From Falsiroseomonas algicola (GTDB lineage Bacteria > Pseudomonadota > Alphaproteobacteria > Acetobacterales > Acetobacteraceae): a stretch of 64,000 nucleotides of DNA. The notes beneath the pieces are model-generated. The model did not search any database, was not told the origin of the DNA, and worked only from the letters and a program-made list of their open reading frames with translations. The stretch lies in NCBI RefSeq assembly GCF_011040385.1, contig NZ_JAAIKB010000004.1, positions 248,001 to 312,000 of the forward strand, in the 5' to 3' direction. The translations under genes and the position numbers were made by a program. The number at the start of each line of letters is the position of its first letter. The stretch's first letter is position 1. Below are positions 1 to 64,000 of this stretch, piece by piece.

Positions 1-6
1 GAGGCC

Positions 7-1026
7 CTATCGGGACATGCCGCCGAGGAAGCTCTGCAGGTAGCGGCCCAGCGAAGGGCTGAGATAGCCGCCCTCCTGCACCAGAAGCGTGGGGCAGCCG
101 AGCGCGGCGATCCTGGCCGCCGCCTCCGCGAAGCCGGCCTCGGTGATGCGGAAGGTCGCCACGGGGTCCTGCTCCGCGGCATCGAGGCCGAGGGCCACGA
201 CGAGCGCGCCCGGCGCGAAGCTGCGGAGACGAGACAGCGCGCCGTCGATGGCCGCAAGCCAGGGCGCATCGGTCGTGCCGCGCTGCAGCGGCTGGTTGTG
301 GTTGCACCCGAGCGCGGCGGCGCCGCCGACCTCATCGGCATGACCGGCATAGAGCGGCGCGCCGGCATTGGGATCGACATGCACGGAACAGGTCATCACA
401 TCCGCGCGGTCCCAGAAGATCGATTGCGTGCCGTTGCCGTGGTGCACGTCGATATCGAGGATGCCGACGCGGCCGAAGCGGTTGGTGAGACGTTGCGCGG
501 CGATTGCGGTGTTGTTCAGGTAGCAGCCGCCGCTCATCAGGTCGGCATAGGCATGGTGGCCGGGCGGGCGGCACATGGCATAGATGGGCGCCTCGGCGGC
601 GGTCAGGCGCTCGGCGCCGTGGATCGCCACCTGCGCGCTGGCCAGGACCGAATTCCAGGTCTCGGCGGCGATCGGGCAGGTCGTGGAATTGCTGTACCAG
701 CCGAGCTCACCGATCAGGTCGGTGGGCCTGCGATGCATCCGGTGCGTGGGATGCACGCTCGGCACCGCGACGGGGCCGAAATCCGGCCGCTGCATCCAGC
801 GCGCATGCACGCCCTTCAGGAAGTCGACATAGGCGGGATCGTGCACGGCGGTGATCGCCTCCAGCACCCCGATCGGCGCCTGCACCACCGCATGGCCCGC
901 GCGCATCACCGCATCCAGGAAGACCCGGTAGCGCTCGGCGCGGTCGAAATGCGGGATGAACTTGCCGGTGCGGAACACGCTGTCGACGTCATGCCTGGCC
1001 TGGTCGGGGTGATGGATGACGAGCAT
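7..1026 (-). CDS. Histone deacetylase family protein (acetylpolyamine amidohydrolase-like)
   Basis: A 339-residue zinc amidohydrolase of the arginase/deacetylase fold. Visible motifs are PPGHHA (154-159), DIDVHHGNGT (191-200; D193 and H195 are the expected zinc ligands), a third aspartate in GLDAAEQDP (about D282) and EGGY (318-321) near the end. The length fits bacterial class II deacetylase-like and acetylpolyamine amidohydrolases, which remove acetyl groups from small amines. The start is an ATG preceded by an AGGGAAG-type ribosome site. It is divergent from an operon encoding two periplasmic binding proteins, so a link to imported acylated amines is possible but only inferred. The fold is certain; the substrate is not. 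Confidence 0.9.
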   Translation of the reverse strand: MLVIHHPDQARHDVDSVFRTGKFIPHFDRAERYRVFLDAVMRAGHAVVQAPIGVLEAITAVHDPAYVDFLKGVHARWMQRPDFGPVAVPSVHPTHRMHRRPTDLIGELGWYSNSTTCPIAAETWNSVLASAQVAIHGAERLTAAEAPIYAMCRPPGHHAYADLMSGGCYLNNTAIAAQRLTNRFGRVGILDIDVHHGNGTQSIFWDRADVMTCSVHVDPNAGAPLYAGHADEVGGAAALGCNHNQPLQRGTTDAPWLAAIDGALSRLRSFAPGALVVALGLDAAEQDPVATFRITEAGFAEAAARIAALGCPTLLVQEGGYLSPSLGRYLQSFLGGMSR

Positions 1027-1117
1027 CTGGCGCTTCCCTGATGGACGATCATGCCAGGTGATACGCCGCGGGCCGCCGCCTGCCCACCGCTTCGGCCAGG
1101 CCGATCGCGGTCTTCGG

Positions 1118-1134
1118 TATAAGACACCCTTATG
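1118..1134. promoter_or_regulatory. Inverted repeat in divergent promoter region
   Basis: The 275-nt gap between the divergent deacetylase and binding-protein genes contains ATAAG-N5-CTTAT (1119-1133), one of the few AT-rich spots in it. The left half includes TATAAG, which could be a -10 element, but I found no good -35 partner. It may be an operator or a promoter element. Nothing else stands out in this gap. Confidence 0.25.
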
Positions 1135-1301
1135 AAGGCCGGCGCGGATTGTCTTGGCATCTCGCGCGCCTGCGGATGAGGATCGCCTCCGGAGCGCAGG
1201 ATACGCGGCAGTGCCCTCGCGAATGTCGGTGGTTCCCGACAGGTCCCCGCACGGAAGAAGCGGAACCCGGACGGCCAGCCCGATACAGGATGGAGTAGGC
1301 C

Positions 1302-2873
1302 ATGGGGTTCACGACGAAATCCCGCTTGCCGCTGCGTGCAGCCATCGCCCTGCTTGGACTGGGCCTTGGCTTCCCGGCGGCACAAGCGACCGATCTGCGC
1401 ATCGGCACCACCGGCACGCCCACGCTCGATCCGCATTTCATGCTGATCGACACCAACATCGCCTACAACCAGCACATCTACGGCGCGCTGATCGACCAGG
1501 ATGCGCGCGGCCAACTGCACCCCGACCTGGCGCTGTCCTGGGCGCCAGAGGGCGACAATGCCTGGCGCTTCAGGCTTCGCCCGGGCGTCACCTTCCATGA
1601 CGGCACGCCCTTCACCGCCGATGACGTGGTCTTCAGCCTGCAGCGCGTGCCGAACATCCCGAACAACCCGGCACCCTATACCGGCGCGCTGCTCGGCGTG
1701 ACGGAGGTTCGCAAGGTCGATGACCTGACCGTCGATCTCGTGACCGACGGCTTCGTGCCGATGCTGCCCAACCAGATCGCGAAGCTGTCGATCCTCTCCC
1801 GCCACGCGGCGGAAGGCCGGGGCACGGAGGAGTTCAACCAGGGGCGCGCCGCCATCGGAACCGGCCCCTATCGCCTGGTGCGACTGCAGGGCCGGGACCG
1901 GCTGCAGCTGCAGCGCAACGACAGCTATTGGGGCGAGAAGCCCGCCTGGAATGCGGTGGAATTCCGCGTGCTGCCGAACGACGCCGCGCGCAGCGCCGGG
2001 CTGCTGGCGGGCGATGTGGACCTCATCGAATTCGTGCCGCTGCACGATGCGGCAAGGCTGGCCTCGACACCGGGCATCACGCTCCACAGCGGCAGTTCCT
2101 CCCGCGTCATGTTCCTCGGCGTGAACCTCGATCCGCGCGTCGCGATGGTGGAAGGGCGCAGCCCGCTCACCGATCCGCGCGTGCGCCAGGCCATTTCGCT
2201 CGCCGCCAACCGGGAAGGCATGATCCGCAGCCTGCTGCTCGGCTACGGCCAGGCCGCCAGCCAGATCGGCATCCCCAGCATGAACGGCTATGTCGAGCGG
2301 CAGGTGGACCGCTTCGCCCCGGACGAGGCGCGGCGCCTGCTGGCGGAGGCCGGCTACCCGAACGGCTTCTCCACCGCGCTGCTCTGCACCAATGACCGCT
2401 ACGTGGCCGATGCGCAGGTGTGCCAGGCCTTGGGCCAGATGCTGGCGCGCATCGGCATCCGCGCGGATGTGCAGGCCGTACCGGCGAACGTCTATTTCGG
2501 CCGCGTCCGTGCCGGCAACAACCCCGCGCCGCTCTTCCTCGGCGCCTGGAGCAACAACCAGGGCGATGCCGGCTACACGCTGAACAACCTCTTCCACAGC
2601 CTGGACCGAGGCCGCCGCCTCGGCGCCAGCAACCGATCCGGCTATTCCGACGCGGAGACGGACCGCGACATCCAGGCCGCGCTGAATGAGCGTGACCCGG
2701 CGCGGCGCCGGGCGCTGCTGCTATCCGCCAACCGCCGCGCAACGGAGGCACGCGTGCTGATCCCCTTCTTCACCGCACCGGTTCTCGTGGCTTCGAAATC
2801 CAGCATCCGCTACGAGGTCGGCGACAGCGGCAGTTCGGAGATGACCTCCGCGATGCGGGCCTTCCCGCGGTGA
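1302..2873 (+). CDS. ABC transporter substrate-binding protein, family 5 (peptide/nickel type)
   Basis: A 523-residue periplasmic solute-binding protein of the DppA/OppA class. It has a Sec signal peptide (basic start, hydrophobic core, likely cut after AQA near residue 29) and family features such as the TFHDGTPFTADDVVFSLQR stretch after the first lobe. The start at 1302 has a GGAG site seven bases upstream. Its stop overlaps the GTG start of the next gene (GTGA, 2870-2873), so the two are translationally coupled. No permease or ATPase follows, so membrane partners must be encoded elsewhere. Family 5 proteins bind peptides, opines, nickel complexes or sugars; the ligand cannot be told from sequence. 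Confidence 0.92.
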   Translation: MGFTTKSRLPLRAAIALLGLGLGFPAAQATDLRIGTTGTPTLDPHFMLIDTNIAYNQHIYGALIDQDARGQLHPDLALSWAPEGDNAWRFRLRPGVTFHDGTPFTADDVVFSLQRVPNIPNNPAPYTGALLGVTEVRKVDDLTVDLVTDGFVPMLPNQIAKLSILSRHAAEGRGTEEFNQGRAAIGTGPYRLVRLQGRDRLQLQRNDSYWGEKPAWNAVEFRVLPNDAARSAGLLAGDVDLIEFVPLHDAARLASTPGITLHSGSSSRVMFLGVNLDPRVAMVEGRSPLTDPRVRQAISLAANREGMIRSLLLGYGQAASQIGIPSMNGYVERQVDRFAPDEARRLLAEAGYPNGFSTALLCTNDRYVADAQVCQALGQMLARIGIRADVQAVPANVYFGRVRAGNNPAPLFLGAWSNNQGDAGYTLNNLFHSLDRGRRLGASNRSGYSDAETDRDIQAALNERDPARRRALLLSANRRATEARVLIPFFTAPVLVASKSSIRYEVGDSGSSEMTSAMRAFPR

Positions 2874-4462
2874 GCGCCCTCGCAAGGCGCCTCCGCGCCA
2901 GCGCCGCATCGCTCGGCCTCGCGGGCCTCCTCGCTTTGCCCGCCATGGGGCAGACGACGCTGACCATGGGGATCAGCGCCGCGCCCGGCTCGGTGGATCC
3001 GCACTTCAACCAGGGTACCTCGACGCAGACCCTCACCTACCATGTCTTCGAGGCGCTGACGGATCGCCGCCCGGATTCCACGCTGGCGCCCAGCCTGGCG
3101 CTCGGATGGACGCCGGTGGCGGAGACGGTCTGGGAATTCAAGCTGCGCCCTGGCGTGCGCTTCTCCAACGGCCAGCCCTTCACGGCGGAGGATGTGGCCT
3201 TCACCGTCGCGCGCGTGCCGAACGTGCCCAACGCGACCTCCAGCTATGCCGGCCAGGTGCGCGCGATCAGCCGGGTGGAGGTGGTCGATCCGCTCACCGT
3301 CCGCTTCCACACGGATGGCCCCGCGCCGACCCTGCCGATGGACCTGTCGGTGGTCGCCATCGTCTCTCGCCAGGTGGGAGAGGGCGCGACGACGGATGAC
3401 TACAACGCCCTGCGCGCCGCCATCGGCACGGGCCCCTTCATCCTTCGCGGCTACACGCCGGGGACGGAGGCGGAGCTGGTGCGCAACGACGCCTGGTGGG
3501 GGCCGCGCCCGGACTGGGACCGCGTCGTGTTCCGCTACATCCCGAATGCCGGCGCGCGCTCGGCCGCGCTGCTCTCGGGCGGGGTGGACCTGATCGACCT
3601 GCCCTCGCCGAACGACCTGCCGCGCTTCCGCAGCGATCCCGGCACGGCCGTCCATTCGGCGCCGGGGTTGCGCCTGGTCTACCTGGCGCCGAACCAGTCG
3701 GCCGAGGTGGCGCCGCTTGTCACGGACAATGAAGGGCGGCCGCTGGCCACCAACCCGCTGAAGGACCGCAGGGTCCGGCAGGCCCTGTCCATCGCCATCA
3801 ACCGCCAGGGCCTGGCGGAGCGGGTCATGCAGGGCACGGCCGTGCCCAACTACCAGTTCATGCCGCCGGGGGCCTACTCCTATGACCCGACCATCGCCGT
3901 GCCCCAGCCGGACCCGGTGGCGGCCAGGCGCCTTCTGACGGAAGCCGGGTATCCCGACGGCTTCCGCCTCGTGCTCCACGTCGCCGGGAATGCGCGCCCG
4001 ACCGATCCCGTGGCCGCGCAGGCCATCGCGCAGATGTGGACGCGCATCGGCGTGCAGACCACGGTGGAGGTCCTCCCCCTTGCCTCCTACAGCCCGCGGG
4101 CCGCGCGCATGGAGTTTCCCATCACGATGTGGGGCTGGGCGAGTTCGGGCCAGGCCGGGCACCCGCTGATCAACGTGGTCAGCACCTATGATCGCGACCG
4201 CTCGACGGGCAGCTTCAACCGGTCCGGCTATTCCAATCCCGCGCTGGATGCGCTGATCGCCCGTGCGCTGACGACGCTGGACGATGCAGCGCGGGAGACG
4301 CAGCTGCGCCAGGCCGTGGCCCTGGCGGTGGAGGATGTCGCCATCATCCCGCTCTACCAGCTCACCAATGTCTGGGCGACCCGCAGGGGCATCACCTACG
4401 AGGCCAGCGGCTACGACTACACCCGCGCGGTGCTGGCGCGCCGCAATGCGGGGACGCGATGA
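2870..4462 (+). CDS. Second ABC substrate-binding protein, family 5
   Basis: A 530-residue paralogue of the preceding gene with its own signal peptide (hydrophobic run about residues 13-26) and the same family hallmark (RFSNGQPFTAEDVAFTVAR). It starts with GTG inside the previous gene's stop (GTGA) and ends in an ATGA overlap with the RidA-like gene. Two different family 5 binding proteins in tandem with no permease is unusual. They may feed one transporter elsewhere with two related ligands. Divergence between the two is high enough that this is not a recent duplication. Confidence 0.92.
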   Translation: MSALARRLRASAASLGLAGLLALPAMGQTTLTMGISAAPGSVDPHFNQGTSTQTLTYHVFEALTDRRPDSTLAPSLALGWTPVAETVWEFKLRPGVRFSNGQPFTAEDVAFTVARVPNVPNATSSYAGQVRAISRVEVVDPLTVRFHTDGPAPTLPMDLSVVAIVSRQVGEGATTDDYNALRAAIGTGPFILRGYTPGTEAELVRNDAWWGPRPDWDRVVFRYIPNAGARSAALLSGGVDLIDLPSPNDLPRFRSDPGTAVHSAPGLRLVYLAPNQSAEVAPLVTDNEGRPLATNPLKDRRVRQALSIAINRQGLAERVMQGTAVPNYQFMPPGAYSYDPTIAVPQPDPVAARRLLTEAGYPDGFRLVLHVAGNARPTDPVAAQAIAQMWTRIGVQTTVEVLPLASYSPRAARMEFPITMWGWASSGQAGHPLINVVSTYDRDRSTGSFNRSGYSNPALDALIARALTTLDDAARETQLRQAVALAVEDVAIIPLYQLTNVWATRRGITYEASGYDYTRAVLARRNAGTR

Positions 4463-4866
4463 TGACGAGGGTCTTCACCTCCAGCCCGCCTGCCGTCCCG
4501 GCGGGAGAGAGCTACGAACAGGCTTCCCGGGCCGGCGACTTCATCTTCCTGTCGGGCCAGGTCGCGAAGGACGAGAACGGGCAATGGGTCGGCGGCGATG
4601 CCGCCAACCAGGCACGGCAGATCTGGCGCAACATCGACCGCGTCCTGGCGCATATGGGCGCGTCGAAGGACGACATCGCCAAGGTCACGACGATCCTGAC
4701 CAATGTCGCGGACCGGGAGGCCGTGACGGCCGTGCGCCTCGACTACCTCGGCGATCATCGCCCACCGCATACCGGCCTCTACGTGCCGGTCCTCGGCCGG
4801 CCGCAGATCACCATGGAGATCGAGGTGATTGCCTATGCGCCGCAGGCGATCGCCCCTGCGCCATGA
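4459..4866 (+). CDS. RidA/YjgF family protein lacking the catalytic arginine
   Basis: A 135-residue small trimeric-barrel family protein. Canonical RidA hydrolyses reactive enamine/imine intermediates formed by PLP enzymes. The fold is recognisable from FIFLSGQVAKDENG near residue 30, the central helix with ARQIWRNIDRVLAHMG, and the C-terminal MEIEVIAYAP. At the position where active RidA has PARS/PART with an essential arginine, this protein reads PPHTGLYV, so the arginine appears to be replaced. It may therefore belong to an arginine-less Rid subgroup with a different role. It overlaps both neighbours by ATGA and sits beside a PLP-dependent aminotransferase, which fits a helper role. Confidence 0.88.
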   Translation: MMTRVFTSSPPAVPAGESYEQASRAGDFIFLSGQVAKDENGQWVGGDAANQARQIWRNIDRVLAHMGASKDDIAKVTTILTNVADREAVTAVRLDYLGDHRPPHTGLYVPVLGRPQITMEIEVIAYAPQAIAPAP

Positions 4867-6011
4867 TCCCCGTCTATGACCGGCGGAAGCTCTACCTCGA
4901 CGACAAGGACGCCATCGATGCCGCGGTGGCGCGCGTGCTGGCCAGCGGCCGCTACGACTGGGGCGAGGAGGTGCCGGCTTTCGAGGCCGAGCTGGCGGCC
5001 TGGCTCGGCGCGAAGCACTTCGTCGCTACCGGCTCCGGCACCGCGGCGCTGAAGTCGGCGTTCCGCGCGCTCCGCATCGGGCCGGGCCATGAGGTCATCA
5101 CCGTCGCCAATACCGACATGGCGAACAGCACCGCCATCCATTCGGTCGGCGCCACGGTGGTGTGGGTGGATATCGATCCGCTGACGCGCTGCATGGACCC
5201 CGCGGCCTGCGCGGCCGCCATCACGCCGCGGACCGCCGCCATCCTTCCCGTCGACATCTACGGCCATCCCTGCGACATCCGCGCCTTCCGCGAGTTGGCC
5301 GACAGGCACGGGCTGGCGTTGATCGAGGATGCCTGCCTGGCGCTGGGCGCGGAGATCGATGGCCAGCTGGTTGGTCGCCACGCCGACGTCACCTGCTTCA
5401 GCTTCTCCTCCGGCAAGCATCTCGGCGCCATGGGCAATGCCGGCGGCTGCGCGACGGAGGATGCGGCCATCGCGCAACGCCTGCGCCTCCTCTCCGGCGA
5501 TGGGCAGGACCGCGCGCGGCATCGCATGCAGCCCCGTCCGCTCGACCTGCACCATGAGGAGGAGAGCCACAACGACCGCATGGACGAGATCCAGGCCGCG
5601 GTGCTGCGGGCCAAGCTGCCATCCTTGCACCGCACCCTCGCCCAGCGGCGCGCGCAGGCCGCGCGCTATGCGCAGGCCCTCGCCGACGTCGTGCAGGCGC
5701 CGTCGGAGCGGAGTGGCGTCCGCCACGCCTGGCGCAACTACGTCATCGAGACGGAGGACCGGGAGGCGCTGGCAGGGCATCTGACGGCCCAGGGCATCCA
5801 GTGCAACGCGCTCTACAACCCGCCCATGCACCTCCAGCCCGCCTATGCGGGGCTCGGCTTCAAGCGCGGGCTCCTGCCGAAGACCGAAGCCTTCGCGGAT
5901 CGGCTCCTGGGCCTGCCGATCGGACCCCATCTGCGGATGGCGGAGATCGAGGCGGTGATCGCGGCCATCCGCCAGTGGAACGGAGCGAGCGCAGGAAGGA
6001 CGTCCCTGTAG
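4863..6011 (+). CDS. DegT/DnrJ/EryC1/StrS family PLP aminotransferase
   Basis: A 382-residue fold-type I PLP enzyme. The cofactor motifs are TGSGTAAL (about 56-63, phosphate binding), the aspartate in IEDACLALG (about D156) and the Schiff-base lysine in FSSGKHLG (K185). The reading frame is open much further upstream, but the ATG at 4863 lies in an ATGA overlap with the previous stop and gives a family-like N-terminus. Members usually aminate keto sugars or keto cyclitols. The neighbours are two binding proteins and a RidA-like protein rather than sugar-nucleotide genes, so a catabolic or amino-acid role is possible. Confidence 0.9.
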   Translation: MIPVYDRRKLYLDDKDAIDAAVARVLASGRYDWGEEVPAFEAELAAWLGAKHFVATGSGTAALKSAFRALRIGPGHEVITVANTDMANSTAIHSVGATVVWVDIDPLTRCMDPAACAAAITPRTAAILPVDIYGHPCDIRAFRELADRHGLALIEDACLALGAEIDGQLVGRHADVTCFSFSSGKHLGAMGNAGGCATEDAAIAQRLRLLSGDGQDRARHRMQPRPLDLHHEEESHNDRMDEIQAAVLRAKLPSLHRTLAQRRAQAARYAQALADVVQAPSERSGVRHAWRNYVIETEDREALAGHLTAQGIQCNALYNPPMHLQPAYAGLGFKRGLLPKTEAFADRLLGLPIGPHLRMAEIEAVIAAIRQWNGASAGRTSL

Positions 6012-6028
6012 GCTCCACGACGCTGGCG

Positions 6029-6048
6029 CCAGGCGAGGAACAGCCTGG
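6029..6048. terminator. Weak hairpin between convergent genes
   Basis: CCAGGC and GCCTGG are separated by eight bases in the short gap between the aminotransferase stop and the convergent LysR gene stop. The stem is only six base pairs and has no T tract, so it is a weak terminator candidate. Confidence 0.3.
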
Positions 6049-6090
6049 GCGGCGGCCGTGTTCCTCCTCCCCTGGTCCCTGTCACCCCCG

Positions 6091-7122
6091 TCAGCGCCTT
6101 CGCGGGGCTTTCCACGGCTTGGCGCTATCCCCTGGCCGATCGCCATCGGCGGCGCTGCGCCTGGCCTCGGCGTGGCGGCCGAACAGCCCGAGGCAGACGC
6201 CGCGCAGCCACCGGTTCGCGGCATCGCCGTGGTATCGGGCATGCCAGTGCTGCTTCACCGTGAAGCCGGGGATCGGCACCGGGCAGTCCACGACCGTCAG
6301 GCCCCCCAGCTTGCCCAGCGTCTCGCCGATGTGCCGCGGCAGCGTCGCGACGAGGTCCGTCGTCGCGATGATCGCTGGCAGCCCCAGGAACCCCGGCAGT
6401 TCAAGCACGACCCTGCGCTGGACCTGGTTCGCCTCCAGCGCCGGCCCCAGCAGGCCGGCGCCCGTGCCGCCGACGACGCCGATATGCTCCGCCGCCTCAT
6501 ACCCCGCCCGGGTGAAGCGCCGGCCGAGCCTCGGGTGTCGCGGGTTGAGCAGGCAGACCCAGTCCTGGTCGAACAGCACCTGCTGGTAGAAGCCGCTGTC
6601 CAGTTCCGGGATCAGGCCGAGCGCCAGGTCGGCCTCCCCGGCGGCCAGCGCGCGCCCCGTATCCCCGTCGATGCGCGCCACTTCCAGCCGGGCGCCCGGC
6701 GCCGCCGCACGGACATGCGCCAGCAGCTGCGGCAGCAGCGTCACATGGCTCGCATCCGTCATGCAGATCCGGAACCGCCGGCGGGTCGTCGCCGGCGAGA
6801 AGGCGGGCTCCGCGATCGACAGCCGATGCAGCGCCTCCAGCGCCTCGCGCGCCGTGACGATCAGCGCCTCCGCCCGCGGCGTCGGCTCCATCCCCGCGCC
6901 GGTCCGCACGAAGAGCGGATCGCGCAGAGCGCGGCGCAGATGGTTCAGCCAGATGCTGACCGTCGGCTGGCTCTGGCCGAGCCTCTCAGCCGCCTTCGTG
7001 ACACTGCGCGTCTCGTGCAGCACGTCGAAGAGACGGAGGTACTTGACCTCCAGGGGCGGCCGTCCCGACCCTGCCTCATCCGCCACGCGCCCCTCCCCCA
7101 TTGCGGCAGGCAATGATCTCAT
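6091..7122 (-). CDS. LysR family transcriptional regulator
   Basis: A 343-residue regulator with an N-terminal winged helix-turn-helix (VTKAAERLGQSQPTVSIWL, about residues 38-56, then LFVRTGAGMEPTPRAE) and a type 2 periplasmic-binding-like effector domain. The frame is open further upstream, but that extension is not family-like. The ATG at 7122 or the ATG at 7101 both leave an intact HTH, and neither has a strong ribosome site. It is divergent from the ketopantoate-reductase-like gene at 7215 and probably controls that aromatic-acid run, as LysR regulators typically control the adjacent divergent operon. Confidence 0.9.
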   Translation of the reverse strand: MRSLPAAMGEGRVADEAGSGRPPLEVKYLRLFDVLHETRSVTKAAERLGQSQPTVSIWLNHLRRALRDPLFVRTGAGMEPTPRAEALIVTAREALEALHRLSIAEPAFSPATTRRRFRICMTDASHVTLLPQLLAHVRAAAPGARLEVARIDGDTGRALAAGEADLALGLIPELDSGFYQQVLFDQDWVCLLNPRHPRLGRRFTRAGYEAAEHIGVVGGTGAGLLGPALEANQVQRRVVLELPGFLGLPAIIATTDLVATLPRHIGETLGKLGGLTVVDCPVPIPGFTVKQHWHARYHGDAANRWLRGVCLGLFGRHAEARRSAADGDRPGDSAKPWKAPRRR

Positions 7123-7189
7123 GTCCGATACCGCATGGCGATAATGAAGGGCCCTCGGCAAGGTCCGGCCATGGGCATCCGGGGCAGGA

Positions 7190-7204
7190 TTCCGGATTGC
7201 GGAA
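7190..7204. promoter_or_regulatory. TTCCG-N5-CGGAA inverted repeat over ribosome site
   Basis: A small dyad whose right half overlaps the GGAAGGAG ribosome-binding site (7201-7208) of the TTG-started gene at 7215. It could be a regulator site in the LysR divergent region or a structure limiting translation. Confidence 0.3.
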
Positions 7205-7214
7205 GGAGTCGGCG

Positions 7215-8147
7215 TTGAAGATCTGCATCCTGGGCGCTGGCGCACTCGGCTCGACGATCGGCGGCGTGCTGGCCGAAGCCGGGGCCGAGGTGACGCTCGT
7301 GAACCGCCGTGCCGATCATGTCGAGGCCATCGCGCGGCATGGCCTGAGGCTGCTGGAAGGCGATGCCGAGCGCGGCGTCCGCGTGCGCGCCTGCCTGACC
7401 ACGGCGGAGGTCGGCGCCGTGGACCTCGTCGTCATCCTCGTGAAGTCGTCGCAGACCGCCGAGGCCGCCGCCGCGTGCCGCCCGCTGCTCGGCCCGGGGA
7501 CTGTCGTGCTGTCGCTGCAGAACGGCCTCGGCCATGAGGAGATCCTGGCCACCGCCATCGGGCGCGAAAGGCTCGTCGCCGGCAAGACCTATGTGGGCGG
7601 CGTGGTCCTCGGCCCGGGCCGCGTGCGCATCGGCGTCCGCGGGAAGGAGACCATCATCGGCGAGATGGACGGCACCAGGACGGCGCGCGTCGGGGCCATC
7701 GCCGACACCTTCCGCCAGGCAGGCCTGGCGACGCAGGTCAGCGACGACATCGTCGCCACCATCTGGGACAAGCTGCTGGTCAATGTCGCGACCGGCGCGC
7801 TCAGCGGCATCACCGGCCTGCCCTATGGCCGCCTCTACGCCGTCGCGGAGATCGAGCGCTGCGCCATCGACGCCGTCGCGGAAGCCATGGCCGTCGCGCG
7901 CGCCGCGGGCGTCAGCCTCGCCACCTGGGAGCCTCGCCAGGCCTGGCTGAAGGCGGCGGAGGGTCTTCCCCCGGAATTCCGCACCTCCATGCTGCAGAGC
8001 CTGGAGCGGGGCGCGCCGACGGAGATCGACTTCATCAACGGCGCCGTGGTCCGCTGGGGCGAGCGCCACGGCGTGCCGACGCCGGTCAACAGCGCCCTCG
8101 TCGCCTGCATCAAGGGCATCGAGCGGCGGCTTGCGGAGGCCGCATGA
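7215..8147 (+). CDS. Ketopantoate reductase (ApbA/PanE) family dehydrogenase
   Basis: A 310-residue NADPH-dependent 2-keto-acid reductase family member. It has a Rossmann motif ILGAGALGSTIGG (5-17), the substrate asparagine in LQNGLG (N103) and the catalytic lysine in WDKLLVNVATG (K186) with N190. I chose a TTG start at 7215 because GGAAGGAG lies six bases upstream and the protein then begins directly with the nucleotide-binding strand; upstream in-frame codons give a poor N-terminus. It is the first gene of a run with a VOC protein and a ring-cleavage dioxygenase, so it may reduce a 2-keto acid of a catabolic pathway instead of making pantoate. Confidence 0.9.
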   Translation: MKICILGAGALGSTIGGVLAEAGAEVTLVNRRADHVEAIARHGLRLLEGDAERGVRVRACLTTAEVGAVDLVVILVKSSQTAEAAAACRPLLGPGTVVLSLQNGLGHEEILATAIGRERLVAGKTYVGGVVLGPGRVRIGVRGKETIIGEMDGTRTARVGAIADTFRQAGLATQVSDDIVATIWDKLLVNVATGALSGITGLPYGRLYAVAEIERCAIDAVAEAMAVARAAGVSLATWEPRQAWLKAAEGLPPEFRTSMLQSLERGAPTEIDFINGAVVRWGERHGVPTPVNSALVACIKGIERRLAEAA

Positions 8148-8545
8148 GGGAGCAGGACGCCATGGGGGCAACACGGGCCTATGTCGAGCATGTCGCGATC
8201 CGCGTTCGCGACATCGACTGGCACCGCCGTTTCTTCGCGGAGGTCTTCGGCATGACGATCCGCGACGTGGATGGCGACCCTGCGGCACCGCGCCAGCTCT
8301 GGACGCTGGGCGGCATCCAGCTGATCGCGGATCCGGAGGCACCGGACACCGATGGCCGCTTCGCGCATCTCGGCGTCATGGCCGATGATGCCGAAGCCGC
8401 GATCCAGGCCGCGGCGGCGCGTGGCGTGCGCGGCGGGGCGAAGGGGCGCCACTGGCTCGAACTGCCGGATGGCCTGGTTGTCGAGGTGTTGCAGGCCGGC
8501 CAGGGCGCCGTCGCCGCGGCGCTGGCCGTGAACCCGCGCGGCTGA
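8144..8545 (+). CDS. VOC superfamily (glyoxalase/extradiol-type) protein
   Basis: A 133-residue vicinal-oxygen-chelate fold protein. The N-terminal YVEHVAIRVRDIDWHRRFF and the centrally placed RFAHLGVMADD segment are typical of paired beta-alpha-beta-beta-beta modules carrying metal-binding histidines. It starts in an ATGA overlap with the previous gene, with GGAGG five bases upstream; an internal ATG at 8162 is an alternative. Placed between a keto-acid reductase-like enzyme and an intradiol dioxygenase, it may isomerise or cleave a catabolic intermediate. The exact reaction is unknown. Confidence 0.85.
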   Translation: MREQDAMGATRAYVEHVAIRVRDIDWHRRFFAEVFGMTIRDVDGDPAAPRQLWTLGGIQLIADPEAPDTDGRFAHLGVMADDAEAAIQAAAARGVRGGAKGRHWLELPDGLVVEVLQAGQGAVAAALAVNPRG

Positions 8546-8554
8546 GGCGCCACG

Positions 8555-9448
8555 ATGATCGCGGCGCGGCCGGAGGACGTCACGGCGGCGGCGCTCGCCG
8601 TCATGGAGCGCACGACGGATCCGCGCCTTCGCGAGATCATGACGATCCTCGTTCGCCACCTGCATGCCTTCGTGGTGGAGGCGCGGTTGACGGAGGATGA
8701 GTTCCGGGCAGCCACGGCGATCATCAACGAGATCGGCCAGCGCAGCACGGCCACCCACAACGAAGCGGTCCTCATGGCCGGCTCGCTCGGCGTCTCCGCC
8801 CTGGTCTGCCTGTTGAACAACGGCGATGGCGGCCGCGCGCCGACATCCCAGAACCTGCTCGGCCCGTTCTGGCGCCTGGGATCGCCGCGCATCGAGCCGG
8901 GTGGCAGCCTCCTCCGCTCCGAGACGCCCGGCCCCGCGCTCTTCGCCGAGATCACCATCCTCGACCCGGCAGGGCAGCCCGTTGAAGGTGCGGAGGTCGA
9001 TATCTGGCATGCCTCCCCCGTCGGCTTCTACGAGAACCAGGACGCCGCGCAGGCGGAGATGAACCTGCGCGGCAAGTTCACCACCGACGCCGCGGGCCGC
9101 ATCGCCTTCCGCAGCGTCCGGCCGGCGGGCTACCCGATCCCGACAGACGGCGTCGTCGGCCGTCTGCTCGCGGCACAGGGCCGGCACCCCTATCGGCCTG
9201 CCCATATCCATGCCCTCGTCTTCAAGCCCGGCTTCAAGACGCTGACGGCGCAGATCTACGACGCCGACGATCCGCATCTGGAAACCGATGTGCAGTTCGG
9301 CGTCACGCGGCCGCTCGTGGCCCGCCTGGTCGCGCATGACGAGCCGCATCCGGAGGCGCCGGATGCCGGGACGCCCTGGTTCTCGCTGCGTCACAGGCTG
9401 ACGATCGAGCCCGGCGAGGCAAGGCTGCCGCGGCCACCCATCAAGTAG
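8555..9448 (+). CDS. Intradiol ring-cleavage dioxygenase (catechol/hydroxyquinol 1,2-type)
   Basis: A 297-residue non-haem Fe(III) dioxygenase. It has the N-terminal helical linker domain typical of catechol and hydroxyquinol 1,2-dioxygenases, then the beta-sandwich catalytic domain. The four expected iron ligands are visible: Y159 (GFYENQD), Y193 (AGYPIPTDG), H217 and H219 (RPAHIHAL). Such enzymes split the ring of catechols or hydroxyquinols between the two hydroxyls to give cis,cis-muconates or maleylacetate. It anchors the functional reading of this run as an aromatic catabolic unit. The choice between catechol and hydroxyquinol cannot be made from motifs alone. Confidence 0.93.
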   Translation: MIAARPEDVTAAALAVMERTTDPRLREIMTILVRHLHAFVVEARLTEDEFRAATAIINEIGQRSTATHNEAVLMAGSLGVSALVCLLNNGDGGRAPTSQNLLGPFWRLGSPRIEPGGSLLRSETPGPALFAEITILDPAGQPVEGAEVDIWHASPVGFYENQDAAQAEMNLRGKFTTDAAGRIAFRSVRPAGYPIPTDGVVGRLLAAQGRHPYRPAHIHALVFKPGFKTLTAQIYDADDPHLETDVQFGVTRPLVARLVAHDEPHPEAPDAGTPWFSLRHRLTIEPGEARLPRPPIK

Positions 9449-9463
9449 CCGGCCGCTGGCCGG
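9449..9463. terminator. Hairpin after the dioxygenase gene
   Basis: CCGGCC-GCT-GGCCGG directly follows the dioxygenase stop codon. The stem is six base pairs of pure G/C without a T tract; it could attenuate transcription between the dioxygenase and the MaoC gene. Confidence 0.4.
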
Positions 9464-9501
9464 AAGGGCCGGCGCGCCGCAGGCGGTCCACGCCCGGCAT
9501 T

Positions 9502-9516
9502 ATTGCGCCCCGCAAT
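9502..9516. promoter_or_regulatory. ATTGCG-CCC-CGCAAT inverted repeat upstream of the MaoC gene
   Basis: A perfect 6+6 dyad lies 75 bases upstream of the MaoC start in the 142-nt gap that separates two sub-operons. Its symmetry and position suit a regulator site, but no dedicated regulator is adjacent other than the LysR gene 2.4 kb away. Confidence 0.35.
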
Positions 9517-9590
9517 CCGGCCATGTCGTCCATTGCATGGCCCCGCTTCCGACCGGCGCGGATAGTGCGCCGCGCTGGAGGAAGGACGCC

Positions 9591-10058
9591 ATGAGCCGGG
9601 AACTCTACTGGGACGACGTCAAGGTCGGCGATGAATGCGTCAGCCCGCCCTACACGATCGGCGAGGATCACATCATGACCTACGCCAACTTCACCGGCGA
9701 CTTCACGCCGGTGCACACGGACGAAGCCTATGCGCGCACCACGCCCTTCGGCACGCGCGTGGCGCATGGCCTGCTCGGCCTGTCCATCGCCGATGGCCTC
9801 AAGACGCAATCGGATCTGCGCTTCCTGCCGGGCATGTCGCTCGGCTGGACCTGGGACTTCGTCGCGCCCATCAAGATCGGTGACACGGTGCGGTGCCGCT
9901 TCCGCGTGGGCTCCATGCGGCCCACGAAGAAGCCGGGCTGGGGAATCGTCGTCCTGCCCTCCGAACTCATCAACCAGCGCGACGAGGTGGTGCAGCGCGG
10001 CGAGCATCGTCTGATGATCCCGCGCCGTCCCGCGGCCGCCGAAGGGAGCGCCGCCTGA
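9591..10058 (+). CDS. MaoC-like (R)-specific enoyl-CoA hydratase
   Basis: A 155-residue hot-dog-fold hydratase. The catalytic dyad is visible in TGDFTPVHTDEAYA (D37 and H42), followed by the hydratase-2 signature region GTRVAHGLLGLSIADGL. The ATG at 9591 was chosen because GGAGGAAGGA lies immediately upstream; the frame is open for 54 bases before it but without a ribosome site. It shares one base with the downstream CoA-transferase start (TGATG), so the two are co-translated. Together they suggest activation of an unsaturated dicarboxylic acid as a CoA ester and its hydration, as in mesaconate or itaconate pathways; that is inference. Confidence 0.9.
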   Translation: MSRELYWDDVKVGDECVSPPYTIGEDHIMTYANFTGDFTPVHTDEAYARTTPFGTRVAHGLLGLSIADGLKTQSDLRFLPGMSLGWTWDFVAPIKIGDTVRCRFRVGSMRPTKKPGWGIVVLPSELINQRDEVVQRGEHRLMIPRRPAAAEGSAA

Positions 10059-11272
10059 TGCCGGCCCAGCCGCCGCCCCTGCAGGGCATCCGCGTCGTCG
10101 ACTATTCGCATTTCCTCGCCGGCCCCTTCATGTCCCGGGCGCTGTCGGCGCTCGGCGCCGACGTCATCAAGGTCGAGCGGCCGAAGGCCGGCGATGCCGG
10201 CCGCGCGCATCCGATCTTCGTGCAGGGACAGAGCGGCTATTTCCTGCAGCAGAACATGGGCAAGCGCGGGCTGTGCCTGAACCTGAAGGATCCGCGCGGC
10301 CTCGACCTCATGCGCCGGCTGGTCGGCACGGCCGATGTGTTCGTCGAGAACTACCGCCCCGGCACGCTCGACAAGCTCGGCCTCGGCTATGCCGCGCTGT
10401 CCGAACTCAACCCGCGCCTCATCTACTGCTCGGTCTCCGCCTTCGGCCATACCGGTCCCGATTCGTCGAAGCCCGGCTTCGGGCTGATCGCGGAAGCGCG
10501 CAGCGGCGCGATGGCGCAGCTCGGCTCGCCCGGGGAACCCCCGCCGCTGTTCCGCATGCCACTGGCCGACATGTACACCGGCGCGCACGGCATCGCCGCG
10601 ATCTGCGCCGCGCTGGTCGGCCGCGCCAATACCGGGCGCGGGCAGCATATCGACATGGCGCTGCTCGACTGCATGGTGTCGATGCACGACTTCGCCGTGC
10701 AGCGCTACACGCTCTCCGGCGGCACGGAGATCCCCGTCCAGACCGGCCATGACCAGCCGGAATCGACGGTCTATGGCGTGTTCGAGGCGCGCGACGGCTA
10801 CCTCGTCATCGCAGCCCAGGTGGATGACGCCTGGGTGCGTCTCGCGCGACTGATCGGCGGCGAGGAACTGGCGGCGGATCGCCGCTTCCTCGACCCTGCC
10901 TCGCGCAATGCGAACCGCCTGGCGGCGCTGGAGTACGTCCGCAACTGGACGATGGCCCAGCCCTCCCGCGCCGCCTGCATCGCGGCGCTGGATGCGGTGG
11001 ATGTCCCCTGCGCCGCCATCCAGCGCATCGATGAGGTCCTTGCCGATCCGCAGGTGCAGGCCCGCGGCATGGTGATCGAGCAGGACCACCCGGTGCTCGG
11101 CCGCATCCGCCTGCCGAACCTGCCCTTCCGCTTCTCCGACAGTGACACGACCCCGCGCTGCCCGGCCCCCTCTCTCGGCCAGCACAACGCGGAGATCGCG
11201 ACCTCGCTCGGCTTCACGGCGGAGGAGGTGGCGGCGATGGCGCGCGATGGGGTGCTCTACGCGGCGCCATAG
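10058..11272 (+). CDS. Family III CoA-transferase (CaiB/BaiF type)
   Basis: A 404-residue CoA-transferase. The N-terminal GIRVVDYSHFLAGPFMSRAL and VIKVERPKAGD are characteristic, and the conserved catalytic aspartate is D171 in MPLADMYTGAHG, which forms the acyl-CoA anhydride intermediate. The true start is the ATG overlapping the MaoC stop by one base; the longer upstream frame is not family-like. It transfers CoA from a donor ester to a carboxylic acid. With the MaoC hydratase before it and two Bug binding proteins after it, it likely activates the organic acid that those binding proteins capture. Confidence 0.92.
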   Translation: MPAQPPPLQGIRVVDYSHFLAGPFMSRALSALGADVIKVERPKAGDAGRAHPIFVQGQSGYFLQQNMGKRGLCLNLKDPRGLDLMRRLVGTADVFVENYRPGTLDKLGLGYAALSELNPRLIYCSVSAFGHTGPDSSKPGFGLIAEARSGAMAQLGSPGEPPPLFRMPLADMYTGAHGIAAICAALVGRANTGRGQHIDMALLDCMVSMHDFAVQRYTLSGGTEIPVQTGHDQPESTVYGVFEARDGYLVIAAQVDDAWVRLARLIGGEELAADRRFLDPASRNANRLAALEYVRNWTMAQPSRAACIAALDAVDVPCAAIQRIDEVLADPQVQARGMVIEQDHPVLGRIRLPNLPFRFSDSDTTPRCPAPSLGQHNAEIATSLGFTAEEVAAMARDGVLYAAP

Positions 11273-11309
11273 GGCGCTGCCGATCAACGAGAAACCAATG
11301 GAGGGAACG

Positions 11310-12278
11310 ATGAAGAAACGCACTCTGGTCCAGGCCGCGATCGGCCTGCTCTCGATGACGGCGGTCGCCGCCGCGCAACCGGCCTGGCCGACCCGCACCG
11401 TGACGCTGGTCGTGCCCTGGGCCCCGGGCGGGTCGCAGGACGCGCTGGGACGCGTGATCGCGGCGCCCCTCTCCGCGGAACTCGGCCAGCAGGTCGTGGT
11501 GGACAACCGCGCCGGCGCCACCGGCACGATCGGCAGCGCAACCGTCGCCCGCGCGCGGCCGGATGGCTACACGCTGCTGATGGGCTCCACCAGCACCTAC
11601 GCCATGGCGCCGCACCTGGTGCAGGTGCCCTACGACAATGACCGCGCCTTCGCCCCCGTCGGGCACATCGCGGCCATGCCGATCCTGATGCTCGTCCCGG
11701 CCGCGCTGCCGGTGCGCGACGTCGCGGGCTTCATCGCCCTGGCGCGCCAGCCCAATGCACGCCTTTCCTACGCCTCCTCCGGCACCGGCAGCTCGACGCA
11801 TCTCGCGACGGAGATGTTCCTGCAGATGGCGGGGATCGAGGTGCCGGACGTCGCCTATCGCGGCGGCGGGCCCGCCGTGCAGGGCATGCTGACCGGCGAG
11901 ACGCAGATGACCTTCCAGACCGCCGCCACGGTGCTCGGCCTGATGCGCTCCGGCGATTTGCGCGCGCTGGCCGTCGCGACGCGGGACCGCATTCCCTTCA
12001 CGCCGGACCTGCCGACCTTCGCCGAGGCCGGCTTCCCGAATTTCGAGGTGGTCGAGAACATCGCCCTGCTCGCCCCCGCCGGCACGCCCGCGCCGATCCT
12101 CTCCCGGCTGAACCAGGCCATGGAACGCGTCATGGCCACCGCCGAGGTCCGGCAGCGGCTGAACGACCTCGCGATCATTCCCGGCGTGCGCTCTCCCGAT
12201 GCCTTCACGCCCGCCGCCGCGGCGGAAAGCGCGACATGGCGAGAGCTGATCAGGGCGCGAAACATCCGCGTGCAGTGA
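11310..12278 (+). CDS. Bug/TctC-family substrate-binding protein, tandem copy 1
   Basis: A 322-residue periplasmic receptor of the tripartite tricarboxylate type. It has a Sec signal peptide ending near AVAAAQ and the family motifs VTLVVPWAPGG, VVDNRAGATGTIG, ARARPDGYTLLMG and VAYRGGGPAV. The start at 11310 has GGAGGG just upstream. It lies 37 bases after the CoA-transferase and is presumably part of its operon. No TctA/TctB-type membrane genes are in the window. Bug proteins bind carboxylates such as dicarboxylates, aromatic acids or nicotinate. Confidence 0.93.
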   Translation: MKKRTLVQAAIGLLSMTAVAAAQPAWPTRTVTLVVPWAPGGSQDALGRVIAAPLSAELGQQVVVDNRAGATGTIGSATVARARPDGYTLLMGSTSTYAMAPHLVQVPYDNDRAFAPVGHIAAMPILMLVPAALPVRDVAGFIALARQPNARLSYASSGTGSSTHLATEMFLQMAGIEVPDVAYRGGGPAVQGMLTGETQMTFQTAATVLGLMRSGDLRALAVATRDRIPFTPDLPTFAEAGFPNFEVVENIALLAPAGTPAPILSRLNQAMERVMATAEVRQRLNDLAIIPGVRSPDAFTPAAAAESATWRELIRARNIRVQ

Positions 12279-12309
12279 CGGCAAGACACGCAACAGGGAG
12301 GACATCACC

Positions 12310-13287
12310 ATGATCACCCGGCGCGGCTTCGCCGCCGCGACGCTCGGCCTCGGCATGGCACCCGCCATCCGGCCCGCCGCGGCGCAGGAAGCCTATCCCT
12401 CGCGCCCCGTCACCGTCGTGGTCCCCTGGGGGCCTGGCGGGTCGACCGACACCTTCGCGCGCATCCTGGCCGCTCGGCTGGCGACCGATCTCGGGCAGGC
12501 CTTCCCGGTGGACAACCGCTTCGGCGCGAATGGCACCATCGGCTTCAACTCGGTCGCGCGCGCCAGGCCGGATGGCCACACGGTGCTGGTCGGCACCATC
12601 AGCACCTATGCGATGGCGCCGCACCTGTTCCAGCTGCCCTACGACAACGAACGCGCCTTCGCCGGAATCGGCATGCTGGCGCAGATGCCGATCTTCCTGC
12701 TCGTCTCCGGCCGCTCCCCGCACCGGACGCTGGCGGAGTACGTGGCCGCCGCGAAGCGCAGCCCGGGGCGCGAGACCTACGCGAATTCGGGCGCCGGCTC
12801 CTCCACGCATCTGGCCACGGAGCTGTTCCTGAAGCAGGCCGGCATCGAGGTGACGGAGGTGGGCTACCGCGGCGGCGCGCCGGCCTTCCAGGCCGTCCTG
12901 GCGGGCGAGACGGGCATGCTCTTCGCGCCGAGCTCGGCGGTGATGGGATTCATCCGCTCCGGCGAGCTGCGCGCGCTCGGCGTGGCAAGCCGCGCGCGCA
13001 CCGCGCTCGCCCCCGACGTACCGACCATCGCCGAAGGTGGGGTGCAGGGTGTCGAGGTGCTGGAGGATCTCGCGCTGCTCGCGCCCGCCGGGACGCCGGC
13101 GCCGATCCTGTCGCGGCTCAACCGCGCCAGCGCCGCCGCCCTCGCGGCGCCAGAGGTGCGGGAGCGCCTGACCTCCCTCGCCGTGACCCCCAACGTCCAG
13201 CCGCCCGAGGCATGGCCGGAGTACCTCGCCGCGGAGAACGCCAAGTGGCGCGACGTCATCCGCAGCCGCAACATCACCGTCCAGTAG
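12310..13287 (+). CDS. Bug/TctC-family substrate-binding protein, tandem copy 2
   Basis: A 325-residue Bug receptor clearly related to the preceding gene: both share STYAMAPHL, the LPYDNERAFA-type segment, GIEVxxVxYRGG and the C-terminal RNIxVQ ending. This indicates a local duplication followed by divergence. The signal peptide looks Tat- or Sec-like (ITRRGFAAATLGLG, with twin arginines at residues 4-5). A GGGAGG site precedes the ATG. The pair probably captures two similar carboxylates for the MaoC/CoA-transferase pathway. A strong hairpin terminator follows. Confidence 0.93.
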   Translation: MITRRGFAAATLGLGMAPAIRPAAAQEAYPSRPVTVVVPWGPGGSTDTFARILAARLATDLGQAFPVDNRFGANGTIGFNSVARARPDGHTVLVGTISTYAMAPHLFQLPYDNERAFAGIGMLAQMPIFLLVSGRSPHRTLAEYVAAAKRSPGRETYANSGAGSSTHLATELFLKQAGIEVTEVGYRGGAPAFQAVLAGETGMLFAPSSAVMGFIRSGELRALGVASRARTALAPDVPTIAEGGVQGVEVLEDLALLAPAGTPAPILSRLNRASAAALAAPEVRERLTSLAVTPNVQPPEAWPEYLAAENAKWRDVIRSRNITVQ

Positions 13288-13296
13288 CGGCGCCAA

Positions 13297-13326
13297 GGGG
13301 CAGGACGCGGCAAGGCGTCCTGCCCC
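13297..13326. terminator. Strong bidirectional hairpin terminator
   Basis: GGGGCAGGACGC (13297-13308) pairs perfectly with GCGTCCTGCCCC (13315-13326) across a six-base loop. It sits between the convergent Bug gene and gyrB stops. There is no T tract, as is usual for very GC-rich genomes, but position and stem strength make it a convincing shared terminator. Confidence 0.75.
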
Positions 13327-13350
13327 CCTGCCGAAGGACCTTGCGCGCCC

Positions 13351-15876
<2,526 letters not shown>

Positions 15877-15914
15877 TCAGGCAGGTTTCGGCACGGGGTG
15901 ATTCAGAACCGCAA

Positions 15915-17102
15915 TCAAGGTCCTTGAAGCCCTTCGGGCGTCGCCCGGAACGTCTCGGCGATGCCCTGGAGCGGGGCGAAGATATCCGGCTCCGTCCCGG
16001 TCAGGAAGACCTGGGCCGGCAGCCCGGCGAGCGCGGCGTAGAGCGCCTCCCGCCGCCCCTGGTCCAGATGGGCGGCCACCTCGTCCAGCAGCAGCAGCGG
16101 CGCGAAGCCCCGGGCCGCGCCGATCAGCGCGGCATGGGCCAGCACGGTGGAAACCAGCAGCGCCTTCTGCTCCCCGGTCGAGCACAGCTCCGCCGGCTGG
16201 CCCTTGGGAAGGTGCACCAGCGTCATGTCCGTCCGGTGGGCGCCGGCCTGGGCACCGCCCGCCGCCGCATCCCGCCCGCGCCCGGCCGCCAGCTCGGCCC
16301 GCAGCCGGTCCTCCACCGCCAGCGCCGGCGCCGCCTCCAGCGCCGCGGCGATGGGGCAGACCAGCTCGATCCGGGCCGCGGGGAAGGCGCCGGTCGCCGT
16401 GCCGGCCGCCAGCAGGGCGTTCAACCTTCCGGCCAGCGCCCGGCGGGCCGCGACGGCCGCCACGGCGTGGCGGGCCATCGCATCCTCCAGCGCCGCCAGC
16501 CAGGCGGCATCCCGCCGCCCCTCCGCCAGCAGGCGGTTGCGGCCGCTCATCGCCGTGTCATGCGCCGCCACTTCCCGCGCATGGCCCGGTTCCAGCGCCC
16601 AGACCAGCCGGTCCAGGAAGCGCCGCCGGCCGCTCGCCCCATCCTGGAACAGCCGGTCCATCTGCGGCGTCAGCCAGACCGCGCCCGCACGCCGCGCCAG
16701 CTCCGCCTGGCTTTTCGCGGGCTCCCCATCCAGCGTGTATTTCCGGCGCGCCGCGGCATCGCCGGCTTCCGCGGTGGTGCCGGTGCCGATCTCGGCCGGG
16801 CCATCCGGCCCGTCGAAGGCGCCCCAGGCCACCCAGGGCAGGGCCGTGCCGCCGGGCGGGCGGCGGCCGATCTCGCTGGCCCGTGCCCCCCGCAGCCCCC
16901 GCCCCGGGCCGAGCAGGCTGATCGCCTCCAGCAGGTTCGTCTTGCCGACGCCGTTCGGCCCCGCGATGGCGACGATCCGCCCCTCGAAGCGCGCATCGAA
17001 GGCGGGGTAGGACCGGAAATCGTTGAGCCGCAGCCGCAACAGTCGCAGCGTCGGCGTCCCGCCGCCACCCGGCAGGGCAGGATCCGGCCGCGAAGGTTCC
17101 AA
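15915..17102 (-). CDS. recF: DNA replication and repair protein RecF
   Basis: A 395-residue SMC-like ATPase. It shows Walker A GPNGVGKTN (about residues 49-57) preceded by LRLNDFRSYPAFDARF, an ABC signature-like STGEQKALLVS, and Walker B LLLLDEVAAHLD near the C-terminus. RecF loads RecA at gapped DNA and supports fork restart. In many bacteria the order is dnaA-dnaN-recF-gyrB; here the next upstream gene is a histidine kinase, so dnaA and dnaN are not adjacent. The insert AGGRGRDAAAGGAQAG around residues 272-287 is alanine/glycine-rich but does not disrupt motifs. Confidence 0.96.
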   Translation of the reverse strand: MEPSRPDPALPGGGGTPTLRLLRLRLNDFRSYPAFDARFEGRIVAIAGPNGVGKTNLLEAISLLGPGRGLRGARASEIGRRPPGGTALPWVAWGAFDGPDGPAEIGTGTTAEAGDAAARRKYTLDGEPAKSQAELARRAGAVWLTPQMDRLFQDGASGRRRFLDRLVWALEPGHAREVAAHDTAMSGRNRLLAEGRRDAAWLAALEDAMARHAVAAVAARRALAGRLNALLAAGTATGAFPAARIELVCPIAAALEAAPALAVEDRLRAELAAGRGRDAAAGGAQAGAHRTDMTLVHLPKGQPAELCSTGEQKALLVSTVLAHAALIGAARGFAPLLLLDEVAAHLDQGRREALYAALAGLPAQVFLTGTEPDIFAPLQGIAETFRATPEGLQGP

Positions 17103-17182
17103 TGCGTCAGGAGGGGCGGCCAGGGGACCTGTTCCGGTGCAGGGGCACGACCCCCGCGATTAGGGCGAACGAAGCCGGAACG

Positions 17183-19267
17183 TCAAGAAGCGCCCGCCGG
17201 ACCCGTCGCCGGCGCGCCCTCCTCGGCCAGCGGGATGGCGATGTCGCATTCCAGCCCGCCCGCGCCCCAGCGCTTTTCCATCCGCCCGCCGAGCTGGAAG
17301 CGGATGGTCTGCTCGATCACGCGGGACCCGAAGCCCTTCCGCGCCGGCTCCCCCGCCAGGGTCGGGCCGCCGCTCTCGCGCCAGGACAGATGCACCCAGC
17401 CCGCATCCAGGCACCAGGCGATCCGGAGCCGCCCGCCCGGTGCCGAGAGGGCGCCATACTTCACCGCATTGGTCGCGAGTTCATGCACCGCCATGGCCAG
17501 CGCCTGCACGGTGCGGACCGGCAGGGGCACCGCAGGGCCGGCCAGGGTCACCGCCGATTCTCCCGTGCCGTCGCCGGCCCTGTCCGGCGCGGCGGCCTGG
17601 AAGGCGCGCAGCTCCGCCTCCAGCAGCGCCTGCAGGTCGCCTGCCCGCCACTGGCTTTCCGCCAGCATGCTCTGCGCCCGCGCCAGCGCGGCGACGCGGC
17701 CTTCCACGGCGCGGACATAGCTGGCGTAGTCCGGCGCCTTGGTCAGCCGGAGCGCCGCCTGCACCACCGCCAGGGTGTTCTTGGCGCGATGCGTCACCTC
17801 GAAGGCCAGAAGCGCGGTGCGCTCCTCCGCCTCCCGCCGCTGCGTCACATCCATCGCCACGCCGGACAGGCGGCCCGGCAGCGAGAGGCCGGAGGGCGGC
17901 GCCGGGCCGAAGCCGGGCGCGGCCTCCCCCCGCAGCATCACCCAGCGCTGCCCGCCATCCGGCAGGCGCACGCGGTATTCCGCCGCCAGCCGCCCGCCAT
18001 CCCGCGCCAGGCGCCGCAACTCCGTCCGCGCCGCCTCCCGGTCCTCGGGGTGCAGGGCGGCCAGCAGGGCCTCCTCATCCAGGGCGGCATCGGGCGGCAG
18101 GCCGAGCAGCGCCCGCAGCCCACCCGCCTCCGTGACCGTGCCATCGGCCGCCATCTCGAAGGACAGGATCCCGGCCGCATCCTGCGCCCGCTTCAGATTG
18201 CCCTCGCTGGTGCGCAGCGCGCCCTGCAGCGCCAGGTTGGCGTCCTCCAGCGCCTTGTTCGCCACCTCCAGCCGGCGCTGGTGCTGGCGTTCCCGCAGGC
18301 TCAGCAGCAGCAGCGCCAGGGTGGCGGGCACGCCGAACAGCAGGTGGTTCGCCATGGTGGCGCGCCATTCCGCCACCACCGCATCCCTCGGCCGGCTGGC
18401 CACCGCGAAGGCGGGGAAGCCATCCAGCTTCCGCACGGCGCGGATCCACTCCCCTTCATGGAGCAGGGCCTGGCCGGTGGGGGTGGCCGCCGCGGCCAGC
18501 GCCGGCTCCGCCAGGCCCTGGGGGGCGGCGGTGGCGGTGCTGGCCAGCAGCTGGCCGTCATCCCGCAGCAGCGCCAGCGCATCCCCCTCCCGCCGCAGCA
18601 GGCGCCGCATCGCCGGCTGCAGCCGGTGCGGATAGACGGAGAGATTGACCGCGCCATCGAAGGCATCCGGCGGCAGCCCGTTCGCCGTGCCGCTGCGCCG
18701 GCGGCTGATGGCGAAGAAGGGCACGCCATCGAAGCGGGAGACATAGACCTGGCTGATGTGGAAGCGCGGCGGATTGTCGGCGCGGAGCGCCACGAAGAAG
18801 TCGCGGTCCGCCGCCGTCGGCCGGTCCCGCGGCACGGGAAACAGGTTCGCCGCCAGCAGCGCCGTGCCGGTGCGGTCGATCACATAGGCCGCTTCCGCCT
18901 CCGGCACATCGGGAATGAGGTCCGCCAGCTGCCGGTGCAGCGACGGCTCCCGCGCCGTGATCTGTTCGTCGGAAAGGCCGCGCGTCAGGTCGTTCACCCG
19001 CCCGGCGCTGACCACATAGCCCGCGAGCACCCGCGTGCCGAATTCGGCGCCGCTATCGGCGGTCTGCCGCAGCGCCGCCTCGGCCTCCGCCAGCGTGTTG
19101 CGCCAGGCATGCACGCCGCCGCCGACCAGAAGGATGAAGGGCAGCAGCAGCGCCGCCGCCGGCAGCAGCCAGGTGGAACTGGCGCGGCCAGGGCGCCGGC
19201 CTGTCACCGGTGCCGCCGTTCCACTCCGAAAAGCCGCCGCTGTCATCCCGGCCCCGGCGCCTGCCAA
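17183..19267 (-). CDS. HWE-family sensor histidine kinase (membrane-anchored)
   Basis: A 694-residue sensor. It has a transmembrane segment near residues 33-52, a periplasmic cache-like sensor (about 55-310), a second membrane segment near 312-330 (HLLFGVPATLALLLLSL), a short coiled region, a PAS-like domain and a C-terminal HWE kinase core. The kinase motifs are the phospho-acceptor histidine in FEVTHRAKNTLAVVQAALRL, the N box MAVHELATNAVKYGALS, the WxE motif in HLSWRESG and the glycine-rich GFGSRVIEQ. HWE kinases are common in alphaproteobacteria. No response regulator is adjacent. It is co-directional with recF, 80 bases upstream. Confidence 0.93.
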   Translation of the reverse strand: MAGAGAGMTAAAFRSGTAAPVTGRRPGRASSTWLLPAAALLLPFILLVGGGVHAWRNTLAEAEAALRQTADSGAEFGTRVLAGYVVSAGRVNDLTRGLSDEQITAREPSLHRQLADLIPDVPEAEAAYVIDRTGTALLAANLFPVPRDRPTAADRDFFVALRADNPPRFHISQVYVSRFDGVPFFAISRRRSGTANGLPPDAFDGAVNLSVYPHRLQPAMRRLLRREGDALALLRDDGQLLASTATAAPQGLAEPALAAAATPTGQALLHEGEWIRAVRKLDGFPAFAVASRPRDAVVAEWRATMANHLLFGVPATLALLLLSLRERQHQRRLEVANKALEDANLALQGALRTSEGNLKRAQDAAGILSFEMAADGTVTEAGGLRALLGLPPDAALDEEALLAALHPEDREAARTELRRLARDGGRLAAEYRVRLPDGGQRWVMLRGEAAPGFGPAPPSGLSLPGRLSGVAMDVTQRREAEERTALLAFEVTHRAKNTLAVVQAALRLTKAPDYASYVRAVEGRVAALARAQSMLAESQWRAGDLQALLEAELRAFQAAAPDRAGDGTGESAVTLAGPAVPLPVRTVQALAMAVHELATNAVKYGALSAPGGRLRIAWCLDAGWVHLSWRESGGPTLAGEPARKGFGSRVIEQTIRFQLGGRMEKRWGAGGLECDIAIPLAEEGAPATGPAGAS

Positions 19268-19331
19268 CCGCCCGTCTCTCCCGCCACCTGTGATGGGTCG
19301 CGCACCCTCTCCCGTCCGCGCCAGGCGCGCA

Positions 19332-19369
19332 ATCGCGCGCGCCGCGCGATCCCGTCACAGGAGGGTGAC
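19332..19369. other. Two small hairpins between the AbrB-like and kinase genes
   Basis: ATCGCGCG-CGC-CGCGCGAT (19332-19350) is followed closely by GTCAC-AGGAGG-GTGAC (19354-19369). They lie downstream of the AbrB-like stop and upstream of the kinase start, on the minus strand, and could end transcription of the small gene. Confidence 0.4.
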
Positions 19370-19380
19370 AGCAATCACCG

Positions 19381-19626
19381 TCAGCCGGAAGGAACTTCCT
19401 GGCGACGCTTCACGATCCGAAGCGCCTCCCGCAGCACCTCCTCCGTGATCCCGTGCTTGCCATAGGCCTCCCGCGCCTCATCCAGCGTCATGCCAAGGGC
19501 CGGGCGCAGGATGAGACGACCCTTGACGGCCTCTACCTCGACATGAGAACATGGTCCTAACGTCGCACGCAGGTCCTTTCTCAGGGTAATCTGGCTCTGC
19601 GGCGATATCTTCAGCAGGACGCGCAT
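19381..19626 (-). CDS. AbrB/MazE-type swapped-hairpin DNA-binding protein
   Basis: An 81-residue protein whose N-terminal half (LLKISPQSQITLRKDLRATL, then a VEVEAVKGRLILRPA strand pair) matches the AbrB/SpoVT/MazE swapped-hairpin fold. The C-terminal half is helical (TLDEAREAYGKHGITEEVLREA), as in antitoxins that embrace a toxin. I chose the ATG at 19626 because GGAGG lies eight bases upstream; the GTG at 19644 overlaps that ribosome site and is unlikely. PIN-domain or MazF toxins usually follow such genes, but the next gene is a kinase, so this looks like an orphan antitoxin-like regulator. Confidence 0.8.
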   Translation of the reverse strand: MRVLLKISPQSQITLRKDLRATLGPCSHVEVEAVKGRLILRPALGMTLDEAREAYGKHGITEEVLREALRIVKRRQEVPSG

Positions 19627-19672
19627 CCACCAAGCCTCCGCCACCCGATGCCCCGCGCGGAATGCGACTAAA

Positions 19673-19712
19673 GGTGCATAAGTGGCATAAACGGCTTAAA
19701 GGATAATATTCC
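19673..19712 (-). promoter_or_regulatory. AT-rich putative promoter/operator of the AbrB-like gene
   Basis: This is one of the few AT-rich pockets in the window. It holds the direct repeat GTGCATAA / GTGGCATAA (19674-19690) and an imperfect dyad AGGATAATATTCCT (about 19700-19713). AbrB-like proteins often bind AT-rich promoter DNA of their own gene. No exact -35/-10 pair is claimed. Confidence 0.4.
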
Positions 19713-19717
19713 TAAAA

Positions 19718-20338
19718 TCAAGCCGAATCAAGGGCCGGCCCCAGGATGCGCGCGGCCGGGCCGCCGCCCTCGGCGATCAGCGCCGCCACCATGCGGGCAT
19801 AGTCCTCCCGGCTCAGCGGCCCGCGGTCGCGGTGCCAGAGGTGGTGCCAGTTCAGCATGGCGAAGAAGCTCATGGTCAGCGGCTTCAGCAGCCGGCGGTC
19901 CTCCGCCAGCGTCGGATGGAGGTCCGCGATGATGGCCGCCGCCTCCGCCACCAGGGCGCGTTCCAGGGACCGCAGCGCCTCCTGCTGCGCGGGCGCCAGC
20001 AGCGTCAGGCAGGTGATCTGCACGCGATGCACCGCATCCGCGTCGCGATAGGCATCGAGCAGCAGGAAGGCCAGCGTCTCCAGCCGCGCCCGCGGCGTGG
20101 TGCCGACCGCGCCGCGCGCGATCTCCACCAGCTGCTGCAGATGCTGCGCCAGCACGTCGAACAGCAGCGCGGCCTTGTCCGTCCAGTAGTGATAGACGAG
20201 GGTCTTGGACACGTCGCAGGCCTTGGCGAGCATCGCGAGCGAGGCGCGATCGTAGCCATGGGTGGCGAAGAGCTCCGCCGCCTGCTTCAGGATCGCCTGT
20301 CGCTTCTCCTCATGGTCCGCGGCCCTGGGGCGCGCCAT
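19718..20338 (-). CDS. TetR family regulator of the phenylacetate genes
   Basis: A 206-residue TetR repressor with an N-terminal HTH (AAELFATHGYDRASLAMLAK then DVSKTLVYHYW, about residues 20-51) and an all-helical ligand domain. It begins one base after the paaK stop, so it is the last gene of the paaG-paaI-paaK unit. By analogy with PaaR-type TetR regulators, it probably senses phenylacetyl-CoA or a related thioester. The perfect palindrome at 22934-22949 at the head of the same unit is its likely operator, which would give autoregulation. Confidence 0.9.
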   Translation of the reverse strand: MARPRAADHEEKRQAILKQAAELFATHGYDRASLAMLAKACDVSKTLVYHYWTDKAALLFDVLAQHLQQLVEIARGAVGTTPRARLETLAFLLLDAYRDADAVHRVQITCLTLLAPAQQEALRSLERALVAEAAAIIADLHPTLAEDRRLLKPLTMSFFAMLNWHHLWHRDRGPLSREDYARMVAALIAEGGGPAARILGPALDSA

Positions 20339-20339
20339 C

Positions 20340-21635
20340 TCAGCGGGGCCTCCGGTCCAGCACGCGCTTCGCCTTGCCGAGGCTGCGCTCGATAGCGCCG
20401 GCGTCGCGCACCTCGATCGCGGCGGTCACGCCGATGATCGCCTTGACGTAGTGCGCCAGCGTCCGCGCGGCCTGGTCTCGTTCATCGGGCGTGGCGCCGG
20501 GCTCGGCCTCCACCGCGATGGTCATGGCGTCCATGGGGCCGTCGCGCGTCAGGATCAGCTGGTAGTGGGGTGCCAGGTCCGGCACGCGGAGGATCTGTTC
20601 CTCCACCTGGGAGGGAAACAGGTTCACGCCGCGCAGGATGATCATGTCGTCGCTGCGGCCGGTGATCTTCTGCATGCGGCGGAAGGCCGGGCGTGCCGTG
20701 CCGGGCATCAGGCGCGTCAGGTCCCGCGTGCGGTAGCGGATGATGGGCATGGCCTGCTTGGTCAGGCTGGTGAAGACCAGCTCGCCCGGCTCCCCTTCCG
20801 GCACCGGCTCGCCGGTCTCGGGATCGACGACCTCGGGGTAGAAGTGGTCCTCCCAGATATGGGGCCCGTCCTTCGTCTCCACGCATTCATTGGCGACGCC
20901 GGGGCCGATGACTTCCGACAGGCCGTAGATGTCGACGGCCTGGATGCCGAAGGCTTCCTCGATCTGCGCGCGCATCGCTTCCGTCCAGGGCTCCGCGCCG
21001 AAGATGCCGATCTTCAGCGACGTCCCGCGCGGATCCTTCCCCTGCCGCCGGAACTCGTCGAGCAGCGCCAGCATGTAGGAGGGCGTGACCATGATGATGT
21101 CCGGCCGGAAATCCTCGATGAGCTGGACCTGGCGTTCCGTCATGCCGCCGGACATGGGCACCACGGCGCAGCCCAGCGCCTCCGCCCCGTAATGCGCGCC
21201 GAGGCCCCCGGTGAACAACCCGTAGCCATAGGCGATATGCACCATCATGCCGGGCCGCCCGCCGCTGGCGCGGATGGATCGCGCCATCACCTGGGCCCAC
21301 ATGGCGACGTCGTCCGCGGTATAGCCGACGACGGTCGGCTTGCCCGTGGTGCCGGAGGAAGCGTGGATGCGCGCCAGCTTCTCCCGCGGCACGGCGAACA
21401 TGCCGAAGGGGTAGTTGTCCCGAAGATCGGCCTTGGTGGTGAAGGGAAAGCGTCGCAGATCCTCCAGCCTGTGCAGGTCATCCGGCGTCACGCCCGCGCT
21501 GTCGAAGGCGCGGCGGTAATGCGGGACCTTGTCATAGGCGAGGCGCAGCGTCGCCTGCAGCCGTTCCAGCTGCAGCGCGCGCAGCGCCTCGATCGACAGG
21601 CGCTCGCCGTCATCGAGCAGATCGTCATGCGCCAT
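20340..21635 (-). CDS. paaK: Phenylacetate-CoA ligase
   Basis: A 431-residue AMP-forming ligase that converts phenylacetate, ATP and CoA to phenylacetyl-CoA. The family-specific motifs are the ATP-binding HASSGTTGKPTVVGYT, DIYGLSEVIGPGVANEC, the IIRYRTRDLT strand and GRSDDMIILRGVNLFPSQVE. I chose the ATG at 21635, which has GGAGGAG seven bases upstream and overlaps the paaI end by 11 bases; the longer upstream frame lacks support. It is the entry enzyme of the epoxide-type phenylacetate pathway. Later ring-epoxidation genes (paaABCDE) are not in the window. Confidence 0.95.
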   Translation of the reverse strand: MAHDDLLDDGERLSIEALRALQLERLQATLRLAYDKVPHYRRAFDSAGVTPDDLHRLEDLRRFPFTTKADLRDNYPFGMFAVPREKLARIHASSGTTGKPTVVGYTADDVAMWAQVMARSIRASGGRPGMMVHIAYGYGLFTGGLGAHYGAEALGCAVVPMSGGMTERQVQLIEDFRPDIIMVTPSYMLALLDEFRRQGKDPRGTSLKIGIFGAEPWTEAMRAQIEEAFGIQAVDIYGLSEVIGPGVANECVETKDGPHIWEDHFYPEVVDPETGEPVPEGEPGELVFTSLTKQAMPIIRYRTRDLTRLMPGTARPAFRRMQKITGRSDDMIILRGVNLFPSQVEEQILRVPDLAPHYQLILTRDGPMDAMTIAVEAEPGATPDERDQAARTLAHYVKAIIGVTAAIEVRDAGAIERSLGKAKRVLDRRPR

Positions 21636-22065
21636 GATTCGTCTCCTCCACGAGGTGGCCATCAATGATGCGGGAGAGGCCGCGGAAGACGGCGATGGCG
21701 CGGCCCTGCTGGTCCGTCACCGTGACATCGGTGATGCCGCTCCGCCCGGCCGCCTGCACCTGCACGGCATGGGCCGTCAGCACATCATCCAGCGTCGCGG
21801 GGCGCAGATAGGTGATGGTGTTGGACTGCGCGACGGCGCGGCGGTTGAAGCTGTTGCAGGCGAAGGCGAAGGCACTGTCGGCCAGGGCGAAGATGAAGCC
21901 GCCATGCGCGATGCCGTGCCCGTTCACCATGCGGGGCTCGATGCGCATGGTCAACGTGGCCTCCCCGGGGGCGATGCGCGTGATCGCCATGCCGAGCCCG
22001 GCCGAGGCCTGGTCGTCGGCCCACATGGCGCGGGCGCAGGCCTCCGCGATCTGCTGCGGCGTCAT
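21625..22065 (-). CDS. paaI: Hydroxyphenylacetyl-CoA thioesterase PaaI
   Basis: A 146-residue hot-dog-fold thioesterase. The hallmark is NGHGIAHGGFIFALADSAFA, followed by AVAQSNTITYLRPA. PaaI removes dead-end CoA esters formed when phenylacetyl-CoA is mis-hydroxylated, freeing CoA. It overlaps the upstream isomerase gene by four bases (22062-22065) and paaK by 11, typical for a coupled paa operon. Length and motifs match the family closely. Confidence 0.95.
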   Translation of the reverse strand: MTPQQIAEACARAMWADDQASAGLGMAITRIAPGEATLTMRIEPRMVNGHGIAHGGFIFALADSAFAFACNSFNRRAVAQSNTITYLRPATLDDVLTAHAVQVQAAGRSGITDVTVTDQQGRAIAVFRGLSRIIDGHLVEETNHGA

Positions 22066-22859
22066 TCCGGCGCACCCTGGAAGCGGGCGGGGCGCTTCTG
22101 CTGGAAGGCGGCCACGCCCTCCGCGTAATCCGCGCTGCGGCCGAGGCCGCGCTGCACCTCGGCCTCCAGCGCCAGCTGCTGTTCGAGCGTATTGCCCTCC
22201 GCCGCATCCAGCACGCGCTTGGTCGCGGCCAGTGCCTCGGCCGGCAGGCGCGCGAGCTTCGCGCAGACCGATTCCGCTTCCGCCATCAGCGAGGATGCCG
22301 GCACCGCGCGATGGATGAGGCCCATCGACGCGGCCTCCGCCCCGCTGATCGTGTCGCCCAGCATCGCCAGCGCCCGCGCCCGCGCGGGGCCGACGAGGCG
22401 CGGCAGCATCCAGGTCGCGCCGCTGTCCGGGATCAGGCCGATACGGATGAAAGCCTGGGAGAACTTCGCATCCTCCGCCGCCAGCGTGATGTCGCAGGCC
22501 AGCGCGATGGAGGCGCCCGCGCCCGCCGCCACGCCCTGCACCGCGCAGACCACCGGCTTCGGCAGCCCGCGCAGCGCCGTCACCAGCGCGTTCCAGCCGC
22601 GATCCAGCACCGCGCCGAGATCGACGTCGGGGTCCGTCAGCCCCGGCTCCGCCAGATCCTGCCCCGCGCAGAAGCCGCGCCCGGCGCCCGCCAGCAGCAC
22701 GACGCGGCAGGCGGGATCGGCGCCCGCCTCCGCCAACGCCTGCCGCAGCGCCGCCTGCAGCGCGGCATCGAAGGCGTTGAGTCGCTGCGGGCGATTGAGC
22801 GTCAGCACGCGCACCCCGTCCCGCTGCTCCACCAGCAGCACCGGCGCCGTCTCGGACAT
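22062..22859 (-). CDS. paaG: 2-(1,2-epoxy-1,2-dihydrophenyl)acetyl-CoA isomerase (PaaG)
   Basis: A 265-residue crotonase-fold enzyme that isomerises the ring epoxide of phenylacetyl-CoA to an oxepin. Oxyanion-hole loops are seen at GAGRGFCAGQDLAE and GVAAGAGASIALACD. The segment LIPDSGATWMLPRLVG is typical of the PaaG branch rather than PaaF. The ATG at 22859 follows a GGGGAGGG site; codons further upstream belong to the promoter. It is the first gene of the leftward paa unit and directly abuts the regulatory palindrome region. Confidence 0.9.
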   Translation of the reverse strand: MSETAPVLLVEQRDGVRVLTLNRPQRLNAFDAALQAALRQALAEAGADPACRVVLLAGAGRGFCAGQDLAEPGLTDPDVDLGAVLDRGWNALVTALRGLPKPVVCAVQGVAAGAGASIALACDITLAAEDAKFSQAFIRIGLIPDSGATWMLPRLVGPARARALAMLGDTISGAEAASMGLIHRAVPASSLMAEAESVCAKLARLPAEALAATKRVLDAAEGNTLEQQLALEAEVQRGLGRSADYAEGVAAFQQKRPARFQGAPE

Positions 22860-22933
22860 GCAGCCCTCCCCATTTCTTGCTTGACGGGAGGGTCGGAAAT
22901 AGGCTTTTATGCCTATCATCACCTCCCTATTGA

Positions 22934-22949
22934 CTGAACGCGCGTTCAG
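22934..22949. promoter_or_regulatory. Perfect 16-bp palindrome, probable TetR operator
   Basis: CTGAACGCGCGTTCAG is perfectly self-complementary and lies midway between the divergent paaG and paaN starts. It has the length and CGTTC/GAACG arms common in TetR-family operators. The only TetR gene nearby closes the paaG unit, so one dimer or dimer pair here could repress both directions until a CoA thioester is made. Confidence 0.75.
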
Positions 22950-22996
22950 CTTATTCTCGCCGCAACGACCAAGTCAAACGGGGAGGCTCCAGCGTC

Positions 22997-24640
22997 ATGG
23001 TGGAGTTCGCGGCGCGTCATCAGGCCCTGCTGGACCAGGCGATCGCCGCCGCGCGGAGCCGCGCGCATTTCTCCGCCTATCCGGAGGCCCCGTCGGGCAA
23101 GATCTATGGCGAGAGCGCCAAGGCCGATGCGGAAGCCGCCTTCGCCGCGCTGCTCGGAAAGCCCTTCGAGGCAGGCGAGACGCTGGTCGGCGATGAACGC
23201 TCGCCCTTCGGCCCCGCCCTCGGCATCACCTATCCCGCCGCCGCGCCCGCCACACTGGTCGCGCGCGCCGAGTCCGCCTCGCCCGCCTGGGCGGCGGCCG
23301 ATCCCGCCACCCGCGCCGGCGTGCTGCTGGAAATCCTGCACCGGCTGAACCGCGACAGCTTCCTGATGGCGAATGCGGTGATGCACACCACCGGCCAGGC
23401 CTTCGTCATGGCCTTCCAGGCCGGCGGCCCGCATGCGCAGGATCGCGGCCTGGAAGCCGTGGCCTATGCCATGGAGGAACTGTCCCGCGTCCCCACCACC
23501 GCCGCCTGGCACAAGCCCGCCGGGCGTGACGTGCTGCGCATGGACAAGCGCTTCGCCGCCGTACCGCGCGGCATCGGGCTCGTCATCGGCTGCGCCACCT
23601 TCCCGACCTGGAACGGCTATCCTGGGATCTTCGCGAGCCTCGCCACCGGCAATGCCGTCATCGTCAAGCCGCACCCCGCCGCCATCCTGCCCCTCGCGCT
23701 GACGGTCCGCACCGCCCGCGCCGTGCTGGCCGAAGCGGGTTTTCCCGCCGACATCGTGCAGCTCGCTCCCGACACGCCGGAAGCGCCGATCGCCGAGCAG
23801 CTCGCGACGCATCCCGCCATCGGCATCGTCGACTTCACCGGCGGCCCCGCCTTCGGCGCCCGCCTCCGCAGCCTGCTCGCCGGCCGCAAGCCCCTGCACA
23901 CGGAGGAAGCCGGCATCAACCCCGTGGTGCTGCATTCCACCGCCGATTTCGCCGGCCTCTGCCGCAACCTCGCCTTCTCGCTCGCCCTCTACAGCGGCCA
24001 GATGTGCACCGCGCCCCAGAACATTTTTCTCAGCTCCACCGGCATGACGACCGATGAAGGCCCAAAATCCTTCGACGAGGTCGGCGCCGCCATCGTCGCC
24101 GCGCTGGACGACCTGCTCTCCGACCCCGCCCGCGCCGCCGGCGTGCTCGGCGCCATCCAGAATCCCGCGACGCTGGCGCGCATCGCCGCCGCACGGCGCC
24201 TCGGCCGCGTGCTGCGCGACAGCGCGCCGCTGCCCGGCGAGGCCCGTACCGCCACGCCCCTGCTCGTGGAAGTGCTGGCCGATGCCGAGGAAGCCTGGGG
24301 CGAGGAACGCTTCGGCCCCATCGCCTTCCTCATCCGCTGCCCCGATGCCGACACCGCGCTGCGCCTGGCCGCCACCTCCACCAAGGCCCGCGGCGCCATC
24401 ACCGCGCTGGTGCACAGCACCGACGACGCCTTCCTCGCCCGCGCGGAGGGCGCCTTCGCCAAGGCCGGCGTCGCGCTCTCGGAAAACCTGACCGGCGGCG
24501 TCTTCGTCAACCAATCCGCCGCCTTCAGCGACTACCACGTCTCCGGCGCCAACCCCGCCGGGACCTCCTGCCTCACCGACGCCGCCTTCGTCGCCAACCG
24601 CTTCCACATCGCGATGGTGCGCCGGCCAGCCGCTGCCTGA
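22997..24640 (+). CDS. paaN: Phenylacetate degradation protein PaaN (aldehyde dehydrogenase type)
   Basis: A 547-residue ALDH-superfamily protein of the PaaN type. It shows a nucleotide-binding strand region (ATFPTWNGYPGIFASLATGN), a glutamate region EEAGINPVV and the catalytic cysteine in YSGQMCTAPQNIF. PaaN/PaaZ-type enzymes oxidise the semialdehyde produced when the oxepin-CoA ring is opened. This copy has no fused MaoC hydratase domain, so ring opening would need a separate hydratase. It is divergent from paaG and is followed after 33 bases by the ABC transporter genes. Confidence 0.92.
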   Translation: MVEFAARHQALLDQAIAAARSRAHFSAYPEAPSGKIYGESAKADAEAAFAALLGKPFEAGETLVGDERSPFGPALGITYPAAAPATLVARAESASPAWAAADPATRAGVLLEILHRLNRDSFLMANAVMHTTGQAFVMAFQAGGPHAQDRGLEAVAYAMEELSRVPTTAAWHKPAGRDVLRMDKRFAAVPRGIGLVIGCATFPTWNGYPGIFASLATGNAVIVKPHPAAILPLALTVRTARAVLAEAGFPADIVQLAPDTPEAPIAEQLATHPAIGIVDFTGGPAFGARLRSLLAGRKPLHTEEAGINPVVLHSTADFAGLCRNLAFSLALYSGQMCTAPQNIFLSSTGMTTDEGPKSFDEVGAAIVAALDDLLSDPARAAGVLGAIQNPATLARIAAARRLGRVLRDSAPLPGEARTATPLLVEVLADAEEAWGEERFGPIAFLIRCPDADTALRLAATSTKARGAITALVHSTDDAFLARAEGAFAKAGVALSENLTGGVFVNQSAAFSDYHVSGANPAGTSCLTDAAFVANRFHIAMVRRPAAA

Positions 24641-24673
24641 CCAACGAACAACAACATCCAAGGGAGTGTCCGC

Positions 24674-25840
24674 ATGTCACTGGGAACGCTGCTGCGCCGG
24701 GGCGTGATCGCCGCCGGCGCCCTGCTCCTCGCCACCCCCGTCATGGCGCAGCGCGCGCCGGAGCCGATCCGCATCGGCGCCGTGCTCTCCGTCACCGGCC
24801 CCGCCAGCTTCCTCGGCGATCCCGAGGACAAGACGCTCCGCCTCTACGTCAACCGCATCAACCAGGCCGGCGGCGTGAATGGCCGGCCCTTGCAGCTCAT
24901 CGTCTATGACGATGCCGGCGACGCCAACCGTGCCCGCACCTTCGCCACCCGCCTGGTGGAGGATGACCGCGTCGTCGCCATGGTCGGCGGCACCACCACC
25001 GGCACGACGCTCGCCATGCGCCCGGTCTTCGAGGATGCGCGCATCCCCTTCATCTCGCTGGCCGGCGGCATCGAGATCATCGACCCCGTCCAGCCCTTCA
25101 CCTTCAAGACCCCCCACACCGACCGCATGGCCTGCGAGAAGATCTTCGCCGATATTCGCGCGCGCGGCCTGACGCGGGTCGGCATGATCTCCGGCACCGA
25201 CGGCTTCGGGCAGTCCATGCGCGGGCAATGCGTGCGCGTGGCGGGTGCCGCCGGCATCACCATCGTGGCGGAGGAAAGCTACGGCCCGCGCGACAGCGAC
25301 ATGACGCCGCAGCTCACGCGGCTGCGCAACGCCACCGGCATCGAGGCCGTGGTGAATCCCGGCTTCGGCCAGGGCCCCGCCATCGTGACGCGCGGCTACC
25401 ACCAGCTCGGCATCCGCCTGCCTCTGTATCAGTCCCACGGCGTCGCCAGCCGGGAGTTCATCAACCTGGCGACGCCGGCGGCGGCCGAGGGCGTGCGCCT
25501 GCCTGCCGCGGCCCTGCTCATCGCCGAACAGCTGCCCGCCAACGATCCGCAGCGCCAGGTGGTGCTGGACTACAAGGCGGCCTTCGAGCGTGAGTTCAAC
25601 CAGCCCGTCTCCACCTTCGGCGGCCATGCCTATGACGGCCTCATGATCCTGGTGGAGGCGATGCGCCGCGCCAACAGCACGGATGGCACACGCCTGCGCG
25701 ACGCCATCCGCGCCACCCGCGGCTTCGTCGGCACCGGCGGCATCGTCAACATGAGCGCCACCGACCATATGGGCCTCGACCTCTCCGCCTTCCGCATGGT
25801 CGAGATCCGCAACGGCGACTGGGTGCTGTTGGGGAACTGA
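24674..25840 (+). CDS. Branched-chain-type (LivJ) ABC substrate-binding protein
   Basis: A 388-residue type I periplasmic binding protein. The signal peptide is followed by the mature start IRIGAVLSVTGPASFLG, which is the Peripla_BP_6 hallmark, and a C-terminal FGGHAYDGLMILVEAM. A GGGAG site precedes the ATG. It lies directly after paaN and before a complete permease/ATPase set, so the ligand is probably phenylacetate or another aromatic acid rather than leucine. That assignment rests on context only. Confidence 0.93.
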   Translation: MSLGTLLRRGVIAAGALLLATPVMAQRAPEPIRIGAVLSVTGPASFLGDPEDKTLRLYVNRINQAGGVNGRPLQLIVYDDAGDANRARTFATRLVEDDRVVAMVGGTTTGTTLAMRPVFEDARIPFISLAGGIEIIDPVQPFTFKTPHTDRMACEKIFADIRARGLTRVGMISGTDGFGQSMRGQCVRVAGAAGITIVAEESYGPRDSDMTPQLTRLRNATGIEAVVNPGFGQGPAIVTRGYHQLGIRLPLYQSHGVASREFINLATPAAAEGVRLPAAALLIAEQLPANDPQRQVVLDYKAAFEREFNQPVSTFGGHAYDGLMILVEAMRRANSTDGTRLRDAIRATRGFVGTGGIVNMSATDHMGLDLSAFRMVEIRNGDWVLLGN

Positions 25841-25861
25841 TCATGCCCTCAGACGCCGGGC

Positions 25862-25942
25862 GCGCGCTCCGCGCGCTTGGCTTCGCCGCATAGGCGGCGG
25901 GCCGCATTCGCGGCCTCGGCATGCGAGAAGTATCGCATGCCG
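25862..25942 (+). repeat. Run of four hairpins between binding-protein and permease genes
   Basis: The 124-nt gap holds four stem-loops in a row: GCGCGC with a three-base loop (25862-25876), CGCCGC/GCGGCG with a four-base loop (25884-25899), GGCCGC/GCGGCC with loop ATTC (25900-25915), and a 10-bp stem CGGCATGCGA/TCGCATGCCG with loop GAAGTA (25917-25942). Such structures between a binding protein and its permeases often protect the upstream message and lower downstream expression. Confidence 0.7.
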
Positions 25943-25964
25943 CCTTGTGGGAGCACCGGAGACG

Positions 25965-26837
25965 ATGCCCGAACTGCTGCAATTCCTCGTCTCCGGCCTC
26001 ACCGTCGGCGCGGTCTATGCGCTGGTGGCGCTGGGCTTCACGCTGATCCACAACGCCTCCGATGTCGTGAACTTCGCGCAGGGCGAATTCGTTATGCTGG
26101 GCGGCATGGTCACGGTCTTCGCCGCCGCCGCGGGCCTCGCCTTGCCGCTCGCGGCGCTGCTGGCCATCGCGGTCGCGGTGCTGGTCGGACTCGCGCTGCA
26201 TCGCCTGGCGATCGAGCCCGCGCGCGGCGCCTCCGCCGTCACGCTCATCATCATCACCATCGGCGCCAGCATCTTCCTGCGCGGCGTCGCGCAGATCGTC
26301 TTCGACAAGCGCTTCCATCAGCTCCCCGGCTTCTCCGGCAATGACCCGATCATGGTGCTGGGCGCCGCCATCCTGCCGCAGAGCTTCTGGGTGCTCGGCG
26401 GCGCGCTGCTGGTCTTCGCGGGGCTCTTCCTGTTCCTGGAGCGCACGCTGATGGGCAAGGCGGTGCTGGCGACCGCCGCCAACCGCCTGGCGGCGCGGCT
26501 CGTCGGCGTCGATACAAGCTGCGTGCTCGCCCTCTCCTTCGGCCTTTCGGCCGCCATCGGCGCCTTCGCGGGCATCCTCATCACCCCCATCACCCTCACC
26601 TCCTTCGATGTCGGCACGCTGCTGGCGCTGAAGGGCTTCGCCGCCGCCATGCTGGGCGGCATGGGCAGCCCGCTCGGCGCCGTGGTCGGGGGCCTGCTGC
26701 TGGGGCTGCTGGAGGCACTCGGCGCCGGCTACGTCTCCTCCGCCTACAAGGATGCCGTCGCCTTCCTGGTGATCCTCGCGGTCCTCTTCGCCATGCCCCA
26801 GGGCCTCTTCGGCCATCGCGGCGTGGAGCGCGTGTGA
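25965..26837 (+). CDS. Branched-chain-type ABC permease (LivH family)
   Basis: A 290-residue integral membrane protein with about eight hydrophobic segments and the LivH signature near the N-terminus (LTVGAVYALVALGFTLIHNA and VVNFAQGEFVMLGG). The C-terminal half carries the permease motif GFAAAMLGGMGSPLGAVVGG that contacts the ATPase. The ATG at 25965 was preferred to the upstream GTG at 25947, although the GGAG spacing is short. It overlaps the next permease gene by one base. Confidence 0.93.
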   Translation: MPELLQFLVSGLTVGAVYALVALGFTLIHNASDVVNFAQGEFVMLGGMVTVFAAAAGLALPLAALLAIAVAVLVGLALHRLAIEPARGASAVTLIIITIGASIFLRGVAQIVFDKRFHQLPGFSGNDPIMVLGAAILPQSFWVLGGALLVFAGLFLFLERTLMGKAVLATAANRLAARLVGVDTSCVLALSFGLSAAIGAFAGILITPITLTSFDVGTLLALKGFAAAMLGGMGSPLGAVVGGLLLGLLEALGAGYVSSAYKDAVAFLVILAVLFAMPQGLFGHRGVERV

Positions 26838-27769
26838 TGAACGCTCGCTGGGCCACGCTGCTGATCCTCGCGGCGGTCATCGCCGTCATCCCCTGGTTCT
26901 TCCCCTCCGGCTACTACTTCCGCGTGGCGGCCCTGGTCTGGGTCACGGCGCTGGGCGCGGTGGGGTTGCAGGTGCTGATGGGCCAGGCGGGGCAGGTCAG
27001 CCTCGGCCATGCCGGCTTCGTCGGCATCGGCGCCTATGCCATGGCACTCGGCCCCAAATATCTCGGCCTGCCCGTGCTGGCCTGCCTGCCGCTTGGCGCC
27101 GCCCTCGCCGGCCTCATCGCCTTCCTGGTCGGCCGGCCGATCCTCCGCCTCAAGGGCCATTATCTCGCGGTCGCCACGCTCGGCTTCGGCATCCTCGTCG
27201 CCATGGTGCTCGTCAGCGAGATCGCGGTGACCGGCGGCCCCGATGGCATCCGCATCCCCCGTCCCGAGATCTTCGGCTGGCGCCCGCGCGGCGGCGAGGC
27301 CTGGTACTGGATCAATGGCGCCGCGCTGCTCATCGGCGTCTGGCTGGCACTCAACCTCCAGCACAGCCCCTCCGGCCGCGCCCTCGCCGCGCTGCATGAC
27401 AGCGAGGTCGCGGCGCGCACCATCGGCATCGACGTCGCCCGCCACAAGCTGCGCGCCTTCGTCATCGCCGCCGTCTATGGCGCGGTGGCGGGCGGGCTGA
27501 TGGCCATGATGAACGGCTTCGTCACCCCCGATGCCGCGGGTTTTCTCCAGTCCGTCGAATACGTGACGATGGTCGTCATCGGTGGCCTCGCCTCCGTCCC
27601 CGGCGCCGTCGTCGGCGCCGCTTTGCTGGTCCTGCTGCCGCAGGCGCTGACCGTCTTCCATGACTATGAACACGCGGTGCTCGGCCTGCTCATCATGCTG
27701 TTCATGATCTTTCTCCGGGTGGGCATCGTCCCCGGCCTCGCCTCCCTGCTGCGGCGGCGGTCGGCATGA
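26837..27769 (+). CDS. Branched-chain-type ABC permease (LivM family)
   Basis: A 310-residue inner-membrane permease with repeated hydrophobic helices. LivM hallmarks are GQAGQVSLGHAGFVGIGAYA, the central HSPSGRALAALHDSEVAARTIGI-type cytoplasmic loop (coupling to the ATPase) and GGLASVPGAVVGAALL. It starts in a TGATG one-base overlap with LivH and ends in an ATGA overlap with the ATPase gene. It forms the heterodimeric channel with the preceding protein. Confidence 0.93.
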   Translation: MNARWATLLILAAVIAVIPWFFPSGYYFRVAALVWVTALGAVGLQVLMGQAGQVSLGHAGFVGIGAYAMALGPKYLGLPVLACLPLGAALAGLIAFLVGRPILRLKGHYLAVATLGFGILVAMVLVSEIAVTGGPDGIRIPRPEIFGWRPRGGEAWYWINGAALLIGVWLALNLQHSPSGRALAALHDSEVAARTIGIDVARHKLRAFVIAAVYGAVAGGLMAMMNGFVTPDAAGFLQSVEYVTMVVIGGLASVPGAVVGAALLVLLPQALTVFHDYEHAVLGLLIMLFMIFLRVGIVPGLASLLRRRSA

Positions 27770-28554
27770 GCAACGTCCTGCTATCCGCCGAAAACATCGG
27801 CATCGGCTTCGGCGGGCTGCGCGCGCTGGATGGCGTGGGGTTCGAGGCGCGGGCGGGCGAGGTGCTGGCCATCATCGGCCCGAACGGCGCGGGCAAGACC
27901 ACGCTGTTCAACATCGTCTCCGGCCTCTACCGCGCCGATGCCGGCCGCGTGGTGCTGGCGGGGCAGGAGGTGACGCAGGCGCCGCCGCACCGCCTGGCCG
28001 CGCTCGGCCTCTCCCGCACCTTCCAGAACCTGCAAATCTTCTTCCGCATGACGGCGGCCGAGAACGTCATGGCCGGGCGGCATCTGCGCGAAGCCTCCTC
28101 CCTGCTGGCCGATTTGCTGCGCCTGCCCGCGGCCCGCCGCGCCAACCGCGCCTCCCGTGACGCGGCGCTGGCGCTGCTGGCGGAGGTCGGCCTGGCCGAG
28201 CATGCCGACCGCCCCGCGGGATCGCTGCCTTATGGCGCGCTGAAGCGGCTCGAGATCGCGCGCGCGCTGGCGACCGAACCGCGCGTGCTGCTGCTGGACG
28301 AGCCCGCGGCCGGCTGCAACCCGGTGGAGACGGCGGAGATCGACCACCTCATCGCCGCCATCGCCGCGCGCGGCGTCGCCGTGGTGCTGATCGAGCACGA
28401 CATGAAGATGGTCATGCGCATCAGCCGCCAGGTGGTGGTGCTGAACCAGGGAAGGCTGCTCGCCGCCGGCACGCCGGCGGAGGTGCGCAACAACCCCGAC
28501 GTCATCGCCGCCTATCTCGGCCTGCATGGCGCGAAGGAAGCCGCGCTTGCTTGA
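27766..28554 (+). CDS. Branched-chain-type ABC ATPase (LivG family)
   Basis: A 262-residue ABC ATPase. Walker A is GPNGAGKTT, the LivG-type Q-loop region includes GLSRTFQNLQIF, the signature is the variant LPYGALKRLEIARAL, and Walker B is VLLLDEPAAG, followed by the switch histidine in LIEHDMKMVM. The YG in place of SGG is common in LivG. It overlaps the downstream LivF gene by 29 bases. Confidence 0.93.
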   Translation: MSNVLLSAENIGIGFGGLRALDGVGFEARAGEVLAIIGPNGAGKTTLFNIVSGLYRADAGRVVLAGQEVTQAPPHRLAALGLSRTFQNLQIFFRMTAAENVMAGRHLREASSLLADLLRLPAARRANRASRDAALALLAEVGLAEHADRPAGSLPYGALKRLEIARALATEPRVLLLDEPAAGCNPVETAEIDHLIAAIAARGVAVVLIEHDMKMVMRISRQVVVLNQGRLLAAGTPAEVRNNPDVIAAYLGLHGAKEAALA

Positions 28555-29248
28555 CGTGGCCGACCTCCATTCCGCCTATGGCCGCATCCTGGCGTTGAAG
28601 GGCATCACGCTCCGCGTCGAGACCGGCGAGATCACCGCGCTGGTCGGCGGCAATGGCGCGGGCAAGACGACGCTGCTGCGCTGCCTGTCGGGCGTGCAGC
28701 CCGTGAAGTCCGGCCGCATCAAGTTCCATGGGGACGACATCACCGCCTGGTCGGCCCATGCCCGCGTCGCCGCCGGCATCGCGCAATCGCCGGAGGGCCG
28801 CCAGGTCTTCGGCCCCCTGACCGTGGAGGACAATCTCCGCCTCGGCGCCTTCCGCCGTGGCCGTGCGGAGACCGAGGCCGGGCTCGACCGCGTCTATGGC
28901 ATGTTCGACATCCTGAAGCAGAAGCGCCACCTCCAGGCCGCGGGGCTCTCGGGCGGGCAGCAGCAGATGCTGGCGATCGGCCGCGCGCTGATGTCGCAAC
29001 CGCGCCTGCTGCTGCTGGACGAGCCCTCCATGGGCCTGGCGCCGCTGCTGGTCGACCAGATCCTGGCCGCCGTGGTGGCGCTGAAGGCGCAGGGCGTCAC
29101 GGTGCTGCTGGTGGAGCAGAATGCCGCGGCCGCGCTGTCCATTGCCGATCGCGGTTATGTCATCGAGACAGGGCGCATCGCCCATGCGGGAACGGGGCTG
29201 GCGCTGCTGCATGATCCCGCCGTAAGGGAAGCCTATCTCGGCGTGTGA
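28526..29248 (+). CDS. Branched-chain-type ABC ATPase (LivF family)
   Basis: A 240-residue ABC ATPase, second of the pair. It shows Walker A GGNGAGKTT (GGN instead of the usual GPN), IAQSPEGRQVFGPLTVEDNL, the signature LSGGQQQMLAIGRAL, Walker B LLLLDEPSMGLAP and the switch region LLVEQNAAAAL, all typical of LivF. The ATG at 28526 lies inside the LivG gene, giving a 29-base overlap. With the four genes before it, it completes an uptake system. Confidence 0.93.
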   Translation: MARRKPRLLDVADLHSAYGRILALKGITLRVETGEITALVGGNGAGKTTLLRCLSGVQPVKSGRIKFHGDDITAWSAHARVAAGIAQSPEGRQVFGPLTVEDNLRLGAFRRGRAETEAGLDRVYGMFDILKQKRHLQAAGLSGGQQQMLAIGRALMSQPRLLLLDEPSMGLAPLLVDQILAAVVALKAQGVTVLLVEQNAAAALSIADRGYVIETGRIAHAGTGLALLHDPAVREAYLGV

Positions 29249-29278
29249 CCGCGCCTTCCCCGGCACAGGATGACACTC

Positions 29279-29821
29279 ATGGCAAAGCACTACCGCTGGC
29301 GGGAAGCCGCCGGCGAGGGCGTGCAGCACCTCGTGCTGGATCGCAGCCCGGGCCAGATCAGCGCGGAGGGGATGATCGTCGCGGGTGGCGAGGCGCCCTT
29401 CGCCGCGCGTTTCCGCCTGCTGATGGACAGCCGCTGGCGCACGCGCCGGCTTTCCGTCGCGGTGCTGGGCAACCCCGCGGTGCTGGTGCTGCTGGCCGAT
29501 GGCAAGGGCGGCTGGACGGATGCGGAGGGGAACGACCTCCCGGACCTCGCCGGTGTGCAGGATGTGGACCTCAGCGCCACGCCCTTCACCAACACGCTGC
29601 CGATCCGCCGGCTGCGCACAGCGGTGGGCAAATCCGTCGACATCGACACGGCCTATGTGGACCTGCCGTCGATGGCCGTCAGCCGCGACGCGCAGCGCTA
29701 CACGCGGCTGGAGGAGCGTCTGTGGCGCTACGAATCCCGCGACAGCGATTTCGTTCGTGACATCACCGTCGATGAGGACGGGTTGGTGCTGAGCTATCCG
29801 GGCCTGTTCGAGCGCCTCTGA
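29279..29821 (+). CDS. Putative glycolipid-binding family protein
   Basis: A 180-residue soluble protein without a signal peptide. The overall pattern (a HYRWREAAGEGVQHLVLD start, FRLLMDSRWRTRRLSV, GKGGWTDAEGNDLPDLAG, FTNTLPIRRL and the C-terminal YESRDSDFVRDITVDEDGLV) resembles the conserved family annotated as putative glycolipid-binding. The second ATG (29279) is preferred because AGGA lies eight bases upstream; an ATG nine bases earlier is possible. It is 30 bases after the LivF gene and may simply be carried in that operon. Its biochemical role is unknown. Confidence 0.75.
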   Translation: MAKHYRWREAAGEGVQHLVLDRSPGQISAEGMIVAGGEAPFAARFRLLMDSRWRTRRLSVAVLGNPAVLVLLADGKGGWTDAEGNDLPDLAGVQDVDLSATPFTNTLPIRRLRTAVGKSVDIDTAYVDLPSMAVSRDAQRYTRLEERLWRYESRDSDFVRDITVDEDGLVLSYPGLFERL

Positions 29822-29844
29822 GGCCAGCCCCGAAGCCTCGCGGT

Positions 29845-29897
29845 CCAGGGGCCCGAGGCCCCTGGCATGGGGGTGCGGGGGAACGGCGTTCCCCCGC
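29845..29897. repeat. Bipartite double-hairpin repeat, copy 1 (bidirectional terminator)
   Basis: Hairpin CCAGGGGCC-CGA-GGCCCCTGG (29845-29865), linker CATGGGGGT, then hairpin GCGGGGGAAC-GGC-GTTCCCCCGC (29875-29897). It fills the gap between two convergent stop codons. The same architecture in reverse orientation, with the same linker, recurs at 47812-47864, and related forms occur near 55.2 kb. It most likely terminates transcription from both sides. Confidence 0.75.
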
Positions 29898-29899
29898 GC

Positions 29900-31519
29900 T
29901 CACCGCACCATCGCGACCAACCCCGACTGTTCCCGCACCGCGTCGAAGCGGAGTTCCGGATACTCCTCCTCCGCCCGCTTGCGGCGCCAGTCCGATCCGA
30001 ACAGGGCGACGTATTCGCCATCATGGTCCGCCGCCGTGTCGCCGCGGTTGCGCGTCGCCCAGCGCTCGATCGCCGCGCGGTCGCCGCTCGGCGAGGAGAT
30101 CCACCGCATGGTGGACCAGCGCGTGGCGTCGAAGCCCGCGGGGACGGTGTATTCGACCTTGAGGCGGCTCTGCAGCACGTCCAGCTGCAGCTCCCCCACC
30201 ACGCCGACGATGGGGGCGGAGCCGTCGAGGGGGCGGAAGATCTGCACCACCCCTTCCTCCGCCAGCTGATCGAGGGCGGTGCGCAGCTTCTTGGCCAGCA
30301 TCGGGTCATCGAGCCGGACGTGGCGCAGGATTTCCGGCGCGAAGCTCGGCACACCGCGGAAGTTGATGTCCTCGCCCTCCGTCAGCGTGTCGCCGATGCG
30401 GAGCGTGCCGTGGTTGGCGATGCCGACGACGTCGCCCGGCCAGGCTTCCTCCGCCACCTGCCGTTCCTTCGCGAAGAAGAAGAGCGGCGCGTTGACCGGC
30501 ACCTGCTTGCCGGTGCGGACCTGGCGGAGCCGCATGCCCTTGGTGAGCCGCCCGCTGCACAGCCGCACGAAGGCGACCCGGTCCCGGTGGTTCGGGTCCA
30601 TGTTGGCCTGCACCTTGAAGACGAAGCCGGTCAGCTTGCCTTCCTCCGGCTCCACCGGCCGCGCATCGGCGGCGCGGGCGCCGGGCGGCGGCGCGTAGCG
30701 GGACATGCCGTCCAGCAGGTGGCCCACGCCGAAATCCCGCAGCGCGGAGCCGAAATAGACCGGCGTCAGCGTGCCCTGGCGGAAGGCCTCGAGGTCGAAG
30801 GGCTTCAGCCCCGCCTCGGCCAGCAGGATGTCCTCCGCCAGCTGGTTGGCGCGTTCCTCGCCCACCAGTTCGGCGATGCGCGGGTCGTCGGCGCCGGAGA
30901 CGGCGATGCCCTCCTCCTCCGTCGCATCCACCGGCATCAGGCGCTTCGCCAGGATGTCGTAGGTGCCCCAGAAGGTGCTGGCGCGGCCGATCGGCCAGGC
31001 GACGGGGGCGGCATCCAAGGCGAGGGTCTGCTCGATCTCGTCGATCAGCTCGAAGGGGTCCCGCGCCTCCCGGTCCATCTTGTTGACGAAGGTGACGATC
31101 GGGATGTCGCGCAGGCGGCAGACCTCGAACAGCTTGCGGGTCTGGCTCTCGATGCCCTTGGCGGCGTCGAGGACCATCACGGCGGCATCGACCGCCGTCA
31201 GGGTCCGGTAGGTGTCCTCGCTGAAGTCTTCGTGGCCCGGCGTGTCGAGCAGGTTGAAGATGACGCCGCCCCGCTCGAAGGTCATGACGGAGGTCGCCAC
31301 CGAGATGCCGCGGTCCTGCTCGATCTTCATCCAGTCCGACCGCGTGCGGCGCGCATTGCCCTTGGCGCGCACGGCGCCGGCCAGCTGGATGGCGCCGCCC
31401 TTCAGCAGCAGCTTCTCCGTCAGCGTGGTCTTGCCGGCGTCGGGGTGGGCGATGATCGCGAAGGTGCGGCGGCGCGCGGCTTCGCGCGCGACCGCCTCGA
31501 GGGCCGTGGTGTCACTCAT
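29900..31519 (-). CDS. prfC: Peptide chain release factor 3
   Basis: A 539-residue translational GTPase. G-motifs are visible: AHPDAGKTTLTE (G1), DTPGHEDFSEDT (G3) and NKMDR (G4). The C-terminal region (GVVGELQLDVLQSRLKVEY) is the domain III pattern of RF3. RF3 recycles RF1/RF2 after termination. Length equals that of typical RF3. It is 18 bases downstream of the enolase-superfamily gene on the same strand; a CCCC-GTAA-GGGG dyad overlaps that junction. Confidence 0.96.
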   Translation of the reverse strand: MSDTTALEAVAREAARRRTFAIIAHPDAGKTTLTEKLLLKGGAIQLAGAVRAKGNARRTRSDWMKIEQDRGISVATSVMTFERGGVIFNLLDTPGHEDFSEDTYRTLTAVDAAVMVLDAAKGIESQTRKLFEVCRLRDIPIVTFVNKMDREARDPFELIDEIEQTLALDAAPVAWPIGRASTFWGTYDILAKRLMPVDATEEEGIAVSGADDPRIAELVGEERANQLAEDILLAEAGLKPFDLEAFRQGTLTPVYFGSALRDFGVGHLLDGMSRYAPPPGARAADARPVEPEEGKLTGFVFKVQANMDPNHRDRVAFVRLCSGRLTKGMRLRQVRTGKQVPVNAPLFFFAKERQVAEEAWPGDVVGIANHGTLRIGDTLTEGEDINFRGVPSFAPEILRHVRLDDPMLAKKLRTALDQLAEEGVVQIFRPLDGSAPIVGVVGELQLDVLQSRLKVEYTVPAGFDATRWSTMRWISSPSGDRAAIERWATRNRGDTAADHDGEYVALFGSDWRRKRAEEEYPELRFDAVREQSGLVAMVR

Positions 31520-31537
31520 GCGGGGCGCTATAGCCCC

Positions 31538-33058
31538 TTACGGGGTCGGGATCACCACCGGATCGGCGAGGGCCAGCGCCGCGATCCGCGCGGGGTCCGG
31601 CGCCAGGCCGATGCCCGGCCCCTCCGGCCCGGTCAATCGGCCGTCCCTCACGGTCAGAAGTCCGGGGGCGACGATGTCCTCGGCCAGGGACGTGACGCCG
31701 CAATCCATGGGGTGATGGGCGTCGAGGCCGAGCGCCTGCGCCATCTGCCAGTTGGCGGCCGTCGCGACCGCCGTCTCGTAGAAGGAATGCAGGGACGGCG
31801 TCAGGCCAAGCCGGGCGGCCACGGCGGAGGCGTCCCGCAGCCCGGCGATGCCGCCCCAGTAGAAGATGTCCCCCAGCACGACCAGGTCCGTCAGCCCCAG
31901 GCGATGGGCGGCGACGAGGTCCGGCGGCTCGATCAGGCACATGTTGGAGGCAAGCCGCCCCGCCCCCGCTTCCCGCAACCGCGCGAAACCCTCCAGCGCG
32001 TCGGTCGGGTCCTCATGGAACTCCAGGTCCAGCGCGGCGGTGCCGGCGACCAGGCGCCGCGCCTCCTCCGGGCTATAGGCGCCGTTGGGGTCGCAGCGGA
32101 GGCGGGTGCCGGGCGGCAGGGTGTTCCGCAGGGCCGTCAGCGCGGCGATGTCCCAGTCGATGCCGGTGGCGGCGGATTTGTACTTGAAGGCGCGGATGCC
32201 GTGATCCGCCGCGATCCCCGCCGCCAATTCCGCCACGCGCGGCGCCAGCGAGACATCGGCCATGTGCGCCGTGATCTCGGCGCGCTCCATCGCCCGGCCG
32301 GGCACGGCGGCGGGCAGCGGGCAGGCGACCTCGACCGGGCGCAGCGGCGCGGATTGCCCGAGCAGTGCGGCCAGCGTCACGCCGAGATGCTTCGCGGAAG
32401 CGTCCCAGGCCGCGAGGTCGAGGCCCGCATAGGCCGCCAGCCCGTTGCGGCCATGCCGGTTGTCGAAGCTGATCCGGGCGAAGCTGCGCCGCAGCGCCGC
32501 GCGGTCCCGCAGCGCATCCCGCCCGATCCAGCCCTTGGCGATCGCCACCACCCGCGCCGCGCAATCCGGCGTGCCGTTGGTCTCCCCCCAGCCCTCCGTG
32601 CCATCGGCCAGGCGGATCGCCACCAGCGTCCGGTCCTGCTTCGGCGTGCAGTACATGGAGCTGACATAGAGGTGCTTCAGCGGCAGGGCGAGGCGCTGGA
32701 CCCTGATGGAGACGATCCGCGTCGGGCTGTCCTTCGGCACCGCGGGCAGCGGCGGCAGCGGACCCTCGGCGGCGACGGCGGCATCAAGCGCGGCGGCCAG
32801 CGACACGGCGCGGGGCAGCCCGCCTTCCCCGGGCCTGACCGCCAGCGTCACGCCCATGGCGCGCGCCAGCGCTGCCAGATCCCGCAGCCCGGCCAGGCCG
32901 CCGGCGCTGTCCGCATCCGCCACCACCAGCGTGGTGCCCCGCGCGAGGCAGGCGGCGAAGGGGCCGGGCGTCAGGCCAGCCGCCCCGATCGCACGCGGCG
33001 CGGCGGCGATGCCGCCGAGCCAGGTGGCCTCATCCAGACCCAGCAGGGCGTTGGTCAT
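31538..33058 (-). CDS. Enolase-superfamily dehydratase/racemase with N-terminal extension
   Basis: A 506-residue protein. From about residue 112 it is an enolase-superfamily enzyme of the mandelate racemase/glucarate dehydratase branch. It shows the KxK base motif FKYKSA (K292, K294), metal ligands in CDPNGAYS (D323 with N325), FHEDP (E349) and LGDIFYW (D397), and a general-acid histidine in PSLHSFYE (H424). Such enzymes abstract the alpha proton of a carboxylate, often a sugar acid. The first 110 residues are not part of the standard fold and I do not recognise them. The start overlaps the sulfotransferase stop by ATGA, supporting real translation of the extension; a GTG at codon 107 is an alternative. 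Confidence 0.88.
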   Translation of the reverse strand: MTNALLGLDEATWLGGIAAAPRAIGAAGLTPGPFAACLARGTTLVVADADSAGGLAGLRDLAALARAMGVTLAVRPGEGGLPRAVSLAAALDAAVAAEGPLPPLPAVPKDSPTRIVSIRVQRLALPLKHLYVSSMYCTPKQDRTLVAIRLADGTEGWGETNGTPDCAARVVAIAKGWIGRDALRDRAALRRSFARISFDNRHGRNGLAAYAGLDLAAWDASAKHLGVTLAALLGQSAPLRPVEVACPLPAAVPGRAMERAEITAHMADVSLAPRVAELAAGIAADHGIRAFKYKSAATGIDWDIAALTALRNTLPPGTRLRCDPNGAYSPEEARRLVAGTAALDLEFHEDPTDALEGFARLREAGAGRLASNMCLIEPPDLVAAHRLGLTDLVVLGDIFYWGGIAGLRDASAVAARLGLTPSLHSFYETAVATAANWQMAQALGLDAHHPMDCGVTSLAEDIVAPGLLTVRDGRLTGPEGPGIGLAPDPARIAALALADPVVIPTP

Positions 33059-34245
33059 CCCAGGAATCTCTCCGGATCGGGCAGGGCGATGTTCGTCCCC
33101 TCCACCACCAGGCGGAGGTCCGGGCGCTGCGCCGCCTCGGCCGGCACCCGCAGGCGGAAGGCGCAGTGCCCGTCGGCCAGGCCCGCCGCTGCCAGGTCCG
33201 GCCGCATCAGCTGGGCGCGGGTGGCGGCGAGCGGCGTGGCCCCGGCCATCAGCACGACGGTGACGGGCGCCGGCGCCAGCAGGTCCAGCGCCCAGCCATG
33301 CAGCACGCCATCCTCCACCCGGTCCAGCCGGCCCATGACGTTGCGCGGCGCGCGCCGCTTTACGGGCGGCGAGGCCAGGAAGTCCGCCACCTCCGCATAG
33401 TCGGCGCTGGCGCGGATGGCGGCGGCGAAGGGCGGCAATTCGTCATCGGCATGGAATTCGTAGCGGTCGAAGACCTTGTCCCCCGCCCCCTCCGCCAGCG
33501 CCTGCTGGCAGCGGGAGAAGGCGGCGAAGGCGGCTTCGAAGGCCGGGCCCTCCGCCGCCACATCCGCCTCGAACCGCGCCCGCGCGGCCGCGTGCAGCGC
33601 GATGTCGGTGGCGAAGAGGTCGCGATGCAGGGCGGCCTCCGCCCGTGCGCGGTCGCGCAGCGCGGCCTGGTCCGGCGACAGGCGCGTGACGTTGCGCGCA
33701 ATGTAGAGCGGCGGCGCCCAGCCGAGCCGCCGCGCCATGAGCAGCAGGGACCGGTCGAATGCCTCCGCGATCCCCGCCACCAGCACCGCACCGTCCAGAT
33801 TGGCCAGCGCGGCTTCCAGCACCGGGCGCGTCGTGCGGCCCGCGATCTGGCGGGCCTGGGTATCGCCCCTTCCCTGCGCCGTCAGGTAGTCCAGCGGCGA
33901 CAGCGCGCCGCTCAGGATGGCGTCGCGCTGGGCGTGGTGGGGGTAGGTGAAGGCGTAGAAGTATTCGGACAGCGCCCGCTCGACCGGATCCCGCAGCAGG
34001 GTGAAGTAGTGGCAGGGCTCCCGCAGCGCCTGGTGCAGGCCGAGGAACTGGTGCCCCGTCACCAGGCGGATCTCCCGCCCCGCCATCCCCGCCCGCACGG
34101 CCTTCGCGACCTCCGGCATCGGGCGGGGGTCGCCGCTGCCGAGGTCGAAATAGAGCACATGCCGCGCGCCATATTGCCGGGACAGCACGGTGCGGAGCGA
34201 GGAGCCGGCGGTCTTCGGCACATGCAGGAAGACGTGGTGCGGCAT
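33055..34245 (-). CDS. Sulfotransferase family protein
   Basis: A 396-residue soluble protein beginning MPHHVFLHVPKTAGSSLRTV. The K11-R18 segment is the 5'-phosphosulfate loop of PAPS-dependent sulfotransferases, and LLRDPVERALSEYFYAF (about 84-100) is the 3'-phosphate site. The C-terminal third, with RLDRVEDGVLHGWALD, looks like an added beta-rich domain. The frame is open much further upstream, but only the ATG at 34245 gives the family N-terminus; its ribosome site is weak. The acceptor may be a glycan or lipid. It overlaps the enolase-superfamily gene by four bases. Confidence 0.85.
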   Translation of the reverse strand: MPHHVFLHVPKTAGSSLRTVLSRQYGARHVLYFDLGSGDPRPMPEVAKAVRAGMAGREIRLVTGHQFLGLHQALREPCHYFTLLRDPVERALSEYFYAFTYPHHAQRDAILSGALSPLDYLTAQGRGDTQARQIAGRTTRPVLEAALANLDGAVLVAGIAEAFDRSLLLMARRLGWAPPLYIARNVTRLSPDQAALRDRARAEAALHRDLFATDIALHAAARARFEADVAAEGPAFEAAFAAFSRCQQALAEGAGDKVFDRYEFHADDELPPFAAAIRASADYAEVADFLASPPVKRRAPRNVMGRLDRVEDGVLHGWALDLLAPAPVTVVLMAGATPLAATRAQLMRPDLAAAGLADGHCAFRLRVPAEAAQRPDLRLVVEGTNIALPDPERFLG

Positions 34246-34342
34246 CTTGTGAGACGGGCTGCCCTGATCGGTGAGATTCCCTCTGCCGCAATCGGCCGGG
34301 CGCGGCAACACTGCCACGGAACAGTTGAAAGGCCCCGAAGGC

Positions 34343-35311
34343 ATGCCCTCCCGCCGCGCCCTGCTTGCCCTGCCATTCGGCCTGGCTGTCCCGGCGGCCC
34401 GCGCGCAGGGCACCTGGCCCCAGCGGCCCGTGCGCCTGGTGGTGCCCTTCCCGCCCGGCGGCACGACGGATGTGCTGGCCCGCGCCATCGCCGCCAAGTG
34501 GCAGGAAGGCTGGGCGCAGCAGGTGGTGGTGGACAATCGCGGTGGCGGCGGCGGCGTGATCGGGACGGAAGCCGTGTTCCGCGCGCCCCCCGATGGCCTG
34601 ACCCTCGTGCTCGGCAACAACCAGACCCACGGCACCAATGGCGCGCTGATCCCGGGCCTGCCCTATGACCCCGCCGGCTTCGCCGCCGTCACGCTGGTGG
34701 CGAAGGCGCCGCATGCGCTGGTGGTGCCGGCTTCCTCCCCGGCCCGCAGCGTGGCGGACCTCGTGGCGCTGGGGCGGCAATCGGCGCGGGGGCTCTCCTA
34801 TGCCTCCTCCTCCGCCGGCTCGGCTTCCCACCTCATGAGCGAGACCTTCGCGCGGCGCAGCGGCATGAACGCGACGCATGTGCCCTATCGCGGTGCCGCA
34901 CCGGCGGCGATGGACCTGGTGGCGGGGGTGGTGGACTTCATGATGGCGACCTGGGCCAGCGTCTCGGCCCTCGCCGCCGATGGCCGCATCCGGGTGCTGG
35001 GGGTGGGTGGCGATGCCCGCTTCCCCGACCTGCCCGCGGTGCCGACCCTGCGGGAACAGGGCTATGACTATCTCAGCGGCGACAGCTGGTTCGGGCTGTT
35101 CGCGCCCCTCAACACGCCCCTGCCGGTGCTGGAGGCCGTGAACGCCGCGACCGTCAGCGCCCTGGCGGACCCAACGGTGCGCGGGCGGCTGGAGGCGGCG
35201 GGCTTCCGGGTGGAGACGATGACCGTCCCCGACTTCGCCCGCTTCCACCAGGCGGAGGTCGGCCGCTGGGCCGCACTGGTGCGGGAAAGCGGCGTGACGC
35301 TGACACAGTAG
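34343..35311 (+). CDS. Bug/TctC-family substrate-binding protein
   Basis: A 322-residue periplasmic receptor with a signal peptide beginning MPSRRALLALPFGLAVPA (likely cut after ARA) and Bug motifs VRLVVPFPPGGTTDVLARA, VVDNRGGGGGVIGTEAV, THVPYRGAAPAAMDLVAG and VPTLREQGYDYLSG. It is divergent from the sulfotransferase gene and 245 bases before the BCCT carrier. No tripartite membrane partners are nearby. The ligand is presumably a carboxylate. Confidence 0.92.
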   Translation: MPSRRALLALPFGLAVPAARAQGTWPQRPVRLVVPFPPGGTTDVLARAIAAKWQEGWAQQVVVDNRGGGGGVIGTEAVFRAPPDGLTLVLGNNQTHGTNGALIPGLPYDPAGFAAVTLVAKAPHALVVPASSPARSVADLVALGRQSARGLSYASSSAGSASHLMSETFARRSGMNATHVPYRGAAPAAMDLVAGVVDFMMATWASVSALAADGRIRVLGVGGDARFPDLPAVPTLREQGYDYLSGDSWFGLFAPLNTPLPVLEAVNAATVSALADPTVRGRLEAAGFRVETMTVPDFARFHQAEVGRWAALVRESGVTLTQ

Positions 35312-35555
35312 CGCGAGGGCATCGTCCTCGACAACACAGCCACCTGGTCGATGGGTGTCGTCGTGGTGTTCCGCTGGTCACCCGGCCTGGCGGGACGTGG
35401 CGCCGGCTTTTTCCGCGGTGTCTCCGGCTGTTCTCACCACCGGCATTGCCTCGTCCGCCATGGCCCGCCGGAGGGGTCGCGGCTCGACGCCCCTTGGCGG
35501 CACGCTGGTCGAACCCGGCCGGGGGAGCGGCGTTGGGGGCCTGCAACTTGAACAG

Positions 35556-37567
<2,012 letters not shown>

Positions 37568-37571
<4 letters not shown>

Positions 37572-38845
37572 CGCGCGCGGCAGGCGCGGGCGGCGCCGCG
37601 CTCCGCCCCGTCGCCGCGCTGCTGGCCGCCGTCTTCATGGCCATGGCGGGCAGCGGCCCGCTTGGCACCGCGGTCAGCCTGGGGATGGAGGCCGCGGCGC
37701 TGCCCCGGCCCGTCATCGGCCTGGTGATGTCGGCCTATTTCGCCGGGCTCACCCTCGGCTCGCTGCTCGCCTACCGGGTCGTGCTGCGGGTCGGGCATAT
37801 CCGCGCCTTCACGGCCTTCGCCTCGGTGGTCTCGGCCGTGACGCTGCTCTACCCGCTGCTTCCGCCGCCCTACGCCTGGGTGCCGCTGCGGCTGGCCGAG
37901 GGCTTCTGCATGGCCGGCATCTTCATCTGCGTCGAGAGCTGGCTGAACGACCATGCGGGCCCGGCTTCGCGCGGGCGCATCCTCGCCTCCTACATGATCT
38001 GCGTCTATCTCGGGCAGGCCTCGGGCCAAGCGGCCCTGGCGCTGGACGGGGGCGGCGACGCGATGCGCGTCTTCCTGCTGGTCTCCGTGCTGATCTCCTT
38101 CGCGGTGCTGCCGGTCGCGCTGACCCGCATGCCCTCCCCGGCCCTGCCCGAGGTCATCTCCTTCCCCGCGCGCCGGCTCTGGGCGGCCTCGCCGCTCGGC
38201 ATCGCCGGCACGATCGCGAGCGGGCTCGTGCTGGGCTCGGTCTACGCGCTCGGCCCCGTCTTCGCTCGCGATGCCGCGGGCTTCGAGGCCGGGGGCGCGG
38301 CCCTGTTCATGGCGGTGCTGATCGCGGGTGGCGTGCTGCTGCAATGGCCGCTCGGCCGGCTGTCCGACGCCTTCGACCGCCGGCGCGTGATCGTGGCGAC
38401 GCTGGCGCTGCTGACGGCGGCGGCGCTTCTCGTCGCCTTCATGGCGGAGCGCGGCGGCCTGCCGCTGCTGGGCGCGGCGGCGGCCTTCGGCGGCGTCGCC
38501 CTTGCGCTCTATCCGCTCTGCGTGGCCCACACGAACGATCATCTGTCGCGGGGCGACCGCGTGGCGGCCAGCGGCGGCCTGGTGCTGGCCTATTCCGCGG
38601 GCGCGACGGCGGGACCCCTCCTCGCCTCGGCGGCCATGGTGGCGCTGGGGGGGCGCGGGCTGTTCCTCTTCGCGGCCGCGGTCGGCCTGCTGGGCCTCGG
38701 CTTCGCCGCCTGGCGCCTGCTGGCCCGCGCGCCGGTGCCGGCGGAGCGGCAGGGCACCTTCCAGCCCCAGCCAGGCACGACGCCGATTGCGGCGCCGCTG
38801 GACCCGCGCACCGCCCTGCCGGCCGCGGGCACCGCCGCCTCCTGA
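37568..38845 (+). CDS. Major facilitator superfamily transporter (YcaD-like)
   Basis: A 425-residue MFS carrier with 12 predicted helices. It starts with GTG inside the BCCT stop (GTGA, 37568-37571), so it is coupled to it; the long open frame upstream is only a shadow of the BCCT gene. The segments LAEGFCMAGIFICVESWLND and GRLSDAFDRRRVIV (the loop 8-9 motif) are typical of the YcaD-type branch. The C-terminal tail is proline/alanine-rich. The substrate is unknown; linkage to a betaine-type carrier suggests an osmolyte or quaternary amine theme. Confidence 0.9.
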
Positions 38846-38885
38846 CCGCTACGGGGGGAGACGGCGCGGCGCGCGGGCGCCCGGC

Positions 38886-38904
38886 GGCCCCCTTTCCCGG
38901 GGCC
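38886..38904. terminator. Hairpin between convergent MFS and haloperoxidase genes
   Basis: GGCCCC and GGGGCC are separated by a seven-base pyrimidine loop and end right at the haloperoxidase stop codon. A short but pure G/C stem at a convergent junction makes it a plausible shared terminator. Confidence 0.45.
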
Positions 38905-41424
38905 TCAGGCGATCAGCGTGTATCCATCAAGGTAGCTGAAGGCGACGACGACCGGCGCCGCGTCGTTCCCCGCCGCGTCCTCCGCCGTCACGCGCAGGCT
39001 GTGCGTGCCCGCGGAGAGCGGGCCGAACAGCGCCTCCAGGTCCAGCGTGAAACGGCCCTTGGCGTCGAGGGCGACGGCGCGGGCGCCACCGCCATCCAGG
39101 CTCGCCATGACGACATCGAGCCCGTCCCGGTTGTCGAAGGCCATGCCCTGCAGCACCGGCGCGCCAGCCGCCTGCATCCCCGACTGGGCGCCGAGCAGCA
39201 CCACGGGGGCGAAGGTATCGGCCTCCGCGCTCAGGCGCGCCACGCCGAATTCCGCGACTTTCCGGCCGGTCTCGATGCCATCGACATTGGCGTATTCGAA
39301 GTGGATGCCGGCATAGATCCGGCTCTTGCCGGCTTCCAGCGCGGCATCGATGAAGTTGTCGAAGCTGCGCGTCACGCCCGGCAGGCCGACGCTCTCGTTG
39401 GAGAAGGCGATCTCCCCCAGCATCATCGTCAGCGCATAGGCGGAGGCGGCGGAGCAGGTGGCGTGGCCGGAGAGGTAGTCCGGGTGGTTCGGCGTACCCA
39501 GCAGCGGCGTCCAGGCCGGGTCGGCCTCCGTCAGCGGGTTGCCGTCCTGGTCCGCCTCCCGGATCGCGGTGATGGGGCGCCAGGCGTTGAAGGTGTATTT
39601 CGCGTCCCAGGCGGCGATGGCGCCATCGGCCTGGACGAAGTTCAGCACCGCCAGCGTCCAGGCATTGGTGGAGGTGGAATAGCCGCCATCCTCCAGCACC
39701 TCCCCGGCGATCTGCGCCCAGCGGCCGGCGGGGGTGTAGCTGCCGGACTGGTCACGCCAGTAGCGCGCGATCTCCGTCTGGTCGGCCGTGCGGGTGGCGG
39801 AATTGATGGCGCCGAGCTCCTTCACCTCGTTGAAGGCGGCGGCGTATTCCGCGCTGGTCAGGTCCGGCGGGCCATCCGGGCGGAACTGGTCGCCGCGTTC
39901 CAGCGCCCAGGGCGTGACATCCCCCCATTGCGGGTTGAGGCCGCCGATATTGGGCGGCAGGGCGCGCCACTGCCCGATCCCGGTATTGCCGGGCTCGATG
40001 AACTCATTGTCCGCGCCATCGACGGCGCGGATCGCCATCACCGCATCGGCAACGGTGCGGCCGAATTCCAGCGCCTGGTCCTTGGCCGGGCCGTGCGGCA
40101 CATGCGCCAGGTCCGCGGCCAGCTTCGCATCGAAGGTCGCGGCCTGGTCGGGGTAGAGCGTGCTGAGCACGCGATGCGCGGCAGAGACGACGGCGGCGTA
40201 GCTGGAAATGCCCTCCGGCGCATCGAGGTTCACCATCAGGGTGCGAGTGCCCTCGATGGCGGCCAGCGTGTCCAGCACCGCGGCACTTTCCATGCCGAGC
40301 ACGCGGGTGGCGACGCCGGTGATGGAGCCGGCCGCCTTGATGGCTTCCAGCGTCGCGAAGTTCCAGGACAGCACGGGGTCCACGATCGGGGTCGCGTCCC
40401 GCACCACCTCGATGGTCTGGGCCGTGCTGTTGCCGGCCGCATCCGTGATGGTGAAGGCGAAGCTGTTCAACCCGGCATCGAGCGCGATGTCGGCCAGGGT
40501 GAAGCGGCCATCGGCGCCGACATTCACCGCCTTGTCGCCGAACAGGATGACGGCGCCGGCCTCCGCCGTGCCCGTCAGCGTGACGAAGGCGAAGCCCGTG
40601 GCCCCATCGCCGAGCGCGCCGGTATCGGAGGAATTGGCGAGCCCGATGCTGGCCTGGCCTGGCGCCGTGGTGTCCACCGTGACGGCGTAGTCGGCGGAGG
40701 GGGCGCTTTCCTGGCCCGATTTGCCGATGGCGATGGCGGAATAGCTGTACTCCCCATCGCCGGGGCCGCCGCCGCGCCTGTCCTCCAGGCGCCAATTGCC
40801 ATCCTCATCGGCGCGCGTCCTGCCGATGCTGACGCCGTCGCGGAACACCTCCACCCGCACGCCCGCGGCGGCGGTGCCGGTGACCATCGGCGTTGCATCC
40901 GCCGTGATGCCATCCCCGGCCACGCCGGTATCGGTGCCGAGGCCGGTGATGACGGGCGCCGCCGGCGTGCCGGCCACCACGGTGCCGTCGGCGAAGGCCA
41001 GCTTCTCCACATCCAGCAGCAAGTCGGTGCCCTCCGCGAGGCCGGCGCCGCCGATACCCCTGACGATGAAGGCGCCGCCGCCGAGGTCGATGACCTCGTA
41101 ATCCGCGGCATTGCCGAGGTAGCGGGCGGTATCGGTGCCGCTGCCGCCGACCAGCAGGTCGTTCCCCCGGCCGCCCGCCAGCACATCGTCGCCGCCGCCG
41201 CCGAAGAGGCTGTCATGCCCGCTGCCGCCAACCAGGCTGTCCCGCCCCTGCACGCCCATCAGCCAGTCATCGCCGCCACCGCCATCGAGCGTGTCATTCT
41301 CCCGCCCGCCGATGATGGTGTCGTCGCCGCCGAGGCCCAGCACCTCCACGGGCGAGCGGCCGCGCCGCTGGTCGACCACGATCCGGTCGCCCCTGGCGGT
41401 CCCGGTCAGCAGCGCAGAGGTCAT
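38905..41424 (-). CDS. Vanadium haloperoxidase-like protein with RTX repeats
   Basis: An 839-residue protein with no Sec signal peptide. Residues about 25-105 hold RTX-like GGxGxDxL calcium-binding nonapeptides (for example LGGDDTIIGG, GGGDDVLAGG). Two Ig-like/adhesin modules follow (about 155-255 and 260-345). The core (about 355-735) is the vanadium haloperoxidase/PAP2 fold with its anion pocket: KYTFNAWRP (K609, R616), LSGH (652-654) and RIYAGIH (R702, H708). A further beta-rich domain ends the protein. N-terminal RTX repeats and the missing signal peptide suggest type I secretion, although RTX signals are usually C-terminal. No secretion genes are adjacent. It may act as an extracellular bromo/chloroperoxidase or phosphatase. 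Confidence 0.88.
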   Translation of the reverse strand: MTSALLTGTARGDRIVVDQRRGRSPVEVLGLGGDDTIIGGRENDTLDGGGGDDWLMGVQGRDSLVGGSGHDSLFGGGGDDVLAGGRGNDLLVGGSGTDTARYLGNAADYEVIDLGGGAFIVRGIGGAGLAEGTDLLLDVEKLAFADGTVVAGTPAAPVITGLGTDTGVAGDGITADATPMVTGTAAAGVRVEVFRDGVSIGRTRADEDGNWRLEDRRGGGPGDGEYSYSAIAIGKSGQESAPSADYAVTVDTTAPGQASIGLANSSDTGALGDGATGFAFVTLTGTAEAGAVILFGDKAVNVGADGRFTLADIALDAGLNSFAFTITDAAGNSTAQTIEVVRDATPIVDPVLSWNFATLEAIKAAGSITGVATRVLGMESAAVLDTLAAIEGTRTLMVNLDAPEGISSYAAVVSAAHRVLSTLYPDQAATFDAKLAADLAHVPHGPAKDQALEFGRTVADAVMAIRAVDGADNEFIEPGNTGIGQWRALPPNIGGLNPQWGDVTPWALERGDQFRPDGPPDLTSAEYAAAFNEVKELGAINSATRTADQTEIARYWRDQSGSYTPAGRWAQIAGEVLEDGGYSTSTNAWTLAVLNFVQADGAIAAWDAKYTFNAWRPITAIREADQDGNPLTEADPAWTPLLGTPNHPDYLSGHATCSAASAYALTMMLGEIAFSNESVGLPGVTRSFDNFIDAALEAGKSRIYAGIHFEYANVDGIETGRKVAEFGVARLSAEADTFAPVVLLGAQSGMQAAGAPVLQGMAFDNRDGLDVVMASLDGGGARAVALDAKGRFTLDLEALFGPLSAGTHSLRVTAEDAAGNDAAPVVVAFSYLDGYTLIA

Positions 41425-41608
41425 GGGGGTGCTCCATCCCGCGGTTGGGCCGGCATCCTGACGGGAGCCGCCAGGCGGAATGTTACCAGAGCGTGTGGAG
41501 AAGAGTCAGCCATGAACCGTAGGTTTACTATCGTTCCGGTTGCAATCGGCCCGGCGGCACCGGGGGCCTTCCCCGGGCAGGCCCCGCGCGGGCTATAAGC
41601 GGCCCGCC

Positions 41609-42019
41609 ATGGCCCGCATCCCCCCCATTCCCGACGACGCGCTGGAGGAGCGGTTCCTCCGTGCCTCCGGCCCCGGCGGGCAGAACGTCAACAAGGTGGA
41701 GACGGCGGTCGAGCTGCGCCTCGACCTCAATCGGATGGAACTGCCGGAGGGGATGGCGCGGCGCCTGCGAACCCTGGCCGGCCGGCGCATCACCGGAGAG
41801 GGCGTGCTGGTGATCCAGGCGCAGCGCCACCGCACCCAGGACCGGAACCGGACGGAGGCGCGGGAGCGGCTGGACGAGCTGCTGGCCAAGGCGGCGGAGC
41901 CCCCGCCCCCGCCGCGCCGCGCCACCCGGCCGACGCTCGCCTCCAAGACCCGCCGGCTGGAGGGCAAGAGCCGACGCGGCGAGATCAAGAAGGACCGCGG
42001 GAAGCCGCGGGACGAGTAG
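41609..42019 (+). CDS. arfB: Peptidyl-tRNA hydrolase ArfB (alternative ribosome rescue)
   Basis: A 136-residue release-factor-like protein. The catalytic GGQ motif is at residues 23-25 within ASGPGGQNVNKVET, and the basic C-terminal tail (KTRRLEGKSRRGEIKKDRGK) is the part that enters the empty mRNA channel of stalled ribosomes. The ATG at 41609 gives the family length; the open frame upstream is not conserved in character. It hydrolyses peptidyl-tRNA on non-stop complexes. It is divergent from the haloperoxidase-like gene across a 184-nt gap in which I see no clear promoter. Confidence 0.95.
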   Translation: MARIPPIPDDALEERFLRASGPGGQNVNKVETAVELRLDLNRMELPEGMARRLRTLAGRRITGEGVLVIQAQRHRTQDRNRTEARERLDELLAKAAEPPPPPRRATRPTLASKTRRLEGKSRRGEIKKDRGKPRDE

Positions 42020-42079
42020 CCCCGGTTGTTCCCCGACAGGACGCGGGCGATGCTCCGCGCCGCAACAGGGGGACGGCGC

Positions 42080-43105
42080 ATGGCGGGCAGCATTACGACG
42101 GTCTTGGGGCCCATCGCGCCGGAGCAACTCGGCACCACGCTGATGCATGAGCATCTTCTCTGCGACATCACACCGCCCGCGCTGCGCGGCAGGCCGGAGC
42201 TTGCGGTGAAGATCACGCAGCAGAACCGCTACGACATCGATTACGGCCGCCGGCCGAACACGGAAAAGACCAAGCTGCTCGACCGCGAGCTGGCGGTGGC
42301 GGAGGTCGAGGCCTTCAGGCGCGATGGCGGCGATGCGATCGTGGAGCTGACCATCGGCGGGCTGGCGCCGGATCCGCTCGGGCTGGTCGAGGTCTCCCGC
42401 CGCACCGGCGTGCATGTGGTGATGGGCTGCGGCCACTACGTCCATGCCTACCACGCGCTCGAGAATGCGACGCGGAGCGTGGACGACTTCGCGCAGGAGA
42501 TGGTGCAGGCCGTGCGCCAGGGCGCCTGGGGGACGGAGGTGCGCGCGGGCATCATCGGGGAGATCGGCTGCACGGAGGAATGGAGCGAGCAGGAGAAGCG
42601 CGTGATGGCGGGCGCCGTCATCGCGCAGCAGGAGACGGGGGCGGCGCTGACCATCCACCCCGGCGCGGTGCCCGACCAGCCCATGGAGATCATCGATTTC
42701 CTGAAGGCGCGCGGCGGCGACATCCCGCGCACCATCATCGACCACATCGACCGCACCATCTTCGACCATGACCGGCTGTTCCGCCTGGCCGATACGGGCT
42801 GCGTGCTGGAATTCGACCTCTTCGGCTACGAACACGCCTACTGGTCCTTCGCGCCGATCACCATGCCGAATGACGGCGTGAGGCTCGATATGATCCGCGC
42901 GCTGGTGGAGCGGGGGCATCTCCACCAGATCGCGATCTCCCAGGACATCTGCCGGCTGACGCGGCTGCTGGCCTATGGCGGCCACGGCTATGGCCACATC
43001 CTGCGCAACGTCGTGCCCTTCATGCGGGAGAAGGGATTCTCCCAGGCCGAGATCGACACGATCCTGGTGGAGACGCCGCGCCGGCTGTTGACGATCAGCG
43101 ATTGA
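42080..43105 (+). CDS. Phosphotriesterase-family metal-dependent hydrolase
   Basis: A 341-residue amidohydrolase-superfamily TIM barrel. Metal ligands expected for the family are all visible: H23 and H25 in MHEHLLCD, the bridging carboxylate E161 in IIGEIGCTEEW (glutamate rather than the carbamylated lysine of true phosphotriesterases), H193 in TIHPGA, H222 in IIDHIDR and D289 in ISQDICR. The glutamate bridge points to the PHP/lactonase-like branch. The ATG at 42080 follows a G-rich ribosome site. It is 60 bases after arfB and its end overlaps the convergent esterase gene by 11 bases. The substrate, perhaps a lactone or ester, is unknown. Confidence 0.9.
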   Translation: MAGSITTVLGPIAPEQLGTTLMHEHLLCDITPPALRGRPELAVKITQQNRYDIDYGRRPNTEKTKLLDRELAVAEVEAFRRDGGDAIVELTIGGLAPDPLGLVEVSRRTGVHVVMGCGHYVHAYHALENATRSVDDFAQEMVQAVRQGAWGTEVRAGIIGEIGCTEEWSEQEKRVMAGAVIAQQETGAALTIHPGAVPDQPMEIIDFLKARGGDIPRTIIDHIDRTIFDHDRLFRLADTGCVLEFDLFGYEHAYWSFAPITMPNDGVRLDMIRALVERGHLHQIAISQDICRLTRLLAYGGHGYGHILRNVVPFMREKGFSQAEIDTILVETPRRLLTISD

Positions 43106-44189
43106 GCCTGTGCTGGTCGAAGAAGTCGAGCATGGCGCGGGAGGCATCGGGGCCGCGCGGATCCGTGTAGCTGCCGGCCGCATCGCCGCCGGACCAGGCA
43201 TGGCCGCCGCCATGCACCACCCATTGCTCCAGCACAGGCCGGCCTGAGGCATCACGCTGCTGCCGGCGCGTGAAAGCGTGGCCGCCGGGGGCCTGGCCGC
43301 GTTCCTCGGACAGGCTGAGCCCCGTGGTGGCCGCTTCCTGCTGCGCCAGCACGGCATCGCCGTTGCGGGGATGCACCGTCGCGTCCTTGTCCGCGTGGAA
43401 GACGATGGTCGGCACCAGGCGCTTCGCGGCGGGGGCCGCCCCGCCCTGGCGCATGGCGGCGAAGGCGGAGGGGATGTCCCGCGCCGCACCCGCCGGCAGG
43501 CCCGAATGCACGCCGACGGCCGCGAAGATGTCGGGATAGGCCTGGCCCAGGATCGCCGCCGCGGCCCCGCCGGCCGAGAGCCCCGCGACGTAGACGCGGC
43601 GGGGGTCCACCGCCTGGTCGCGCATCACCTGCCGCGCGATGGCGGCGATTAACGCGGTCTCCGTCCCGCTGCGCCGCTGCTGCGCCGCGTCGAACCAGTT
43701 CCAGCAGCGCTGCGCATTGGCGCCCTGAGTCTGAGCGGGATAGGCGACGAGCATGCCGCGCTCCTCCGCCCATTCATTCATCCGCGTGCCAGCGGCGAAA
43801 TCCTCCGGCGACTGCGTGCAGCCATGCAGCATCACCAGCAGCGGCGCCGGCGCGGCCGGCTTGCGGGCGGGGATATAGAGCCGGAAGTCGCGGCTGTCCG
43901 CGGCGATGCGGCAGGACAGCGACAGGAAGCGCGCGCCATCGGCCACGGGCGGCGGCGTGTGGGGCCGCATGCGGTCCCGCAGCGTGCGCATGGGGTCGGC
44001 GATCGCGTCCATCGCTTCCGGCGGCACATCGAAGATGCGGCCGCGGGGTGGCGCTGGCTTGGTGGCGGTAGCGGCGGGCTGGGGCTCAGCGGCGCCGGAC
44101 AGGGCGCGGCGCAGCAGGGCGGTCGCCTCCGCCAGGCGGCCGGCGCGGGTCAGGCGGGTGGCTTCCTCGATATCGGACATCATGGTCAT
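43095..44189 (-). CDS. PHB depolymerase family esterase
   Basis: A 364-residue alpha/beta hydrolase of the Esterase_PHB class. The substrate-loop motif is LLVMLHGCTQSPEDFAAG, the lipase box is GLSAGGAAA (S205), the acid is an aspartate in FHADKDATVHP (D267 or D269) and the catalytic histidine is H330 in VHGGGHAWSGG. There is no signal peptide and an N-terminal helical region of about 60 residues precedes the fold, so the enzyme may be cytoplasmic. The frame is open upstream; the ATG at 44189 (or ATGs six and nine bases on) gives a sensible start. It lies downstream of a CopG-like gene in the same direction. Confidence 0.87.
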   Translation of the reverse strand: MTMMSDIEEATRLTRAGRLAEATALLRRALSGAAEPQPAATATKPAPPRGRIFDVPPEAMDAIADPMRTLRDRMRPHTPPPVADGARFLSLSCRIAADSRDFRLYIPARKPAAPAPLLVMLHGCTQSPEDFAAGTRMNEWAEERGMLVAYPAQTQGANAQRCWNWFDAAQQRRSGTETALIAAIARQVMRDQAVDPRRVYVAGLSAGGAAAAILGQAYPDIFAAVGVHSGLPAGAARDIPSAFAAMRQGGAAPAAKRLVPTIVFHADKDATVHPRNGDAVLAQQEAATTGLSLSEERGQAPGGHAFTRRQQRDASGRPVLEQWVVHGGGHAWSGGDAAGSYTDPRGPDASRAMLDFFDQHRLNR

Positions 44190-44230
44190 CGGTACTTTCA
44201 GTGTAGAGGAGAATTGTTGTCGGGAAGCGA

Positions 44231-44653
44231 TCAGCGGATGCGGTCGGCCAGCGCGGCCTTCACCGCGGCGCTGGCCTGGAGCGCGCCCATCACCGTGATT
44301 CCGGCGATGGCGGCGCGGGCGAGTTCGGCCGGCACGTCCATCGCGATGCTGGCCAGGCCGAGGACTCGGATCTCGATCATCCGGCCCGCTTCCACCACCG
44401 CCTCCAGCTCCGCCCGCGTGACGTGGCGGAGCCCGAGGTCGAGGCCGCGGCGCATGATGGAATGCCGCGCGGCATCGGCATGGCGATCGGCCAGGTTGCG
44501 GATGGCAGTGCGGATGAAGTCGGTGCGGTTGGCGTAGAAGCCGTCCTTCACCAGCAGGTCGATATGGCCGAGATCGACATGGCCGAGGTTGATCGTGATC
44601 TTCTCGGTCTCGGCCACGCCCTTGGGTCGCTGATCCATCCACTTGCCATCCAT
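44231..44653 (-). CDS. CopG-like ribbon-helix-helix regulator
   Basis: A 140-residue protein. The segment EKITINLGHVDLGHIDLLV followed by NRTDFIRTAIRNLADRH (about residues 16-55) is a ribbon-helix-helix DNA-binding domain. The longer C-terminal half is helical and probably effector-binding or oligomerising. The ATG at 44653 gives the family-like start MDGKWMDQRPKGVAE; the open frame further upstream runs through the divergent promoter. An inverted repeat overlaps its own ribosome site, pointing to autoregulation. It lies 41 bases before the PHB-depolymerase-family gene and probably controls it. Confidence 0.8.
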   Translation of the reverse strand: MDGKWMDQRPKGVAETEKITINLGHVDLGHIDLLVKDGFYANRTDFIRTAIRNLADRHADAARHSIMRRGLDLGLRHVTRAELEAVVEAGRMIEIRVLGLASIAMDVPAELARAAIAGITVMGALQASAAVKAALADRIR

Positions 44654-44655
44654 GC

Positions 44656-44673
44656 ACCATCCACTGGGATGGT
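44656..44673. promoter_or_regulatory. ACCATCC-N4-GGATGGT inverted repeat at the CopG-like gene start
   Basis: A perfect 7+7 dyad ends two bases from the CopG-like start codon, and its arm GGATGGT is the only G-rich stretch that could act as ribosome site. Ribbon-helix-helix repressors bind such short dyads upstream of their own genes, so this is a likely autoregulatory operator. Confidence 0.55.
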
Positions 44674-44739
44674 TAAGGCGATAGGGCCAGGGAGGTTCCG
44701 GATCGGCAGGCGGAACATCCGGTTGCGGCGGCGCCTGAT

Positions 44740-44755
44740 CGTTGGATATCCTACG
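44740..44755. promoter_or_regulatory. 16-bp near-perfect palindrome upstream of the MarR gene
   Basis: CGTTGGATATCCTACG is symmetric except for one base pair position (T/T at positions 4 and 13). It lies 22 bases upstream of the MarR GTG start, with a second dyad CGATCGATCG (44754-44763) right behind it. MarR dimers typically bind 16-20-bp palindromes in their own promoter. Confidence 0.55.
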
Positions 44756-44777
44756 ATCGATCGGGAGGAAGCGGGCT

Positions 44778-45215
44778 GTGTCGGCATCAGGCGGGCTGGA
44801 GGGGCAGGTCGGATTCCTGCTGCGCCTGGCGCAGGAGGCGAGCTTCGCCGCCTTCGCCCGCCGCACCGGGGAGGCCGCGCTGCGGCCAGGCCGCTACGCC
44901 ATCCTGAGCCTGGTCGGCGCGCATCCCGGCATCTCCCAGACCGCGCTCGGCCAGGCGGCGGGGCGGGACAAATCGACGCTGACGCCGGCGCTGGCCGACC
45001 TCGAGAAGCGCGGCCTGCTGCGGCGGGACCGGGTGGCGGGGGACCGGCGCAGCTACGCGCTGCGGCTGACGCCGGCGGGCCGCGCCATGCTGACGCGCCT
45101 CGCTGCCCATGCGGCGGCACATGATCGTGACTTGGATGCGCTGGTGGGGGAGGAAGCGCGGGACGCCGTCCTCGCCGCGCTGCGCCGTATCGCGGGCGGA
45201 TGGGGGGAATCATGA
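44778..45215 (+). CDS. MarR family transcriptional regulator
   Basis: A 145-residue winged-helix regulator. The recognition helix region is ISQTALGQAAGRDKSTLTPAL (about residues 52-72), followed by the wing RRDRVAGDRRSYALRLTPAG. I chose the GTG at 44778 because GGGAGGAA lies about nine bases upstream; the TTG at 44742 falls inside the operator-like palindrome. It overlaps the decarboxylase gene by ATGA. MarR proteins are often released by aromatic acids, which fits control of benzoylformate metabolism. Confidence 0.9.
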   Translation: MSASGGLEGQVGFLLRLAQEASFAAFARRTGEAALRPGRYAILSLVGAHPGISQTALGQAAGRDKSTLTPALADLEKRGLLRRDRVAGDRRSYALRLTPAGRAMLTRLAAHAAAHDRDLDALVGEEARDAVLAALRRIAGGWGES

Positions 45216-46810
45216 GCGGCAGGACGACGGTGCGGCAGGCGGTCTTCGACCTGCTGCGGGATCGCGGCATCGACACGGTCTTCGGCAATCCGGGATCGAC
45301 GGAGCTGCCCTTCCTCGACCGCTGGCCGAGTGACTTCCGCTACGTGCTGGGGCTGCAGGAAGCCAGCGTGATCGGGATGGCGGATGGCTATGCCCGCGCC
45401 GCCGGTCGCTGCGCCTTCGTGAACCTGCACTCCGCGGCCGGCGTCGGCCATGCGCTGGGCAATGTCTTCACGGCGTACCGCAACCAGGCGCCGATGGTCA
45501 TCACGGCCGGGCAGCAGGCGCGGTCCCTGCTGCCGAACCTGCCCTTCCTGGGCGCGACCGAGGCCGCCGCCTTCCCCCGCCCCTACGTCAAGTTCAGCAT
45601 CGAGCCCGCGCGCGCCGAGGACGTGCCGGCGGCGATCGCGCAGGCGCACCGCATCGCACTGAGGAAACCCTGGGGCCCGACCTTCGTCTCCATCCCCTCC
45701 GATGACTGGGCCGCGCCCTGCTGGCCCGTGCCGATGCGGGAGATGGCGGAGGATTCCGGCCCCGACCCCGCGCTGCTGGCACGCGCCGCGTTGCAGCTGG
45801 CCGCCGCGAAGAATCCGGTGCTGGTGGTGGGGCCGGAGGTGGATCAGGGAGGCGCCGGCCCGGCGCTGGTGGCGCTGGCGGAGCACATTGGCGCGAAGAT
45901 CCTGACCAGCCCCTTCGCCAGCCGCATCGCCTTCCCCGAGGATCATCCCCTCTTCGGCGGCTTCCTCGCTGCGGCACCGCAGGCGGTGTCGGAGGCGCTG
46001 GCCCCGCATGACCTCGTGCTGGTGGTGGGCGCGCCGGTCTTCACCTTCCATGTCGTGGGCGATGCCGCCATATTCCGCGAGGGCCCGCCCATCATCCAGC
46101 TGACGACGGATGCAGAGGCGGCGGCGAGCGCGCCCGCGGGGCTCTCGATCCTGGGCAGCCTGAGGCTGGCGATCCCCGCGCTGCACGCCCTGCTGCCGAA
46201 GGGTGACCGCGCACCGCCCGCCCCGCGCATCCGGCCCGCGCCGCCGCCGCCCGCCGATCCCATCCCCGCCGCCTGGCTGCTCTCCCGCCTCCACGCCGCC
46301 ATGCCGGCAGGCACGGTGCTGGTGGAGGAAGCGCCATCGCACCGCCCGGCCATGCACGCGCAAATGCCGATGCGCGACTGGGGCGGCTTCTTCACCATGG
46401 CGAGCGGCGGCCTCGGCTACGGGCTGCCAGGCGCCGTCGGCGTCGCGCTGGCGCGGCCGGGCACGCGCGTCGTGTGCCTGATCGGCGACGGGTCGATGAT
46501 GTATTCGCCCCAGGCCCTCTGGACCGCGGTGCAGGAGAAGCTGCCGCTCGCCGTCATCGTCATCGACAATGCCGGCTACGGCGCCATGCGCTCCTTCAGC
46601 CAGGTGCTGCAGGTCCGCGACGTGCCGGGGATCGACCTGCCGGGGCTCGACTTCGTCTCGCTCGCCCGCGGCATGGGCTGCCCCGGCGTGCTGGTGACGA
46701 AACCGGAGGAACTGGATGGCGCGCTGGCACAGACCATGGCGCATCCCGGGCCGATGCTCGTGCAGGTCGTTGTCGATGCGGCGGTGCCGACGCTCTATCA
46801 TCGCCACTGA
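45212..46810 (+). CDS. mdlC: Thiamine-diphosphate enzyme, benzoylformate decarboxylase-like
   Basis: A 532-residue ThDP-dependent decarboxylase. It shows GNPGSTELPF (S29, equivalent to the active-site serine of benzoylformate decarboxylase), the cofactor-activating glutamate in GLQEASVIGMADGYA (E50), NLHSAAGVGHALGN (H73) and the ThDP/Mg motif GDGSMMYSPQALWTA with VIDNAGYGAM. These residues match benzoylformate decarboxylase better than acetolactate synthase. It would turn benzoylformate into benzaldehyde and CO2. The ATG at 45212 follows GGGGGGAA and overlaps the MarR stop; the ATG at 45200 lies in that ribosome site. No mandelate dehydrogenase is adjacent. Confidence 0.87.
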   Translation: MSGRTTVRQAVFDLLRDRGIDTVFGNPGSTELPFLDRWPSDFRYVLGLQEASVIGMADGYARAAGRCAFVNLHSAAGVGHALGNVFTAYRNQAPMVITAGQQARSLLPNLPFLGATEAAAFPRPYVKFSIEPARAEDVPAAIAQAHRIALRKPWGPTFVSIPSDDWAAPCWPVPMREMAEDSGPDPALLARAALQLAAAKNPVLVVGPEVDQGGAGPALVALAEHIGAKILTSPFASRIAFPEDHPLFGGFLAAAPQAVSEALAPHDLVLVVGAPVFTFHVVGDAAIFREGPPIIQLTTDAEAAASAPAGLSILGSLRLAIPALHALLPKGDRAPPAPRIRPAPPPPADPIPAAWLLSRLHAAMPAGTVLVEEAPSHRPAMHAQMPMRDWGGFFTMASGGLGYGLPGAVGVALARPGTRVVCLIGDGSMMYSPQALWTAVQEKLPLAVIVIDNAGYGAMRSFSQVLQVRDVPGIDLPGLDFVSLARGMGCPGVLVTKPEELDGALAQTMAHPGPMLVQVVVDAAVPTLYHRH

Positions 46811-46846
46811 ACAGACGGGCCGACAGAGCCCGCAGGGAGGAACACC

Positions 46847-47812
46847 ATGGTGAAGACGACCCGCCGTGCCTTGCTCGCCGCGCCCGCTCTGCTGGCCTTG
46901 CCGGCTCACGCACAGACCTGGCCATCGCGCCCCATCCGCATCATCGTCCCCTTCCCGCCCGGCGGGCTGGTGGATGTGCTGGCACGATCCATCGCGCAGC
47001 CCATGTCGGCGCAGCTCGGCCAGCCCGTGGTGGTCGAGAACCGCGTCGGCGCCGGGGGCAATATCGGCGCCGACGTCGCGGCGAAATCCGCGCCGGACGG
47101 GCATGTGCTGCTGGCGACCTCGATGGGCCCGGTCGCGGTCAACCAGTTCATCTACCGCAGCATGCCCTACGACACGCAGACCGCCTTCGCCCCCATCACC
47201 CTGCTGGCCAGCACGCCCAAGGTTATGTGCGTGACGAATGGCCGCCCCTGGCGCAGCGTGCAGGACGTCGTCGCTGCGGCGAAGGAACGGCCGGGCATTC
47301 TGACGGCGGGATCGGCGGGCGCGGGCACCAGCCTCCACCTCGCCCTCGAACTCTTCAAGCAGGCGACGGGGACGGATATCCAGCACGTGCCCTATCGCGG
47401 CGCGGGGCCGGCGCTGACGGACCTGGTCGCGGGGCAGATCGACCTGGTGATCGACAACCTGCCGAACATCCTCGGCCAGATCACCGGCAACCAGGTGCGG
47501 CCGGTGGCGGTCGCGACGCCGCAGCGCCTGCCGCAACTGCCGCAGGTTCCGACGATGGCGGAAGCCGGCATCGACTTCGTCTTCGGCACTGCCTTCGGGC
47601 TGGTGGCGCCCGCCGGCACGCCGGAATCGATCATCACCCGCGTCGCGGGCCTGGTGCGGGATGCGCTGCGGGAGCCGATGATCGGGGGCAGGCTGAGCGA
47701 GCAGGGCGCGATCGTCGGAGGGGGTGGGCCCGCCGAATTCGCGGCGCTGATCGCGCGGGAGAAGGCGGTGCTGGAGCCGGTGATCAGGGCAGCCAACATA
47801 CGGGCGGAGTAG
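46847..47812 (+). CDS. Bug/TctC-family substrate-binding protein
   Basis: A 321-residue periplasmic receptor. The signal peptide MVKTTRRALLAAPALLALPAH... carries twin arginines and likely ends at AHA. Bug motifs: IRIIVPFPPGGLVDVLARS, VVENRVGAGGNIGADV, HVPYRGAGPALTDLVAG and VPTMAEAGIDFVFG. It is 37 bases after the benzoylformate-decarboxylase-like gene, so an aryl-keto acid such as benzoylformate or mandelate is a reasonable guess for its ligand. The stop codon runs straight into a hairpin. Confidence 0.92.
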   Translation: MVKTTRRALLAAPALLALPAHAQTWPSRPIRIIVPFPPGGLVDVLARSIAQPMSAQLGQPVVVENRVGAGGNIGADVAAKSAPDGHVLLATSMGPVAVNQFIYRSMPYDTQTAFAPITLLASTPKVMCVTNGRPWRSVQDVVAAAKERPGILTAGSAGAGTSLHLALELFKQATGTDIQHVPYRGAGPALTDLVAGQIDLVIDNLPNILGQITGNQVRPVAVATPQRLPQLPQVPTMAEAGIDFVFGTAFGLVAPAGTPESIITRVAGLVRDALREPMIGGRLSEQGAIVGGGGPAEFAALIAREKAVLEPVIRAANIRAE

Positions 47813-47864
47813 TGGGGGAACGCTGTTCCCCCACACCCCCATGCCAGGGGCGAGACGCCCCTGG
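47812..47864. repeat. Bipartite double-hairpin repeat, copy 2 (bidirectional terminator)
   Basis: Hairpin GTGGGGGAAC-GCT-GTTCCCCCAC (47812-47834), linker ACCCCCATG, then hairpin CCAGGGGCG-AGA-CGCCCCTGG (47844-47864). It is the reverse complement in layout of copy 1 at 29845-29897, with the same nine-base linker and arms differing by single compensating pairs. It sits between convergent stop codons. Confidence 0.75.
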
Positions 47865-47875
47865 ACCGTCAGAAA

Positions 47876-48985
47876 TTACAGGCTCTGCCAGACTTCCTGG
47901 GCCACCTCGACACATCGAGAAAGCTTGGCCCACTGCTCCTCCACCGTCAGCGTGTTGCCCTCCTCGGTGGAGGCGAAGCCGCATTGCGGGCTGACCGCCA
48001 GCTGGTCGAGCGGCGCATACTTCGCCGCCTCGTCCAGCCGCCGCTTCAGCAGCTCCTTCGTCTCCAGGTCGCCGCGCTTCGAGGTGACGAGGCCCAGCAC
48101 CACCGTCTTGCCCTTCGGCAGGAAGCGCAGCGGTGCGAAGCTGCCGGACCGCTCGTCATCATACTCCATGAAATAGGCATCGACATTGATGCCGTTGAAC
48201 AGCACCTCCGCCACCGGGTCGTAACCGCCGGACGCGATGTGCATGGAGCGGAAATTGCCGCGGCAGAGATGCATGGACACCACCATGTCCTTCGGCCGCG
48301 CATCGATGGCGCGGTTGATCAGCGTGGCATACTTGCCGAGCAGGCCCTCCGTCTCCTCGCCCCGCGCCTTCAGCCCCGCGATCTGCTCGGGATCGCAGAG
48401 ATAGGCGATGTTCACCTCATCGAGTTGGAGGTAGCGGCAGCCCACGCCGGCGAAATCCGCGACCGCCGCGGCATAGGCCTCGCCCAGATCGGCGAAGAAG
48501 CCGTCCATCTCCGGATAGGTGTGGCTGTCCACCGCGCGGCGACCACCGCGGAAATGCAGCACCGACGGGGACGGGATGGTGATCTTCGGCACCGCGCCCT
48601 GCGCATTCGCGGCCAGGAAGGCGAAATCCTGCACGAAGGGATGCGGCTTGTAGCTGATGCGGTCCGTGACCTTGAGGCCATAGGCCTTGGTCTGCCCGCC
48701 CTTGAACTGGATCCCCTGGTCGGACTCATACATGTCCACGCCACCAAGCTTGGCGAGGAAGTCGAAATGCCAGAAGGCACGGCGGAACTCGCCATCCGTC
48801 ACGGCCTTCAGGCCGATCGCCTTCTGCTGCGCCACGACATCGATGATGCAGCGATCCTCGATGGCGCGCAGCGCCTCGTCGCTCATGGTCCCGGCGGCAC
48901 GCGCCGCGCGGGCCTCCCGCAATTCCATCGGGCGCAGAAGGCTGCCGACATGGTCGGCGCGGAAGGGGGGAATGGTGCCGGGCAT
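47876..48985 (-). CDS. Short MetE-like (cobalamin-independent methionine synthase C-domain) protein
   Basis: A 369-residue TIM-barrel protein resembling the catalytic half of MetE. It begins PPFRADHVGSLLRP, typical of short MetE-like proteins, and has the conserved AVTDGEFRRAFWHFDFLA, YLQLDEVNIAYLCD, the zinc-site MHLCRGN and SPQCGFAS. It is about half the length of full MetE, lacking the N-terminal barrel, so it is likely a core-type enzyme using a different methyl donor or a C-S/C-O bond-cleaving homologue. It is the last gene of the leftward Liv-type operon, 17 bases after the ATPase gene, suggesting it acts on the imported compound. Confidence 0.88.
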   Translation of the reverse strand: MPGTIPPFRADHVGSLLRPMELREARAARAAGTMSDEALRAIEDRCIIDVVAQQKAIGLKAVTDGEFRRAFWHFDFLAKLGGVDMYESDQGIQFKGGQTKAYGLKVTDRISYKPHPFVQDFAFLAANAQGAVPKITIPSPSVLHFRGGRRAVDSHTYPEMDGFFADLGEAYAAAVADFAGVGCRYLQLDEVNIAYLCDPEQIAGLKARGEETEGLLGKYATLINRAIDARPKDMVVSMHLCRGNFRSMHIASGGYDPVAEVLFNGINVDAYFMEYDDERSGSFAPLRFLPKGKTVVLGLVTSKRGDLETKELLKRRLDEAAKYAPLDQLAVSPQCGFASTEEGNTLTVEEQWAKLSRCVEVAQEVWQSL

Positions 48986-49002
48986 GGCGTTTCCTTTGCT
49001 GG

Positions 49003-49713
49003 TCAGTGAAGCGAGAGGCCGAGATGGCGTTCCAGCAGCGCGGGCTCAGCGAGCATCTGCGAGGAAGCGCCTTTGGCGACGATGCGGCCGCGATCGAGGA
49101 TCACGGCCTGGTCGGTGATGGGCAGGATCTGGGTGGCGTGCTGCTCAATCAGGATCGCGGCCATCCCCTCATCCCGCACCAGGCGCTGGATGGCGAAGAG
49201 CAGGCCCTGCACGATGACGGGGGCGAGGCCTTCCAGCGGTTCGTCCAGCAGCAGCAGGCGCGGGTTCAGCATCAGCGCGCGGCCGATGGCGAGCATCTGC
49301 TGCTCACCGCCCGACAACTGGCTGCCAAGGTTGCGGCGACGCTCCGCGAGGCGGGGGAAGAGCGCATAGACCGCCTTCTCGTCCCAGCGCCCGGGCCTCG
49401 CGACCGCGGTCAAATTCTCCGCCACGGTCAATGAACGAAACACCGCGCGTTCCTGCGGCACCCAGCCGAGGCCGAGCGTGGCGCGGCGTTCTGGTGCCAG
49501 GCGATCCAGCACCGTGCCCGCCAGGCGGATGGCCCCGCCGCGCTGCCGCGCGATGCCCATCAGCGTGTTGATCAACGTCGTCTTGCCCGCGCCGTTGCGG
49601 CCGAGCAGCGCCAGCGCCTGGCCTTCCTCGACGCGCAGCGAGATGCCTTCCAGCACCAGCCCCTCGCCCCATCCGGCGCTGAGGTTCTCGATGAAGAGCA
49701 GCGGGTCAGCCAT
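49003..49713 (-). CDS. Branched-chain-type ABC ATPase (LivF family)
   Basis: A 236-residue ABC ATPase. It shows Walker A GRNGAGKTT, LGWVPQERAVFRSLTVAENL, the signature LSGGEQQMLAIGRAL, Walker B LLLLDEPLEGLAP and the switch region LIEQHATQIL. The ATG at 49713 has GGAGG six bases upstream and overlaps the preceding LivG gene by eight bases; the longer frame upstream is spurious. It is the partner of the ATPase encoded just before it. Confidence 0.93.
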   Translation of the reverse strand: MADPLLFIENLSAGWGEGLVLEGISLRVEEGQALALLGRNGAGKTTLINTLMGIARQRGGAIRLAGTVLDRLAPERRATLGLGWVPQERAVFRSLTVAENLTAVARPGRWDEKAVYALFPRLAERRRNLGSQLSGGEQQMLAIGRALMLNPRLLLLDEPLEGLAPVIVQGLLFAIQRLVRDEGMAAILIEQHATQILPITDQAVILDRGRIVAKGASSQMLAEPALLERHLGLSLH

Positions 49714-50452
49714 GCGCCACCTCCGCCGTGCCGAGATAGGCTTCCCGCACGCGGGGATCCTTCGCGATGGCGTCGGGCTCTCCGTCCGCCAGCACGGCGC
49801 CGAAGGCGAGCACGGTGATGCGCTCCGCGAAGCGGAAGACGAGGTCCATGTCATGCTCGATCAGCAGCACGGCGACGTCGCGCGGCAGGGCGGCGATGGC
49901 CTGCATCACCTCCCGGCTCTCGGCGGGCGGCACGCCGGCGGCGGGTTCGTCCAGCAGCAGCACGCGGGGCTTCAGCGCCAGGGCAAGGGCGATCTCCAGC
50001 AGACGCTGGCGGCCATAGGGGAGTTCGGCGGTGGGGCGGGTGCGGTCGGCCTCCGGGAAATGGAGATCATCCAGCAGCCGCGCGGCCTCCGCGCCATGGC
50101 GCGCGCCGCGCCACCAGGTGGCGCCCTGCCCTTCCCGCTCCCCGATCGCCAGAGTCACTGATTCCAGCGGCGTGAACTGGGGAAAGAGCTGGTTGACCTG
50201 GAAGGTGCGGGCCAGGCCGGCGCGGACGCGCGCGTGCTGCGGCAGATGCGTGATGTCCTGCCCGAAGAGCATCACCTGGCCCTCCGAGGCCGGCAGCGCG
50301 CCGCTCAGCAGGTTCACGAAGGTGGTCTTGCCCGCGCCGTTGGGGCCGATCAGCGCGTGGCGCGCGCCAGGCAGCAGGTTGAAGCTGACCGCATCCACCG
50401 CGGTGAAACCACCGAAGCGGCGCGTGAGATGGCAGGTGCCGAGCGCGATCAT
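49706..50452 (-). CDS. Branched-chain-type ABC ATPase (LivG family)
   Basis: A 248-residue ABC ATPase. It has Walker A GPNGAGKTT, RAGLARTFQVNQLFPQFT, a signature of the LivG type without SGGQ (LPYGRQRLLEIALAL), Walker B VLLLDEPAAGV and the H-loop LLIEHDMDLVF. It overlaps LivM by four bases and LivF by eight. It is one of two ATPases of the second Liv-type system in the window. Confidence 0.93.
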   Translation of the reverse strand: MIALGTCHLTRRFGGFTAVDAVSFNLLPGARHALIGPNGAGKTTFVNLLSGALPASEGQVMLFGQDITHLPQHARVRAGLARTFQVNQLFPQFTPLESVTLAIGEREGQGATWWRGARHGAEAARLLDDLHFPEADRTRPTAELPYGRQRLLEIALALALKPRVLLLDEPAAGVPPAESREVMQAIAALPRDVAVLLIEHDMDLVFRFAERITVLAFGAVLADGEPDAIAKDPRVREAYLGTAEVAHG

Positions 50453-51372
50453 CGGCGCGTCATCCGGCGCAGCGCCCCCATCAGCCCGCCGCGGCCGAGC
50501 AGCGCCAGGGCGACCAGCGCGATGCCCAGCCAGAACTGCCAGAATTGCGGGCTGGCTTCCGACAGCGTGTGATGGGCGATGGTGAAGGCCGCCGCACCGA
50601 TCAGCGCGCCATAGAGCGTGCCCAACCCGCCGAGGACCAGCATCAGCAGCCCCTCCGCCGATCGCTGGAAGGACAGTGCATCGAGCGAGGCGAATTGCGT
50701 GGTCTGCGCCAGCAACGCGCCGGCGACGCCCGCATAGGCGGCCGCGATCACATAGGCCGCGGCGAGGCGCCGCTTCACGGGAATGCCGATCGCCGCCGCG
50801 CGCTTCGGATTTTCGCGGATCGCCCGCAGCGAAAGTCCGAAGGGCGAGCGGACGAGAAGCTGCGCCAGCAGGAACAACACGAACAGCACGGCCAGGCTGT
50901 AGAGATAGGCGGTGCGGCCCCAGAGGTCGAAACGGAAGGCGCCGAAGACGGGCCAGATCTCCACCCCCTGCAACCCATCCGCGCCGCCGGTCAGGAAGGC
51001 CGCCTTGTTCGCGGCCTCATACAGCATCAGGCCGAGGCCGAGCGTCACCATCAGCCCCGCCAACTCGCCAGCGCGCAGCACCAGCGGCGCCGTCACAAGC
51101 CCCAGCAGCGCCGCCACCGCAGCTGCGATCAGCAAGCCGCTGATCGGCTCCCCCCAGCCCTGCTGGCCGAGGATGCCGGCGACGTAGGCGCCGAGCCCGA
51201 AGAAGGCCGCATGGCCCAGCGTGACGAAGCCCGCATAGCCCACCAGCAGGTCGAGCGAGAGAGCGAAGAGCGCCGCGATGGCGATGGCGGAGAGCAGCGG
51301 CAGCTGTTCCGGCATGGCGAAATAGGCGCCGATGGCGACCAGCCAGGGCAGGGCGTGCAGCGCGATCCTCAT
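50449..51372 (-). CDS. Branched-chain-type ABC permease (LivM family)
   Basis: A 307-residue membrane protein with about nine hydrophobic segments. It has LivM hallmarks GYAGFVTLGHAAFFGLGAYV and the ATPase-coupling loop RSPFGLSLRAIRENPKRAAAIGI, then VLGGLGTLYGALIGAAAF. It shares ATGA overlaps with the neighbouring genes on both sides, so the whole set is co-translated. Confidence 0.93.
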   Translation of the reverse strand: MRIALHALPWLVAIGAYFAMPEQLPLLSAIAIAALFALSLDLLVGYAGFVTLGHAAFFGLGAYVAGILGQQGWGEPISGLLIAAAVAALLGLVTAPLVLRAGELAGLMVTLGLGLMLYEAANKAAFLTGGADGLQGVEIWPVFGAFRFDLWGRTAYLYSLAVLFVLFLLAQLLVRSPFGLSLRAIRENPKRAAAIGIPVKRRLAAAYVIAAAYAGVAGALLAQTTQFASLDALSFQRSAEGLLMLVLGGLGTLYGALIGAAAFTIAHHTLSEASPQFWQFWLGIALVALALLGRGGLMGALRRMTRR

Positions 51373-52235
51373 GCGTCGGCCCGCTTCAGCAGGCCGTGCG
51401 GGCGGGCCAGCAGCAGCACGACCATGGCGGTGTAGATGATGAAGGCGCCGACCTCCGGCACATAGTACTTGCCGAGCACATCGACGATGCCGAGCAGCAG
51501 CGCCGCGACGAAGGGGCCGATGACGGTGTTGGTGCCGCCGACGGCGACGACGATGAGGAAGTAGACCATGTACTTCAGCGGGAAGGTCGGATCGAGGCCC
51601 AGCACTTCCACCCCCAGCGCGCCGCCGAGCCCCGCCAGCGCGGAGCCGAGCGTGAAGGTGAGGGCAAAGAGCCGCGGCACCGGCAGGCCCATGCCGCGCG
51701 CCACCACGCCGTCATCCACCGCCGCGCGCAGCTGCGCGCCGAAGCGCGTGCGCACCAGGCCCAGATGCAGCGCCGCCACCAGCGCCCCGCATACCGCGAT
51801 GAGGAAGATGCGGTAGCGGCCGAGGCCGACACCCCAGAACTCCACGCGGCCCGACAGCCAATCCGGCAGCTGGATCAGCTGCTGCCGCGCGCCCATGAAC
51901 CAGTCCACCGCCGCCCCGAGCACAAAGACGAGGCCGATCGAGAAGAGTACCTGCTCCAGATGGTCCCGCCGGTAGAGCCGGACATAGAGCGTCCGTTCGA
52001 GCACCAGCCCCAGCACCCCCGCCGCCACCGTGGCGCCCGCCAGCGCCAGCGGGAAGGGCACGCCCATCCGGTTCAGCAGGACCACGCAGACATAGCCGCC
52101 GACCATGCCGAAGGCGCCATGCGCCAGGTTCACCACATTCATCAGGCCGAGCGTGACCGACAGGCCCACCGACAGGACGAAGAGCAGCATCCCGCTGGCG
52201 AAGCCATCGAGCAGGACGGAGAGGAAGGCCGTCAT
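51369..52235 (-). CDS. Branched-chain-type ABC permease (LivH family)
   Basis: A 288-residue membrane protein. The LivH signature is LSVTLGLMNVVNLAHGAFGM near the N-terminus; the C-terminal half has VVAVGGTNTVIGPFVAALLLG, the coupling region. The start overlaps the binding-protein stop by four bases. With LivM it forms the translocation pore of the second Liv-type importer. Confidence 0.93.
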   Translation of the reverse strand: MTAFLSVLLDGFASGMLLFVLSVGLSVTLGLMNVVNLAHGAFGMVGGYVCVVLLNRMGVPFPLALAGATVAAGVLGLVLERTLYVRLYRRDHLEQVLFSIGLVFVLGAAVDWFMGARQQLIQLPDWLSGRVEFWGVGLGRYRIFLIAVCGALVAALHLGLVRTRFGAQLRAAVDDGVVARGMGLPVPRLFALTFTLGSALAGLGGALGVEVLGLDPTFPLKYMVYFLIVVAVGGTNTVIGPFVAALLLGIVDVLGKYYVPEVGAFIIYTAMVVLLLARPHGLLKRADA

Positions 52236-53395
52236 CCCTCGTCGCGGACCTGCGGGATGCGGTCGAACTCGATGTTCCAGATCTGGCCGTCACGCCGCTC
52301 CGCGCGGCGGATGTAGATGTCCTGCACGATGTCGCGGGTGTTGGCGTCGATGGTGATCGGCCCGCGCGGGCTGGTCCAGGACAGGCCCTTGGCGGCGGCA
52401 ACCAGGCGCTCGCCATCGTCATTGCCGTTGGTGCGCTTCAGGGCCTCCGCGATCAAATGCATGCCGTCGAAGCCGCCGACCGCCATGAAGTTCGGGCGGA
52501 CATTCGGCAGCACCTGCGCATAGCTCTCCAGGAAGGCGCGGTTCTCCGCGCTGTCATGCGCGGCGGAATAGTGGTGGCTGGTGATGGCACCCAGCGTGAC
52601 ATCGCCCATCTCGTTCAGGATGTCGTCGTCCAGCACGTCGCCCGTGCCGATGACGCGGATGCCCGCCTGCGCCAGCCCGCGCTCCGCGAACTGCTTCATG
52701 AGTGCCGCGCCTTCGCCCGAAGGGACGAAGATGAACAGCGCTTCCGGCGCGGCATCGCGGACGCGCTGCAGGAAGGGCGCGTAGTCGGGGTTGCGGAGCG
52801 GCGTGCGAAGTTCGAGGGCGATGCGCCCGCCGGCCGCGGTGAAGCGGTTCTTGAAGGCGCGCTCGGCATCGAGGCCCGGGGCGAAGTCGGTCACCAGCGT
52901 GGCGACGTTGCGGATGCCGTTCGCCGCCGCCCATTGCGCCATGGGCGCCGTGGCCTGCGGCAGGGTGAAGGAGGTGCGCAGGATGAAGGGGGAGCGCTGG
53001 ACGATCACGGAGGTCGCCGCCGCCATCACCACCATCGGCACCTTGGCCTCCGTCGCGATGGGCGCGGCGGCCAGCGCCAGCGGCGTGAGGCCGAAGCCCG
53101 CCAGCGCCTTCACGCGTTCGCGCACCACCAGTTCCTGCGCCAGGCGGCGCGTGACGTCGGGCTGCGTGCCGGTATCGTCGCGCAGGAGGATCTCGATCCG
53201 GCGGCCGGCGACACTCTCCCCGTTGCGGCGAAGCCAGGCCTTGATGCCCGCATCGACCTGGCGGCCGGTGCTGGCGAAGGGGCCGGTCATCGGCAGGATC
53301 AGGCCGATGCGGAAATTGCCGGACTGCGCCTGGACCAGGCGAGGCGCGGCGAGCGTGGCGGTGGTGGCGAGCGCGAGGGCGCGGCGAGTGATCAT
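52232..53395 (-). CDS. Branched-chain-type ABC substrate-binding protein (LivJ family)
   Basis: A 387-residue periplasmic binding protein, first gene of the leftward operon. It has a signal peptide beginning MITRRALALATTATLAAP and a mature start FRIGLILPMTGPFASTGRQVDAG typical of Peripla_BP_6. The ATG at 53395 was chosen because GGGAGGATAACAAGA precedes it; a start seven codons earlier lacks a site. A TTGCATGCAG motif resembling the GntR operator lies 16 bases upstream. With a MetE-like enzyme and a GntR regulator in the unit, the ligand may be a sulfur or methoxy compound, but this is speculative. Confidence 0.93.
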   Translation of the reverse strand: MITRRALALATTATLAAPRLVQAQSGNFRIGLILPMTGPFASTGRQVDAGIKAWLRRNGESVAGRRIEILLRDDTGTQPDVTRRLAQELVVRERVKALAGFGLTPLALAAAPIATEAKVPMVVMAAATSVIVQRSPFILRTSFTLPQATAPMAQWAAANGIRNVATLVTDFAPGLDAERAFKNRFTAAGGRIALELRTPLRNPDYAPFLQRVRDAAPEALFIFVPSGEGAALMKQFAERGLAQAGIRVIGTGDVLDDDILNEMGDVTLGAITSHHYSAAHDSAENRAFLESYAQVLPNVRPNFMAVGGFDGMHLIAEALKRTNGNDDGERLVAAAKGLSWTSPRGPITIDANTRDIVQDIYIRRAERRDGQIWNIEFDRIPQVRDEG

Positions 53396-53410
53396 TCTTG
53401 TTATCCTCCC

Positions 53411-53420
53411 TTGCATGCAG
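53411..53420. promoter_or_regulatory. TTGCATGCAG, GntR-operator-like site before the Liv operon
   Basis: It matches the perfect palindrome TTGCATGCAA found upstream of the GntR gene at nine of ten positions. It lies just upstream of the ribosome site of the binding-protein gene and within the end of the GntR gene, where a repressor could block the operon. Confidence 0.45.
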
Positions 53421-53424
53421 CGGG

Positions 53425-54156
53425 TCAGGCGACGGCGTCGCTGAAGGTGATCAGGGCAGCGAGGCCCTCGGCCTCACCGGAATCGAGGATGAGTCGCAGG
53501 TTGCGCCGCGCATTGTCGGCATGCTCGCGCGCCAGCGCTTCGGCCCGCGTGCCCTGCCCGGCCTCCAGCGCTTCCACCAGCAGATGGTGCTGCTGGTGGG
53601 CGAAGGTCAGCAGGCGGTGGCGCTGCGGCGCGCTGCCGGGGCTGGGGACAAGGGCGGAGGCGCTGGCGAAGGGCAGCGCTTCCACCGCCGCGATGGCGCG
53701 CGACAGGGGCGCATTGCCCGCGGCCTCGGCGATGGCGGCATGCAGCGCGGTGTTCATGGCGCCGTAGGCGTCGAGCGCTTCCTCATCCAGCACGCCGCGC
53801 GCCAGCGCCGCGTCGCCCTGGTCCAGCGCCTCATGCAGCCGCCGCGACAGGCCGCGGGAGACGCCGTGTTCCGCGACCAACCGCGCGGCCATGCCTTCCA
53901 ACTGGCCGCGCAGCGCCACCGCGTCATCCACCTCCCGCACCGTGAAGGCGCGCACGGCGAAGCCGCCGCCAGGCGCGGGCACGGCGAGACCTTCGGATTG
54001 CAGGGCGGAGAGCGCCAGGCGGATGGGGGTGCGGGACATGCCGAGTGCCTCCGCCAGCGGGATTTCCGCCAGGCGGTCGCCGGCGCGGAGACGGCCGGTG
54101 AAGATGCGGGCACGGAGCTCGATCAGGGCGCGCGCGGCCTGGCCGGTCAGGGGCAT
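53425..54156 (-). CDS. GntR family regulator (FCD subfamily)
   Basis: A 243-residue regulator with an N-terminal winged HTH (IPLAEALGMSRTPIRLALSAL, about residues 32-52, then GLAVPAPGGGFAVRAFTVRE) and a C-terminal all-helical FCD ligand domain with a metal-site-like DAYGAMNTALHAAIAEAAGN and HQQHHLLVEALEAG. The ATG at 54156 has AGGA nine to ten bases upstream. It lies 29 bases before the Liv-type operon on the same strand and is divergent from the alpha/beta hydrolase gene. Two GCATGC-centred motifs in the divergent gap are likely its binding sites. Confidence 0.92.
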   Translation of the reverse strand: MPLTGQAARALIELRARIFTGRLRAGDRLAEIPLAEALGMSRTPIRLALSALQSEGLAVPAPGGGFAVRAFTVREVDDAVALRGQLEGMAARLVAEHGVSRGLSRRLHEALDQGDAALARGVLDEEALDAYGAMNTALHAAIAEAAGNAPLSRAIAAVEALPFASASALVPSPGSAPQRHRLLTFAHQQHHLLVEALEAGQGTRAEALAREHADNARRNLRLILDSGEAEGLAALITFSDAVA

Positions 54157-54199
54157 GTCGTTCGTTCCTGGACGGATGCCGGATAACACCGCGGCCATG

Positions 54200-54230
54200 T
54201 TGCATGCAATGGGGCTCTCTACGCATGCAA
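54200..54230. promoter_or_regulatory. Two GCATGC-centred sites, probable GntR operators
   Basis: The palindrome TTGCATGCAA (54200-54209) and the related CGCATGCAA (54222-54230) have centres 21 bases apart, two helical turns, so two dimers could bind one DNA face. They lie in the divergent gap between the GntR and hydrolase genes. Confidence 0.6.
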
Positions 54231-54285
54231 TTCCAGCCCCAGGCAGCCCGGCCTAAGCTGGCGCCGCCCACCGCAGGAGACCGCC

Positions 54286-55119
54286 ATGCCCTTCACCGCG
54301 CCCCCTCGCCGACGCGGCGTGCTGGACCGCCCGGATTGCCGCATCGCCTATGAGGTGACCGGGTCAGGGCCCGCGCTGGTCTTCGCCCATGGCCTCGGCG
54401 GCGGGCTGATGTCCTGGTGGCAACAGGTGGCGCATTTCGCACCGCGATACACCTGCGTGGCCTTCAGCCATCGCGGCTTCTTCCCCTCCACCGCGCCGGA
54501 AGGCGGGCCGGACCCGAAGGACTACGCCGGTGACCTCGCGGCGCTCGTCGATAACCTCGGCCTCGGCGAAATCCGCCTGGTCTGCCAGTCCATGGGCGGC
54601 TGGACCGGCGTGGAATACGCGCTGCTCCGCCCCGGCCGCGTGAAGGCGCTGGTGCTGGCGGCCACCACCGGGTCGCTCGACGTCCGCCAGGTGGATGAGG
54701 CGACGCGCGCGAAACTCGAAGCCTGGAACAGCACGCACGCCAACACCCGCGCCGAGCTCGCTTCCCGCAACATCCTGGCCGCCGGCGGCGCGGCGATGGC
54801 GAAACAGAAGCCGGCGCTGCACCACCTCTATGCCCAGATCGACGCACTCAGCACAGGCCTCGACAAGGAAGGCGTGCGGAAGAAGCTCTACGACCAGCGG
54901 AAGCGCCACCCCGCGGACCTCGCCGCCGCGAACTGCCCCGTGCTGTTCCTGCCCGGTGGCGACGACGTGGTGCTGCCCCCCTTCGCCGGCGCGGCGATGG
55001 CCCCGCTGATCCCGGGCGCCCGCGTCGCCACCATCCCCGTGGCTGGGCACTCCGCCTACTTCGAACATGCGGCGGCCTTCAACGCGGTGGTGGAGGCGTT
55101 CCTGGTCGAGGCGGGGTAG
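54286..55119 (+). CDS. Alpha/beta-fold hydrolase
   Basis: A 277-residue soluble hydrolase. It shows the HGLGG oxyanion loop (about 35-39), nucleophile S102 in VCQSMGGW (a C-x-S-x-G variant of the usual GxSxG elbow), acid in PGGDDVVLPP and histidine in VAGHSAYFE. Enol-lactonases and ring-fission hydrolases of aromatic pathways belong here, but the substrate is not identifiable. It is divergent from the GntR gene and shares its operator region, so it is likely part of the same regulon. A GGAG site precedes the ATG. Confidence 0.88.
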   Translation: MPFTAPPRRRGVLDRPDCRIAYEVTGSGPALVFAHGLGGGLMSWWQQVAHFAPRYTCVAFSHRGFFPSTAPEGGPDPKDYAGDLAALVDNLGLGEIRLVCQSMGGWTGVEYALLRPGRVKALVLAATTGSLDVRQVDEATRAKLEAWNSTHANTRAELASRNILAAGGAAMAKQKPALHHLYAQIDALSTGLDKEGVRKKLYDQRKRHPADLAAANCPVLFLPGGDDVVLPPFAGAAMAPLIPGARVATIPVAGHSAYFEHAAAFNAVVEAFLVEAG

Positions 55120-55131
55120 CCCCGTCGGCCA

Positions 55132-55356
55132 CGGAGAGGGGCTGCGCGCCCCTCTCCGGACCTCACCCGCGCCAGGGGGCAACGGCCCCCTGGACCGCGA
55201 GGTTGTTTGGTCGTTGGAGGGAGGGGCGCGGCGCGACCGCTTGTCTGAAGCGCGCTCCATGCCCCTCCCTCCAACGACCAACCTCGTGGGTTCCCAAGGG
55301 CCCGCTGGCCCTTGGCGGGGTTGGGGTATCGGGGAAGGGGCGGAGCCTCTTCCCCG
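55132..55356. repeat. Large hairpin array with 21-bp perfect palindromic arms
   Basis: Fills the gap between convergent genes. In order: an 11-bp stem (55132-55142/55148-55158), CCAGGGGGC-AACG-GCCCCCTGG (55172-55193), two perfect complementary 21-base arms (55207-55227 and 55261-55281) around a 33-base loop and flanked by complementary CGAGG/CCTCG, then CCAAGGGCC-CGCT-GGCCCTTGG (55294-55315) and a 12-pair stem with one G-T pair (55330-55356). The two outer pairs resemble the bipartite repeat at 29.8 and 47.8 kb, placed back to back. No protein-coding gene is seen here. Confidence 0.7.
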
Positions 55357-55368
55357 GGCCACCAGGCG

Positions 55369-57660
55369 CTACTCCCGCCCCGCCAGGGCAGTCCACACCC
55401 GCGATGGAGTCAGCGGCAGGTCGAGGTGGGTGACGCCGTCCTCGGCGAGGGCGTCGAGCACGGCGTTGGTGATGGCGGCGGGCGCGCCGTTGGTGGGGAG
55501 TTCGCCGACGCCCTTGATGCCGAGGATGTTGTTCGGGCTCGGCGTCGGCACGGAGGTCCAGTCGAGATCGGGAAAATCCTCGGCGCGGGGCATGGCGTAG
55601 TCCATCAAGGTCGCGGCGAGCAGCTGGCCGTCCTCGTCGTAACGGGCGTCTTCCATCAACGCCTGGCCGATGCCGGCGGCGTAGCCGCCATGCAGCTGGC
55701 CGCCGAGCAGCATCGGGTTCACGACGAGCCCGGCATCGATGGCGGCGGCGAAGCGGTCGAGGGTGATGGCGCCGGTCTCAGGGTCCACGTCCACCTCGGC
55801 GATGGCGATGCCGGTGGGCCAGGTTTCGACCGTGTCGGCGCAGTCGGCGCTGGCGGCCAGGCCGCCGGTGCGGGCGGCGAGGTCGAGCAGCGTGATGCGG
55901 CGGTCGGTGCCGGCGATGGTGTAGGCGCCGGCCTCGAAGACGATGTCGACTGGCGCGGCTTCCAGCGCCTCTGCCGCCACGCCGCGGCCCTGCTCGATCA
56001 GCGTGTCCGCCGCGCGGGTCATGGTGGCGCCGGAGATGATGGTGGAGGAGGAGCCGCCGGTGCCGCCGCCGCGCGCGATGCGGTCGCTGTCGCCCTGCAC
56101 GATGCGGATGCAGGCGGGGTCGAGGCCGAGCCGCGCGGCCAGGATCTGCGCATAGGCGGTGGCGTGGCCCTGACCCTGGCTCTGCGTGCCGGTGCGGGCT
56201 TCGACCGTGCCGTCCGGCAGCACCGACACGCCGGAGGTCTCCGTGCCCCAGCCGCCGGAGCCGTGCAGGTGGCAGGCGAAGCCGCGGCCGCGGCGGAGGC
56301 CACGGGCGCGGGAAGCATCGCGGCGGGCGGCGTAGCCGGCATCGTCGGTGCGGGCCAGGACGGCGTCCATCAACGCGGCGTAGTCGCCGCTGTCGTAGCG
56401 GTAGCCGAGTGGCGTCGCGTAGGGGAAGGCATCGCGCGGCACCAGGTTGAGGCGCCGCAGGGCTACGGGGTCGCGGCCCGTGTCCCGCGCCGCCTGATCC
56501 ACCAGGCGCTCCAGCAGCACCAGCGCTTCCGGCTTGCCGGCGCCGCGCACGGCATCGACCGGCGCGGTGTGGGTGAAGGCGCAGCGGAGGTGGAGATGGG
56601 CGGCGGGGATGGCGTAGAGGCCGGTGATGACCTTGGCCATGCCGCCGGTCGGGATGGTGGGATTCACCGTGGAGACATAGGCGCCGAAATTCGCGACACC
56701 CTCCACGCGGATGGCCGTGAAGCGGCCGTCTTCATCCAGCGCGAGCGCGGCTTCCGCCACGAGGTCGCGGGCGTGCGTGTCTGCCAGATGGTGCTCGCTG
56801 CGTTCCTGCACCCAGCGCACATCGCGCTTCAGTGTCATGGCGGCGAAGACGGCGAGGGCCTGTTCGGGATAGGGCGGCAGCTTGGGGCCGAAGCCGCCGC
56901 CGACATCCTCCGTCACCACGCGCAGCCGCTCCCTCGGAATCTTCAGGATGTGGTCGCAGAGGATGCGATGCAGCAGGTGCACGCCCTGGGAGGGTGTGGT
57001 CAGCGTGACGCGCTGCGCCGCTTCGTCCCACTGCGCCAGCGCCCCGCGGGGCTCGATGTAGCCGGCCAGGATGCGGGGCGATCGGAAGGTGACGCGCGCG
57101 ATGTGGGCGGCGGCGGCGAAGGCGGCGTCCACCGCGCTCGCATCGCCCTTGTGCCAGTCGCAGACGAGGTTGCCAGGCGCTTCGTCATGCACAAGCGGCG
57201 CGCCGTCCGCGAGCGCGTCGTCGCCGCGCACCACGGCGGACAGCGGGTCGTACTCCACCATGATCGCCTCGGCGGCATCGCGCGCCTGCGCGAGGGTTTC
57301 CGCCACGACCATGGCGACGATCTCCCCGACATGGCGGACACGGTCGCGGGCAATGGGCAGGCGGGGCGGCTCGATGTGGCGGCGGCCGGCGGGATCCTTG
57401 ATCTCCGTGACCGCGGGGTTGTGGCCGAGCGCGCCCGTATCCGCCGAAGTGATGATGGCGGCGACACCCGGCATGGCGCGGGCCTGATCGGTATCGACCG
57501 CCACGATCCGCGCATGGGCATGCGGGGAGCGCAGGAAGATCGCGTGCAGCGCGCCGGGCGCCGCGACATCGGCCATGTAGCGGCCGCCGCCGGTCAGCAG
57601 GCGCGGGTCTTCGAGCCGCCGCATTGGTGCACCGAGACCCGGAAGGACGTCGAAGGCCAT
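55369..57660 (-). CDS. Xanthine dehydrogenase family molybdopterin-binding subunit
   Basis: A 763-residue large subunit of the CoxL/XdhB type. The N-terminal a/b hammerhead domain (MRRLEDPRLLTGGGRYMADV) is followed by the molybdenum-cofactor domain with EDVGGGFGPKLPPYPEQ, DAVRGAGKPEALVLLERLV, TGTQSQGQGHATAYAQILA and the C-terminal KGVGELPTNGAP, whose glutamate is the catalytic base. The CO-dehydrogenase AYRCSFR loop is absent, so it is an aldehyde/heteroaromatic hydroxylase type. The small [2Fe-2S] and FAD subunits normally needed are not adjacent. The ATG at 57660 has GGGGAG close upstream; the longer frame is spurious. Confidence 0.9.
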   Translation of the reverse strand: MAFDVLPGLGAPMRRLEDPRLLTGGGRYMADVAAPGALHAIFLRSPHAHARIVAVDTDQARAMPGVAAIITSADTGALGHNPAVTEIKDPAGRRHIEPPRLPIARDRVRHVGEIVAMVVAETLAQARDAAEAIMVEYDPLSAVVRGDDALADGAPLVHDEAPGNLVCDWHKGDASAVDAAFAAAAHIARVTFRSPRILAGYIEPRGALAQWDEAAQRVTLTTPSQGVHLLHRILCDHILKIPRERLRVVTEDVGGGFGPKLPPYPEQALAVFAAMTLKRDVRWVQERSEHHLADTHARDLVAEAALALDEDGRFTAIRVEGVANFGAYVSTVNPTIPTGGMAKVITGLYAIPAAHLHLRCAFTHTAPVDAVRGAGKPEALVLLERLVDQAARDTGRDPVALRRLNLVPRDAFPYATPLGYRYDSGDYAALMDAVLARTDDAGYAARRDASRARGLRRGRGFACHLHGSGGWGTETSGVSVLPDGTVEARTGTQSQGQGHATAYAQILAARLGLDPACIRIVQGDSDRIARGGGTGGSSSTIISGATMTRAADTLIEQGRGVAAEALEAAPVDIVFEAGAYTIAGTDRRITLLDLAARTGGLAASADCADTVETWPTGIAIAEVDVDPETGAITLDRFAAAIDAGLVVNPMLLGGQLHGGYAAGIGQALMEDARYDEDGQLLAATLMDYAMPRAEDFPDLDWTSVPTPSPNNILGIKGVGELPTNGAPAAITNAVLDALAEDGVTHLDLPLTPSRVWTALAGRE

Positions 57661-57760
57661 GCATGCTCCCCTGCTGCGCGGACCATTGCCGCCCCTTAGG
57701 CTGATTGCAACCGCCGGCGGGCGGCGCCTAGGCTGTGCTGGGATACAAGGGGTGCGGGCC

Positions 57761-58717
57761 ATGGTGACACGGCGGGCGATGCTGGCGGCGGGGCTCGCGG
57801 CTCCCGCGCTCGCGCAGGAAGCCTGGCCGAGCCGGCCCGTGCGGGTGATCGTGCCCTTCGCCGCGGGCGGCGGCGCGGACCTGGTGGCACGTGCCGTGTC
57901 CGCGAAGTTGCAGGAACGGCTCGGGCGGCAATTCGTCATCGACAACCGGCCGGGCGGGGCGGGGAACATCGGCACGGATGCGGCGGCCAAGGCGGCGCCG
58001 GATGGCACCACGCTCCTCATCACCGGGCCGAGCCACGTCAACAACGCGCACCTGTTCCGCAGCCTGCCCTTCGACCCGATCCGCGGCTTCGCGCCGGTCT
58101 CCCTGCTGACCTCCGCGCCCTATGTGCTGATCGCCGATCCGGCCCTGCCGCTGCGCAGCCTCGCGGACCTGATCGCGGCGGCGAAGGCGCGGCCGGGGGC
58201 GCTGTCCTACGGCTCCGCCGGCAATGGCACGGCGGGGCACCTGGCGATGGAGATGATCAAGTCCCGCGCCGGGATCGACCTGGTGCATGTCCCCTATCGC
58301 GGCAGCCCGGCCGTTCTGACGGACATCATGGGCGGGCGCATCGCGGTCGCCTTCGACAATGTGCTCTCCTCCGCCCCCGGCATCGCGGCGGGGCAGCTGC
58401 GGGGCCTGGCCGTCAGCGGCGCGCGCCGCGCGCCGGCGCTGCCGGATGTGCCGACCATCGCGGAGAGCGGCCTGCCGGGCTTCGACGTCACGGTCTGGCA
58501 GGGCGCGCTGTTCCCGGCGGGGACCGACCCCGCCATCGTCGCACGCCTCGGCGCCGAACTCGGCCTCGCGATGCAGGCGCCGGACCTCCGCGCGCGGCTG
58601 GCGGAGCTGGGCGCGGAGGCGATCGGCAGCTCGCCTGCCGATTTCGCGCGTTTCCTGGAGCAGGAGATGCGGGTCTGGGGCGAGGCGGTGCGACAGACCG
58701 GCGCGCGGCTGGATTAG
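57761..58717 (+). CDS. Bug/TctC-family substrate-binding protein
   Basis: A 318-residue periplasmic receptor with a signal peptide (MVTRRAMLAAGLAAPALAQ) and Bug motifs VRVIVPFAAGGGADLVARA, VIDNRPGGAGNIGTDAA, VHVPYRGSPAVLTDIMGG and VPTIAESGLPGFDV. The ATG at 57761 has AAGGGG upstream; the longer frame covers the promoter. It is divergent from the molybdopterin subunit, suggesting a functional pair: capture of a substrate oxidised by that dehydrogenase. It ends six bases from the convergent kinase gene. Confidence 0.92.
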   Translation: MVTRRAMLAAGLAAPALAQEAWPSRPVRVIVPFAAGGGADLVARAVSAKLQERLGRQFVIDNRPGGAGNIGTDAAAKAAPDGTTLLITGPSHVNNAHLFRSLPFDPIRGFAPVSLLTSAPYVLIADPALPLRSLADLIAAAKARPGALSYGSAGNGTAGHLAMEMIKSRAGIDLVHVPYRGSPAVLTDIMGGRIAVAFDNVLSSAPGIAAGQLRGLAVSGARRAPALPDVPTIAESGLPGFDVTVWQGALFPAGTDPAIVARLGAELGLAMQAPDLRARLAELGAEAIGSSPADFARFLEQEMRVWGEAVRQTGARLD

Positions 58718-58723
58718 AAGAGG

Positions 58724-61171
58724 CTACTCCAACGCCGCGGGCAGGCGCGCGGGCGTGCCGGCAGGCCAATCCGCGACCAGGCGGGACAGCGGCGCGCGCA
58801 GCCGGCAGGCGAGGCCGTCCTGCCGCCATTCCGTCAGGATGGTGCCGCCGAGCTGATGCAGCGTGGCCTGCAGCAGGCGGGACCCGAAGCCGAGCCTCGC
58901 CGGCGGGCCGGGCAGCGGCGACGCGCCCGTCTCCACCCAATCCAGCAGGAAGGTCCCCGCCGACGGATCCACCGACCAGCTGACCGAGACGAGCCCCCCC
59001 GGCACCGACAGCGCGCCATGCTTGGTGGCGTTGGTGGCAAGTTCATGCAGCGCCATGGCGAGCGGTTGCGATGCCTCCGCCGCGATCTGCAGCAGCGGCC
59101 CGTCGAGCGTCACGCGAGGCTGCCCGGCGGACCCCGCGGGGCCGATGAAACCCGCCAGCTCGCCCTCGATCAGCAGGCGCAGCGAGGTGCCGCTCCAGCT
59201 GCCCTCCGCCAGCAGCGTCTGCGCCCGCGCCAGCGCGTTGACCCGGCCCTCGATGGACCGCGCGAAGGTGGCGGCATCGCCGCGTGGCGTCAGCCGCAGC
59301 GCGGCCTGCACCACCGCGAGCGCGTTCTTGGCGCGATGGTCCACTTCCCGCGCCAGCAGGGCCTGGCGTTCCTCCGCCCGTCGGCGATCGGTGATGTCCT
59401 GCACGGCGGCGACACATCGCGCCGGCTGCCCCGCCACCCCCGGCAGCAGCGCCACCGACATGATGACCCAGCGCAGGCCGCCATCCCGGTGCAGCAGCCG
59501 CGTCTCCACCCGATAGGGCCGCCCCTCCGCCATCGCCTCCCGCAGCCCCGCGGCGTTGGCGGCGCGGTCCTCGGGGTGGATGAGGTCGAGGATCGTCGGC
59601 CCCTCGGCCAGCGCCACCTCCTCCTGCCCGACGATCTGGCAGAAGCCGCGATTGGCGCGGATGATCCGGGATGTCGCGGCATCGGCAAGGACCTTGCCGA
59701 TGACCGAATTCTCGAAGATCGCGCGGAATTCCGCGGCGCTGGCGGCCAGCGCCTCGGCCGCCGCCCGCGCTTCGGTGACGTCGATGTTGACGCCGACGAA
59801 CCGGCTCTCTCCCGCGCTGCCAGCCGTCGCGACCATGCGCCCATGGGCGCGGATCGATCGCTCCTCACCCGTATCGGCACGACGGATGCGGAAATGATCC
59901 TCGTAGCCGCTGCCGGATTCGATGGCGGCGCGCATCGCCGCGGCCACGCGTGCACGATCGGCGGGATGGACATGGCGCAGCCAGGCATCCCAGCCGAAGC
60001 CATGCGGCGCCGCCGTGGCGGGCAGGCCGTAGAGCTGCACCTGGGAGGCACTGACCACGGCCTGCCCGGTGTCGGGCACGAGTTCCCAGATGCCGATCCG
60101 CCCGGCCTCCTGCGCCAGGCGCAGGCGCTCCGCCCCCTCCGCCAGGGAGACACCGACCTGGTCGAGTTCGCGGATCGAGGAGGGGCCGGGCGTGGAGCCT
60201 GGCTCGGTCGCCGCGCGGCCAAGCGCGCGGATCGGCTGCGCGAGGCGCCGGCCCTGCAGCACCGCCGCGGCAAGCGACGCCAGGACCGCGAGCAGCCCCC
60301 CCGCGGCGAGGAAGATCCCGGAGCGCCGGATGGGCGCGTCCAGCACCGCCTCCGGCACGCCGATGGCGACGCGCCAGCCCCAGCCGGGGAGGCGGACATA
60401 GGCGCCCCAGACCGGCACACCGGCAACGTTCACGCTGCGGACCGTGCCTTCCGCCGCCGCGGAGGTGGCTTCCCGCAGCGCGGCATTCGCCGGGCTGCCG
60501 ACGAAGCGTTCATGGTCAGGCCAGCGCGCAACGATGCGGTCGGTCCGGTCCAGGATGGAAACGCCCCAGCCCGCCGGAAGCCGATGGTCGGCAAGCAGGG
60601 TCGCCAGGTGCGCCGCGCGCACCGCTACGCTGAGCGCGAAGGCCACCTGACCCTCGAGGATGACCGGGGCGTCCAGCAGGACATAGGGCTGCGGGTCGAC
60701 GGTGCCGGTGTAGAGGTTGGAGACGCAGATCGCCTGCGTGCGGAACACGCATTCATCCGCCGCCAGGACTTCCGGCGCCACGGTCACGGGAAGGGGCGTG
60801 CCAAAGGGGAACAGCGTGTTGATCAGGTGCTGTCCGGTGCGGTCCCGCATGACGATGACGCTGCCATCCGGCACGATCTGCGATGCCTGCTCCTGGAACC
60901 GGCGCAGATCGCCATCCGTGATCGCGGGCGACGTCGCCAGGGCTCGGAGACTGGCGCCGAAGCCGCCCAGCGCGCGGTCCAGTTCCAGTGCCAGGTTGCG
61001 GGCGACCAGGATGGTCTGCTGCTGATTGTCCCGCCGTTCCGCCCTGAGGGCCGCCCAGCCCACGAAGCCGAGCAGGCACCAGAGGGGAACGACCACCGAC
61101 AGCACGAGGACGGCCAGGTGGGCCCAGATGGGGCGTGCCGGGCGGCCGGGTCCGACGACGGCAGATTGCAT
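58724..61171 (-). CDS. HWE-family sensor histidine kinase with PAS domains
   Basis: An 815-residue membrane sensor. It has a first transmembrane helix (AHLAVLVLSVVVPLWCLLGF, about 17-36), a periplasmic double-cache-like region (about 50-285), a second helix (about 288-310), two PAS domains with PAC tails (about 350-470 and 475-590) and the HWE kinase core. Core motifs are the phospho-acceptor histidine in LAREVDHRAKNALAVVQAALRL, MALHELATNATKHGALS, WVETG and GFGSRLLQA. The ATG at 61171 is preferred over a TTG ten codons earlier. No response regulator is adjacent. The core closely resembles that of the kinase near 17-19 kb. Confidence 0.93.
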   Translation of the reverse strand: MQSAVVGPGRPARPIWAHLAVLVLSVVVPLWCLLGFVGWAALRAERRDNQQQTILVARNLALELDRALGGFGASLRALATSPAITDGDLRRFQEQASQIVPDGSVIVMRDRTGQHLINTLFPFGTPLPVTVAPEVLAADECVFRTQAICVSNLYTGTVDPQPYVLLDAPVILEGQVAFALSVAVRAAHLATLLADHRLPAGWGVSILDRTDRIVARWPDHERFVGSPANAALREATSAAAEGTVRSVNVAGVPVWGAYVRLPGWGWRVAIGVPEAVLDAPIRRSGIFLAAGGLLAVLASLAAAVLQGRRLAQPIRALGRAATEPGSTPGPSSIRELDQVGVSLAEGAERLRLAQEAGRIGIWELVPDTGQAVVSASQVQLYGLPATAAPHGFGWDAWLRHVHPADRARVAAAMRAAIESGSGYEDHFRIRRADTGEERSIRAHGRMVATAGSAGESRFVGVNIDVTEARAAAEALAASAAEFRAIFENSVIGKVLADAATSRIIRANRGFCQIVGQEEVALAEGPTILDLIHPEDRAANAAGLREAMAEGRPYRVETRLLHRDGGLRWVIMSVALLPGVAGQPARCVAAVQDITDRRRAEERQALLAREVDHRAKNALAVVQAALRLTPRGDAATFARSIEGRVNALARAQTLLAEGSWSGTSLRLLIEGELAGFIGPAGSAGQPRVTLDGPLLQIAAEASQPLAMALHELATNATKHGALSVPGGLVSVSWSVDPSAGTFLLDWVETGASPLPGPPARLGFGSRLLQATLHQLGGTILTEWRQDGLACRLRAPLSRLVADWPAGTPARLPAALE

Positions 61172-61336
61172 CACGGCCGCCCCATCCCGCCAGGACCTCA
61201 AGTGCGAAATAGTTTATTGATCACGTCCCCTGGCAGGGTCGAGGGCGAGATGCCTGGTGTCGCGCCGTTTTGATGGCGGCATCGTACCGGCCCCGTCCTG
61301 GATCTCGCCGGACGAGGCCCTGGACGGCCGGCCTGA
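61172..61336. other. Non-coding stretch upstream of the HWE kinase
   Basis: This is the kinase-proximal half of a 324-nt gap. It should hold the kinase promoter; the only AT-rich patch is just upstream of the kinase start (61207-61220, read on minus). I find no convincing promoter pair or gene. The remainder of the gap is the palindromic element listed next. Confidence 0.4.
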
Positions 61337-61495
61337 CAGGCTGCGGAAGAACGGGCGGCTGAGGATGGACGAGCGAATTTTCGTGCAGGAAAGGATGACG
61401 CGCAGACACGATGTGGTTGCATCGTGGCAAGCGGCAGACGAATCGTGCGCGGAAAGGCGTCGTCCAGCCGACCCGTCCCGTTCTTCCGCAGCCTG
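61337..61495. repeat. 159-nt long imperfect palindrome with 19-bp perfect arms
   Basis: CAGGCTGCGGAAGAACGGG (61337-61355) is exactly complementary to 61477-61495. The interior is also symmetric: a seven-base pair block TGGACGA (61366-61372 with 61460-61466), a further 14-base block with ten Watson-Crick and two G-T pairs, and an apical stem CACGATG/CATCGTG (61407-61413/61420-61426) with a six-base loop at the exact centre. It directly follows the stop codon of the unknown-function gene. It could be a non-autonomous mobile element (MITE-like), a large terminator or a structured RNA. It matches no sequence elsewhere in the window that I noticed. Confidence 0.75.
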
Positions 61496-62242
61496 CTAAA
61501 GCACCCGTTCGAACGGCACCGCGCGGCAATCCATCTCGTAGTCCAGCCCGACCACGGGCGGGCGGCAGAACTGCCAGGTGACGCCGTGGCGGGCCGCGCC
61601 ACGCGCCACCAGCGCCTCCGCCAGGAAGGGATGGATGTCGTGCACGGTATAGGCCTGCACCCCGGTGGTCATGGCCCAATGGCCGTCCAGCGCGGCCATG
61701 CGGCGCTCCATCTCGCGCAGCACCCAATCGGCCTTGCAGCGCATGCCGGCCGGCGAGGTGTCGTCGAGGGCGATGATGTGGTCGCGGTAGTTGGCGTGGC
61801 CTTCGGGGGCTTCCCCGCTGCCGGCGACGACGAAGCTGGGCGCGGCGGCGGCGTCGGGCATGGTGTAGCTGAAGGCGTGGAAGCCGGGCTCCGCGGGGGG
61901 CGCGACTTCCGGGCAGACATTGCTGCGCGCCACGGGGTTTCGGCCCTCCACCAGCACGCCCCATTCGCCGAGCACCGCTGCGTAGTCGCGGTTGAACCGG
62001 AGAAATCCCTGTTCGGTGAAGGGGGCGGGCGAGCGGAGCTCGCAGGCGCAGAAGGCGTTGAGCGGCCGGCCCAGCGCGGAGAGGTGGGATGCGATGCGGC
62101 GCCAGCCCTCCGCCATCGGGACGGGCTCCGCGAAGCGGGCGCGTTCCAGCCGGAAGCCCGGCAGCGCGGCGACGCCGCCGGAATACTGGAAGACGCCGGG
62201 CATGAAGCGGAAGCCGGCCTGGGGCACGGGGATGGCGGTCAT
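61496..62242 (-). CDS. Conserved protein of unknown function, RidA-like features
   Basis: A 248-residue soluble protein without signal peptide or membrane segment. The second half (MERRMAALDGHWAMTTGVQAYT, then VHDIHPFL) resembles the central helix and strand of RidA/YjgF proteins, and the first half (FLRFNRDYAAVLGEWG then NPVARSNVCPEV) could be a second, diverged repeat. I do not assign a reaction. The start has the ATG at 62242. It lies downstream of a Bug gene on the same strand (52-base gap), so it is probably co-transcribed and acts on the imported compound. The palindromic element follows its stop codon immediately. Confidence 0.7.
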   Translation of the reverse strand: MTAIPVPQAGFRFMPGVFQYSGGVAALPGFRLERARFAEPVPMAEGWRRIASHLSALGRPLNAFCACELRSPAPFTEQGFLRFNRDYAAVLGEWGVLVEGRNPVARSNVCPEVAPPAEPGFHAFSYTMPDAAAAPSFVVAGSGEAPEGHANYRDHIIALDDTSPAGMRCKADWVLREMERRMAALDGHWAMTTGVQAYTVHDIHPFLAEALVARGAARHGVTWQFCRPPVVGLDYEMDCRAVPFERVL

Positions 62243-62294
62243 GGCGGCGTCCTTCGCGGCTGCGCGGGCAGCCTACGAAGCGCCCGGCGGCGCC

Positions 62295-63266
62295 TCAATC
62301 CGGCTTGATGTTGCCGCGGCGCACGACCTCCCCCCATTTCGCGATCTCGGCGCGCTGGAAGGTGGCGAATTCGTCCGGCGTGCTGCCGACCAGGTCGAGG
62401 CCGAGGGCGGCGGAACGCTCCGCCACCTCCGGCACCTTCAGCGCGGCGTCGATCTCCGCCTGCAGGCGGGTGACGATCGGTGCGGGCGTGCCGGCACGAA
62501 GTGTCATGCCGTACCAGTTCACCACCTCATACCCCGGCACCGTCGCCGCCACCGTCGGCACGCCGGGCAGGGAGGGCATGGGCCGCGGCCCGGTCACGCC
62601 GAGCGCGCGGACGCGGCCGGCAGCGATGTGCGGCTGCGCGATGGCGAGGGCGTCGAACATGAACTGGCACTGCCCGGCGATGACGTCGGTGAAGGCCGGC
62701 GCGCTGCCTCGGTAAGGCACATGGATGGTGTTGATCCCGGCGGCCGCGTTCAGCAATTCGCCCGAGAGATGCGGCAGCCCGCCATTGCCGGAAGAGGCGA
62801 AGTTCAGCGTGCCTGGCCGTGCCTTGGCCAGCGCGATGAACTCCGCGACGTCCCGCGCCGCCACGCCGGGGTTCACCACCATGACGAACGGCAGCGACGC
62901 CACGAGCGAGAGCGGTGCCATGTCCCGCAGCAGGTCGAAGCCCGCATTGGGGTAGAGGCCGGCATTCACCGCGAGGTTGCCGGTGGTGCCGAAGAAGATG
63001 GTGTGGCCATCGGGCTCCGCGCCCAGCACCGCCTGGGTCGCGACCAGGCCATTGGCGCCGGGGCGGTTCTCCACCACCACCGGCTGGCCGAGGCGCGCGC
63101 CCATGTGTGGGGCCATCAGCCGGGCCAGGATGTCGATGCCGCCGCCCGGCGGGAAGCCGATGACGATGCGGATGGGGCGCTGGGGGAAGCCCGTCTGCGC
63201 CAGGGCGGGCGCGGCCAGCAGCGGCAGCGTCGCGGCGCCCAGCATGGCCCGTCGCGTGATCCTCAT
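62295..63266 (-). CDS. Bug/TctC-family substrate-binding protein
   Basis: A 323-residue periplasmic receptor. The signal peptide MRITRRAMLGAATLPLLAAP ends near ALA. Bug motifs are IRIVIGFPPGGGIDILARL, VVENRPGANGLVATQAV, IHVPYRGSAPAFTDVIAG and VPTVAATVPGYEVV. The ATG at 63266 was chosen because GGAGG lies eight bases upstream; the frame runs further but without a site. It is divergent from the Asp-box repeat gene and precedes the unknown-function gene. Confidence 0.92.
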   Translation of the reverse strand: MRITRRAMLGAATLPLLAAPALAQTGFPQRPIRIVIGFPPGGGIDILARLMAPHMGARLGQPVVVENRPGANGLVATQAVLGAEPDGHTIFFGTTGNLAVNAGLYPNAGFDLLRDMAPLSLVASLPFVMVVNPGVAARDVAEFIALAKARPGTLNFASSGNGGLPHLSGELLNAAAGINTIHVPYRGSAPAFTDVIAGQCQFMFDALAIAQPHIAAGRVRALGVTGPRPMPSLPGVPTVAATVPGYEVVNWYGMTLRAGTPAPIVTRLQAEIDAALKVPEVAERSAALGLDLVGSTPDEFATFQRAEIAKWGEVVRRGNIKPD

Positions 63267-63367
63267 GACGTATTCCTCCGGTGGGGCCGCGGCCGCCTTG
63301 ACATTGTTTTTCGTATGGTGGGATTGATTCAACCCAAGGGTCAAGCACGACCCGCGCGGAGGAACGC

Positions 63368-64000
63368 TTGGCCGCCAAATACCTCTATGCCGGCACGGCC
63401 GGCCATTCGGCCTGGTTCAGCGAGGATCTCGGCCGGAGCTGGGTCCATCCGAACAGCCATTCGGGGATGTATCTGGAAGCGCGCGTCTGGGGCTTCGCCG
63501 CCCATCCCGCGACGCCGGAGCGCATGTTCGCCGCCACCGACATGGGTGTCTATCGCTGGGACGAACGAAGGGCGCGCTTCACGAGGCTGCCGGCGCCGAT
63601 GGAGGATGTCTGGGCGATCGCTATCGACCCGAAGGACCCCGATGTGCTGGTGGCGGGCACGCGGCCGGCTGGGTTCTGGCGGTCCAGCGATGCGGGGCAA
63701 AGCTGGGCGCGGATGCCAGCGCCGGGGATCGCGGATTTCTCGACGCAGAACATGGGCCCGACGCGCGTCACGCAGATCCTCTTCGACCCCGTCGATGATG
63801 GCACCGTCTGGGCCTCGGTCGAGATCGGCAGCATTTTCGTCAGTCGCGATCGGGGGCTGACCTGGGCGGAACGGGGCAATGGGCTGGTGTCGGGTGATGT
63901 GCATGGGCTGGCGGTGCTGCCTCTGCCCGGCGGCGGCAAGGCGATGCTGGCGACGACCAATCGCGGGCTGCATCGCAGCGAGGATGATGGCGCCAACTGG
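63368..64000 (+). CDS. Asp-box (BNR) repeat beta-propeller protein, truncated by window end
   Basis: The frame is open from 63368 to the last base (211 codons) and continues outside. I propose a TTG start because GGAGGAA lies five bases upstream and no earlier start fits. Four Asp boxes (S-x-D-x-G-x-x-W) are visible: SEDLGRSW (18-25), SSDAGQSW (106-113), SRDRGLTW (159-166) and SEDDGANW (204-211), spaced about 45-90 residues as in sialidase/sortilin-type propellers. There is no signal peptide in the visible part. Function may be glycan binding or hydrolysis, or an assembly role as in Ycf48-like proteins; it cannot be settled here. Confidence 0.82.
   Translation, partial: MAAKYLYAGTAGHSAWFSEDLGRSWVHPNSHSGMYLEARVWGFAAHPATPERMFAATDMGVYRWDERRARFTRLPAPMEDVWAIAIDPKDPDVLVAGTRPAGFWRSSDAGQSWARMPAPGIADFSTQNMGPTRVTQILFDPVDDGTVWASVEIGSIFVSRDRGLTWAERGNGLVSGDVHGLAVLPLPGGGKAMLATTNRGLHRSEDDGANW

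Follow-up and report, generated by a model that had tools for sequence, protein, structure and literature searches.

The near-palindrome of 159 bp at positions 61337-61495 of the window (the whole 64,000-nucleotide stretch of DNA analysed here, C44:248001-312000 of a source genome of 6.56 Mb in 90 contigs with 71% G+C, below called the own genome) is probably an element with IS5-type ends that duplicates a YTAR target and carries a phylum-wide hairpin kept folded as a single strand, most likely RNA. The evidence, drawn from sequence, consists of copies, ends, target repeats, insertion sequences (IS) of sister genomes with matching ends, a common core, covariation and strand asymmetry. The class and phylum sampled appear to be the Alphaproteobacteria and the Pseudomonadota, going by an alpha-tmRNA (L352) and the named matches given below. 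The parts of the element and its surroundings are as follows.

61333-61336, + strand: left target repeat, reading CTGA and differing from CTAA by one letter.
61337-61495, + strand: complete non-autonomous element of family 1, 159 bp, matched over its whole length by five further copies in the own genome.
61337-61355, + strand: left terminal inverted repeat CAGGCTGCGGAAGAACGGG, with its exact reverse complement at 61477-61495.
61354-61477, + strand: core common to families 1 and 2, 124 nt (123 nt in family 2).
61384-61448, + strand: conserved central hairpin motif, matched by model R3 with 38.0 bits, E 2.2e-7 (L001:1548-1612).
61392-61395, + strand: AGGM box (AGGA).
61401-61405, + strand: YGCNG box (CGCAG).
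61406-61427, + strand: apical stem-loop.
61428-61431, + strand: CAAG box.
61437-61440, + strand: RACG box (GACG), coupled to AGGA.
61477-61495, + strand: right terminal inverted repeat CCCGTTCTTCCGCAGCCTG.
61496-61499, + strand: right target repeat CTAA, whose CTA is the TAG stop of the minus-strand gene.
61496-62242, - strand: 248-aa ORF whose TAG stop adjoins the element; its closest orthologues (in genomes G013 and G006) have no element there.

The letters bear out what the first-pass annotation had described, namely a near-palindrome of 159 bp with perfect 19-bp terminal inverted repeats, which enclose an imperfect stem with a further, apical stem in the middle. The conserved motif reads on the + strand and the ends of the element coincide with the flanking repeats. 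Folding of both strands, which the annotation had proposed, found each far more stable than shuffled sequence: for positions 61330-61500 the + strand reached -102 kcal/mol (z -9.27, against shuffles at -63.05, sd 4.2) and the - strand -86.7 kcal/mol (z -7.67), and none of 200 shuffles matched the native energy on either strand. The element had also been placed directly after a stop codon. The letters TGA do stand at 61334-61336 on the + strand, but the real gene end lies on the other side and on the other strand, where the TAG stop of the minus-strand ORF 61496-62242, a protein without a Pfam match, directly adjoins the right end of the element.

Judged by its sequence, the palindrome is a mobile element. 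Blastn found six full-length copies in the own genome, the window copy included, which are 94-100% identical, and two additional full-length copies in the sister genome G013; no match was found in the plasmid collection. The flanks are CTAG on both sides in five of the six own copies, whereas in the window copy the left flank is CTGA and the right flank CTAA. Neither of the G013 copies has a clean 4-bp repeat (L024, TCAA/TTTA; L030, TTAA/TAAA, where a 3-bp TAA repeat may be read), and L030 interrupts what by eye is a cupin-like reading frame. The viral contig L117 holds a 119-bp element with the end letters of family 1 between CTAA and CTAA. In G013 and G006 the orthologues of the 248-aa ORF, 92% identical as proteins, end with a TAG that no element adjoins, so that the orthologous site is empty at the stop codon; yet the far flank is rearranged, since the neighbourhoods differ in these two genomes. 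The suggestion of a MITE-like element is supported: the element is short, lacks a transposase gene and has perfect terminal repeats, it exists in several copies between direct repeats of the target, its site is empty in orthologous positions, and the ends of a partner IS match its own. A chance palindrome, in favour of which nothing was found, is next to impossible given the fold z-scores, the copies, the target repeats and the empty orthologous site.

Two further observations concern the neighbourhood and the copies. The 248-aa ORF and a TctC-type receptor gene are separated in the window by the gene of a PAS/HWE histidine kinase (58724-61201), and in G013 and G006 receptor-like sequence follows, by eye, shortly past the stop of the 248-aa orthologue, which suggests that the segment beside the element holding the kinase gene was gained. 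One locus of the own genome (L007, C6:35340-35461) is a half copy, the right part being family 1 and the left part different, also palindromic.

The first 12-13 letters of the left terminal repeat are those of IS5-type IS ends. A 23-letter pattern of CTAG plus end was found in five stretches of Acidobacteria, Dehalococcoidia and Chloroflexi MAGs, and in two of the Acidobacteria MAGs (L056, 1.3 kb; L053, 2.4 kb with a second ORF) a transposase is enclosed by two such ends, CAGGCTGC[GT]GAA, with CTAG flanking both sides. These transposases match Pfam DDE_Tnp_1 and the NCBIfam IS5 family NF033581 (271 bits for the Acidobacteria-MAG transposase against a cut-off of 140). Tblastn with the L056 transposase matched 7 of the 15 genus genomes at E <= 1e-10, the own genome included, the match in G001 having only 32% identity; the IS5 assignment by library scan covers the L053 and L056 transposases, to which the genus proteins are joined by this tblastn similarity. 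Two loci of the genus, L209 and L210, have CAGGCTGC[GT]GAAA ends, of the CAGGCTGCGGAAA and CAGGCTGCTGAAA types, with CTAG on both sides; the L210 frame has one stop. Ends in common with an autonomous IS, as expected of a MITE, were thus found at L209, L210, L053 and L056. Among the remaining stretches, L055 and L057 (Dehalococcoidia and Chloroflexi MAGs) have a CTAG followed by a CAGGCTGCGGAA(A/G)AACGGG end and then a plain GC-rich hairpin, not the motif, and L054 (Acidobacteria MAG), which lies at a contig edge, resembles a further end of the IS in L056.

The search for a partner IS in the own genome brought no intact one to light; contig C18 has a partial relative whose ends could not be recognised, and the end pattern gave no exact family-1 end outside the six copies. 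We therefore infer movement in trans: by the precedent of MITEPsy1, the transposase of an IS5-type IS would act in trans on the element. MITEPsy1 of Pseudomonas syringae is, in the accessible part of its report, a 100-nt element labelled 'IS5?' for which transposition was observed, and it is like the window element in being small and in its CTAG or YTAA target with a 4-nt duplication; its ends, GGAAGGTCTGAAAAAGCC, differ, and that part of the report does not mention a conserved internal hairpin (PMC3189936).

To judge by alignment, a second family of elements has the core of the window element but differs from it in ends and target. Copies L009-L018 have the inner sequence of family 1, most with the ends GAGACCGTTTGAGAA or a variant, and family 2 is defined by these ends and the target TNA; identical 3-mers, all of the TNA form, stand on both sides of 14 of the 32 family-2 copies (counted by eye). 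Twenty-four family-2 cores, leaving out copies with an extra hairpin and three missed by the pattern, align without gaps at 123 nt, next to 124 nt in family 1. The model R2 built on this core gave 24 matches in the own genome, among them the window copy (C44:309354-309477), and matched 14 of the 15 genus genomes at E <= 0.01. On the Aureimonas plasmid NZ_CP006369.1 a 70% relative lies between two genes, yet with other ends. An IS with family-2 ends was not found by end search in the own genome or the viral contigs, and a genus search by the P0003 transposase gave ends such as CTAGGTTCTGTGGAC, TAGGTCGCGTGGAC and CTAGGGTCCGTTAGCG, not GAGACCGTTTGAGAA. The extra hairpin of some family-2 copies, of about 24 nt (GGCGTGCC..GGCACG), sits in the right arm and lengthens the core to about 147 nt as against 123 nt; it occurs in L036, L044 and L050 (G006, G013) and in L232 (own genome, C22:70229-70375).

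The gene-end position of the elements follows from the target site, the TAG stop beside the window copy being part of the target. The stop of a coding-like ORF adjoins the element exactly in 15 of the 40 family-1 and family-2 elements of the own genome and the genus (5/8 of family 1, 10/32 of family 2; lower bounds, owing to a strict GC3 filter), six of these stops being on the motif strand and nine on the other. Background sites adjoin such stops at 27/1330 TNA, 2/26 YTAR and 2/12 CTAG, by a function nearly, not exactly, the same as that applied to the elements. Since the duplicated target rebuilds the stop codon, insertions at stops cost little. Orientation relative to the adjacent gene is unbiased over the 40 copies: family 2 has 6 sense, 6 antisense, 5 both and 15 none, and family 1 has 1 sense, 4 antisense, 1 both and 2 none.

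The idea of an exceptionally large structure at the 3' end of the upstream transcript accordingly gives way to the target site. It is improbable that the element serves the adjacent gene mainly by terminating transcription in both directions or by stabilising the 3' end. The very stable structure and the exact stops would fit it; however, the target explains the position and its duplication supplies the stop, copy L030 lies inside an apparent reading frame, and a terminator scan found no terminator in the window element, so that an intrinsic terminator was rejected.

The hairpin reaches well beyond the genus. R2 matched 25 of 385 genomes of the class, own included, the common part being by eye mainly the centre, where the order is AGGM, a stem of about 6 bp, YGCNG, an apical stem-loop, CAAG, the other stem half and RACG. 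We modelled the centre alone (R3; 64 positions, 27 sequences chosen by box pattern and pairing). At E <= 0.001, R3 matched 47/385 genomes in the class sample and 46/398 in the phylum sample, the own genome being included in both and 33 of the 46 lying outside the class; both samples were even, with stricter filters and at most 13 candidates scored per genome. Named matches are Aureimonas and, further, Azotobacter, Pseudomonas and Halomonas. In four MAG genomes reached through the loci of other phyla, R3 scored no better than E 0.043.

The loci read among these matches show elements about 270 bp long, with AGGGTCTGTTGACGTTT or AGAGCACTATCCGACC as examples of their end repeats. In 38 of 78 distinct places among the matches listed, the opposite strand bears a second motif; all 38 pairs are convergent, 36 with a gap of 39-44 nt, and neighbours in the other order number 0. 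The other 40 places have a single motif only, and may include some with a second hairpin below threshold. The linker of 39-44 nt (as in L373, L380 and L400) often has CCCGAAGGG or CCCTTCGGG, itself hairpin-capable. Blastn with one two-hairpin element against the plasmid collection matched four records at 74-76% coverage, with no annotated feature beneath the matches.

Whereas the ends are those of IS5-type elements, the hairpin is not part of such IS. A 267-bp element in viral contig L459 has the ends AGGGCCTGTTGACGTTT, and two IS of 857 and 859 bp (L431, L436) have nearly the same ends around an ORF that fills most of their length, that of L431 being an IS5-family transposase (NF033580). Among 26 loci searched with R3, the 25 with a whole or partial IS gave nothing better than E 0.059, and the sole strong match was L459. 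The hairpin as a normal component of the IS was rejected on this ground, and the hairpin centre is older than the element ends.

Covariation, coupling within the loop and an excess of G-T pairs are signs of selection for a folded single strand. In the 27 centres, whose choice by box pattern and pairing favours structure, 86.3% of cells pair, against 60.0% when shuffled and 31-39% when slid, 143 cells are doubly changed against 50.9, and the covariation score is 0.678 against 0.216. In alignment A3 (MAFFT), L001 is one base out of register, hence its single G/G cell. Compensatory changes affect 10 of 43 pairs in the 24 family-2 cores, which were collected by blastn or by their end pattern and so are free of that bias. 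Their M and R letters (of AGGM and RACG) are coupled without Watson-Crick pairing in 24/24, as A-G in 16, C-A in 8 and crossed in 0. On one strand these cores have 48 G-T cells against 4 A-C (27 against 4 without a single column that supplies 21 of the 48); since copies are related, cells are not independent events. The first-pass annotation had read the G-T pairs as a hint of RNA-type selection, which for the family is upheld by this excess, with single-stranded DNA as the other candidate. In 115 distinct model hits the boxes parse in 104, with AGGC/AACG in 50, AGGA/GACG in 49, crossed pairs in 2 and others in 3. The 107 G-T against 14 A-C cells of the same hits are weaker evidence than 48 against 4, because the model favours G-U. 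Of 86 model hits, 78 have a motif strand that folds more stably than the opposite strand and 7 the reverse, also under DNA parameters; the same model bias applies to this comparison.

These data bear on three readings of the hairpin. In the first, the element would be a plain MITE, its core due to common descent and its pairing to hairpin-templated repair or cruciform correction with no function. Template correction does keep arms complementary, orientation is unbiased, and L055 and L057, of which one end each was seen, have a plain GC hairpin behind a CTAG-flanked end. However, correction removes mismatches, yet the loop boxes recur, by eye, in distant hits of R2, a model of family 2 alone. 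Repair that restores pairs would neither keep coupled mismatches such as A.G and C.A nor prefer one strand as the G-T excess does, and we consider this reading unlikely. The main rival is that the folded strand is single-stranded DNA in replication or transposition, not RNA. This is conceivable, although we would not expect it. In its favour, the two-hairpin forms show one motif per strand in 38/38, G-T pairs are tolerated in single-stranded DNA, DNA parameters too favour the motif strand, and orientation to genes is unbiased. Against it, both ends and short duplications point to a DDE-type IS, and IS with such ends lack the hairpin, so the transposition reaction itself has no need of it.

The third reading, a putative action of the hairpin as RNA for the benefit of the element itself, is to us the most likely. 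A point against RNA is that the window motif lies on the + strand and the adjacent gene is transcribed from the - strand, so that read-through from this gene yields the complementary strand. A more specific form, which we put forward tentatively as a serious possibility still short of probable, is a mobile RNA domain: a hairpin with a covarying non-Watson-Crick loop that would be a functional RNA, host-factor-bound or catalytic, needed by the element and independent of the transposase, and carried across the phylum by miniature elements. IS5-type ends would then change as lineages change their IS, and head-to-head doubling would have come about in many lineages, giving each strand a working copy.

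The AGGA/GACG foot, which we take to resemble the feet of REPs, counts for a GTAG- or CGTC-tagged REP, perhaps RAYT-mobilised, a reading that we regard as very improbable. Like the window family, GTAG/CGTC REPs are palindromes near gene ends, often in inverted pairs resembling the pairs seen here, and many are thought to act as RNA; in the accessible text of their description they differ in being 20-40 bp long, tagged GTAG or CGTC, and without IS5-type ends (PMC3733652), whereas the ends and repeats of our element are IS5-type. A GTAG REP was rejected since the foot tag GTAG occurs in only 16/110 motifs, and a CGTC REP because the 64-nt centre with two internal loops compares with stems of 8-9 bp, loops of 4-5 nt and a CCA tail in that source (PMC3733652).

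Other known systems share single traits. The CIR repeats of Caulobacter and Brucella are likewise alphaproteobacterial and intergenic, with two arms and a linker, but are, as far as the consulted portion of the source goes, about 110 bp long and marked by GANTC (PMC2229807); they were rejected with GANTC in 7/115 motifs and 9/38 two-hairpin elements, the window copy having one GAATC. MITEAba12 of Acinetobacter is also an IS-derived miniature element of near-constant length with supposed movement in trans, but in the part of its report at hand it has a 9-bp duplication, and its conserved ends and variable centre are the reverse of the window family (PMC6382973). IStrons similarly are structured RNA riding on IS mobility; in the excerpted source they join a group I intron to an IS (PMC4227781), whereas here a small hairpin, not known to be catalytic, sits on non-autonomous ends. 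Rfam 15 gave nothing at E <= 1 over window positions 60800-62000 and no family at threshold on the element in 39 other loci, so a known Rfam family was rejected; mir-1304 hits, on the L346 element only, scored 32.5 and 29.7 bits, below the gathering threshold of 90. Related kinds of element are thus known, and a description of this motif was not found in the open-access literature searched; searching by end sequence returned only unrelated papers.

To conclude, we propose that insertion duplicates a 4-bp YTAR target, mostly CTAG, that such sites are often gene ends in a genome of 71% G+C, and that the rebuilt stop codon lets insertions there be harmless and survive, which provides a simple account of palindromes at stop codons. 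On this view the hairpin (AGGM / YGCNG / CAAG / RACG) belongs to a superfamily of miniature elements found across the phylum, with ends that vary according to the IS5-type IS available. Selection would hold it folded as a single strand, most likely RNA, and it would serve the element, not the host, perhaps as the binding site of a widely conserved host factor or as protection for a transcript; the convergent double form would give one correct hairpin on either strand, whichever the direction of insertion. A covariance model is available for testing recognition of the hairpin by a widespread host factor. Descriptions of miniature transposable elements usually have the ends conserved and the middle variable or dispensable. 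The present family reverses the pattern, with a middle conserved phylum-wide between ends that change, and so suggests that non-autonomous elements are able to carry a structural domain under selection and to move from one transposase to another.
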